This document shows, one piece after another, positions 1 to 44,170 of a stretch of 44,170 bases of DNA (its first letter is position 1; every line of letters starts with the position of its first letter). The notes under the pieces were generated by a model that was not told the DNA's origin, ran no database searches, and saw only the letters and a list, made by a program, of their open reading frames with translations. Position numbers and translations under genes: made by a program. This stretch comes from Planctomycetaceae bacterium. GTDB taxonomy: Bacteria; Planctomycetota; Planctomycetia; Planctomycetales; Planctomycetaceae. The stretch is taken from assembly GCA_028291605.1 (NCBI GenBank), contig JAQGHS010000283.1:1-44170 (forward strand), given 5' to 3'.

Positions 1-830
1 ACTGCAGGGTGATTGATTGGTCGGCTGGAATTTATGCTCAACAGATCGCTCAGCACTTCCACAACTGCGGGAGCCACATCCGGACGAGCTCGTGACAGGT
101 CGTCAGCGACGCTGGATTGCGGGCCCCGTAACATGTCGGCGGCCGAGTCGCCTTCGAATGGCAGACGGCCGGTCAATACACGAAACAGGATCAAACCGAG
201 TTGATATAGATCCTTGCCGGCTCCTTGAAGCTGCGGTGCGGAGATCACGGTATCGAAGTCCCCCAGCGGACCTGATGCCGGACTGCGTTGCTGCGATTCC
301 AATCCCGCGGATCGGGCGACTCGCCGTGCCGCTCCCAATTCGGTGAGCTTAATGAGGCCCGTGCGGGTATTCACCAGGATATGCGCGGCCTGGACGTCCC
401 CGTGTATCAGGCCGGCGTGCAGCAAGTCGTCCAATCCCTGGGCACATTGTCGCGCGATCCACAGTGCCTGACGAAGAGGAAAGCGACCGAATTCCTGCAG
501 CAGTTGATCCAGCGTGTCTCCCTCAAACCATTCACGGACGATGTAGCGTGGACTTTCCTGGAGATGGGATTCCACCAATCGCTCAAGCAATTGACTAGAC
601 ACGAGTTGCGCCACGGCAGCGTCGTTTTCCAAGGTGGCCCGAGCTGTTGGATTCGCTTCCCATTCCGCACGCAGTTGCTTCCAGGCAAACAGTTCGTAGG
701 TCGAGCGATGCCGTACCTGCCAGATATCGCAATAGGTCCCGGAACTCCACAATTCCAACAGCTCATATCCCGAATCCCAGACGCGCTGGTGATCAACGCT
801 CGAACCCAAGCCGGAAGTCATTGTAGACAT
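1..830 (-). CDS. Serine/threonine protein kinase-like protein (partial, continues beyond window start); degenerate catalytic motifs
   Basis: Reverse-strand reading from ATG at 830 is open to base 1 (MSTMTSGLGSSVDHQRVWDSGYELLELWSSGTYCDIWQVRHRSTYELFAWKQLRAEWE...LIHGDVQAAHILVNTRTGLIKLTELGAARR...GPLGDFDTVISAPQLQGAGKDLYQLGLILFRVLTGRLPFEGDSAADM). Kinase fold landmarks are present. Absent from the ORF track because it has no stop within the window. Confidence 0.75.
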   Translation of the reverse strand, partial: MSTMTSGLGSSVDHQRVWDSGYELLELWSSGTYCDIWQVRHRSTYELFAWKQLRAEWEANPTARATLENDAAVAQLVSSQLLERLVESHLQESPRYIVREWFEGDTLDQLLQEFGRFPLRQALWIARQCAQGLDDLLHAGLIHGDVQAAHILVNTRTGLIKLTELGAARRVARSAGLESQQRSPASGPLGDFDTVISAPQLQGAGKDLYQLGLILFRVLTGRLPFEGDSAADMLRGPQSSVADDLSRARPDVAPAVVEVLSDLLSINSSRPINHPA

Positions 831-976
831 GATTAGACCTCTGGGAGAGATAGGTAAACCAAGTGGGATTGATTTGGGAGTGACGAGAGCCACGGAGGAG
901 CGAATATCCAAATCTATCGGCAAATTGCGAGGACTGGCATGACCTTGCCAATATCGTGGACTCTGAAGGCGCCTTT

Positions 977-1043
977 CTTCGTGTCCTTCGTGATCTTCTG
1001 TTCAAAAACGGATTGGAACAGAAGGTCACAAAGGACACGAAGG
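977..1043. repeat. Inverted repeat, family A (word type)
   Basis: cttcgtgtccttcgtgatcttctgttc / gaacagaaggtcacaaaggacacgaag, about 25 of 27 complementary. Confidence 0.9.
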
Positions 1044-1265
1044 TTGGCTAATCGAGTGCAGGAGTTTATGTGGGGGCTTCTAAAACGTCAGATGCCTGTC
1101 CCGATTACTTGTCTCCGGTCTTTCGACTCCCGCCTGACTTAGCGGCTCGGCGTGAGCCTCGCCCTCCCATCGACCTGTTCTGGCCAGCGTGGCTACGGCT
1201 GCTTTCCCATTGGCCGGTCGTGAATGTAGAATCAGTGCAGCGGAGAACTACAGTCTTGAAGGATC

Positions 1266-2315
1266 GTGTTAATGGATTCGTCACAGGTACCTCAAACCCC
1301 CTCACCTTCTGTCACCGGTGGAACTCCCCCGCCACCGCCCCCACGGAGACATCTCGGGCGGCGGCTGTTGCGTTGGGCAGTGGGCCTCGCGCTGCTGATT
1401 TCGCTGCTGGCGAACTTCAGTCAGTGGGTGGTGACTTCGACGTTGTTCACCAGTCATCCTGGACCGGTCGAGGAATTCCATGCCGGTAGCCATACTGCCA
1501 CAGACAAACTGGTGATCATTGAGGTCACCGGCACGATCATGCCCCCGTTCTCGCAACGCACTCTGCGGGCAATCAAGCATGCTCTCGAGGACAAACACGT
1601 CAAAGGAGTACTGCTGCAGATCGACAGCCCTGGCGGATTTGTGGCGGACAGCCATCAGATCTACCATCGGTTGAAAGAACTCGCGGAGAAGAAACCGATC
1701 GTTGTGTCGATGAAAAGCATGGCCGCGTCGGGTGGCTACTATGTGGCGATGGGAGCGGGTGAAAAGGCGAAAATCTTCGCTGAGCCCACGACGTGGACGG
1801 GCTCGATTGGCGTGATCATCCCGCGCTACGAGTTTCTCGGTCTGAAGGAAAAGTTGGGGATCGACTCGAAGCCATTGAAGACGGGCGAGTTCAAAGATGC
1901 CCTGAGTCCTTTCCATCCGTTATCCGAGAATGAAAAAGCGGTCTGGGATAACATCCTGCAGCAGGCCTTCGACCGGTTTATCAACGTCATCGATCAGAAC
2001 CGTGAAAAACTGACGCGAGAGAACGTCAAGAAGCTGGCCACCGGGCAGATCTACACGGCGGATGACGCCCTGAAGTTTGGATTGGTCGATGCGATTGGCT
2101 ACGAAGAGGATGCCTTGAACGAACTGAAATCGATCGTGAAAGTCACCGATCCGAAGATCATCAAATACGAATTCCAAGCGGGGTTCGTCGATTTGCTGCT
2201 GGGTTCGCAAGCCCGTCAGGATCCGGCAGTGCAGTGGCGAGACTGGCTCGAGGCCACGGTACCCCGTGCGATGTTCTATTGCTCGTGGGCTCCGGCGATT
2301 CCCCACAGTCGGTAA
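1266..2315 (+). CDS. sppA: Signal peptide peptidase SppA (S49 family), membrane-anchored; start may be ATG at 1272
   Basis: N-terminal TM (WAVGLALLISLLANFS); VKGVLLQIDSPGG, SMAASGGYYVAMGA (Ser nucleophile region), ATTWTGSIGVI, GQIYTADDALKFGLVDAIG. Confidence 0.9.
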   Translation: MLMDSSQVPQTPSPSVTGGTPPPPPPRRHLGRRLLRWAVGLALLISLLANFSQWVVTSTLFTSHPGPVEEFHAGSHTATDKLVIIEVTGTIMPPFSQRTLRAIKHALEDKHVKGVLLQIDSPGGFVADSHQIYHRLKELAEKKPIVVSMKSMAASGGYYVAMGAGEKAKIFAEPTTWTGSIGVIIPRYEFLGLKEKLGIDSKPLKTGEFKDALSPFHPLSENEKAVWDNILQQAFDRFINVIDQNREKLTRENVKKLATGQIYTADDALKFGLVDAIGYEEDALNELKSIVKVTDPKIIKYEFQAGFVDLLLGSQARQDPAVQWRDWLEATVPRAMFYCSWAPAIPHSR

Positions 2316-2376
2316 TTGACACCGCATCAATTTCGTTGGCTGTGACCTGCGATTACGCAGAAAATGCAGATTTTTT

Positions 2377-2529
2377 GCCACAGATTAACACAGATTAAAC
2401 ACGGATTGGTTCATCCTTTCCGAGGCACTTCAGGCAGGATCAACTCGATGGTTACGCATCAGATTCAGAATTTTAGATAGCGTGATTTTCGTGGTCTTAA
2501 TCCGTGTTCAATCTGTGTCAATCCGTGGC
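2377..2529. repeat. Inverted repeat, family C (word type)
   Basis: gccacagattaacacagattaaacacggatt / aatccgtgttcaatctgtgtcaatccgtggc, 28 of 31 complementary. Confidence 0.9.
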
Positions 2530-2566
2530 TAAAAACTCTTCGAATTCAAGAACTTGAGTATCACAC

Positions 2567-2953
2567 ATGACTATCGCCTCACGCGTCGGGCTGCTGATCT
2601 GCCAGGACTTGTTGTTCATCAGCAAAGTGACCGGCATCGCCGGTAGTCTGGGCTATCAGATCGAGACTGCCAACTTGAAGCAGGGGTTTATCAAGGCTGC
2701 GGTCGGCGGTTATGCCTGCATTATTTTCGACTTGAGCCTGCAGCCATTTGCGGTGGCCGATCTGACCCGCACTCTCCGAGATACTCCACCCACGCCGGTC
2801 ATTGCGTTTGGGGCTCACGTGGACACAAAACGGTTGGCGGAAGCACGTGCAGCAGGATGCCGCGAAGTCCTGCCACGCAGCCAGTTCAACATGCAAATGC
2901 CAGAGATTCTGACGCGCTATCTAGGCCCGCCAGAAGAAGCGCCTCAAACATGA
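2567..2953 (+). CDS. Stand-alone, degenerate CheY-like receiver-domain protein
   Basis: Receiver-like pattern: LICQDLLF, ACIIFDLSLQPF (phospho-Asp position), PVIAFGAHVDTKRLAEARAAGCREVLPRSQF (usual Lys is Arg). Confidence 0.55.
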   Translation: MTIASRVGLLICQDLLFISKVTGIAGSLGYQIETANLKQGFIKAAVGGYACIIFDLSLQPFAVADLTRTLRDTPPTPVIAFGAHVDTKRLAEARAAGCREVLPRSQFNMQMPEILTRYLGPPEEAPQT

Positions 2954-3049
2954 AATCCCAGTGGTCCGATCCGTCTCATAAATGCAACGGGACAAGTGGA
3001 ACAGACTAAGAGTCCCTAACAACACTTCTTGTCACACGATCTCTCCGTC

Positions 3050-3128
3050 CTTATTCGTGTCATTTGTGTGATTCGTGGGTTTTCTCAGGAATTTCTTAAC
3101 CACGAATCTTACGAAATACACGAATAAG
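3050..3128. repeat. Inverted repeat, family B (word type), copy 1
   Basis: cttattcgtgtcatttgtgtgattcgtgg / ccacgaatcttacgaaatacacgaataag. Confidence 0.88.
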
Positions 3129-3200
3129 TCATGGCGACTGCAAACTGTGATTGAGATTAGAATTGATCGACTGTGGTTTTGTCAGCGATTCTAAGAAATG

Positions 3201-4838
3201 CTATTCCGCTTTCGCAGTCAATTCGGGAACGTCGATCGTCAAGGTTCGCAACTGGCCGTAGCGTTCAATCAAAATCGGTAGCGGCGAAGGGGATTCCAGC
3301 AGCAGCTTGCGGCATTCTTCGCCCGATTTGAAGTTTTCGCCGTTCACCTGCAGAATCCGGTCGTTGAATTTCAACCCAGCGACTTCGGCGGGCGAGCCGA
3401 CTTCCAACAGATTGATGGCCACGACGCCAGGTTCCGCCGGGTCTTCTCGCCAATTGATGCCAATGCGAACGGGCTTGCCGACGAGCGGCAGTTGCACGCG
3501 TATTGGCTTTTCCTGGCCCGGTCGTATCGCATGAATTCGAACCGGACTGGGAGCCCGCAAGATCAGGCCCGCGAGATTCGTTTGCGGTGCGATCTCCGTG
3601 TCGCCGAACTTGATGATCCGATCTCCAGACTGCAAACCGACGACAGCAGGAGCCGTCTGGGGATAGACTCGAGCGATGACCCTTCCCGGTCCGGCATCGG
3701 CCGGTGCCAGCGTCAATGCGAGCCGTGGCTCGGCGGCGGGCAACGGTGCCTCTCGCTGTTGTTGAACGGCCGGAGTTTCCTGGAATGCGGCATCACGGAA
3801 ACGAGGCAGTTCCAGGGCATTTGCCAGCGCTCGCGAATTGCCGTACATCCAGCGGGCGATGTTTTGAATCCCGGCATAATTAACCTTGTCGACATCATCA
3901 CTCGGCTTGTGATAGTCATCATGAAAGCCCGTGAAGGGCATGATGAATGGGATCTTTCGCTCATAGAACGGCCAATGATCGCTGTTGTCTTCGACGGTCC
4001 ATGAGAAGTTCAATTTGATATTGGTTTGTCGATTTTGTTCGCTCATGAGTCGACGCAGACCGGGCAACGTGCGAATGCCGGTGACTTCCATCCCGGAATC
4101 CTTGAGGCGTCCGACCATATCCATGTTGACTATGCAGCGCAGGGCCGAGAGCTGGCACGTGGGATGAGCCAGCCAGTGCTTGGAACCCAGCAGACCGTGT
4201 TCTTCGCTGTCCCAGAGGGCAAAGATGATCGAACGCCTGGGATGCTCGCCGCTGACCTGCCAGGCCTGAGCGATCTCCAGTACGGTCGACACGCCGCTGG
4301 CGTTGTCATCGGCACCATTGTGGATGAACCCGACGGGACCATTGCTAGTTTCAGCGGTCCCGTAACCGACATGGTCGTAATGGGCTCCGATCAGAATGAA
4401 TTCATTCTTCAGCTTGGGATCACTACCCGGCAGCAAGCCGAGGATGTTGCGGCACTCGTTGCCAAACTCTTGAAAATAGGTGGTCGCCGAAACGCTGCTC
4501 GTCAAGTTGGACTTGCGCAATTGCTGAGCAATATAGATCCCGGCGGCATGCCCCCCGCGAGACCCGGCATTGCGACCTTCGAACGTGTCGCTGGCCAGGG
4601 TGTGGATGTGCTGTTGGACATCTTTGGCCAGGATCGAGTCCACACCGAGCTGAAACGCGTCATCTTCTTCGGCACCTGCTGGGTGTCCTCCAGCAAGTAT
4701 GACCGCGACGAAACAAACGATTGCGGCGATGTCTGGTCGCACCCATTTCGACAGTTCGCCGAACGGTCTGGCCCACTTCCGGGACTTTTCATGGCTTCGC
4801 ATGCCCGCACTCCTGAGAAACGGCAGATTCAGGCCCAC
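3201..4838 (-). CDS. M28 family Zn aminopeptidase with C-terminal PDZ domains, exported
   Basis: 545 aa; GAHYDHVGYG, NGADDNASGVSTVLEIAQ, ALWDSEEHGLLGS, NMDMVGRL, NSDHWPFYERKIPFIMPFTGFHDDYHKPSDD; PDZ-like GLQSGDRIIKFGDTEI and VGSPAEVAGLKFNDRILQVNGE. Confidence 0.9.
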   Translation of the reverse strand: MGLNLPFLRSAGMRSHEKSRKWARPFGELSKWVRPDIAAIVCFVAVILAGGHPAGAEEDDAFQLGVDSILAKDVQQHIHTLASDTFEGRNAGSRGGHAAGIYIAQQLRKSNLTSSVSATTYFQEFGNECRNILGLLPGSDPKLKNEFILIGAHYDHVGYGTAETSNGPVGFIHNGADDNASGVSTVLEIAQAWQVSGEHPRRSIIFALWDSEEHGLLGSKHWLAHPTCQLSALRCIVNMDMVGRLKDSGMEVTGIRTLPGLRRLMSEQNRQTNIKLNFSWTVEDNSDHWPFYERKIPFIMPFTGFHDDYHKPSDDVDKVNYAGIQNIARWMYGNSRALANALELPRFRDAAFQETPAVQQQREAPLPAAEPRLALTLAPADAGPGRVIARVYPQTAPAVVGLQSGDRIIKFGDTEIAPQTNLAGLILRAPSPVRIHAIRPGQEKPIRVQLPLVGKPVRIGINWREDPAEPGVVAINLLEVGSPAEVAGLKFNDRILQVNGENFKSGEECRKLLLESPSPLPILIERYGQLRTLTIDVPELTAKAE

Positions 4839-4959
4839 CTTGGCCGGTGGGAAATCGTACCCGAAATCTCGCGACAGCGCGTATGCGAGTTTTTGGACTT
4901 TTTGTATGAATTTAATTGAGTACAGCGGAAAATCGTTCGACGCACTCTAGACTTGTATT

Positions 4960-5026
4960 CCTTCGTGACCTTTTGTGTCCTTCTGTTCCGATCATTTTGA
5001 ACAGAAGAACACAAAGGTCACGAAGG
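4960..5026. repeat. Inverted repeat, family A, copy 2
   Basis: ccttcgtgaccttttgtgtccttctgtt / aacagaagaacacaaaggtcacgaagg, one mismatch and one indel. Confidence 0.92.
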
Positions 5027-5141
5027 GGAAGCGAAGTTCAGTGTAGTGGCAACTCCTAACCATCAAACGAAGGAAGAGTTAAGACTTGTCGGAAATCCGC
5101 GTCATCTGCGAAATCTGTGGATCAAAGATCGTTACGCAGTA

Positions 5142-6107
5142 TTACTGGCGGTGATCCGCACGAAGTTCCAGTTTCCGCTGGATCCGGGCTTCTCGTACAG
5201 GGTGGCCTCGAAAACCTTTCACCTTGACCTTGGCGTGAAAGACGCCAGGTGGCTCGCCGGTCGTACAGAAGATCTCGTCATTGTCGACGCCGCCGAAGGT
5301 AATATTGCTGACGACTTTCGAGGGAATATTCAGATAGGCCAAGACCTTCCCGGCAGAGGAAACCACAGTAATCCGGCCTTTTCCTGTTTCCTTCCGATGA
5401 AAATCGGCGACCCACAGATTCCCGTCGGCATCAAACGCACAGCCATCGCCCCCCGCGCCGCCCAGTTCGTAAAACGTGGTTGGCGTGCCAAGCGGCTGGG
5501 TTTCCTCGAGAATCGTATACTTAAGGACCTTCTGGGTCTGTGATTCCACGACGTAGAGATTCTGACCGCTCGGGTCGACATCCAGACCGTTGGGGAATGC
5601 CAGGCCACCGGCGATCTTGTCGACCTGCCCGGCAGCCGTCACCCGAAAAATGCTGCCGATGGGCTTGTCGGCCGATGAGCCTGCCGGATCGGTCCAGTAA
5701 ATGCTGCCTTTGGCATCCGCTGTCAGATCATTCAGGCTATTTAAGGGCTGGTCGCCAGACTTCTCGGCAACGACCCCTATCGTTCCATCCGCTGCGAGAT
5801 TCAAAATGGCGTGGTATTTGTTGTCACAGATCAGGATGTCGCCATTTTCGCGCAGAAAAGTTCCGGCGGGGTTCAGATCGAGAAATTTGGTCACTTTCCG
5901 ATCTTTGTCCACGCGCAGGAGCGCACCACTACAGAAGAAGACTTCGCCGTTGCGCCAGGTGGGGCCTTCAGAATATCCAGGGGCTTCGGCATAGTGCGTG
6001 ACCTCCAGCGTTGCCAAGCGTTGTGCCAGCTCACCGGTCGGTTCCTGAGCAAACACGTGAGAGGCACTGAGAACAAGCCCCCAAACTACCCAGTTTTTCA
6101 AAAACAT
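5142..6107 (-). CDS. SMP-30/gluconolactonase/LRE family protein, secreted
   Basis: 321 aa with signal peptide; YSEGPTWRNGEVFFCS, NSLNDLTADAKGSIYWTDPAG, FPNGLDVDPSGQNLYVVES, DGCAFDADGNLWVADF. Confidence 0.85.
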   Translation of the reverse strand: MFLKNWVVWGLVLSASHVFAQEPTGELAQRLATLEVTHYAEAPGYSEGPTWRNGEVFFCSGALLRVDKDRKVTKFLDLNPAGTFLRENGDILICDNKYHAILNLAADGTIGVVAEKSGDQPLNSLNDLTADAKGSIYWTDPAGSSADKPIGSIFRVTAAGQVDKIAGGLAFPNGLDVDPSGQNLYVVESQTQKVLKYTILEETQPLGTPTTFYELGGAGGDGCAFDADGNLWVADFHRKETGKGRITVVSSAGKVLAYLNIPSKVVSNITFGGVDNDEIFCTTGEPPGVFHAKVKVKGFRGHPVREARIQRKLELRADHRQ

Positions 6108-6530
6108 ATCAACACGCCTTCAACCGACAACAATTACGCACCTGAACGAAATCTTCATACTCCGGTAGAATAAACGGGTAGTGATATGAAAACAACCTCG
6201 CAATCATTCGGACGTGGAAATACCCATGTCGGGGGACGGGATCCAAAGTGGCACTCACCTTTGATGACCAGTTCGGAAATCGGGTCTCGACCCAATCAGC
6301 CGGCACGCGATCGCGTTCGGTTCGGCGGGAAATTCGAGTCGATTGTCGCCCGAACCGTGGGCTAGCGTCCAACGGCTGATTTATCGATCGAAAAAGCGAG
6401 CGCCATTTGCCTGAAGCCCCGTTCTACGAATCAACTTAGAGGTTGTCGCTTGCGGCGAAATCCACTGCCGGGGACAATCTGACGAATCGTGCCAATCGGC
6501 CTATTTCCAGTTTTTCAACAAGGAACAAAC

Positions 6531-7121
6531 ATGTTGAAGCAACTTTCTCTCAGTGGTTTGGTCCTCATCTGTGGCTTGCTTCTGACGGTGCCTGGGCAGC
6601 AGATCGTGGCCGCCGATCAAGCGGTTAAAGAAGAAAAACCTGCCGCAGAAGCGGAACCCAAGCCCGCCGCGAAACTCGATCAAGCCGAGTTGGAAAAAGA
6701 GTTCGAGAAGACGATGTCGGGATCGGTACTCGTTGGCCGATTCACTGTGGTGGGCAAGGAAAACGAGGAGCCGAAAGAAGAACGCTACACCATTACCAAG
6801 GTGAAGAAACAGGACGATGGTGAGTGGATCTTCCTGGTGCGCATTCAATATGGCAAGAACGACAATCAAGTCCCTCTGAAACTAAAGGTCGAATGGGCGG
6901 GGGATACCCCAGTCATTACTCTGACCGATTTGACGATCCCCGGAATGGGGACGTTTACCTCACGCGTCTTGATTTATCGCGGCTGGTACGCCGGAACGTG
7001 GCAGCACGGCAAGGTCGGCGGGCACCTGTTTGGTCGCATTGAAAAGCTGACTGAAGAGAAGAAGACAGAGAAGAAGCCCGCGGAAGAAAAGAAGTCGGCA
7101 GAGAAAACGAATAAGGAATAG
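6531..7121 (+). CDS. Secreted hypothetical protein with charged Lys/Glu-rich C-terminal tail
   Basis: Start MLKQLSLSGLVLICGLLLTVPGQQIVAA (signal peptide); the upstream in-frame start at 6489 looks spurious; tail EEKKTEKKPAEEKKSAEKTNKE. Confidence 0.7.
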   Translation: MLKQLSLSGLVLICGLLLTVPGQQIVAADQAVKEEKPAAEAEPKPAAKLDQAELEKEFEKTMSGSVLVGRFTVVGKENEEPKEERYTITKVKKQDDGEWIFLVRIQYGKNDNQVPLKLKVEWAGDTPVITLTDLTIPGMGTFTSRVLIYRGWYAGTWQHGKVGGHLFGRIEKLTEEKKTEKKPAEEKKSAEKTNKE

Positions 7122-7137
7122 TCCGAGAGCATTCGTG

Positions 7138-7171
7138 CTCCCCTCTCCCCGGAGTACCAGGGCGAGGGAGC
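7138..7171. terminator. GC-rich hairpin after 6531-7121, terminator-like or repeat-like
   Basis: gctcccctctcccc ... gggcgagggagc forms a stem with one bulge and one mismatch; no clear U-tract. Confidence 0.4.
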
Positions 7172-7220
7172 GAAGAAATATGTTTAGTCCGCTCAAACAC
7201 TGACAATTGAAATCGACCTC

Positions 7221-8111
7221 ATGACTGAACTCAACCGTCGAACCTTTCTCGGCAGCACGCTGATCGCAGGCACCGCTGCAGCCGCATTGCAAGCCGCAGA
7301 GCCCTCCGCTGATGTCAGCCAGATCGGCAAAACGCCGCACACCAAATTCGCCGTGAACGTCGAAATGTGGTGGACCAAGCTGCCGTTTCTCGAGCGGATC
7401 AAAATGGCGGCCAAGTATGGGTTTCCCGCAGTGGAAATCTGGCCGTGGCAGGGCCGCGACATTGATGCGATTGCCGGGTTGAGCAAGGACCTCGGCATCG
7501 CGATTGCGCAATTCACCGGCTGGGGTTTTACACCCGGATTGAACGATCCCAAGAACCACCCCGACTTCGTCAAGGCGGTCACCGCGGGTTGTGCTGTCGC
7601 CAAGCGTTTGAATTGCAAATTGATGACCGTCGTCGGTGGTAACGATCAACCGGGAATGACACAGGTCCAGATGCACGACAACATCATCCAGGGACTGAAG
7701 CTGGCCGCGCCCATTGCGGAAGCGAACGATGTCACGTTAATTCTCGAACCGATGAATATTCGCGTCGATCACAAGGGTCATTGCCTGTACGGCAGCGCCC
7801 CGTCGATTCGCATTTGTCAGGCGGTCGGTTCATCGCATGTGAAGATCAACTGGGACCTGTACCACATGCATATCACTGAAGGGGATTTGTGTGGTCACCT
7901 GAAAGAGGGGATCGAAACCAAGACGATCGGTTATTTGCAATTGGCCGATCATCCGGGACGAAATGAACCAGGGACCGGTGAGATCTACTACAACCGCGTC
8001 TTGAAAGAAGCATACGATCTGGGGTATCGCGGATTTGTCGGATTGGAATGCCGGCCCAAGGGGGCCGAGCATGACGCGGCAGTGGCCGTGGCGAAAGCCG
8101 ATATCTGGTAG
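7221..8111 (+). CDS. Sugar phosphate isomerase/epimerase (hydroxypyruvate-isomerase-like TIM barrel), Tat-exported
   Basis: LNRRTFLGSTLIAGTAAAA Tat signal; FLERIKMAAKYGFPAVEIWPW, LILEPMN, INWDLYHMHITEGDL, GYLQLADHPGRNEPGTGEIYY, GFVGLECRP. Confidence 0.88.
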   Translation: MTELNRRTFLGSTLIAGTAAAALQAAEPSADVSQIGKTPHTKFAVNVEMWWTKLPFLERIKMAAKYGFPAVEIWPWQGRDIDAIAGLSKDLGIAIAQFTGWGFTPGLNDPKNHPDFVKAVTAGCAVAKRLNCKLMTVVGGNDQPGMTQVQMHDNIIQGLKLAAPIAEANDVTLILEPMNIRVDHKGHCLYGSAPSIRICQAVGSSHVKINWDLYHMHITEGDLCGHLKEGIETKTIGYLQLADHPGRNEPGTGEIYYNRVLKEAYDLGYRGFVGLECRPKGAEHDAAVAVAKADIW

Positions 8112-8149
8112 ATTGGCTAACAAAACATCGCGTTGGACATGGGAGTATG

Positions 8150-8271
8150 AACCACGAATCACACAAATGACACGAATCTAATTCTTTCAAAGTGTACGCA
8201 AAGAAACAGCGATCCGACTTCCGTAATGATCCAATTCATCCAAATTCGTGTCATTCGAATTATTCGTGGTT
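8150..8271. repeat. Inverted repeat, family B, copy 2
   Basis: aaccacgaatcacacaaatgacacgaat / attcgtgtcattcgaattattcgtggtt. Confidence 0.88.
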
Positions 8272-8526
8272 AAAAGTGCCCTCACTTGCTCAATAAACAA
8301 TGAGCCACGATTTCCAGGTTTTGATAGGCGTTGGTAGAAGAATTCGTAAAAATTCTTAGGTTTGTTCGTATCCAGCGGAAGTCTTACGACGTTACGCTCC
8401 TTGAGGAATGAACGAAAACCAAGTCAGTCAGTTGGTCGAGAGTATAATGGCCGATGGGTTCCGCCAGGGTGGGCGGTGCTCGACAAAATTACCAATCCAT
8501 GCGTGGGCCATGGCGGAATTGAATAC

Positions 8527-9756
8527 ATGGCATCCGTAAACAATATGCTGAGCCGCCTGTGGCAACGCTTTGCGACCCCGCAAGTGAGCGAAGAAAAGCT
8601 CCAGGCGACGCTCCACGCTATCCGCGAGCGGCTGCCGACCCCTGTCTTCTGGTTGCTGGGCAAAGCTCAATCGGGAAAGACATCGATCATTCACGCGCTG
8701 ACCGGCAACACGCGAGGCGAAATCGGCAACGGCATCCGTCCCTGCACGAAGACGGCTCAGGAATACGCCTTCCCGAATGAAGAAGAATGTCTGTTGCGGT
8801 TTCTCGACACGCGGGGCCTGGGCGAAGTCAACTACGACCCCGCCGAGGATCTGAAGCTGTTTCAGAATCAAGCCCATTTGTTGATCATCGTGATGAAGGC
8901 GATGGATCATGCCCAGGAATCGGTGCTGAATGCCTTGCGAGCCATCTTGCGGGCACATCCGCAGTGGCCGGTCCTGGTCGTGCAAACGTGTCTGCACGAG
9001 GGCTATGGCGCCGTCGACCGACAACACGATCTCCCCTATCCGTACGATCAAACACCATTACCGCCGCACATTCCGAACGATCTGACGCGCTCCCTGCTCA
9101 AGCAGCGCGAGACCTTGAAGGAACAAGGGATCGACGCCACCTACGTTGCCGTGGATCTGACCCTCCCGGAAGATGGCTATGCCCCCTCGGACTATGGTTT
9201 GCACGCGTTGTGGGCAGCCATCGAACAACTCGTGCCGCTGGGGCTGCGAGGCATGATGAGCGAACTCGACGATGCCCGGAAGCATCTTCGCGATCTGCAT
9301 TATCGAACCGCCTTACCCCACGTCCTGTCGTACTCGGCCGCGGCGGGTGCTGCCGCCGGCATCCCCCTGGTGGTGGTCAATCTGCCCCTGGTCATGGGCA
9401 TTCAAGCCAAAATGTGCCATACCATCGCGTCGATCTACCATCAGGAATTGAATTCCCAGCGCCTCGGCGAAATCCTGAGTGCCCTGGGGCTCGGCTACCT
9501 GGGACGACTGGGGGGCCGGGGATTATTGAGTTCCATTCCGGGCATCGGCAGCGCCGTGAATGCGGCCTACGCCGGCGCGACGACGTACGCTTTGGGAATT
9601 ACGCTGTGCTACTACTTCGCCCGAGTCCAGCAGGGAGGCATCCCTGATCGTGCGGAATTCCAGCGGATTTATGCTGAGCAACTGAAGGAAGGTCAGTCCA
9701 AGTTAAAGGACTATTTTGCCAAGATGCGGCAACCGAAGGCCGAGCCAGAGGCGTGA
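8527..9756 (+). CDS. GTPase-like P-loop protein with C-terminal DUF697-like hydrophobic helical domain (ORF could start as early as 8362)
   Basis: GKAQSGKTSIIHAL (G1), LRFLDTRGLGEV (G3); G4 position reads VVQTCLHE, not N/TKxD; AAAGAAAGIPLVVVNLPLVMGIQAKMCHTIASIYHQEL...IPGIGSAVNAAYAGATTYALG. Confidence 0.75.
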   Translation: MASVNNMLSRLWQRFATPQVSEEKLQATLHAIRERLPTPVFWLLGKAQSGKTSIIHALTGNTRGEIGNGIRPCTKTAQEYAFPNEEECLLRFLDTRGLGEVNYDPAEDLKLFQNQAHLLIIVMKAMDHAQESVLNALRAILRAHPQWPVLVVQTCLHEGYGAVDRQHDLPYPYDQTPLPPHIPNDLTRSLLKQRETLKEQGIDATYVAVDLTLPEDGYAPSDYGLHALWAAIEQLVPLGLRGMMSELDDARKHLRDLHYRTALPHVLSYSAAAGAAAGIPLVVVNLPLVMGIQAKMCHTIASIYHQELNSQRLGEILSALGLGYLGRLGGRGLLSSIPGIGSAVNAAYAGATTYALGITLCYYFARVQQGGIPDRAEFQRIYAEQLKEGQSKLKDYFAKMRQPKAEPEA

Positions 9757-9794
9757 GCGAAGAGGTTACAACTGAGACCATCAGAAATTATTCA

Positions 9795-9866
9795 GGTGAG
9801 CCGGGTGGCGTAAGTCCCCGGATTCTTCGCACCAACAATCCGGGGGCTTACGCCGCCCGGCTCACC
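9795..9866. repeat. Inverted repeat, family D (GC type) between the two GTPase genes
   Basis: ggtgagccgggtggcgtaagtccccggatt / aatccgggggcttacgccgcccggctcacc, 28 of 30 complementary. Confidence 0.92.
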
Positions 9867-9922
9867 AAGAAGTCATCTTGACCCTAAACTGATCTCTTCT
9901 CGAAAGCCAGCAATTCCCCGCC

Positions 9923-11506
9923 ATGTCGATTAAGACTCAATGGATCCTGCTGTTGGCATGGTTGTCGGTGCCCTTCGTGCTGCTCGGCATCGCGGGATCG
10001 ATGTGGCTGTGGGAACATCATTGGACCTTCTACTACGCTGCCATCGTCGCCTTGGTGACAGGAGTCAGTTGGCCGCTGTTGCGCTTCGTCCAAAAAAACT
10101 GCACACGGCCGCTGGAAAAGCTCAGCGACGAACCCGATCCCAATTGGCCCCCACGGGCCACTCAGGCTTATGCGGATATCGAAGCCCTGGCCTCGCGAGT
10201 TGACGCCGACACCATTCCGCTCGATCAACCCGAAGTCCTGTTTAAGTTGATGCGCGAGGTCCTGGAAGTCGTGGCCAAGCGATATTTCCCAGACTCCGAC
10301 AATCCGGTGCTCGAAACTCCAATTCCGCACGTATTGAAGATCGTGGAGCTCGTCTCGTTCGATCTGCGGGAAGCATTTTCGACGCACGTTCCCGGCTCGC
10401 ACATTCTCACCCTGAATGATGCCTTACGGCTCCATCGTCTGTCCGAATGGTTCCCGACAATCAACCGACTGTATCGCGTGGCCTATCTGGCGGTGAATCC
10501 CGCGGCGGCTCTGGCTCGGGAACTGGCCGGCTACATGCAGGGGAAAGCCATCAATGCATCGGCTCGCGAAACAAAGCAATGGGCTGTGCAGTACGCGATT
10601 CGTCGGGCCGGGTACTATGCGATCCAGCTCTACAGCGGGCAGCTTGTCCTGGACGGTGTCCATTTCCGTCAACCGACATCCTCGACCAAACAGATCCTCG
10701 AACAAGTCGAGCAGCGAGAAACGGCACTGGATGAAGATCCATTACGGATGCTGGTGATTGGGCAGGTCAAAGCGGGCAAATCCAGCTTGATCAACGCGTT
10801 GTTCGGCGAGACACGATCCGCGGTCGACGTCGTCCCCTGTACGATTGGCATCGAGCCGCATCTGCTCGAACGGGACGGCCTGCAGAGCGCGTTGATATTT
10901 GATTCTGCCGGTTACGCGGACGTGGAATCAGCCGGCAAGGCACTCGTTGCTGCCCGTGATCAAATCTTGAAGTGCGATGTCATTCTGCTGGTGTGTTCGT
11001 CCCAAACGGCGGCCCGCGAACCCGATCGACGATTACTGGCCGAGGTGCGGCAGATCTTTCAGGACGATCCCGACAAGTCGTTCCCGGCCTTTCTGGTCGT
11101 GTTGACGCACATTGACCAACTGCGTCCATTTCGCGAATGGACGCCCCCGTACGACATCGAACGACCGCAAAATCCCAAGGCCCAGCAGATCCGCGAAGCG
11201 GCAGACGCGATTTCTGAAGACCTGCAGATCCCCATCGAGCAAGTCATCCCGGTGTGCCTGGCTCCCGATCAGACCTACAACGTCGATGAAGCCCTGGTGC
11301 CCGCCATCATCGAGGCCCTGCCGGAAGCCCAGCGCAGCCGTTACCTGCGTGCGATGCGCGAACATCGCGACGATGCCTATTGGAGTCAACTCTGGGAGCA
11401 GTCGCGGAATGCGGGGCGCGTCGTCGCGAAGCTCGGCATCCACGCGCTGCATCAAGCCGGCCGCAAGCTGGATGAATTGGGCCAGAAGATTTCCAAACGC
11501 CCGTAG
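9923..11506 (+). CDS. Membrane-anchored GTPase with long helical region before the G domain
   Basis: N-terminal TM hairpin (WILLLAWLSVPFVLLGIAG...FYYAAIVALVTGVSWPLL); GQVKAGKSSLINALFG (G1), IFDSAGY (G3), VVLTHIDQL (G4). Confidence 0.8.
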   Translation: MSIKTQWILLLAWLSVPFVLLGIAGSMWLWEHHWTFYYAAIVALVTGVSWPLLRFVQKNCTRPLEKLSDEPDPNWPPRATQAYADIEALASRVDADTIPLDQPEVLFKLMREVLEVVAKRYFPDSDNPVLETPIPHVLKIVELVSFDLREAFSTHVPGSHILTLNDALRLHRLSEWFPTINRLYRVAYLAVNPAAALARELAGYMQGKAINASARETKQWAVQYAIRRAGYYAIQLYSGQLVLDGVHFRQPTSSTKQILEQVEQRETALDEDPLRMLVIGQVKAGKSSLINALFGETRSAVDVVPCTIGIEPHLLERDGLQSALIFDSAGYADVESAGKALVAARDQILKCDVILLVCSSQTAAREPDRRLLAEVRQIFQDDPDKSFPAFLVVLTHIDQLRPFREWTPPYDIERPQNPKAQQIREAADAISEDLQIPIEQVIPVCLAPDQTYNVDEALVPAIIEALPEAQRSRYLRAMREHRDDAYWSQLWEQSRNAGRVVAKLGIHALHQAGRKLDELGQKISKRP

Positions 11507-11518
11507 TATGGCCTGTAA

Positions 11519-11611
11519 GATGGGCACTCTTGCCCGTCTTCGCGGTCGTCCGCGACCTTCGTCTGGCAATCCAACTCGCAATACCAAAAGAGACGGGCAA
11601 GAGTGCCCATC
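11519..11611. repeat. Inverted repeat, family E (hairpin-arm type)
   Basis: gatgggcactcttgcccgtct / agacgggcaagagtgcccatc; each arm contains gggca-NNNN-tgccc. Confidence 0.9.
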
Positions 11612-11670
11612 CTACGACGAAGAATCCCGGGGCTTGCGCAGCCAGTGCGATCGAGATCGAACCAACACGA

Positions 11671-11703
11671 AAAAAGGGAGCAGCCATGGGCCGCTCCCTT
11701 TTT
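11671..11703. terminator. Bidirectional Rho-independent terminator between convergent genes
   Basis: aaaaaagggagcagccatgggccgctcccttttt: gggagc/gctccc stem flanked by A-tract and T-tract. Confidence 0.85.
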
Positions 11704-11736
11704 GATTCTCATTGAATTCAACGCGTCGACGGCAAA

Positions 11737-12246
11737 CTATTCGCCGGGATCAGGTTCGCGGAATGGGAACCGTGCGACGGGGATCAGCGGTTGGGGTGCC
11801 ATCGGGGTGGCCGATTCGCGGAAGGCGAAGCCGTAACAAATGATTTTGCCCGTCGTCAATTCGCCGACATAGACCACGCTGGACGCGGGCGGAATGTTGC
11901 CCGCGGCTGCCAACTGAGCCAGACCGGTCACGATGCAGTAATGAGCTTCCTTCTTGGGATCCGTTCCGAAATCCTGCGGCAAATCGCGGAAGAAGAAGTT
12001 GGTGAACGAATTGTTCGTACGGTTCAACACCGCTCCCTTCAAACTTCCCGTCAGAAAGTCCAGTACGAAGACCGCTTCCAAGGTGTCGATCGCGCCGACC
12101 TGGCAGGTGGTCATAGCGAACTGAGCATCTCGGTCTGTCGCTACGGCCTTGGCTTGTTCATGCGGCCATAACGTCGCAATTCCCAAACCGGCCACCAAAC
12201 CAATTACCAACCACACAGTTCGTTTGTCATTGCCGTGCTGATACAT
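11737..12246 (-). CDS. Hypothetical protein with N-terminal TM anchor
   Basis: Likely start MYQHGNDKRTVWLVIGLVAGLGIATLWPH at 12246, preceded by a gagaga RBS-like sequence; ORF track start at 12309. Confidence 0.65.
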   Translation of the reverse strand: MYQHGNDKRTVWLVIGLVAGLGIATLWPHEQAKAVATDRDAQFAMTTCQVGAIDTLEAVFVLDFLTGSLKGAVLNRTNNSFTNFFFRDLPQDFGTDPKKEAHYCIVTGLAQLAAAGNIPPASSVVYVGELTTGKIICYGFAFRESATPMAPQPLIPVARFPFREPDPGE

Positions 12247-12488
12247 TGATCTCTCCACGTTCACCGCGAAAGACAAGTCATCAACTCCCCCGTACCGAGA
12301 GAGAGCCACAGACCTGGGAAATGTGAATTACGCCGACTTCCAACGAATCTGATCTTACGCCGTTTTCCGCGGCAAGTCTATCCGCGAATCTGGCAATTTA
12401 TTAGAGTGAATTCCTCCGCAGGGAATCGAAATGCGACCTGCGAAGCTGAGCAGATTGTGCGGGCGAAATGACTCCGAACTTAATATCC

Positions 12489-12584
12489 GGTTGATGGGAG
12501 GGCGAGGCGCCCGCCGAGCCGCTTGGTCATTCGAGTCCCGGTAGACTTTGTGGCTCAGCGGGTGCCCCGGCCCTCCCATCAACC
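12489..12584. repeat. Inverted repeat, family F
   Basis: ggttgatgggagggcgaggcgcccgccgagcc / ggctcagcgggtgccccggccctcccatcaacc. Confidence 0.85.
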
Positions 12585-12650
12585 GCAATCGCGTTTGCCA
12601 ACGAAATATCGATTTTCGACCTCGAATAAATCCTTCAGGATCCACACAAA

Positions 12651-13649
12651 ATGCGCGCCGCCTACATTCAACAAACCGGAGCCCCCTCCGTCATTCAATA
12701 CGGCGAACTCCCCACTCCCATCCCCGCGGCCGGTGAGGTCCTCGTCAAGGTTGCCGCCGCGGCAATCAATCCTCTCGACAACTATATTCGCAGCGGAGCG
12801 GTCGCCATGCCGTTGCAGTTCCCTTATATCCCGGGCTGCGATCTCGCCGGAACGGTGGTCGAATTCGGGCCGAATACCAGTCGTTTCAAGGTCGGCGACC
12901 GGGTTTGGTGCAGTAATCAAGGTCTCGCCGGACGTCGCGGGTCACTCGCGGAATTCGCCGCGGTGGGCGAACAGTGGCTCTATCCGACTCCGTCCGCCCA
13001 ATCCGATGTCGAAGCAGCCGCTGGAGCGTTGGTGGGCATCACGGCCCATCTTGGCCTGCATCTGCATGTTGGTCTGAAGGCGGGTGAAGTCGTGTTTGTA
13101 AATGGTGGAACGGGTGGTGTGGGTTGCGCCGTGGGGCAATTAGCCAAAGCGGCTGGAGCCAAGGTCATCGCGACGGTCGGTTCAGCTGCCAAACAAGAAC
13201 TCTGCCGCAGCTGGGGTGTCGATCTAGCCATCAATTATCGTGACGCCGACATGGACGCGCAGATCCAAGCCTTTACGAAGCAACACGGTGGCATCCACGT
13301 CTGGTTCGAAACTCAACGCGAACCGACGCTCGATCGCGCGATCAGCCTGATGGCGTTTCGGGGCCGCCTGATCTTCATGGCCGGACGCGGCGCACGCCCG
13401 GAATTCCCCGTCGGTCCATTCTATGTAAAAGACCTGCGAGCGTTTGGATTCGCCATGTTCAACGCGTCGCCTGCAGAACAACGCGAATGTGCAACCGGCC
13501 TCAACACCTTGTTCGAGCAAGGCCGTTGGAAACCGCAAGTCGGTAAGACGTTTCCCCTGTCCGAAGCCGCCACCGCCCATGCGTTTCAAGAGCAGAATAC
13601 GCTGGAGAAGCAGGGGACTTTGTCGGGGAAGATCGTCCTGATTCCGTAG
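12651..13649 (+). CDS. Zinc-type alcohol dehydrogenase-like / NADPH:quinone oxidoreductase family (MDR superfamily)
   Basis: MRAAYIQQTGAPSVIQYGELPTPIPAAGEVLVKVAAAAINPLD; FPYIPGCDLAGTVVEFGPN; VFVNGGTGGVGCAVGQLAKAAGAKVIATV. Confidence 0.9.
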   Translation: MRAAYIQQTGAPSVIQYGELPTPIPAAGEVLVKVAAAAINPLDNYIRSGAVAMPLQFPYIPGCDLAGTVVEFGPNTSRFKVGDRVWCSNQGLAGRRGSLAEFAAVGEQWLYPTPSAQSDVEAAAGALVGITAHLGLHLHVGLKAGEVVFVNGGTGGVGCAVGQLAKAAGAKVIATVGSAAKQELCRSWGVDLAINYRDADMDAQIQAFTKQHGGIHVWFETQREPTLDRAISLMAFRGRLIFMAGRGARPEFPVGPFYVKDLRAFGFAMFNASPAEQRECATGLNTLFEQGRWKPQVGKTFPLSEAATAHAFQEQNTLEKQGTLSGKIVLIP

Positions 13650-13670
13650 ATCGGATTCAGGAAACGGCTG

Positions 13671-13756
13671 ATGGGATGGTGAGGCTCCTGCCGAACCGCA
13701 AGCGTCAATCGAACGTCGCCAAACTTAGCGGTTCGGCAGGAGCCTCACCCTCCCAT
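13671..13756. repeat. Inverted repeat, family F, copy 2
   Basis: atgggatggtgaggctcctgccgaaccgc / gcggttcggcaggagcctcaccctcccat, 28 of 29 complementary. Confidence 0.92.
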
Positions 13757-13764
13757 GGCCGTAA

Positions 13765-15411
13765 TCATGGCTTGTCAGGCCCCGGCGCAACCTTCGCCGG
13801 ATCAATTTCCAACCCGGTTTTCAGCCGCGAAATATAATCTCGATATTGCTGATCGAGCTGTGTGTAGGCGACCTCGGTCAACTGCATCAGGCTGGGCGGC
13901 TTGGCCCTGACCTTGGGGTTGCGATCGTAAACCGCCGACAAATAGGCAATGAATGCGTCCCGGTAGGCTCCATCATCGTGATGCATAAAGAAGTGCGCCA
14001 GGCCCGATCCCTGGCTGTAGTTCTGCGACCGGTTCGGATCGGACTGAAACGTGTCCATCCCCATACTGCAGAGTTTCTGCAAGGGGACATAGTAATTGTC
14101 GGTCAACAGCCGGTACTGCGCGTTCTGAAACCGGATGTAGTGCGGATCGCCAAGAGAAAACGTGTCCCCTTTGCGATGGAAGGACTCCATGTAGCAGGCG
14201 ATCGCTTCGATGACCCAGAAATCGGATTCGACACCGACCTTGGGGTTGGTCGTATAGGCCTCGGAAAAGAGTTGATGTGTCGCCTCGTGGAACATCGTCG
14301 CCAGGCGTTCTTCCTCCGTGGCTTCCAGATTATGGAAGAAGTGAGCCACGCGCTCATCCGGGATATTACGCTCGCCAGAGAGATAAAGCCCTGAGGTCCC
14401 TTTGACCGTCTGACGCAGCTTTTTCTGCAGCCGGATGATGTACTCGTCTTCCGTGCGGTAGTAATGCACGACGAAGGGATCACTCGCCGTGCCCCCTGCC
14501 GCCGCAGTATTGAACAGCTTTTTCAATTGATCTGGGGACGACAGGAAACCGGCGAATGTCTGGAAGAAGATGCGGTAAAAGTCTTCCAGATGTCGCCCGA
14601 GTTCCACGCCCATTTCCAGGCTGTGGTTGGTATAGATCTTGTAGTGATCGGTCTGAATCACCCAGGCGTGCTGAAAATCCCGCCGGAATTCGGCTTCTCG
14701 CGCCGCCGTCATCCACTTGCCGTCGCAGTACCGTTCACCGTTTTCGTAACGCTCGACTTGTTCCTGACGCAGCCAGCCGTATTTCTCGGTCAGGACATGC
14801 TTCTTCTTCAGCATCTTTTCGGCGTAGATTGTGACCCACTCGTTCCCATACTGCGAATACCCCAGCAACTTGCGAGCAAACTTGTGGTCGGGATTATGCC
14901 GGGCGACTTCCCGCACCAGATCATAGGCGAAGCTGATCATGCCGTTGTCGAGCGCGGTCTTGGCCTTGGCAAATACCTTGTCCGCATATTCCTTCTGCAG
15001 GGCTCGCAATCGCTGCCGCCAAGTCTTTTCCGCCTCGGGCAGATCCTTGGGAATCTCCAGCTGTACCTGACGCGGCAGGTTCTCGCCCTGCAGCACATCG
15101 GGTGGCAACGGCTTCGCCAGTTGACGAACTTCTTTGGCTTCGATCAGCAGGTCGTTGTCATCACAATACTTGGCAATTTCCTCGAGATTGACCGCAAATT
15201 CAGCCTGCAGCTCTTTAATTGAAGCCTTGAGTGCGACCTGAAATTTCTCGCGATTCTGCCGTGTCGTCGGGGCTCGAGCATTGAGTACCGAGACATCAAT
15301 CAGAGGGGCGCAGCAGCACCAGCCGACAACAATCAGACACGCCGATCGCCACCAATTGCTACCGTTCACAGTCCACCCTGATCGCGACACCATAACCTCA
15401 ATCCGACTCAA
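13765..15411 (-). CDS. DUF1570-like putative metallopeptidase, exported
   Basis: 548 aa; HExxH motif in ATMFHEATHQLFSEAY, ESDFWVIEAIACYMESF, HAWVIQTDHYKIYTNHSLEMG. Confidence 0.75.
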   Translation of the reverse strand: MSRIEVMVSRSGWTVNGSNWWRSACLIVVGWCCCAPLIDVSVLNARAPTTRQNREKFQVALKASIKELQAEFAVNLEEIAKYCDDNDLLIEAKEVRQLAKPLPPDVLQGENLPRQVQLEIPKDLPEAEKTWRQRLRALQKEYADKVFAKAKTALDNGMISFAYDLVREVARHNPDHKFARKLLGYSQYGNEWVTIYAEKMLKKKHVLTEKYGWLRQEQVERYENGERYCDGKWMTAAREAEFRRDFQHAWVIQTDHYKIYTNHSLEMGVELGRHLEDFYRIFFQTFAGFLSSPDQLKKLFNTAAAGGTASDPFVVHYYRTEDEYIIRLQKKLRQTVKGTSGLYLSGERNIPDERVAHFFHNLEATEEERLATMFHEATHQLFSEAYTTNPKVGVESDFWVIEAIACYMESFHRKGDTFSLGDPHYIRFQNAQYRLLTDNYYVPLQKLCSMGMDTFQSDPNRSQNYSQGSGLAHFFMHHDDGAYRDAFIAYLSAVYDRNPKVRAKPPSLMQLTEVAYTQLDQQYRDYISRLKTGLEIDPAKVAPGPDKP

Positions 15412-15853
15412 GACGCGGCCTCACAGCGGGCAATTTTTTGGTGACTCATCAACAGAATTGATTCTAGATCGTTTTGAGCTTTGGGAAAAGATGGGTTTAG
15501 AGGTTTGGGATGTGGGATTGTTCATGTCAGTTTTCGGTATTGGATTACAAGCTCGAAGCGCAAGCGAATGCGTTCCTTGTGATCATTCGTGAATGGACTC
15601 GTCGCACCCCATTCCAGCGAATCGACCGGCTGGTTCAAGGTCTTCCCCCGGTCACGACAGCACGTCGAGCACTTTCACTGGCCAGCCAGACCTTTTCCGC
15701 ACATCAGGACCGACCTCAATCCTCTGGCACTGGATTTAAGGTGGCTTACGGCGGGTGGATTGGTTATCTTCAGATCACTTCTGTATGAATCCATTCGGAT
15801 CGCTCACTTGTCGACTTTGGTCTAACGCCCTATTTCGTCTAGGAATCCCCACC

Positions 15854-17791
15854 GTGAAGCATTCCTGCGCCTGCTTTTTCATGCTCCTGTCGACCGTGTT
15901 CCTCTCCGGGTGTGGCCTGAGTTTCCAGGATTTCTCCTCGCCGGACGGCAGCTATTCCGTCAAGATGCCCGGCAAGCCGTCCAAGACAGCGACTCCGGGA
16001 GTTGACGGTGAAGCCTGGGAAGTCGCCACAGGACGTTGGAATTTTGGCGTGGTCAAAGTCAACCTGAAGACAATGAGCGGCACGCTCGATACCGCGCAAC
16101 AAGCCACGGCAGTCGAACTGATGGTGCAAGGGATGGCTTCGGCTTTTAAAGCCACGACCAAATCCTCGACAGCCACCAACCTTAATGGATTTCAGGGCAA
16201 AGAGGCCGAGTTCGCCATCCCGGCCGGTGCCAATCTCGCCACAGGAAAACCAGAACCGGCATCGACTGCCGTATTGCGCTGCTATGTCGTGAATTCGGCG
16301 ATATTCGTCGTCATGGCCCGTTCCAGTAATGCGATCACCAAGGATTCCCCAGAAGTTAAGACCTTCTTTGATTCGTTTAAGCTGAACGCCACCTCGAGTT
16401 CGCCGCCTGGAGGAATGGCCGGAATGCCGGGAGCGGCGCCCTCCGCTGGTACGGCAATGCCCGTTCCAGGAGCGAGTCCCACCGGGATGCCTCCGCCGAA
16501 TCCGAGTGCCATTCCGCCAGGGACTCCCTTTGCCGGGGCCAATCCCGCACCGGTCTCAACACCCATCCCACCACCAGGCACTCCTCTGCCCGGCACAGCC
16601 CTTCCTCCCGGTACTGCCCTTCCTCCCGCAGCCGTACCGCCGGTAAATGGTGGCGCGCCACTCGCTGGTGCCAATCCGATTCCGCCTGCTGGATTGGGCG
16701 CCGCCGCGATCCCCCCGCCGGCAACGCCCCCTGGTACTCCGGCCCCGGGAGCGATTCCCCCCGCCGGAATTCCCAATGGTGGCAATCCCGGCCAGACAGG
16801 GAACGGCACTCCCCAGTTCACTGGCACACCCGTCACAGCAGAAACCAAGCTGATTGTCGGCGACGCGGTCCAGGTCTACTTCAACAACCAGTGGATCGAT
16901 GCAAAAGTGACGCGACTCAGTCCCAATGGCGGCCCAGTGCAAGTTCGCAGCCTGACCAAACCCCCGGTCTGGGAAGTCGTCCCCCGCAACCTCATGCAGA
17001 AGACGGGGAGTTCCGACGCGCCCCAGGTTGCCGCGAACGATTCCCCGCAGACCGATGCGTCAGCCCTGCCCAACTCAAAGGCCGCCGGCGGTTCCGATTC
17101 GAACGACTCGGGCCTGCCCAATTCGAAAGTTGCCGCGAAATCCCGGTCGTCAGCCTTGGCAAAGCCGGCCAGCGATTCGAAGCCTGAAACCGCCAAGAGT
17201 GCGGGTACAGTCAGCCTGGACGGCGCGTCCGTGGACGAGTTGATCAAGATCATCGGTAAGAAAGGTGAGCATCGCAAGATGCAGGCCGTGGAGAAGCTGC
17301 GCGACCATTCCGAGGCGGGCCCCAATTCCGAAGTGGCCAAGAAGATCGTCGACCTGTTGAAGACAGATGAACTCATCGTCCGCGGCGCCATCGCCCAAGC
17401 CCTGGAAAAATGGGCCTCCCCCGAGATCCACGATGCCGTCGTCAAGAACCTGACCGGCGGCACAGCCGAGGTGCGGCAATCGATGATCAGGATCCTGGCC
17501 GCCAGCAATGCCGACGATGCCGCCGAGCGAATCGCTCAAAACCTGACCGACAAAGACGACCGCAAAGTCGCCGTGGAAGCTCTAGTAGGCCTGGGTGAAC
17601 CAGCCCAGGGAGCGGTCATCAAGATGCTCAACCACCGCGACTCCAAGGTCAAAACGGCCGCGTGTGAAATCCTGCAACAAATCGGCTCGGCGGATGCAAT
17701 CACCGCGCTGACCAAAGCCACCAGTGACTGGTCCGGCACAGAACGGCTGGCGGCCCGCAAGGCGCTGAAAACGCTCGAAGCCAAGAAATAG
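15854..17791 (+). CDS. Lipoprotein with Pro/Gly-rich linker, SH3/Tudor-like segment and C-terminal HEAT repeats (GTG start proposed; ORF track 15755)
   Basis: Lipobox VKHSCACFFMLLSTVFLSGCG; PGTALPPGTALPPAAVPP linker; LIVGDAVQVYFNNQWIDAKVTRLSPNGGPVQVRS; C-terminal HEAT-like helices (LLKTDELIVRGAIAQALEKWASPEIHDAVVKNL...). Confidence 0.75.
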   Translation: MKHSCACFFMLLSTVFLSGCGLSFQDFSSPDGSYSVKMPGKPSKTATPGVDGEAWEVATGRWNFGVVKVNLKTMSGTLDTAQQATAVELMVQGMASAFKATTKSSTATNLNGFQGKEAEFAIPAGANLATGKPEPASTAVLRCYVVNSAIFVVMARSSNAITKDSPEVKTFFDSFKLNATSSSPPGGMAGMPGAAPSAGTAMPVPGASPTGMPPPNPSAIPPGTPFAGANPAPVSTPIPPPGTPLPGTALPPGTALPPAAVPPVNGGAPLAGANPIPPAGLGAAAIPPPATPPGTPAPGAIPPAGIPNGGNPGQTGNGTPQFTGTPVTAETKLIVGDAVQVYFNNQWIDAKVTRLSPNGGPVQVRSLTKPPVWEVVPRNLMQKTGSSDAPQVAANDSPQTDASALPNSKAAGGSDSNDSGLPNSKVAAKSRSSALAKPASDSKPETAKSAGTVSLDGASVDELIKIIGKKGEHRKMQAVEKLRDHSEAGPNSEVAKKIVDLLKTDELIVRGAIAQALEKWASPEIHDAVVKNLTGGTAEVRQSMIRILAASNADDAAERIAQNLTDKDDRKVAVEALVGLGEPAQGAVIKMLNHRDSKVKTAACEILQQIGSADAITALTKATSDWSGTERLAARKALKTLEAKK

Positions 17792-17838
17792 ATGGCCATC
17801 GAAAATACCCCAACGGGCTATGAAAGATGCGACTTCTT

Positions 17839-17982
17839 AGGCGAGCGTCCGGCGTAAGCCGGATGGTTGTCTTGCATGTCATGACGGCCGGGGACGTTGA
17901 TTTGCGCAACCCGCTGGACAAATATCGTCAAGGGTTTAGGAAACTCGCAAACTACCATCCCGCTCACGCGGGACGCTCGCCT
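17839..17982. repeat. Inverted repeat, family J (hairpin-arm type with covarying stems)
   Basis: aggcgagcgtccggcgtaagccggatggt / accatcccgctcacgcgggacgctcgcct. Confidence 0.88.
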
Positions 17983-18020
17983 GGGAAAATCTGGCACTGG
18001 TCGGATAAACTACTCGAACA

Positions 18021-18641
18021 ATGCCACTACCAATCGATCTCTGGCTCATTCACCCCGAAGAACGCATGTGCGACGCCTTCCGGTCGCGTTTTGAAGGCCT
18101 GCCCCGCGTCACGGTCATTCAAAGCCGCTTCGAAGACCTCCCGCCGCACGATTGTTTCGTCACGGCGGCGAATGCCTTCGGCATCATGAACGCCGGCATT
18201 GATGCCGCGGTGATCCACTTCCATGGCGAAGACCTGATGCGGCGCATTCAGTACCGTATCATGGATACGTATCTCGGCGAACAGCCCATCGGTACCTCGT
18301 TCATCGAGCCCACCGGGAATCCTCAATATCCGTTTGTCGCACATTCCCCGACCATGCGTGTCCCGGGCTCGATCTCGGGAACCGACAAGGTCTATGCCGC
18401 CACGTGGGCCTCACTGCTAGCCGTGTATCAGCACAATGTCAGCAGCGAGGACAAGATCGACTCGGTGGTCTTTCCCGCAATGGGTGCCGGCTTCGGAGGC
18501 GTTCCGTATCTGGAAGTGGCTCGGCAGATGGCTGTTGCTTATCGACACTATCTGGATCCACCGCATCGAATGGATTGGGATATGGTGATCGGTCGGCAAA
18601 AAGCCATTTGTTATGACGGCAAGCAACAAGTCGTGAATTGA
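18021..18641 (+). CDS. Macro domain-like (ADP-ribose-binding) protein
   Basis: DCFVTAANAFGIMNAGIDAAVIHFHG, PFVAHSPTMRVP, VYAATWASLLAV, SVVFPAMGAGFGGVPYLEVARQMAVAYRHY match macro-domain blocks. Confidence 0.75.
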   Translation: MPLPIDLWLIHPEERMCDAFRSRFEGLPRVTVIQSRFEDLPPHDCFVTAANAFGIMNAGIDAAVIHFHGEDLMRRIQYRIMDTYLGEQPIGTSFIEPTGNPQYPFVAHSPTMRVPGSISGTDKVYAATWASLLAVYQHNVSSEDKIDSVVFPAMGAGFGGVPYLEVARQMAVAYRHYLDPPHRMDWDMVIGRQKAICYDGKQQVVN

Positions 18642-18659
18642 CGGACTTGGCTCGAGGGG

Positions 18660-19520
18660 GTGGCATATGCTGACCTCAAGCATGACCTTGATGGCAACCT
18701 TCGAATTCTATGGCACTTGCACAACATTAAGGACAGACATCAGCCCTGCCCCGACTGCAAACACATTACCGAGGAGCATCCTGTGTTTCGCAAATTGATG
18801 AGCCTGCTCTTGCGCGCTGATCTGCAGCCTAGCATCGCCTGGTCCGAAATCGATTCCATGGAGATTGTTGCGAGGCAATTCGTGGAACTGCCGGCGCCGG
18901 GATCGCGCACTCGAACGCAGGAACAAGTGCTGTGCACTTCCGGGGAGATGTTTGTCCTCTTCAGTAAGTGTCACGATTCCGGAGGCCTCTCGCGAATTCG
19001 ATTTTCTCGAAACCTCGATGGTCACCGGATGAAGCTCACGGAGTGGATGCCCCTGCCAACCCCGATCTATCGACTTCGCCTGTGGCCGATTGATGGCGCA
19101 TCAACCATGTTCGATAACACGTCACCAACCTGGTTTGGATTGTGGCGAAACGAACCGCCGTTCAGCCCAGGTTCCGACATTTGTTTTATCGATAGCACTG
19201 ATCGCCAATTGTTGAGCGATCTGAGATCCAAACTGTTGGACGGCAATGTTCCCGATTCACTGCGTGTGGAAGAGGAAAGGCAAGAGCGATTCAAGAGTCT
19301 CTCAGAGAAGGAACAGAGGGCAGAATTTGCCGCTCAGTTGTTACAGGCCCGAGCAGCAGCCCATCGCCAGATCGAACTGGCGCTTCCGAATATGGGCCCC
19401 GTGCCCGAAGAGTTGAAGCCCGCGTTTGAGAAACTCAATACGAGAATCCGGGACATCGAGCGAGCTGCGTCGAAAGATTCTGTCGATGGAATTGGTCCGG
19501 AAAAATCACCAGATTCTTAA
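18660..19520 (+). CDS. Hypothetical protein with CxxC (CPDC) motif and charged coiled-coil-like C-terminus
   Basis: 286 aa ORF 19 bp after the macro-domain gene; start codon (GTG) uncertain. Confidence 0.55.
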   Translation: MAYADLKHDLDGNLRILWHLHNIKDRHQPCPDCKHITEEHPVFRKLMSLLLRADLQPSIAWSEIDSMEIVARQFVELPAPGSRTRTQEQVLCTSGEMFVLFSKCHDSGGLSRIRFSRNLDGHRMKLTEWMPLPTPIYRLRLWPIDGASTMFDNTSPTWFGLWRNEPPFSPGSDICFIDSTDRQLLSDLRSKLLDGNVPDSLRVEEERQERFKSLSEKEQRAEFAAQLLQARAAAHRQIELALPNMGPVPEELKPAFEKLNTRIRDIERAASKDSVDGIGPEKSPDS

Positions 19521-19532
19521 TCGATTGGGGCG

Positions 19533-19847
19533 TCACGCCCCCCGAATAAACAACCACGCCAGTCCTCCGACGGTGACCGCACAACCGTAGACGATCCCAA
19601 ATCGCCACACCCAGGGATGATCCACCCAATTCATCGACCAATTGATTCCCCACTTCAAGATCTGACGTTCAAATAAACCAAGCTGCGGATCGTCCAATTT
19701 GTCGGTCACGAATTTTGACGCATAAAAATGGCGCAGCAATCTGACAATTTGACGGTGAAAAAATATCGACATGATCAAGTTGGAGACGCCGATCACCAAC
19801 ACAATCCACGGTCCCCATTGCTGAAGAAAACTGAGGAATTGCGGCAT
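19533..19847 (-). CDS. Small hypothetical membrane protein (alternative start 19916)
   Basis: MPQFLSFLQQWGPWIVLVIGVSNLIMSIFF... and WRFGIVYGCAVTVGGLAWLFIRGA TM helices. Confidence 0.6.
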   Translation of the reverse strand: MPQFLSFLQQWGPWIVLVIGVSNLIMSIFFHRQIVRLLRHFYASKFVTDKLDDPQLGLFERQILKWGINWSMNWVDHPWVWRFGIVYGCAVTVGGLAWLFIRGA

Positions 19848-19910
19848 TGGGACAGAACTCTGAAACGGAGCGATAGAGAATCGATTAGGGGCGGGCGAGG
19901 GGGTGATTTG

Positions 19911-20012
19911 AACCACGAATCATACGAATGACACGAATCCTAAAGACGGACGGCTGTCCCTTTGCATGCAGTTTTCAGGATTTCGATTCGTGTCATTTGT
20001 GTGATTCGTGGT
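19911..20012. repeat. Inverted repeat, family B, copy 3
   Basis: aaccacgaatcatacgaatgacacgaatc / gattcgtgtcatttgtgtgattcgtggt. Confidence 0.9.
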
Positions 20013-20051
20013 CCACACTCTTTTGATCAACGGAATGTTTTGTAAGCCGTT

Positions 20052-21479
20052 CTAGACTAATTCCGGCAACGGTCGATGGTCACCAACCAGATATTGGGGC
20101 CGTCCTGCCAAATCATTGAATTGCGTCGTGCCGACGTCAATTCCCAACTGGTGATAAAGCGTCGCGAACACGTCGCGGAAATGAACCGGACGGCTGAGCG
20201 GCACTTCTCCCCAGCGGGTGCTCGAACCGATGACCTGGCCGTGGCGCATGCCGCCACCAGCCAGTAACGCGCCGGCCACATTGGGCCAGTGGTCTCGGCC
20301 GGCATTGCGATTGACCTTCGGGGTGCGGCCGAACTCGCCCCAGGCGACTACGGCCACGTCGTCCAGCAGCCCGCGTTCTTCCAGGTCTTCGATCAGTGCC
20401 GACAGGCCAAGATCCAACAGCGGCAGCGTCCCGCGGGCTTCATTGAAGACATCCTTGTGCCAGTCCCAGTTGTACGCTCCCTGCAGCATTCGCCCGAACG
20501 GCCAGCGAGTAAACGCCAGCGTCACGCACCGCGCCCCCGCTTCAATCACCCGCCGCGCCAGCAAGAACTGGTCCAGTAAAGTCTTGCCATCACGCTCAAG
20601 GGGGTAGTCCACATCCAGCCCATAACGCCGGCGAGTCCGGCTGTTTTCGCGGCTGAGGTCCAAGGCTTCGGCCAGGCGCGGTGATGTGAGGACCTCAAAC
20701 GCCTGACGGTGGAATTCTTCGATGCCGTCGGTCAGGCCCTCCTGATCCACCTGGCGACGGAAGCGATCAAAGCTCGCCAGCAACGCCCGCCGGTCCGACA
20801 GCCGATCCAAGCTGACTCCATTGAGCATGATGTTCCGACGATCGACCGCCTGCACTTCAAATCCCGCATGGGCGGCCCCCAGGTAGCCCGGCTGGGTCGG
20901 CGGCGTCCGCAGGATGAAACGAGCGTCAGGACCGAGGGGCGTCAAATCCACGCACGGCGGAACACCCAGCACGCGCGGCCCGAATTGCCGCGACAGCACC
21001 GACCCCATCGACGGCCAATCTCCGGGCGGATAACCGGGCACTATAGCCGAGGACGCCATCGGCGGATGCGACTCCCAACCGGTCGAACACCAATGTGTGT
21101 TGTGATCGTCGCGAGCCCCCATCAGCGAACGGATCAGGGTCAGCTTGTCAGCCATACCAGCCAGACGCGGCAATAGCTCGCAGATCTCGGTGCCCGGCAC
21201 ATTGGTTGCAATCGGCCGGAACTCACCGCGGATTTCCGACGGTGCTTCAGGCTTCAGATCATACATGTCCAAGTGAGACGGCCCGCCCGGCAGCAGCACC
21301 ATGATGATGCCTTTGGCCGCACCGGACGCATTCCCAGTTCGGCGAATGCCACTTTGCGCTTCCGACCGCAAGATCTCCGGCAGTGCGAGCCCCCCCAGCG
21401 CCAGTCCGCCAATTTGCAGACAATTGCGGCGCGAGAGACCATCACACGCAGTCGATTTCGGTCCACCGATATTCAGCAT
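20052..21479 (-). CDS. DUF1501 family protein, Tat-exported
   Basis: SRRNCLQIGGLALGGLALPEIL Tat signal; VLLPGGPSHLDMYDLKPEAPSEIRGEF; VVAWGEFGRTPKVNRNAGRDHWPNVAGALLAGGGMRHGQVIG. Confidence 0.92.
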   Translation of the reverse strand: MLNIGGPKSTACDGLSRRNCLQIGGLALGGLALPEILRSEAQSGIRRTGNASGAAKGIIMVLLPGGPSHLDMYDLKPEAPSEIRGEFRPIATNVPGTEICELLPRLAGMADKLTLIRSLMGARDDHNTHWCSTGWESHPPMASSAIVPGYPPGDWPSMGSVLSRQFGPRVLGVPPCVDLTPLGPDARFILRTPPTQPGYLGAAHAGFEVQAVDRRNIMLNGVSLDRLSDRRALLASFDRFRRQVDQEGLTDGIEEFHRQAFEVLTSPRLAEALDLSRENSRTRRRYGLDVDYPLERDGKTLLDQFLLARRVIEAGARCVTLAFTRWPFGRMLQGAYNWDWHKDVFNEARGTLPLLDLGLSALIEDLEERGLLDDVAVVAWGEFGRTPKVNRNAGRDHWPNVAGALLAGGGMRHGQVIGSSTRWGEVPLSRPVHFRDVFATLYHQLGIDVGTTQFNDLAGRPQYLVGDHRPLPELV

Positions 21480-21570
21480 GTTCCAAATCTCGAGCGGCCA
21501 TGTTTACATCAACAACTATTGATATATCTGATTTGGGGGACAACTGCAAATATTTTTGGCTTCGAAAGAG

Positions 21571-21861
21571 TTACGTCATTGCAATCCGGGCCTGCAGTTC
21601 TGCTAACGAAATCCCGGTCACCAGGAACTTCTTCTGGCTGGACGTTTCGCCTGACACCAACGAAATCTGTGAGCGTTTCAGGTCGAGTCCTTCGGCCAGC
21701 ACTTCAATAATAGCGGCGTTGGCCTTCCCCTTTTCCGGGGCTTGGGTCACCGAAACTTTCAGTTGCCCGGCGTGCTCACCGGTGAGTGCGTTCTTCTTCG
21801 CCCCCGGCTGAGCTCGAACGGGCAGGATGATCCCGGAATCTCGCTGTTCAAGGGCAATCAA
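21571..21861 (-). CDS. DUF167 / YggU family protein
   Basis: LPVRAQPGAKKNALTGEHAGQLKVSVTQAPEKGKANAAIIEVLAEGLDLKRSQISLVSGETSSQKKFLV. Confidence 0.92.
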   Translation of the reverse strand: MIALEQRDSGIILPVRAQPGAKKNALTGEHAGQLKVSVTQAPEKGKANAAIIEVLAEGLDLKRSQISLVSGETSSQKKFLVTGISLAELQARIAMT

Positions 21862-21881
21862 CGTCCGGTCATTCCTTATTT

Positions 21882-21914
21882 AAGGCGAGCGTTGGGCGTA
21901 TGCCCAATGATTGT
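21882..21914 (+). repeat. Single arm of family J
   Basis: aaggcgagcgttgggcgtatgcccaatgattgt. Confidence 0.75.
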
Positions 21915-21965
21915 TTGCGACGTGGAAATGTTCGCGTGCATCCCATTAGTCCTATAAGGACCATC

Positions 21966-22007
21966 GGTCCCATCTGTCCCATCAAAAGCGATGGGACAGA
22001 TGGGGCC
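21966..22007. repeat. Inverted repeat, family L (gtcccatctgtcccatc)
   Basis: ggtcccatctgtcccatc / gatgggacagatggggcc, 17 of 18 complementary, 6-nt loop. Confidence 0.88.
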
Positions 22008-22041
22008 AATTAACAGCAATGACTCCGCCGAACTCAGGACA

Positions 22042-22974
22042 TCATTTCGCCGCGGCAACCTTCACGCCGCTGAGCGGGTGCTGAGTCACCGCTTCCCAGG
22101 CCAATTCCTGCAGCAGCAAATTCAACTTGTCGTCCCATTCCGGCTTCTTGGCGGCGGCCAAGGCCTGCGGCATTGGCAGGCCGACTGGCGAACGCTGATA
22201 GATCACCGCAAAATGGCAGTACGAAACCAACAGTTGCAGTGGTGCGGTGGCATGACCGATGGGGTCTGTGAACAGGTCTTCCTGCTGCTTCAGTCCGGGT
22301 ACTTGCCCGGCAATAATCTTTTCTCGCAGGGCAATAATCGCCTGGCCCGCCGGCACCACGAACAACACCTGCTTGCCAAATTTCTTGTTCAGCTCGACGA
22401 CATGCTCGTCCATCGACTTGAAGTAGGGTGCGTGCAGCTTGCGCAGGTCGTCGGCCGTCGGGGCGTTGTGATCGACCTTGGCCGGGCGCTGTTTGAAGGT
22501 CGTGTCATAGATGTCGAAGGGCAGCCAGAATTCTTCAATCGTCACGCGAATGTTCGGGTTGCCTTCCAGGGCGAGCGTGGCGAATTTCTCAATGCCGTCA
22601 TCGGGCAGATGGATCGGCGCGAGCGTCAGGACATCCGCCTTACCGCTTTTGAGAACTTCTTTCGACTTGAATTTGTCGTCCGCCACATCCCAGTGCTGAA
22701 TGACACGCGAACCGCCGATCGAGGACAGGCCGACCAGCACATGGTCCTTGATGCCGGCAGCTTTCGCCATCTGCGCCAGTTGGCCCGGCACAAACACGTG
22801 AAAACTATGCCCCGCCGAATACACCCGCAAGCCCTTCTCAATGGGTTTCGTCGCGGCCGCGTCCTCGGCAACTGCCACCGTGGGCGGGCTGGCCAGGAAC
22901 GGGATTCCCGTCGTCAGGCAAATCGCCAGAGCGGCCGCCGTTAAAGTTCGGCACCATCGAGTTCGTAGAGACAT
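22042..22974 (-). CDS. Secreted protein, possibly SGNH-hydrolase fold
   Basis: Signal peptide; VYSAGHSFHVFVPGQLAQMAKAAG resembles the first SGNH block; HATAPLQLLVSYCHFAVIYQRSPVGLP near C-terminus. Fold assignment tentative. Confidence 0.6.
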   Translation of the reverse strand: MSLRTRWCRTLTAAALAICLTTGIPFLASPPTVAVAEDAAATKPIEKGLRVYSAGHSFHVFVPGQLAQMAKAAGIKDHVLVGLSSIGGSRVIQHWDVADDKFKSKEVLKSGKADVLTLAPIHLPDDGIEKFATLALEGNPNIRVTIEEFWLPFDIYDTTFKQRPAKVDHNAPTADDLRKLHAPYFKSMDEHVVELNKKFGKQVLFVVPAGQAIIALREKIIAGQVPGLKQQEDLFTDPIGHATAPLQLLVSYCHFAVIYQRSPVGLPMPQALAAAKKPEWDDKLNLLLQELAWEAVTQHPLSGVKVAAAK

Positions 22975-23380
22975 GTTGAAAATCCTTGAAGCAGGACAAA
23001 GTGAGTCGAAGTCTCACGGTGAGCGCCGGCCGATCAAGCGAGACTCGCTGAGTGCGGCCATGATACTGTGGCGAGGAGTTGTAAATCCATCGTCGTGCTG
23101 ATGTCATCACTTTTGATTCGCGTCTCTTCGTAGGCGAGCGTCCGGATGGTTGTCAGCGACTTACAAGAAACGCGACAGCGTCCATACCCACGGACAATCA
23201 GGCGAGCCGGGCCGAATTAAAGAATGTGGGTAGCCCCCGGAATCAATTCGCATCCCCTTTCCAACCCGCATCACAAACTGATCAGCTATTTGTCAGGTGC
23301 TTCGCCGACTACAATTACCAGACGCCGTTGGCGACGTATTATCTGCCATTCCACCGAGTTTTTCGGAATCACATTGAACG

Positions 23381-26300
23381 ATGGCTCTCGAATCATTTCA
23401 TCCTTTGATTCAGCGGTGGTTTCAGTCGCGATTTGCAGGTCCCACCGAGCCGCAGCGTGAAGGCTGGCCCCATATCGCGGCCGGTCGCGACACGCTCATT
23501 GCCGCGCCGACGGGCTCCGGCAAGACCCTGACCGCCTTTCTCGCCGCGATTGACCGGTTGCTTAAACTGAGTGTCGCGGGCGAATTGCATGATACTCTGC
23601 GAGTCATCTACGTCTCGCCGTTGCGAGCCTTGTCCAACGACATGCAGCGTAACCTGCAGACGCCCCTGGACGAAATCTTCGCTCTGGCCGCGCAGGAAGG
23701 ATTGGAAATCGCCCCGATCCGTGTTGGATTGCGCACCGGCGATACGCCAGCCAAAGACCGGGCGGCGATGACTCGCCGGCCACCGCATATTCTCGTCACG
23801 ACGCCCGAATCGCTCTATCTGCTGCTGACGGGCAAAAAAAGCCGCGAACGCATGCGACACGTCGAGACGGTCATCGTCGATGAGATCCACGCCCTCGTGC
23901 GAGACAAGCGTGGCTCGCACTTATCGCTGTCGCTGGAACGTCTGGTGGCCCTGTGCGAGCGGCCTCCGCAACGGGTGGGGTTGTCCGCGACCCAGCGACC
24001 GATTGAACTCACCGCCGAGTTCCTGATCGGAGCCCGCCCCGTGGCCGACGCTGCTAGCGTCGGCGTCCAAGTCGCTACTGATACTCTAGATCAGAATACA
24101 AATGCCGATGCTGGCAGCGTCGGCCACGGGACGCTGCCGACTTCCAACGGTAAATCTAAACCTGCAACGAAACAACGTTCATTATTTTCAGACGATGACA
24201 TCGAGCCGCTTGCCGCCGTCTCTCAACCGCTCTTTCCGCCAATCCAGCCGATTGGCCAATCTGTTGCCGAGCGTTGCGTCATCATCGATGTTGGCCACCG
24301 CCGGCAACTTGACCTCGCTATTGAAACGCCCCTCACCGAAATTGGTGCCGTATGCACCCATGAGCAATGGGCCGAGGTCCATGAACAGATCATCGAACTG
24401 ATCAAGGCCCATCGCAGCACGCTGATCTTCGTCAACACACGGCGTCTGGCGGAACGCGTCACCCATCAGTTGTCGGAACTGCTCGGTCCCGATCAAGTCA
24501 GCAGCCATCACGGCTCGTTGTCGGCGAAGTCACGGCAGGATACCGAACTGCGATTGAAATTCGGCCAGCTCAAGGCGGTCGTCGCGACAGCCTCATTGGA
24601 ACTCGGGCTGGATGTCGGCTACATCGACCTGGTGATTCAAATCGGATCACCACGCGCCATCGCCACATTCCTGCAACGCGTGGGCCGCTCGGGGCACGCC
24701 TTGGGCTTAATCCCCAAGGGACGGCTGTTTGCCCTCACACGCGATGAATTAATCGAATCGATGGCGGTCATCCGAGCAGTACGACAGGGGATCCTCGACA
24801 AGATTCTCATTCCGGAAGCGCCGCTCGATATTCTGGCCCAGCAGATCGTCGCCGAGGTCGCTCATCAAGACTGGCAAACGGATGACTTGTTCGCCTTAGT
24901 CCGCCGAGCTTATCCCTATCGAAATTTGCCGCGGGCCAAGTTTGACGCGATTGTGCATATGCTGAGCGAAGGGATCGCGACCGCGACCGGCCGCAGCCGC
25001 ATCTATGTCCATCACGATCAAGTCGGCCGTCGCCTGCGGGCTCGCAAAGGAGCAGGCATTGCCGCCGTGATGGGAGGCGGGGCGATCCCTGAAATCGCCA
25101 CGTATCGCGTTGTCGCTGAGCCTGATAACACGGTCGTCGGCAGCCTCGACGAGGACTTCGCAGTCGAGAGTACGCGTGGGGATGTGTTTCTGCTGGGAAA
25201 TACATCCTGGCGGATCATGAACGTGCGCGGGGGCGACGTCAACGTGGTCGATGCCGGCGGCGCACCACCGACTATCCCCTTCTGGTTTGGCGAGGCACCC
25301 GGCCGGACTCTCGAGCTGTCGGCCGAAGTTTCTCGGCTGCGCGAGGATCTCTCGGCCCGTGTGATCGATCCGGTGGAAGCGGAAAACTGGCTCGTCGCGG
25401 AAACCTCCTGCAAGCCTGAAGCCGCGAAGCAAACAGTGCTGTACGTCACCGCGCAGAAGGCCGCGATTGGACTGGTGCCGACTCAAAAACAAGTCGTATT
25501 TGAACGCTTTTTTGATGAGAGCGGCGGTATGCAGCTCGTGATCCATGCCCCGTTCGGCGGCCGCATCACGCGGGCCTGGGGTATGGCCATGCGCAAGCGG
25601 TTCTGCCGTTCGTTCGACTTCGAACTGCAGGCGACCGCCGACGATGACGGCATCATTCTGTCGCTCGGCCCGCAGCATAGCTTTCCCCTGGAAAGCATGT
25701 TCGCGATGCTCAACCCGCAGAATGCCCGCAACCTGCTGGAACAAGCGGTCCTGGCGAATCCCATGTACCAGACCCGTTGGCGGTGGAATGTGATCCGCGC
25801 ACTGCAGGTCATGCGAAGCTCCGGCGGTAAGAAGGTCCCGCCGCCGTTGCTGCGATTTCGTTCGGACGATTTGCTGACCGCCGTCTTCCCCAAGCTGACC
25901 GGCTGCAAGGAGGAGATCGTCGGGGACATCCCGGTTCCCGACCATCCGCTCGCGCAGCAGACAATGGAAGACTGCATGTTCGAGGCCCTCGATATTCAGG
26001 GTTTGCAGGATGTTCTGCAGCAAGTGGTGGGACATGACATCACCCTCGTTCCGCGCGACACGCGAGAGCCTTCCCCCTTCTGCTATGAGTTATTGAACGC
26101 GAATCCGTATGCCTTCCTGGACGGGGGCGAACTTCAAGAACGCCGGACTCGCGCGGTCAACACGCGACGTTCACTCACGGTCGAAAGTGTGAGCGATCTG
26201 GGACGCCTTGATCCGCTGGCGATTGAACGTGTACGCCGCGAGGCCCAGCCACTGATCCGCGACGCCGACGAACTGCACGACGCGATGTTGAGCCGCATTC

Positions 26301-28138
26301 TGTTGCCGCTCGAAGAGGGTGAAGTTTACACCCCGTGGTTCAATCAATTGGCAAATGCCGGACGGGCAACAACTGTCACCGTGACGGCGCCAGAACCGGA
26401 GCACGCTCCGTCACCGCGGACTCGAACGTATTGGGCTCCGACCGAGCGTTTACCCGCGGTGCGAGTGGCCTATCCCGGCGCGGAGCTCGGCAAGGAACTT
26501 CCCGTTCCTGAAGGAGTGCAAGCGGATTGGACCGACATCGACGCACGAATCGCACTCGTTCGCGGATATCTCGATTCCTGCGGCCCGACGACCGCTGCGG
26601 TGGTTGGGGAGCTACTCAGTCTGCCTGAACGCCAAGTATTCGCCTGCCTGGAATACCTCGAAGGCGAAGGGGTCATTCTGCGCGGACGGTTTACTCCCGA
26701 GGGAGTCCGCTTCGTCGGCGAACAGACGCTGACCATTGAACACAGCCGGCCGGAAGAAGACGCTGAGCAGCCGGCAGCCGATCCACCCATTGAATGGTGT
26801 CATCGAAGGTTATTGGCCCGTATTCACCGCCTGACCTTGGAAGGCTTGCGGAAAGAAATCGAGCCCGTCGAGGTCGACACCTTCATACGCTTCCTGATGC
26901 GGCATCAGGGACTTGCCGCTGGAGGGCGACTGACCGGCACGAACGGCGTCTATCAAGTCCTGGGACAACTGCAGGGAATTGACGTCCCCGCCGTCAGTTG
27001 GGAGCGAGACTTGCTTCCGGCCCGCGTCGAAAAATATCAACCGACGTGGCTCGACGAACTGTGTCTGACCGGCGAAATCGGCTGGGGGCGAATCTTCCCA
27101 CCGAAGCGCGATCCCGACCGCAGTCGTCCCATGGCCAGCCTGACGCGAGTCGCGCCGGTGTCGATTTTCTTGCGGGAAGACATTGTCTGGTTAACCGCCC
27201 GCAGCCCGGTGCTGGATCCGCAAACCCTCAGCAGTCCGGCGCAGGAATTATTCGAACTATTGACAGCCCGCGGGGCCATGTTCGCGGCCGACATTTTGTC
27301 CGCGACTCGATTATTACCGGCTCAATTGGACGACGTGCTGGGTGAATTGATTACGCAAGGCTTCGTCACCGCCGACGGATTCGGTGGCTTGCGCCGACTC
27401 ATCGCCAGCAAGTCGTCCACTAACGGCCGCGATTCGCACGGACTGCGCCGCGGGGCCGTTCGCACACGGCAATCCACCTCGGGAGTCGGCCGCTGGTCCC
27501 TCTGGCGAACAGCCGCCGATCCCGCACTGGCCCCGGAATCGCTCACCGAGCAATGGGCCTGGCAACTGCTCAGGCGTTGGGGAGTCATGTTCCGCGACTT
27601 GTTGACACGCGAAGCCGGCGCCCCGCAATGGTGGGAATTGGTCCAAGTCTACCGCCGACTGGAAGCCCGCGGTGAGATTCGCGGTGGCCGCTTCATTACG
27701 GGTGTTGCCGGAGAGCAGTTTGCATTGGGCGATACCATTCGGACCCTGCGTCAACTACGAGATGAACCTGGCGAACAGGAACTTGTGGTGATTTCCGGAG
27801 CCGATCCGCTGAATCTGGTGGGGATCATAACTCAACACCCTCGAGTCATCAGCACGGCCTCCAACCGCGTCGCCTATCTCAACGGCAAGCCGCTGGCGGC
27901 ATTGCAAGGGGGAGAAGTTCTTCGCTTCAGTGACATCCCGCGCGAGATTGAAAAAGTCCTTGCGGAGAAGTTCCGGTTGGAGTTTATGGAAGATTCCGTT
28001 CTGGCTCCGGAGGTCACTCCACCTGCTGTTGATAATGTGCCGCCTCCGGTTCCCCCCAGCGTTCCTCGCGATAGCAAGCCTAAACGAGCGAGCGGGCCCA
28101 GATATCCCAATAGCATTCCGCGACCGCGGATTTCATGA
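23381..28138 (+). CDS. lhr: Full-length Lhr-type DEAD/DEAH superfamily 2 helicase
   Basis: 1585 aa; AAPTGSGKTLTAFLAAID, VIYVSPLRALSNDMQRNL, TTPESLYLLL, IVDEIHALVRDKRGSHLSLSLERL, GLSATQRP, FVNTRRLAERV, VATASLELGLDVGYIDLVIQIGSPRAIATFLQRVGRSGH. Confidence 0.93.
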   Translation: MALESFHPLIQRWFQSRFAGPTEPQREGWPHIAAGRDTLIAAPTGSGKTLTAFLAAIDRLLKLSVAGELHDTLRVIYVSPLRALSNDMQRNLQTPLDEIFALAAQEGLEIAPIRVGLRTGDTPAKDRAAMTRRPPHILVTTPESLYLLLTGKKSRERMRHVETVIVDEIHALVRDKRGSHLSLSLERLVALCERPPQRVGLSATQRPIELTAEFLIGARPVADAASVGVQVATDTLDQNTNADAGSVGHGTLPTSNGKSKPATKQRSLFSDDDIEPLAAVSQPLFPPIQPIGQSVAERCVIIDVGHRRQLDLAIETPLTEIGAVCTHEQWAEVHEQIIELIKAHRSTLIFVNTRRLAERVTHQLSELLGPDQVSSHHGSLSAKSRQDTELRLKFGQLKAVVATASLELGLDVGYIDLVIQIGSPRAIATFLQRVGRSGHALGLIPKGRLFALTRDELIESMAVIRAVRQGILDKILIPEAPLDILAQQIVAEVAHQDWQTDDLFALVRRAYPYRNLPRAKFDAIVHMLSEGIATATGRSRIYVHHDQVGRRLRARKGAGIAAVMGGGAIPEIATYRVVAEPDNTVVGSLDEDFAVESTRGDVFLLGNTSWRIMNVRGGDVNVVDAGGAPPTIPFWFGEAPGRTLELSAEVSRLREDLSARVIDPVEAENWLVAETSCKPEAAKQTVLYVTAQKAAIGLVPTQKQVVFERFFDESGGMQLVIHAPFGGRITRAWGMAMRKRFCRSFDFELQATADDDGIILSLGPQHSFPLESMFAMLNPQNARNLLEQAVLANPMYQTRWRWNVIRALQVMRSSGGKKVPPPLLRFRSDDLLTAVFPKLTGCKEEIVGDIPVPDHPLAQQTMEDCMFEALDIQGLQDVLQQVVGHDITLVPRDTREPSPFCYELLNANPYAFLDGGELQERRTRAVNTRRSLTVESVSDLGRLDPLAIERVRREAQPLIRDADELHDAMLSRILLPLEEGEVYTPWFNQLANAGRATTVTVTAPEPEHAPSPRTRTYWAPTERLPAVRVAYPGAELGKELPVPEGVQADWTDIDARIALVRGYLDSCGPTTAAVVGELLSLPERQVFACLEYLEGEGVILRGRFTPEGVRFVGEQTLTIEHSRPEEDAEQPAADPPIEWCHRRLLARIHRLTLEGLRKEIEPVEVDTFIRFLMRHQGLAAGGRLTGTNGVYQVLGQLQGIDVPAVSWERDLLPARVEKYQPTWLDELCLTGEIGWGRIFPPKRDPDRSRPMASLTRVAPVSIFLREDIVWLTARSPVLDPQTLSSPAQELFELLTARGAMFAADILSATRLLPAQLDDVLGELITQGFVTADGFGGLRRLIASKSSTNGRDSHGLRRGAVRTRQSTSGVGRWSLWRTAADPALAPESLTEQWAWQLLRRWGVMFRDLLTREAGAPQWWELVQVYRRLEARGEIRGGRFITGVAGEQFALGDTIRTLRQLRDEPGEQELVVISGADPLNLVGIITQHPRVISTASNRVAYLNGKPLAALQGGEVLRFSDIPREIEKVLAEKFRLEFMEDSVLAPEVTPPAVDNVPPPVPPSVPRDSKPKRASGPRYPNSIPRPRIS
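24041..24126. repeat. Inverted repeat, family K, inside the Lhr coding sequence
   Basis: gtggccgacgctgctagcgtcggc / gccgatgctggcagcgtcggccac, 22 of 24 complementary; first arm is itself gccgacgct-gct-agcgtcggc. Confidence 0.9.
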
Positions 28139-28140
28139 TA

Positions 28141-28310
28141 GTCGTTGATCGCTCCGCGATCAAACGTCTTCGTCCGTAGGATAGGCAGCCTGCCTGTCGA
28201 CTAATATTTCTTGAATGGACAGGCAGGCTGCCTATCCTACGACAACTCCAATCGCACTCTAGCCCGTCGGCCGATCGACGAAGACGTATGATCGCGGAGC
28301 GATCAACGAC
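28141..28310. repeat. Nested double inverted repeat (outer 34-bp arms, inner perfect 24-bp arms)
   Basis: Outer 28141-28174 / 28277-28310, 33 of 34 complementary; inner cgtaggataggcagcctgcctgtc 28175-28198 / gacaggcaggctgcctatcctacg 28218-28241, perfect. Confidence 0.95.
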
Positions 28311-28332
28311 ACTCACCGTCCGCCGCCTTCGC

Positions 28333-31300
28333 CTAGAACGCCGCCTTGGCCTTAATTCCCTGCGTCTTGTTCTGCAACAGGCCGCGGTAGTTGTCGCGTT
28401 GCAGACGGTTGATGCCACCGTTCTGCTGACGCAAACCTTCCAGCAACGAATCCTTCCCATCGGTCTCTCGGCGAGCCTCGCCGGGCTTTCCTTCGCCCTT
28501 CTGTTCGACCTGTTGTGACGGCACAGCCACTGTCCCCAACACCGTCTTACCGCGGAAGAACGCATAGCGATTCGCGTCCGTCTTGGCGATGACGGTGCTC
28601 GTCCCGTTGATGCCATCTGCCACAAAAATCCCGCGCAGATCGGTTTGACCCGATTGGAAATGATCGTTCGCGCTGCCGATGACTTTCACATGAACCGCGT
28701 GAGCGTACTTGTCGGCGACGGCATCCTTGACTGTGACGCGGACCCGGCCACTCGTCGCATCTTCTTGAACTTCCAAAACTAACGGGCTGACGAGAACCAG
28801 ACCGCTCGTATAAAGATTGTCACCCTGGCACACCACCAGATAGGCTCCTTCTTCTTTCAATGGCAGTTCGAGTTCTTGTTCGCGGTCGCGGTAGTCTTTT
28901 CCTTCACCCAACTTCACCGTCAGGTCGTGATAGGGGCGAATACCAGCCAGATTGATCGCCGTGATCCGACTGAGGTTGCGATTGAGCAACCCGAACTTTA
29001 ACAAGTCGATCCGATAGACCTTGATGGTCGCCCCGGTCACGTTGCGGAACTTGAGCGGCACCTTGCCTGGAGCTCCAGGTTTCACCGTGGTGACTTCGGG
29101 CAGCGACAAGTCTTTGCGAGTGAAGAAATCAATCGCTTCCTTGGCATCGGCAAACCGGTCTTTCACCCGATCATATTCGCCAATCGCTTCGGCGGCTTTA
29201 CCCAGGCTGTGATAGACTTGGCCCATGATGTAGATCGACTGCCAGTGATTGACGGCCATCGTTTCGGCCTTCGTCTGGGGATCGACCTTCTTCCAGTCGG
29301 CCACCTTACGGCACATTTCGAGAGCCGCCGCATGTTTGCCTTGGGCAAACTGGCTGTAACCGATGACATACCAGAAGCTGTCAAGCAACTTGCTGTCGGG
29401 ATACCGTTTCGCAAACTGATCACATCGAGCGATGACATCCGAGTATCTTTCGAGATCCAGCAACGCATTGGCCAGCGAGAAACTCGCCTGATCCGCAGCG
29501 GGGTCGGTCGGCCACGTCGCGATGAAGTGATCGAGCATCTGGACCGACGTGGCGATCAAATCAACGCGAGTAAGCCCCGCCTCACGCAACCGAGCGTTCT
29601 GCGCGGCTTCGGGAGCCTTACCATAGACTTCCTGGGCCAAAGCATAGGTGGATGTCGCGATGTAAGGCTCAGCCGGATAGGCCCGCAGCAGTTGTTCCAT
29701 CACCTGGACCGACCGCAGGAATTCGCCCCGTTCATCGAGGAATCCAGCGATCTGGCTTTCCCGTTGGAATCCGGCTTCGAGGGTCGCTCGATAGACCAGA
29801 TAGCTGCGTTCGTATTCGCCAAGTTCGCGATAGGATTCAGCAACCTTGAGGATATTCTCGAACGAGACTTCTACCTCTGGCAGTTTTTCCTTGATCGTTT
29901 CGAAGTACTGCACGATGTCGGCAGGACGGTTCGCCGACAGTGATGTCTGGAAGAGCATCTGCACGACCTCACCATAGATGTCGCTCAACTTATAAGCCTT
30001 GAAGAGCCGGCTGAGATGTGTATCGGCGAGCACGAAATCCCCGCGGGCGAAGTAGCGTTTGCCGAATTCGTAATCTTCTTCCGGAGTCAGCTTGTACTCA
30101 TCTTTGGAAGCGACGCCACGCGGCAGAACGGTCAGCGGGTCAGCTTTGGCCACGCGGAACTTCGCCGGGTTATAGAAGCTGCGAACGACCGCGGGACGAC
30201 GCAGATAGCGGCCCGGCACATAGCCGACCACATCAAACTTGATCCGCCCCGGTTGGAAGCGGTCGCCCAGGTAGAAGGTGATCGAGCTCGGGCCGACTTC
30301 GTAGCGCTCGAACTGCCCGGTAATCGTTTCCGTCAGTACCGACACGCCGGCCGGCAACGGTTCTGTATAGATCAAATACTGACGGTGTTCGTTCGGCAGA
30401 TTCGAGGCATTAGAACGCCAGATATCGACCGTGACTTCGCCCCGTTCGCCAACAGGAACTTGCGTAAAGGGACTGCTGAAATGTTGATACGGAGCATGCA
30501 GATGATTGAATCCGCGCGGGATGACTTCGCCATCCAGCATCCGGTGCGCGGGCTCATAGACGCGATTGATATTCATCGTATATTGGTCTTCAGTACTCTC
30601 GGCAGCGGCCGACGGCACGAAACCCGTCAGAATGGCGCTGTAGCTAAACTGGCCTCGCCCTTCGATGTCGAGGTTCACCCGTTGCGGCTTGTCCGCCACC
30701 AGGAATTTCGCGGGAATCGGGACCGAAGCACTCGGCTGAGTGCTAGGATCGACCGCCAGCTTGGTCACTAATTTGTCATTCACAAAAATCGACAACGTGT
30801 ACTTCTCCGGAACAAGTTTGGCTCGACCAAACCAATCGGCCAAAGCCATCACGATCGGTCCGTTCGCCTTCTCAGGCTGCCAGCGAGATCCCATGCGGGC
30901 TCCCAACAACCAGTTGGCGATCTCCTCAGATCCCGGCGCGGCCGGAGTGAGTGCATTCAAGGCCAGCAGATACAGGCCGCGCACTTCGGCGCCGGAGTAC
31001 ATCCACGGCATACAGCCCGCTAGTCCCTTGTCTTCGATGGCTTGAGCAGCGGGCAAGGGCAGCAGCTTGGACTTCGCCAAGGCGAGTACTTCGCCCGCCA
31101 TGGGCTTCCGATCCATCGCCAGTAGTGCCAGGCTGAGATGCACCAGTGCCGACGCATTCAAATCGTTACGCAAGCGATGCAATCGATTGAGATGTGCAAA
31201 GTCACACGCCCCGGCTTCTGCCAGACCATGCAGCACGATCGCTCGATTTTCGTGATCGTCTTCCGTGCTGTTCGCGAATGCCGATTGGAGATATTGAATC

Positions 31301-34300
31301 CCCTTGTCGAAACTTTGTTGCGGTACTGCAAACCCAGATTTCCGAGCGGCAGACATCGACCAGACCACGCGACTACTGAGATAGCGATCGGGCTGTTCGG
31401 CCTTGGTGACGCCAGACCAACTCCAGCCGCCATCTTCACGCTGGCTGCTGATCAACAGGGCCAGTCCGGCCTGGACCCGACCCGCGAGTTCCCGAGCTTC
31501 GGGGACATTGGAATGCCGGCTTTGACCGAGCATCTTAAGCAGGCTGACTCCGCCCAAGACATCGGATACGGCACGTTCGATATTGCTGCGCGGTGCGTAA
31601 GCGGACCGCTCCCAATTCCCCGAGGCTCCGCCCAGAACGGCTTCCAGCAGAGTGCGATTGACGCTCGGTCCGATCAACAATTCCAGCGACGGTTGTTGAG
31701 CCTTCACGTTGTCCGGGAACTTGATCTGGAAAGACGTATTTTGAGCCGATGTACCACCCGCCGTGGCATAGACGGGAATGCCGTCGGGTTCAATCGCAAC
31801 AGTCCGACTCAGGCTGTCCTTGAGTTCGCCGCTTGTGACTGTCAATTCGAAATCAGCCTTCGTCCCCGCGGTGATCGTCACCGGGAAGCTGACTTCCGAA
31901 ATACCGGGGACCTTGGCGTCGATGACTTGTTTCAATTCGGTTGACGCATCGCCGATCGTCGTCTTCAACTTGACTTCGATCTTGGCGTCCTTCAACACGG
32001 CGTTATGAACTTCCACCAGAACTTGCCCCTGATCTCCCACGACATAGGCCATCGGCGTCTGAATCTCTGCAAACAAATCTTCCTTAGTAATCAGTTCCGC
32101 TTCCGCCTTACCCGCCAGTGCGACCTTATTAATTCCCTGCGACTTGATCACCCAGGCCGTCGACCGATCCGGCATGACCAGCGTGACGACGGCTTTCCCC
32201 GCGGCATCCGTGAGTAACAACGGATTCCAATAGCCGGTCTCGGCCGCTCGCTGGGCTGTGACCAGTTGCATGCCGTCTTCGGCCAGACGTTTGAGATCGT
32301 TGACCGAACGGCCGTTGACGACCTGCAGTTCTCCGGAGTGATTCAAACCATAAAGTGGCGTTTGCGAATTCGACAGGACTTTGAATGCCCAGGCGTCATC
32401 AACCCCGTTTGCGACCGCGGTTCCGTCCGAGTAATTCGCGACGGCCTCGTTGATCTCGGCGAATGAATAATCACGTTGGCTCTGAGTCTGCTCGATCCTT
32501 AACGACAGTGTTTGTTGTTCCCATGAGAGAGTTCCTCCTTCGCCGTCCACGGATTGCCAATCCCCATTCGCGTCCCCCAACTTCAAGGAACTGTCCTTTT
32601 TGTTGACACCACTTCGGCGACGGAAGGCGGAACTGAGAGAACGCTTGGCGTCCGCCGCGCCTTTCGCTTCGCCAGCGGCCTGCTCCTCCAACAGTTCCTC
32701 GGTTTCGGCATCTTGCAACGCATTTTGATTCGCGGCTTCTGCCTTGTCGGCCCGGCCAAACCCAAGCCCCACGGCCTCCTTTCGCTTCTCGGACTGTGCC
32801 TTCTTGCCGGCCATTCTGCCCCCCATGCCACCACCACCAACACCACCAGTCGGCTTGCTCGCCGCCGCGCTCTCTGGTCCGTTGGCCGCCGCCGGCGCCG
32901 CAGGTTGCAGTCGGTCCGAGATCAATTGCTTGGCAGCTTCTTCTGCGGTGGATGTTTTCAGACGTTCCGTTTCCGCGAGGAGAAACTCGTTGATCGGCCG
33001 CGTCGAAGGATGGTATTGGAAGGTGCAGCTCGTCATCACGCGACACGAGATTTCCCGTGATCCGCCATTGAAGAACGCGGTGATGGCCGCAGCACGATCA
33101 GGGAATCGCTGCAGCAAATTCTTCTGGATTAGTCCCAGCGACAACTCGGTCTGCACCGGTTTGCCCTGGGCATCGGTCACCAGCACTTCCACCGCCACCG
33201 GTTCGCCCGGCTTGAGAGTGGTCTTCGCGGGCTTGAGAGTAATCAGCAGCTCGCGAGCCACCCGGAAGTCGGCGCGTGCTTCGTGATACTTGTTGGCCTG
33301 CATCACGGCGACGGACAACTGGAAGTTGGGGGCCAGATACTCGGCAAAACTGATATCGAGTGGGTTGGCACCAGTCTTGAGCTCCACCAGTTGATGTCCG
33401 AGGACCGTGGCCCCTTCGAACGTCACGAGCGCCAGGGCCGGTTCCTCGCGCCAGTGCAGTTGCACTCGGCCCTGGTCACCCGCTTTGTAATGATGCTGAT
33501 CCGCCAGAATTCGCAGCCGGACCTGGTCGTCCTGACCCGAAATATAGAGAGGGTGCGAACCGCTGACAGCATGACCAAAACGGTCGGTTCCGGTGGCTCG
33601 CAAGATGTAGCGCCCGGGCTTGTCGAGTCGCACCGTGTTCCGCCCTTCGCCCAGTTTGTCGTCGGATTTCAGTTCCTTCGCCGAGAGTCGCGACTCGCCG
33701 GTGCCGGTCGCAGTTTGAGTCACTTCGAGGATCTCAAAGTTGAGGGCCGTGGCCACTGGCTTACCGGCAGGATCACGTACCGAAATCGTGGCATCGAACG
33801 TTTCACCCGTGACATAGACATCACGAATGGTTTTGATCCCGATTTCGAACCCGCGGGTCGCCAGGAAAATCGTCTCACCCGCGGCCAGATTACGTTCGGG
33901 GAAGCTGGCCACTAATTGGACGGGTTGCGCCTCACTATAACGTTGCGTCGGGAGATCGAAGGTGACCTCGCCCTTGGCATCGGTTGTGGCTGTCCACAGT
34001 CGGTCATCACCTAAACGATATTGAATCGCCCGACCCGCCAACGGCGATCCGTAGTAGTACTTGAGAGTGAATTTCCCCTTCACGTGTTCGCCGCGATAGT
34101 AAACCGTTTGCGGCAGCTCCACGCTGAACTGGATGGGTTCGAGTTGGTATTCTTGTACGATGAAATTCATCTCGTACGCCTGTTCGCGGCCGGGCTGATA
34201 GACGTGGACCCGGTACTGTCCCGCCTGCGCTTGCTCGGGCAGTTGCCAGTGGGCGGCGAACGTGCCGAATTCACCAAGTGCCACCTCTTGCGTATCGATC

Positions 34301-36726
34301 ACGCGGCCTTGAGCGTCGTACACATCAAGCTGGTATTTCTCTCCGACTTTATAGGTATAGCGGTCATCAGCGACCCAGCGAATGATGCCTTTCATGTTTA
34401 CTAATTGTCCGGCGCGATACGCCGGCCGATCGGTATAGAGATACCCTTTGGAGGACAACCCGACCGAGAACTGCAAACCTTCCAGACCAACTTGGCTGCT
34501 GGCTGCGTGCTTGTCAGTAAAGCCAAACACTCGCAGGTCCGAGACCGTCTTCAGCTCGTCGAACTTCTGCTGCAGGATTCCGTCTTTGCCCGTCGAGACT
34601 TCCGCGAAGACCTTGCTGCCGTCGCTCACCAGGAGCTTGACGTTGTCGGCAGGCTTGCCGGTCAGCATGTTTTCGGCGAACACAAACAGCTCATTGCGTG
34701 AGCTCTTCACGATGATGTCGAGATCACTGACGACGACCATCGTGGTGGCTTCGTGGGTTTCACTACTGACGGTGACGGCCGTGACCCCGGGCCCGTCCAC
34801 AGGGATCTCTACAGACTGTTCTAGCTTGCGATATTGCTCGTAGTTGGCGACGACATGCTCGAGACTTTTGTCAGGATCAATTAAGGCGATATCGAGGGAC
34901 TCGACGCCTGACGCCAGATGCAGCTTGCGGAAGTAGTCGGTTAGATCGATACGATAAAGTTTTACCGAGACGTTCTTCAGATTCCGCGTGGTGATTTTGA
35001 TCACCGGCTTTTCGGTACTACGGAATTTGCGTTCGGTGATGATTTCCAACTGTGGCGATGTCAACGCGGCCAACCGCTGTTGGGCCTCACCCTGTGCCGC
35101 CCCGGTCACCTTGCGATAGGCCTCAACGGCCTCGGACAGTTTTCCCAGTCGTTCTTCGAGCGTCACGCCAATCATCAGGCTGGCGCGAGAGGCCTCATTA
35201 GTATCGGGGTACTTGCTGACGAGTCGCTGCCAGTCTTCCAACGCCGCTGCGAGTAGCTTGTTGATGTCAGCCTGTTGTTCTGCGGTCAGTTTTGCCGGAG
35301 CCTTCACTGACGTAGAAATCTTCACCGCGGCGTCATACTGCATCTGACCGAATCGATAGAGGATCAGAGCCACGCGGGGATCGAGCGGATATTTGTTAAG
35401 GAACGTCTCCCATGCTTGGCGGGCGGCTGGAAAATCCTGCTGTGTAAATTGCTCTTCGGCCGCAGCAAATTCGGTGTCGATAATCACGCGCTGCACGCCG
35501 CTCCATTTGGGATCGGTGGGGAATTTGTCGAGGAACGAGCGCCAGGCGGCGATGGCCTCCGCGAACTTCTTCTGGGCCGCATAGGCCGTCCCCAGCAGGT
35601 TCCACGCAGCCGGGATCTGGGGGGCACTCGCATACTGTTCGTTGGCAATCAAGCCCTTCAAAACCGTGATGGCCTGATCGTGCCTTCCGTGATGCAGGTA
35701 ACTTTGCGCTCGGTTGAATTCCGCTTCTGCAGCCAAAGGGTGCTTGGGAAAATTCTTGACGAACTGCTCCAGCACTTCGACGCCCAGTTCCAAATCACCA
35801 ATGGTCGGTGGCTGTGGGATGCCGTAGGTCTTGGCCAATCGATAGCTGGCCTCTGCAATCAGCGTCCCGCCCGCTTCCTTCGAGACATCGTTCGTCAGGA
35901 AATCTTGCCAGGTCTTCCGAGCCTCGGCCGGCTGACCAGCGTCCAATTGCGTTTGACCAAGTTGAAACAGGGCTTCGGCGGCCAGCTTCGGGGCAGCTCG
36001 CTTGGGGCCGGGTGTCTTCGGTTGAGCGTAATTGGCGATAAACTTCTGATATGCGGCGAGGGCTTCATTAACTTGTTTGAGCTCCTGATGGCACCGGGCA
36101 ATTCGCAGCTCGATCTGCTGCTGCACGGACAGTCCAGGGCGTAGTTGCAATGCCTGTTGATAGTAGTTGAGCGCCTGAGCATAGTCGGGATCCTGCTTGG
36201 GTTTCGGCCCGGCGGCGGGGACACCCTCGAAGTAGCGATTCGCAAATTCCAGGTAAATCGCGGTCAGCTCGTCGCGACGACCGGCGGACAACAAACGGTC
36301 GGCTTCCGCTTTGTAGATGGCTCCTGCCAGTTGATAGTTGCGTTTCTTGGCCAGGACTGTTGCCTGACCAAATCGCGACCGTGAGAACCACGGCGACTTC
36401 GGATAGTCCTTTTCCAGCCGGGCGAATGTTTCGAGCGCCGCGTCGTTCTGGTCCTGTTCGGTCTGAGCTCGGCCCTTGAGATAGAGCAGGTAATCGCCCG
36501 GAGTCACCGCCAGCTTGGGGTCAGCTTCGGCCAGAGCGGCATCGATCAGCTTGACTGCCGCCGCAAAATCCCGACTCTGCAAGGCGTCCCGTAGTTCAGC
36601 CGAGAGTTTTGGGAGACTGGTAATGGCTGGTTTCTTGATTTCGGCCGGGTTGGTTTCGACACCAAACAACGCTCCGAACAATCCGGCAACCAACGCCACG
36701 ACGAGCACGCTGCGGCTGATCGACAT
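28333..36726 (-). CDS. Giant alpha-2-macroglobulin family protein with N- and C-terminal TPR regions (start at 36726; ORF track 36795)
   Basis: Signal peptide MSISRSVLVVALVAGLFGALFG; multiple TPR-like repeats; YLYTDRPAYRAGQLVNMKGIIRW (MG domain), A2M-like LLTDAAGKAVVTLVMPDRSTAWVI, QAGLALLISSQREDGGWSWSG. Confidence 0.85.
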   Translation of the reverse strand: MSISRSVLVVALVAGLFGALFGVETNPAEIKKPAITSLPKLSAELRDALQSRDFAAAVKLIDAALAEADPKLAVTPGDYLLYLKGRAQTEQDQNDAALETFARLEKDYPKSPWFSRSRFGQATVLAKKRNYQLAGAIYKAEADRLLSAGRRDELTAIYLEFANRYFEGVPAAGPKPKQDPDYAQALNYYQQALQLRPGLSVQQQIELRIARCHQELKQVNEALAAYQKFIANYAQPKTPGPKRAAPKLAAEALFQLGQTQLDAGQPAEARKTWQDFLTNDVSKEAGGTLIAEASYRLAKTYGIPQPPTIGDLELGVEVLEQFVKNFPKHPLAAEAEFNRAQSYLHHGRHDQAITVLKGLIANEQYASAPQIPAAWNLLGTAYAAQKKFAEAIAAWRSFLDKFPTDPKWSGVQRVIIDTEFAAAEEQFTQQDFPAARQAWETFLNKYPLDPRVALILYRFGQMQYDAAVKISTSVKAPAKLTAEQQADINKLLAAALEDWQRLVSKYPDTNEASRASLMIGVTLEERLGKLSEAVEAYRKVTGAAQGEAQQRLAALTSPQLEIITERKFRSTEKPVIKITTRNLKNVSVKLYRIDLTDYFRKLHLASGVESLDIALIDPDKSLEHVVANYEQYRKLEQSVEIPVDGPGVTAVTVSSETHEATTMVVVSDLDIIVKSSRNELFVFAENMLTGKPADNVKLLVSDGSKVFAEVSTGKDGILQQKFDELKTVSDLRVFGFTDKHAASSQVGLEGLQFSVGLSSKGYLYTDRPAYRAGQLVNMKGIIRWVADDRYTYKVGEKYQLDVYDAQGRVIDTQEVALGEFGTFAAHWQLPEQAQAGQYRVHVYQPGREQAYEMNFIVQEYQLEPIQFSVELPQTVYYRGEHVKGKFTLKYYYGSPLAGRAIQYRLGDDRLWTATTDAKGEVTFDLPTQRYSEAQPVQLVASFPERNLAAGETIFLATRGFEIGIKTIRDVYVTGETFDATISVRDPAGKPVATALNFEILEVTQTATGTGESRLSAKELKSDDKLGEGRNTVRLDKPGRYILRATGTDRFGHAVSGSHPLYISGQDDQVRLRILADQHHYKAGDQGRVQLHWREEPALALVTFEGATVLGHQLVELKTGANPLDISFAEYLAPNFQLSVAVMQANKYHEARADFRVARELLITLKPAKTTLKPGEPVAVEVLVTDAQGKPVQTELSLGLIQKNLLQRFPDRAAAITAFFNGGSREISCRVMTSCTFQYHPSTRPINEFLLAETERLKTSTAEEAAKQLISDRLQPAAPAAANGPESAAASKPTGGVGGGGMGGRMAGKKAQSEKRKEAVGLGFGRADKAEAANQNALQDAETEELLEEQAAGEAKGAADAKRSLSSAFRRRSGVNKKDSSLKLGDANGDWQSVDGEGGTLSWEQQTLSLRIEQTQSQRDYSFAEINEAVANYSDGTAVANGVDDAWAFKVLSNSQTPLYGLNHSGELQVVNGRSVNDLKRLAEDGMQLVTAQRAAETGYWNPLLLTDAAGKAVVTLVMPDRSTAWVIKSQGINKVALAGKAEAELITKEDLFAEIQTPMAYVVGDQGQVLVEVHNAVLKDAKIEVKLKTTIGDASTELKQVIDAKVPGISEVSFPVTITAGTKADFELTVTSGELKDSLSRTVAIEPDGIPVYATAGGTSAQNTSFQIKFPDNVKAQQPSLELLIGPSVNRTLLEAVLGGASGNWERSAYAPRSNIERAVSDVLGGVSLLKMLGQSRHSNVPEARELAGRVQAGLALLISSQREDGGWSWSGVTKAEQPDRYLSSRVVWSMSAARKSGFAVPQQSFDKGIQYLQSAFANSTEDDHENRAIVLHGLAEAGACDFAHLNRLHRLRNDLNASALVHLSLALLAMDRKPMAGEVLALAKSKLLPLPAAQAIEDKGLAGCMPWMYSGAEVRGLYLLALNALTPAAPGSEEIANWLLGARMGSRWQPEKANGPIVMALADWFGRAKLVPEKYTLSIFVNDKLVTKLAVDPSTQPSASVPIPAKFLVADKPQRVNLDIEGRGQFSYSAILTGFVPSAAAESTEDQYTMNINRVYEPAHRMLDGEVIPRGFNHLHAPYQHFSSPFTQVPVGERGEVTVDIWRSNASNLPNEHRQYLIYTEPLPAGVSVLTETITGQFERYEVGPSSITFYLGDRFQPGRIKFDVVGYVPGRYLRRPAVVRSFYNPAKFRVAKADPLTVLPRGVASKDEYKLTPEEDYEFGKRYFARGDFVLADTHLSRLFKAYKLSDIYGEVVQMLFQTSLSANRPADIVQYFETIKEKLPEVEVSFENILKVAESYRELGEYERSYLVYRATLEAGFQRESQIAGFLDERGEFLRSVQVMEQLLRAYPAEPYIATSTYALAQEVYGKAPEAAQNARLREAGLTRVDLIATSVQMLDHFIATWPTDPAADQASFSLANALLDLERYSDVIARCDQFAKRYPDSKLLDSFWYVIGYSQFAQGKHAAALEMCRKVADWKKVDPQTKAETMAVNHWQSIYIMGQVYHSLGKAAEAIGEYDRVKDRFADAKEAIDFFTRKDLSLPEVTTVKPGAPGKVPLKFRNVTGATIKVYRIDLLKFGLLNRNLSRITAINLAGIRPYHDLTVKLGEGKDYRDREQELELPLKEEGAYLVVCQGDNLYTSGLVLVSPLVLEVQEDATSGRVRVTVKDAVADKYAHAVHVKVIGSANDHFQSGQTDLRGIFVADGINGTSTVIAKTDANRYAFFRGKTVLGTVAVPSQQVEQKGEGKPGEARRETDGKDSLLEGLRQQNGGINRLQRDNYRGLLQNKTQGIKAKAAF

Positions 36727-36971
36727 AATGCATTCCCCGAAATTCTTTGAAGTGCAGCCAGACGCTGTGAGTCGTTGGCTGTTTGATTCTCTCAAGTCAG
36801 TTTGCGCAAAGTCTCACGGAGATATCGCTCTACCCTCACGAAAGATTAGGTCGTCGAATAGGACCGAGGGGCAGTGGAGGCAATTCTACAGTCGCGCTGC
36901 ACCGCGCAACTAATTAGACAACAATTACTTACGGGGGTTTGGGAATCCTCGAAGCAGTCAGACGACAGCGA

Positions 36972-37045
36972 ATTAAAAGAGGCAGCGAATGAATCCAGGA
37001 GTAGCAGCGTGATAATGAATAGTCGCATTCGCTGTCTCCTTTAAT
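36972..37045. repeat. Inverted repeat in divergent intergenic region
   Basis: attaaaagaggcagcgaatg / cattcgctgtctcctttaat, 18 of 20 complementary. Confidence 0.8.
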
Positions 37046-37245
37046 GCGCGACGAACGCATCAATAGTTTTTTCTGCGAAACGGCTTTCAGTGGCCATTTG
37101 GGGCTGTGCGTGTCATCACCAACTGGTAAACTACTCGGGTGGCGATTGTCGACAATCGGGATTGCCATCCGCCGGAAATTCCTACCTGGGTGAAGCGCAC
37201 TGACTGCGATTTTCACGACACAGTTTTCACGGAGCGAGAGAACGC

Positions 37246-39867
37246 ATGCGGTTCCTGAACGCACTTGTTTTCGCGGTTGTATCGGGTTTGTTCTTCGCCG
37301 GAACCGTCGGTGCCGAAGAGCCCGCAGCCAAGGCAGCGGCAACTCTCACTTTCGAAACCGACATTCTACCAATCCTGCAGGCGCGGTGTGCCAAGTGCCA
37401 CGGCGATGAGAAACTCGAAGCCGGTTTCGATGTGCGGCGGCGCTTTGCCATTCTGAAAGGCGGAGATACGGGCCCGGCATTCATTCCAGGAAAACCCGAG
37501 GAAAGCACCCTCATCGAGCGGATCGAGAAGAACGAGATGCCGCCGGCCGACGAGGGGCGTCTGGACGAAAAGCAAAAAGCTCTGATTCGCCAATGGGTCC
37601 TCGCCGGTGCTCCGACGGTGAAGAATCCCGAACCGCCGCTGGAAGAATCCGAGATTGCCAGCCGGATCTCAGATGAGGATCGCCAGTTCTGGTCGTTCAA
37701 ATCGCCCGTTCGTCCCGCGATTCCCACGGTGAAAGCGCTGGACCGAGTACGAACTGCGATCGATTCGTTTCTGCTGGAAAAACTGGAAGCCAAGGGGCTG
37801 ACGTTCAACGCTGATGCCCCGAAGGAAGTTCAGGTCCGGCGGCTGTATCTCGATCTGTGGGGCATCCCACCCACCATTGAACAGGCCAACGAATTCCTGC
37901 TTGACGAACGGCCGAATGCGTATGAACTGTTAGTGGATCGACTCCTCGCGGCCCCGCAGTATGGCGAACGCTGGGGACGGTATTGGCTCGACGTCGCGGG
38001 CTATGCTGATTCCGATGGCTACCTTGCGGCAGACCGCCTGCGGCCCGAAGCGTGGCGCTATCGTGACTATGTCATTGAAGCCCTCAACCGCGATTTGCCC
38101 TATGATCAATTCGTTCGCGAACAACTCGCAGGGGACGAGCTAACCGACTGGCGCCGGGGTGAAGAGATCAGCCCGGAAGTCGAACGCCAACTGCGAGCGA
38201 CCGGCTTTCTGCGAACGGCCATGGACCCGACCTATCCGGGATACATTGAACCGAACGAGGTCCATCAAGTCCTCGCCGATACCGTGCAGATTGTCAGTTC
38301 GACCTTCCTGGGATTGACCGTGCAATGTGCCCGGTGCCACTCGCACAAGTTCGATCCGATTTCTCAGCGAGACTATTATTCGATGCAGGCCGTGCTGCTC
38401 GGCGCTTACGATCCGGCTCGCTGGCAGCCGTCTGAAGTACGCGGCATTCCCCTGGCCACTGAGGCCCAGGAAGCCCGGATCAACGAACTCAATAAGAAGG
38501 CCGACGAACGAGTTGCCGCCCTGACTGCGACCAGCGTGGAACTGACGGCACGCTTTCGCAAGCGTCGCATCGTCGAACTGCTGACCGCAGCGGCGCCGGG
38601 CGCCGCCATTGATCCGGCTCTCGTCGACAAATTGCTGGCAGCAGTCGTCGTGGCCGCTGACAAGCACACACCGGAACAGAAAGAGCTCGTTGCCAAGCAT
38701 GTCCCTGGAGCCGTTTGGACGGATGAAGAGCTCATCAAGCGGTTCGCTGAATTTGGTGAGGATCTCGCCAAGTTGAAGGCAGCGATCGCGGCGGAAGCGG
38801 CGTTGAAGAAGACGATCGTGAAGTTGCGATCTTTGGTTGATGTTGATGAAAAGGCTGCCGAAGGCCGGATCTTGCGGCGCGGTGAGCATACGAAGCCGGG
38901 TGGTACGGTGACGGCCAATGTGCCGGAAGTGTTGACTCCCGTCGGATTCCAATTGGATGTGAAACCCGGGTACAAGACATCAGGACGCCGGCTGGCGTTT
39001 GCACGCTGGTTAACTGAGCCGTCTCATCCGCTGGTCTCGCGCGTGCAGGTCAACCGCATCTGGGCTCGCCATTTCGGGCGAGGTCTGGTGCCAACCCAGG
39101 GGAACTTCGGCCGCGCGGGAATCAGGCCGTCTCATCCGGAATTGCTCGACTGGTTGGCGACCGAATTCGTCGCGATCGGTTGGAGCCAGAAGGCCTTGCA
39201 CAAGTTGATGCTGACATCGACCGCCTATCGTCAATCCGTTGACATCGATGCTGCGAAGACGGCCGCCGATCCGGAAAACAAACTGTGGGGAGCCTGGCAG
39301 CCGCGCCGTGTCGAAGGGGAAGTTGTTCGCGACGGGTTACTGGCCGTGGGTGGCAAACTCAATCCGCAAATGCTTGGTTCGCCGGCGAATGTCGCGGGCT
39401 CGGCCGATGGTGCCGTGGTGGATACGGACAACGCCGATGGGCGTCGGAGAAGCATTTATCAAATCGTCCGCCGCAGCCAGCACCTGACGCTGCTGGAGTT
39501 GTTTGATACTCCCTTGATGGAGGTCAACTGTCCTGAACGGACTGTTTCCATCGTCCCGTTGCAGGCCTTGGCAATGCTGCATGGCCCGCAGGCCGAACGG
39601 GCTGCGTTGGGCTTGTCGGAGCGAGTCATGGCCGCCGCAACCACTGATGAAGAACGCCTGGTTTGGATCTTCCGCACTTTGTTGACTCGGGTGCCGCGTC
39701 CCACCGAGCAACAGAATTTCCAAACATTTCTGGTGGAGATTCGCAAAGAGCAGTTGATTAACAAACCGACTCCGACTGCCGAAGAACAACTGGCCGCAAC
39801 GCGCGCGGCCTGGAAGGAAGCGGCGCTGGTGTTATTGAATAGTAATGAGTTTTTGTTTGTGCACTAG
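37246..39867 (+). CDS. Planctomycete cytochrome c (PSCyt1) / DUF1549 / DUF1553 protein, exported
   Basis: LQARCAKCHGDEKLEAGFD haem motif; FLLEKLEAKGLTFNADAPKEVQVRRLYLDLWGIPPT; QVNRIWARHFGRGLVPTQGNFGRAGIRPSHPELLDWLA. Confidence 0.93.
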   Translation: MRFLNALVFAVVSGLFFAGTVGAEEPAAKAAATLTFETDILPILQARCAKCHGDEKLEAGFDVRRRFAILKGGDTGPAFIPGKPEESTLIERIEKNEMPPADEGRLDEKQKALIRQWVLAGAPTVKNPEPPLEESEIASRISDEDRQFWSFKSPVRPAIPTVKALDRVRTAIDSFLLEKLEAKGLTFNADAPKEVQVRRLYLDLWGIPPTIEQANEFLLDERPNAYELLVDRLLAAPQYGERWGRYWLDVAGYADSDGYLAADRLRPEAWRYRDYVIEALNRDLPYDQFVREQLAGDELTDWRRGEEISPEVERQLRATGFLRTAMDPTYPGYIEPNEVHQVLADTVQIVSSTFLGLTVQCARCHSHKFDPISQRDYYSMQAVLLGAYDPARWQPSEVRGIPLATEAQEARINELNKKADERVAALTATSVELTARFRKRRIVELLTAAAPGAAIDPALVDKLLAAVVVAADKHTPEQKELVAKHVPGAVWTDEELIKRFAEFGEDLAKLKAAIAAEAALKKTIVKLRSLVDVDEKAAEGRILRRGEHTKPGGTVTANVPEVLTPVGFQLDVKPGYKTSGRRLAFARWLTEPSHPLVSRVQVNRIWARHFGRGLVPTQGNFGRAGIRPSHPELLDWLATEFVAIGWSQKALHKLMLTSTAYRQSVDIDAAKTAADPENKLWGAWQPRRVEGEVVRDGLLAVGGKLNPQMLGSPANVAGSADGAVVDTDNADGRRRSIYQIVRRSQHLTLLELFDTPLMEVNCPERTVSIVPLQALAMLHGPQAERAALGLSERVMAAATTDEERLVWIFRTLLTRVPRPTEQQNFQTFLVEIRKEQLINKPTPTAEEQLAATRAAWKEAALVLLNSNEFLFVH

Positions 39868-39878
39868 TTGGAAGAAGG

Positions 39879-39934
39879 TGGGACGGACAATCCTGTCCGT
39901 CTTGTGAGGTGTCGGACAGGATTGTCCGACCTAC
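39879..39934. repeat. Inverted repeat, family H, between DUF1553 and DUF1501 genes
   Basis: gtgggacggacaatcctgtccg / cggacaggattgtccgacctac; each arm contains cggaca-NNNN-tgtccg. Confidence 0.9.
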
Positions 39935-39966
39935 AAAAAACGGCGACGATTCGCGAGCACAACGTT

Positions 39967-41394
39967 ATGACATCATCATCCTCGGCATCACCCGAGCTAC
40001 TGGCTGCACTCAGCCGACGCGACCTGTTTTCCCGCACCGCAGCCGGCTTTGCCGGCATGGCGGTGGGCAGTTTGCTGAACCAGGATTTTGCCCGCGCTGA
40101 ATCCTCCAGTACGCTACGCGAGCCGCATTTTCCGCCCCAGGCGAAGGCAGTGATTCAGCTCTTCCAGCATGGCGGCCCGAGCCATATGGATCTGCTCGAT
40201 CCCAAGCCCGAGTTGACCGCCCGCAATGGGCAACCGATGCCGAAATACTTTACTGATCTGGTCAAGATCTCGGCCCACGGCAACTTGCTGGGAAGTCCGT
40301 TCAAATTCCAGAAGTACGGCCAAAGCGGAGTTGAGTATTCGGAACTCATCCCGCACACGGCCAGTTGTGCGGATGACATCGCGGTGATCCGTTCGATGTA
40401 CTCGGAGCACAACAATCACGAGCAGGCCTTGTGGCACATTCATACCGGCCGGATCGTCAGTGGTCGACCGACGATCGGTGCCTGGGCCAGTTATGCACTG
40501 GGCTCAGAGAACCAGAACCTGCCAGCTTATGTGGTTCTGCGTAATGACAGCTCGTTGCCAACCGACGGGACACGCAACTGGTCGAGCGGTTTCCTCCCCC
40601 CGAAGTATCAAGGGGTCCATTTCCGGCATTCGGGAACGCCTGTGTTGTATCTGCAGCCGTCGACGCCGATCACCGACAAGACTCAACAATTGCGGCGTGA
40701 CTTACTCTATAAGATGAACTCTGAACATCGCGAACAGGTTCCTCGCCTGGCTCCGGAATTAGAGGCCCGGATTGCAAGCTACGAACTGGCCGGACGCATG
40801 CAACTGTCTGCCGGGGCGGCGTTGAACCTCGCTGAAGAAACGCAGGAAACGCAGGCACTCTATGGACTTGGTCAGCCCAACACTGACAGCTACGGCAAGC
40901 GGTGCTTAATCGCCCGTCGACTCGTTGAGCGTGGTGTTCGCTACGTGCAGATTTTTGTCGAGGGACAGATCTGGGATACGCATTCGAAGAATGCCGACAC
41001 CACGAAGAAGTGTTGCGAGCAAACGGACAAGCCGGTCGCCGCGCTATTGAAAGATCTGAAGCAACGGGGTCTGCTGAACAACGTTCTCGTGATGTGGGGC
41101 GGTGAGTTCGGACGGACCCCCGTGAGCCAATCAGGTGACGGGCGCGATCATCACAAGCAGGGCTTCAGCATGTGGCTGGCCGGTGGTGGGATCAAGGGGG
41201 GCCAGGCCTATGGAGCCACCGACGAACTGGGTTACCATGCGGTCGAGAACCGCGTGATGGTGGCCGATCTGCATGCGACCGTGCTGCATCAACTGGGGCT
41301 TGATCACAAACGGGTCACGTATGATGTGCACGGTCGCGAAGAGCGGCTAACCGATGTCTATGACGCGAAGGTCTTGCGGCCGCTGCTGGCGTGA
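39967..41394 (+). CDS. DUF1501 family protein, Tat-exported (ATG 39967; ORF track 39868)
   Basis: SRRDLFSRTAAGFAGMAVGSLL Tat signal; FQHGGPSHMDLLDPKPEL; MWGGEFGRTPVSQSGDGRDHHKQGFSMWLAGGGIKGGQAYGATDELGY. Confidence 0.93.
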   Translation: MTSSSSASPELLAALSRRDLFSRTAAGFAGMAVGSLLNQDFARAESSSTLREPHFPPQAKAVIQLFQHGGPSHMDLLDPKPELTARNGQPMPKYFTDLVKISAHGNLLGSPFKFQKYGQSGVEYSELIPHTASCADDIAVIRSMYSEHNNHEQALWHIHTGRIVSGRPTIGAWASYALGSENQNLPAYVVLRNDSSLPTDGTRNWSSGFLPPKYQGVHFRHSGTPVLYLQPSTPITDKTQQLRRDLLYKMNSEHREQVPRLAPELEARIASYELAGRMQLSAGAALNLAEETQETQALYGLGQPNTDSYGKRCLIARRLVERGVRYVQIFVEGQIWDTHSKNADTTKKCCEQTDKPVAALLKDLKQRGLLNNVLVMWGGEFGRTPVSQSGDGRDHHKQGFSMWLAGGGIKGGQAYGATDELGYHAVENRVMVADLHATVLHQLGLDHKRVTYDVHGREERLTDVYDAKVLRPLLA

Positions 41395-41422
41395 TTTGAT
41401 GACGCTCACTTCGTGGCGACCA

Positions 41423-41503
41423 TGAGCGGCACGGCGCTTGCCGCCGGTTCTTCTTGTTTGGACGGCACGCTGAAAGAACCGGTGGCTAGCGCCATTCCGC
41501 TCA
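41423..41503. repeat. Inverted repeat, family O (hairpin-arm type)
   Basis: tgagcggcacggcgcttgccgccggttctt / aagaaccggtggctagcgccattccgctca, 26 of 30 complementary. Confidence 0.88.
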
Positions 41504-41536
41504 CACACTGAGCCCCGCTTCGGCAAACTTCGCCCA

Positions 41537-42427
41537 TCAGGCCTTCAAGGGCGACAGTTTCTCGTGCAATTCTTCCACGGCCGTCATCAGGCGTTGGCGT
41601 AGCTTTCCGGGCAACTGGTCCAGCTGCTCCAGAATGTCGTCGTTCAAGGCCTTATTACAGCGCTCAATTGTCGAACACAGCCGCCTGGCAAGTTGCTCAG
41701 GAGTAATCACCTCCGCCTGCGTCGGTCGCTCGGCGGCTTCGGTGGTGGGGGGATGGATGGCGCCCTTGTGGAATGGGGCGTAGTTGTCGCCTCCCAGCGG
41801 ATCCAACTCCCGGGCGAGTGCTCCCATGCGTGCCGGGTCGCCTTCGATGCCCGACTCTGAGGGAGAACCCGGACGCCGCGAGCCGTCGCCACCCATGCTG
41901 TACCCCGCCGGGTCCTGCACGAAGGCGCGTTCACCCGACAGGTAGCTGATGTGCTCGCTGGCGGCTTCAGCTGCTTCGGGTTCGGAGGTCAGGTCCTCAC
42001 CGCGCAACGCTCGTCGCCAGGCCTTCATTTCCGCGACAGTGGCCTGAGTTTCCTCGGCCCATTGCAGGCAGTCGGCGGCGTCATCCCAATTGAGTGACGA
42101 GTAGAAGTGGGACCATTTCAAGGAAGCAAACTGAGAGCGCACGTCCGAAAACGTTTCCCAGACTCGCCGCCGTTGGTAAATCTGGTCGCCACTGAGTCCC
42201 ACCAACTGGCCAAAATCGGCGTCGGTGCGGCCGCGGGCATGGCGTTGAGTCCACTTGGAGGCGCACTCGCCGACGACCCAACGGCACTGGCTGATGGCAC
42301 GCTGAGCGGTCTGGATCAGGGATTCTTCGGTTTCGTCAACGACGGATGTATTTTCTGGATGCGACATATGATTCAGGAGGTCAATGCTCTCATGCGGATC
42401 CGATGGCGGGGAAGAAACGGTCGTCAC
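41537..42427 (-). CDS. Hypothetical protein (possible internal start 42367)
   Basis: 296 aa ORF; helical N-terminus WVVGECASKWTQRHARGRTDADFGQLVGLSGDQIYQRRRVWETF...WSHFYSSLNW; helical C-terminus. Confidence 0.6.
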   Translation of the reverse strand: MTTVSSPPSDPHESIDLLNHMSHPENTSVVDETEESLIQTAQRAISQCRWVVGECASKWTQRHARGRTDADFGQLVGLSGDQIYQRRRVWETFSDVRSQFASLKWSHFYSSLNWDDAADCLQWAEETQATVAEMKAWRRALRGEDLTSEPEAAEAASEHISYLSGERAFVQDPAGYSMGGDGSRRPGSPSESGIEGDPARMGALARELDPLGGDNYAPFHKGAIHPPTTEAAERPTQAEVITPEQLARRLCSTIERCNKALNDDILEQLDQLPGKLRQRLMTAVEELHEKLSPLKA

Positions 42428-42770
42428 TCATCAATCAGTGACGCGAAAGTTTCACATCAAAACGTGATTCCGAACGAATCGGTCGTCATGAAAAGAAAGG
42501 GGCGAGGAATTCCGCCCTGTGGTGAGCCACGTGGAAATCCTGCCGCCCCAATAATGCGGGTGAAGTCCACGGAAACTCCCGATGCGAACAGGCGTTTCGA
42601 ATCAACCTGCTCGGCGAGACTCATTCTCGCAGTCAACTCGTTCGTCACAGCATCCTACCGTGAGACCCGTGAGATTGCCACGCTCTACGAGTTACCGGTT
42701 TGATGTCGCCACCGGATGGGAGAGATGCGAGTGCCTAGCTTCTGAAATCGCTAGAGTTTACGAATTCCGC

Positions 42771-42917
42771 CGTGGGATAGGCAGCCTGCCTGTCATTTGT
42801 CACCCCAGGTGACAAACCCGAATTCCATTCATCTCCCGATCGCCAATTCGATTTCCGTAGACCTCTGGTTCAGCGTTTTGTCGCTTCGCGATTGACAGGC
42901 AGGATGCCTATCCTACG
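42771..42917. repeat. Inverted repeat, family G, copy 2, enclosing a separate 9-bp hairpin
   Basis: cgtgggataggcagcctgcctgtca / tgacaggcaggatgcctatcctacg, 23 of 25; inner tttgtcacc-cca-ggtgacaaa at 42796-42816. Confidence 0.92.
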
Positions 42918-42928
42918 GGGAAAAAAAG

Positions 42929-42962
42929 AACCGGAAGGACCGCCCACGCTGATCCTTCCGGT
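42929..42962 (-). terminator. Rho-independent terminator for the SbtA-like gene
   Basis: Minus strand: accggaagga ... tccttccggt stem followed by T-rich run (complement of aaaaaaagaa at 42921). Confidence 0.85.
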
Positions 42963-43015
42963 CTTCAGGCGGCACGTCTGACACGTTGCCGCCAATACGC
43001 TACTCACTGGCGATG

Positions 43016-44170
43016 CTAGACCGACGGAGATCCACCGGTTTGCCCCAAGAGAATCTTGGCAATCATGATGTAGACCGGAATACCGATCGTCACGTTGTAG
43101 CTGAAGGTCAGACCGAGAGAGGCCGCGAGCGGCAGGGTCGGACTGGCTTCCGGAATCGCCAACCGTTGGACGGCCGGGACGGCGATGTACGAGGAAGCCC
43201 CGCACAGCACACCAAACAACACGTACGTTCCGACATCGAAGGGTTGACCGATCACCAGGCTATACCCATGCGCCAGGCACATGCCGATGGTCGCGAACAG
43301 ATTGGGGGCGAGGAGCCCGAACAGCACGAACGGCAACCCGGCGGTCCTTAGGTCTTTCAAACGTTGTGAAGCGGTCATACCCATTTCCAGCAGGAACAGG
43401 CACAACAAGCCCTGGAAGAGCGTGATGAACAGCGCATCGTCCGGCGCTGTCACCTTATGTCCCTGCATCTGGCTGACAAAGCCAATCAGGATGCCCGCGA
43501 ACAACAAGTAGATGCCCGGATTAAAGAAGACTTCGTGCAAGACTTCGAAGTCGAGCCCCCCCTTGTTCTCGTGTGGCTTGGCGTTGCCATTCTCCATGTT
43601 GTCTTCGAGGGCCATTTTGGCTTCGAATTCTTCGCCTTTGGTTTTCGCGGTTTTTTCGCCGTGACCACCGTGCCCCTCGTCATGGTCATGCTGCACAACC
43701 ACCATGCGCCCCATATTCGCTTTGTTGAAGTCGGGTTCGTCGGGCATATTGCCATCGCGATCCATCCCCGTAGCACGCAACCGCGAAACGATATAGAGGG
43801 CGACCAGGCAGCCTGGAATCTCCATGACCGCCAGCATCACCGGCATATACGCCGCATAGGCGATGCCAGCGGCGGTGAGCACACCGACACAGGTGACGAA
43901 GGTACCGGCCGAATCGGAACCGTAATAACCAGCGACAGTCGCCGCATCGATCCGGCGCAGCTTTGTGGCCGATCGCAGGATGGCATAGGCCAGGATTCCG
44001 ATCACCGTGTTGGTGCAGATACCGAGCACCATGAAGCCCAGGGCCTGTTTCAGCGACCCCGATCCGAGCAATGCCAGTTCCTCACCGCCATGCCAGCCGA
44101 TCGCCAGCAACAGGTAAATGGTGAGCCCCTGATAGACGGCTTTCGGAAACTCGAACTTGACCTTCAAGAT
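43016..44170 (-). CDS. SbtA-like sodium-dependent bicarbonate permease (DUF897), partial: N-terminus lies beyond window end
   Basis: AATVAGYYGSDSAGTFVTCVGVLTAAGIAYAAYMPVMLAVMEIPGCLVALYI; GILIGFVSQMQG; LFQGLLCLFLLEMGMTASQRLKDL; FGVLCGASSYIAVPAVQRLAIPEASPTLPLAASLGLTFSYNVTIGIPVY. Confidence 0.85.
   Translation of the reverse strand: MLKVKFEFPKAVYQGLTIYLLLAIGWHGGEELALLGSGSLKQALGFMVLGICTNTVIGILAYAILRSATKLRRIDAATVAGYYGSDSAGTFVTCVGVLTAAGIAYAAYMPVMLAVMEIPGCLVALYIVSRLRATGMDRDGNMPDEPDFNKANMGRMVVVQHDHDEGHGGHGEKTAKTKGEEFEAKMALEDNMENGNAKPHENKGGLDFEVLHEVFFNPGIYLLFAGILIGFVSQMQGHKVTAPDDALFITLFQGLLCLFLLEMGMTASQRLKDLRTAGLPFVLFGLLAPNLFATIGMCLAHGYSLVIGQPFDVGTYVLFGVLCGASSYIAVPAVQRLAIPEASPTLPLAASLGLTFSYNVTIGIPVYIMIAKILLGQTGGSPSV

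Follow-up and report, generated by a model that had tools for sequence, protein, structure and literature searches.

The closest described counterparts of the element studied here are REPs, defined by a hairpin with a loop of 2-5 nt and a fully paired 7-20-nt stem, preceded within 0-2 nt on its 5' side by a GTAG or GTGG tag (PMC6006769), and REPINs, which were described in the extragenic space of Pseudomonas as inverted REP pairs with a variable spacer (Bertels and Rainey 2011, PMC3116915). REPs are also found inside genes: a 2013 catalogue (main text of PMC3733652) lists intragenic REPs from both superfamilies. Over half of them were dimers or groups that encode 20-30 residues, and many were in DNA-repair genes, for which a functional role was speculated. 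The same main text reports that Opitutus terrae, of the PVC superphylum, has units with a GTGG tag, that GTAG repeats occur in Planctomycetes, and that two Xanthomonas recB genes hold different REPs at nearly the same position. Rickettsia palindromic elements (RPEs) form another group of reference, within which that text assigns RPE-4 and RPE-6 to the repeats with a CGTC tag and no partner transposase, and RPE-1 to longer palindromes.

The element described here is a GTGG-tagged palindrome in the lhr gene of a Planctomycetaceae bacterium, contained in a window of 44,170 nt (the whole stretch of DNA analysed). It shares with REPINs the inverted REP pair, the variable spacer that is less conserved than the arms, and the presence at many places, mostly intergenic; it differs in belonging to a planctomycete family, in being in frame in seven genes, and in that a cognate RAYT (REP-associated tyrosine transposase) was not found beside its own REP among 67 Y1_Tnp loci. 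The GTAG-superfamily REPs, as presented in the main text of PMC3733652, have in common with it the short hairpin with a GTRG tag at its base, the head-to-head dimers and the intragenic dimers adding 20-30 residues. Here, however, the stem sequence and the host are new, the gene is one that does not appear in that main text (Lhr), and a single reading frame is used in seven genes, with empty alleles in sister species. RPEs, too, are palindromes that occur both between genes and, in frame, inside unrelated proteins, but they belong to another phylum and, as reported, to another type, being set apart by description and not by sequence. In-frame REPs were published in 2013, and the GTGG element therefore belongs to a known kind, behaving like RPEs. 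The GTGG family, its strict frame over the seven genes and the recurrence of insertions at the Lhr linker across lineages look new, as no description of them was found in the open-licence literature.

It is very probable that the lhr element is a genus-dispersed REP dimer in REPIN format, presumably moved by a RAYT, whose in-frame copy lies in a linker of the helicase that is predicted to be disordered and most likely has no function of its own.

The palindromic element of lhr

The features of the window that concern the element are the following:

23381-28138, + strand: lhr (large helicase-related protein), host gene of the element; open reading frame of 1585 aa with Pfam domains
24032-24282, + strand: variable RecA1-RecA2 linker of Lhr, 84 residues long and predicted to be disordered (orthologue comparison and AlphaFold2)
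24035-24133, + strand: full inverted repeat with 30-nt arms (24035-24064 and 24104-24133), 27/30 complementary (90%) and 39 nt apart; repeat search
24038-24130, + strand: REP dimer in REPIN format, CCCGTGG...CCACGGG; 93 nt = 31 codons, encoding PVADAASVGVQVATDTLDQNTNADAGSVGHG; comparison made with 62 further dimers of this family
24041-24064, + strand: REP unit 1 (arm 1, GTGGCCGACGCTGCTAGCGTCGGC); GTGG tag at 24041-24044, 8-bp stem at 24045-24052/24056-24063, 3-nt loop
24065-24103, + strand: inter-unit spacer of 39 nt, at the long end of the family range (2-40 nt in nearly all dimers)
24104-24127, - strand: REP unit 2 (arm 2, GCCGATGCTGGCAGCGTCGGCCAC), inverted; one stem mismatch (T at 24109), intact in the closest relative, G003

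Unit 1 corresponds to the canonical REP definition (GTGG, 8-bp stem, 3-nt loop), and unit 2 deviates from it at its single stem mismatch. An earlier note on this DNA had described arms with 22 of 24 positions complementary, which agrees with the sequence, the arms in fact extending to 27/30; of the coordinates given there, 24041-24126, the start was right and the end fell one base short of that of arm 2 (24127). When folded as single-stranded DNA the element reached -38.1 kcal/mol (z = -7.7), a value that none of 200 shuffles equalled. Rfam gave no match at the gathering score for the lhr element, the best being a microRNA model that scored 30.6 bits where the cut-off is 149, which is taken as a chance match on a long hairpin.

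Lhr contains the Pfam domains DEAD, Helicase_C, DEAD_assoc, WH_Lhr, WH3_Lhr and WH4_Lhr. The insertion leaves the reading frame open from 23381 to 28138 and adds residues 220-250, bearing out the earlier claim that it is in frame within the helicase gene, and the insert is presumably translated. The element encodes the first part of the 84-residue linker, which is flanked by the blocks GLSATQRPIELTAEF and CVIIDVGHRRQLDLAIE; in the mycobacterial structures 7LHL/5V9X the corresponding linker has ~8 residues (226 to 234, 7LHL chain) versus ~85 here. An AlphaFold2 model of residues 1-630, built from 29 sequences, had a pLDDT below 50 at residues 223-291 and mostly of 70-95 in both flanking domains, so that the insert is predicted to start at the edge of the disordered RecA1-RecA2 linker and to lie almost wholly within it. 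Downstream of lhr, at 28333-36795 of the window on the - strand, there is an open reading frame of 2820 codons.

A dispersed family of GTGG-tagged dimers

Copy counts were obtained by pattern and BLAST searches of genomes, including that of the window species (G000), a metagenome assembly of 9.1 Mb in 1049 contigs with 87% completeness. The dimers of the family consist of two inverted 24-nt units, GTGG-CCGACGCT-NNN-AGCGTCGG, with the GTGG tags outermost. Pattern search for the exact unit GTGGCCGACGCTNNNAGCGTCGGC found 29 copies in G000, 51 in G003 and 35 in G002, giving the many dispersed, mainly intergenic copies in three species that are typical of REPs; small numbers were detected in eight other genomes of the bacterial family among those searched, and no exact copy was present in the fourth congener, G001. 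The reversed unit pattern, used as a control, had 0 occurrences in the genomes searched. With the whole lhr element as BLAST query, 112 matches were found in the window species' genome. The exact units and the BLAST matches, most of them between genes, confirm the earlier expectation of other genomic copies, intergenic ones included. The family is dispersed in one planctomycete genus and present in a few related genera. A chance palindrome in lhr was ruled out by the copy number, the reversed-pattern control and the shuffled folds.

The copies that were read share one design, with CCGTGG and a hairpin, a spacer of mostly 2-40 nt, and an inverted hairpin followed by CCACGG. All the inverted pairs (62/62) carry GTGG outermost, as in a REPIN with its variable spacer, and no pair with tags facing inwards was found within 60 nt. 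The tag is present in 197 of 209 units, in a search that tolerated just one tag mismatch. These units were gathered without using the outer three pairs of the stem, and the second stem pair is C-G in 156 of them, A-T in 30 and G-C in 18; this position is paired in 204/209 units, compared with a shuffle mean of 127 and a maximum of 143, and the pairing is therefore maintained or templated in the family, with no formal probability attached since related copies are non-independent. Paired stem changes were also found between orthologues; examples are the G002 TIM-barrel gene, whose arm 1 has CAGACGCT/AGCGTCTG, and the G003 U32 gene, with CGGACGCT/AGCGTCCG in its arm 1.

A second copy of the U32 peptidase gene (L306 and L310, G000:C1043) has an in-frame element with an identical change in both arms, where the loop and inner stem were replaced by NNCAAAAAA, as if by arm-to-arm copying. 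At five other loci of G000 and G003 (L008, L226, L242, L244 and L245), GTGG dimers are located within longer repeated stretches, with flanks such as TTTGAACTCTTTGAATTCTTTGAACTC.

In-frame copies in seven genes

The sample comprised 124 distinct element loci from three species, and a supported coding frame was found only for the copies in seven genes, whose proteins gain ~16 to 31 amino acids:

lhr: in-frame element in G000 and G003; absent from G002 and G001
BatA/vWA protein gene: in-frame element in G000 and G003; absent from G001
U32 peptidase gene: in-frame element in G000 and G003
AP_endonuc_2 TIM-barrel protein gene: in-frame element within the Pfam domain in G000, G003 and G002
L233, large protein gene: element in G003 only (QWDPVGDAASVPADAGSVGHEAVPRRTAT); G000, G001 and G002 read QWDD-QHKTAT or close variants
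L267: in-frame element in G002 and G003, not in G001
L270: in-frame element in G002 only, as part of a longer composite insert

L233, L267 and L270 have no Pfam hit, and their support comes from conservation on both sides of the insert. This in-frame insertion into several unrelated conserved proteins is the behaviour known from RPEs. The likeness to RPEs proposed in the earlier note therefore holds for the insertions in seven unrelated genes, but the GTGG-tagged hairpins make the REP/REPIN dimer the better-fitting class.

All seven genes translate the element as VADAASVG...ADASSVGHG, although an alternative frame, WPTLLAS...PTLAASAT, is also stop-free. With four always-open phase combinations, equal odds assumed and the genes taken as independent, the chance of the same combination in seven genes is ~0.0002. 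The single-frame statement is based on open reading frames that have over 290 residues in addition to the element. Many others run across elements in a different frame; being short and without an orthologue or Pfam test, they are probably spurious and were left out. Most likely, the small polar residues of the frame used would be tolerated and WPTLLAS would not. Most surviving copies are intergenic, and a few in-frame landings in permissive protein loops would have survived selection.

Presence and absence among relatives

The lhr insertion is common to the window species and its closest relative, G003, with 8 differences in the spacer and the frame kept in both. Its arrival in the linker, predicted to be disordered, would probably date to the common ancestor of these two species. 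Fragmented metagenome assemblies such as that of G000 fail at repeats, and the element could in principle be misplaced in this organism's lhr by assembly or binning; this is extremely improbable, given that in the separately assembled G003 this insertion occupies an identical position, with those spacer differences and an intact frame.

In G002, lhr has ~60 nt of unrelated sequence where the element sits, and in G001 a much longer unrelated linker. Both species carry other linker sequence, and there is therefore no clean empty site at lhr. The earlier expectation that the closest relatives should lack exactly this segment was not borne out, as G003 has it, and G002 and G001, which lack it, differ in the linker. 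Conservation of the segment in distant Lhr orthologues, the finding that had been named as contrary to an insertion, was not observed, distant Lhr proteins lacking it. A remnant of the element in the G002 linker was also considered and rejected, with the best local match, CGGCCACG, being reached by 23% of shuffles and without a fold signal.

Clean empty sites were found in sister species at L233, L270 and several intergenic copies. Of seven intergenic copies checked in the window species, five have a counterpart in G003; at L024 that species has a longer insert keeping parts of the element, and at L019 a different REP dimer, GTAGCCCGACTC...GAGTCGGGCTAC, instead of the GTGG dimer. G002 lacks the element at all five comparable intergenic sites. 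An apparent scarcity of intergenic positions shared by G000 and G003 was a sampling effect, as the direct search found 5/7 sites filled in G003. The presence and absence between sister species, in two genes and several intergenic sites, fits mobility, as far as can be judged from sequence comparison, and loss is possible at some sites.

The comparison of G000 and G003 also bears on whether the insert is under selection, with the REP-encoded peptide or a hairpin in the lhr mRNA altering helicase activity or expression. The arms are 93% identical between the two species versus 88% for the rest of the gene, and third positions are 84% identical (16/19) in the arms versus 68% (327/479) in the rest of lhr. 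Such a role would also agree with the unrelated dispersed palindromes found in the same Lhr linker in other lineages (see below) and with the over-representation of REPs in repair genes reported in the main text of PMC3733652. However, the arm conservation concerns 19 codons and could be explained by arm-to-arm templating or young age, G002 and G001 keep lhr without the insert, and the same family is found in unrelated proteins (vWA, U32 peptidase and TIM barrel), which makes selection for the insert improbable. The 31-residue insert is most likely without a function of its own.

Transposases and neighbouring REP families

The PF01797 profile detected 8 Y1 transposases in G000 and 29 in the three congeners. 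Repeated GTAG or GTGG hairpins flank 5/67 Y1_Tnp loci, and RAYT genes of the same genus with inverted GTAG or GTGG hairpin flanks are found at L060, L116, L129 and L141. The RAYT gene of L129 is flanked by GTGGCACAGGTTCTTGAACCTGTG, and elsewhere its hairpin turns up a few times, in three of the four genomes; the Y1 transposase gene of L141, in G003, is flanked by the same GTAG REP that occupies the L019 site in that species. The GTGGCCGACGCT hairpin was found near 0/67 Y1_Tnp loci, in genomes that are fragmented and where some loci stop at contig ends (G002:C216 and G000:C199).

The GTGG dimer at the L019 site (G000:C410) is thus replaced in G003 (L359, G003:C24) by a GTAG dimer of a RAYT-linked family, a third species having neither, and at L246 a GTAG dimer of the L141 type is nested inside the spacer of a GTGG dimer. 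The GTGG family therefore shares its landing site and format with a RAYT-linked REP family. Spread without a RAYT, through template switching at hairpins, gene conversion between copies or another transposase, would agree with the finding that no RAYT adjoins a GTGGCCGACGCT hairpin among the 67 Y1_Tnp loci, and with the second U32 copy, where the same change in both arms resembles arm-to-arm copying. We regard it as doubtful, however, since the GTGG tag, stem and loop match the canonical REP definition, the landing site is shared with the RAYT-linked GTAG REP, and the genus contains other RAYT-REP systems. Movement of the GTGG element in trans by a RAYT is the best inference, the copies most likely spreading as single-stranded hairpins.

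Other palindromic families are found in the window. Right after lhr, at 28136-28315, there are nested palindromes, with an outer 39-nt inverted repeat around a dimer of GTAGGATAGGCAGCCTGCCTGTC (28176-28240). This GTAG REP is expanded in the window species, with 325 matches at up to 2 mismatches in G000, 39 in G003, 2 in G002 and 0 in G001. A second dimer, at 42760-42923, resembles the GTAGGATAGGCA family. A further palindromic family, formed by GGTGAGCCGGGYGGCGTAAGYCCCCGGATTCTT and its inverse, is found at 9795-9866, and at L022, L039, L047 and L049 the GTGG element is inside or beside copies of this family. AT-rich inverted repeats, mostly around CCACGAATCACACAAATGACACGAAT, are located at 2371-2535, 3050-3128, 8109-8280 and 19907-20054.

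The Lhr linker in other lineages

The length of the Lhr linker ranged from 9 to 180 residues among the sequences compared. Palindromes were found in the Lhr linker of four other genomes, and the numbers of further matches given here are approximate, as the query was concatenated and some repeats are of low complexity:

G015 (L094): palindrome with 30-nt arms and one mismatch; several dozen further matches in its own genome
G136 (L146): palindrome with 27-nt arms; over ten further places in its own genome
G135 (L178), contig named Nitrospira: palindrome with 19-nt arms; about a dozen weaker matches
G006 (L072): palindrome; just three partial matches in its own genome

The repeats of L094, L146, L178 and L072 are in frame and unrelated to the GTGG element. 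With these genomes counted, dispersed palindromes have come to lie at the Lhr linker independently at least three more times, and probably four.

A broader proposal can be put forward only tentatively, the balance leaning against it: the Lhr linker might be a cross-phylum landing pad where unrelated palindromes become fixed in frame, coding REP inserts being filtered to one frame, and REPs might be a recurring source of linker sequence in a repair helicase, possibly affecting its activity.

Outside Rickettsia, the GTGG family clearly illustrates how a mobile palindrome from between genes becomes protein sequence, sister species providing the empty alleles, and the Lhr linker is one spot where separate lineages gained unrelated repeats. 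The Lhr inserts allow one to ask whether such additions change the working of a repair enzyme or are neutral, and why the frame is always the same.
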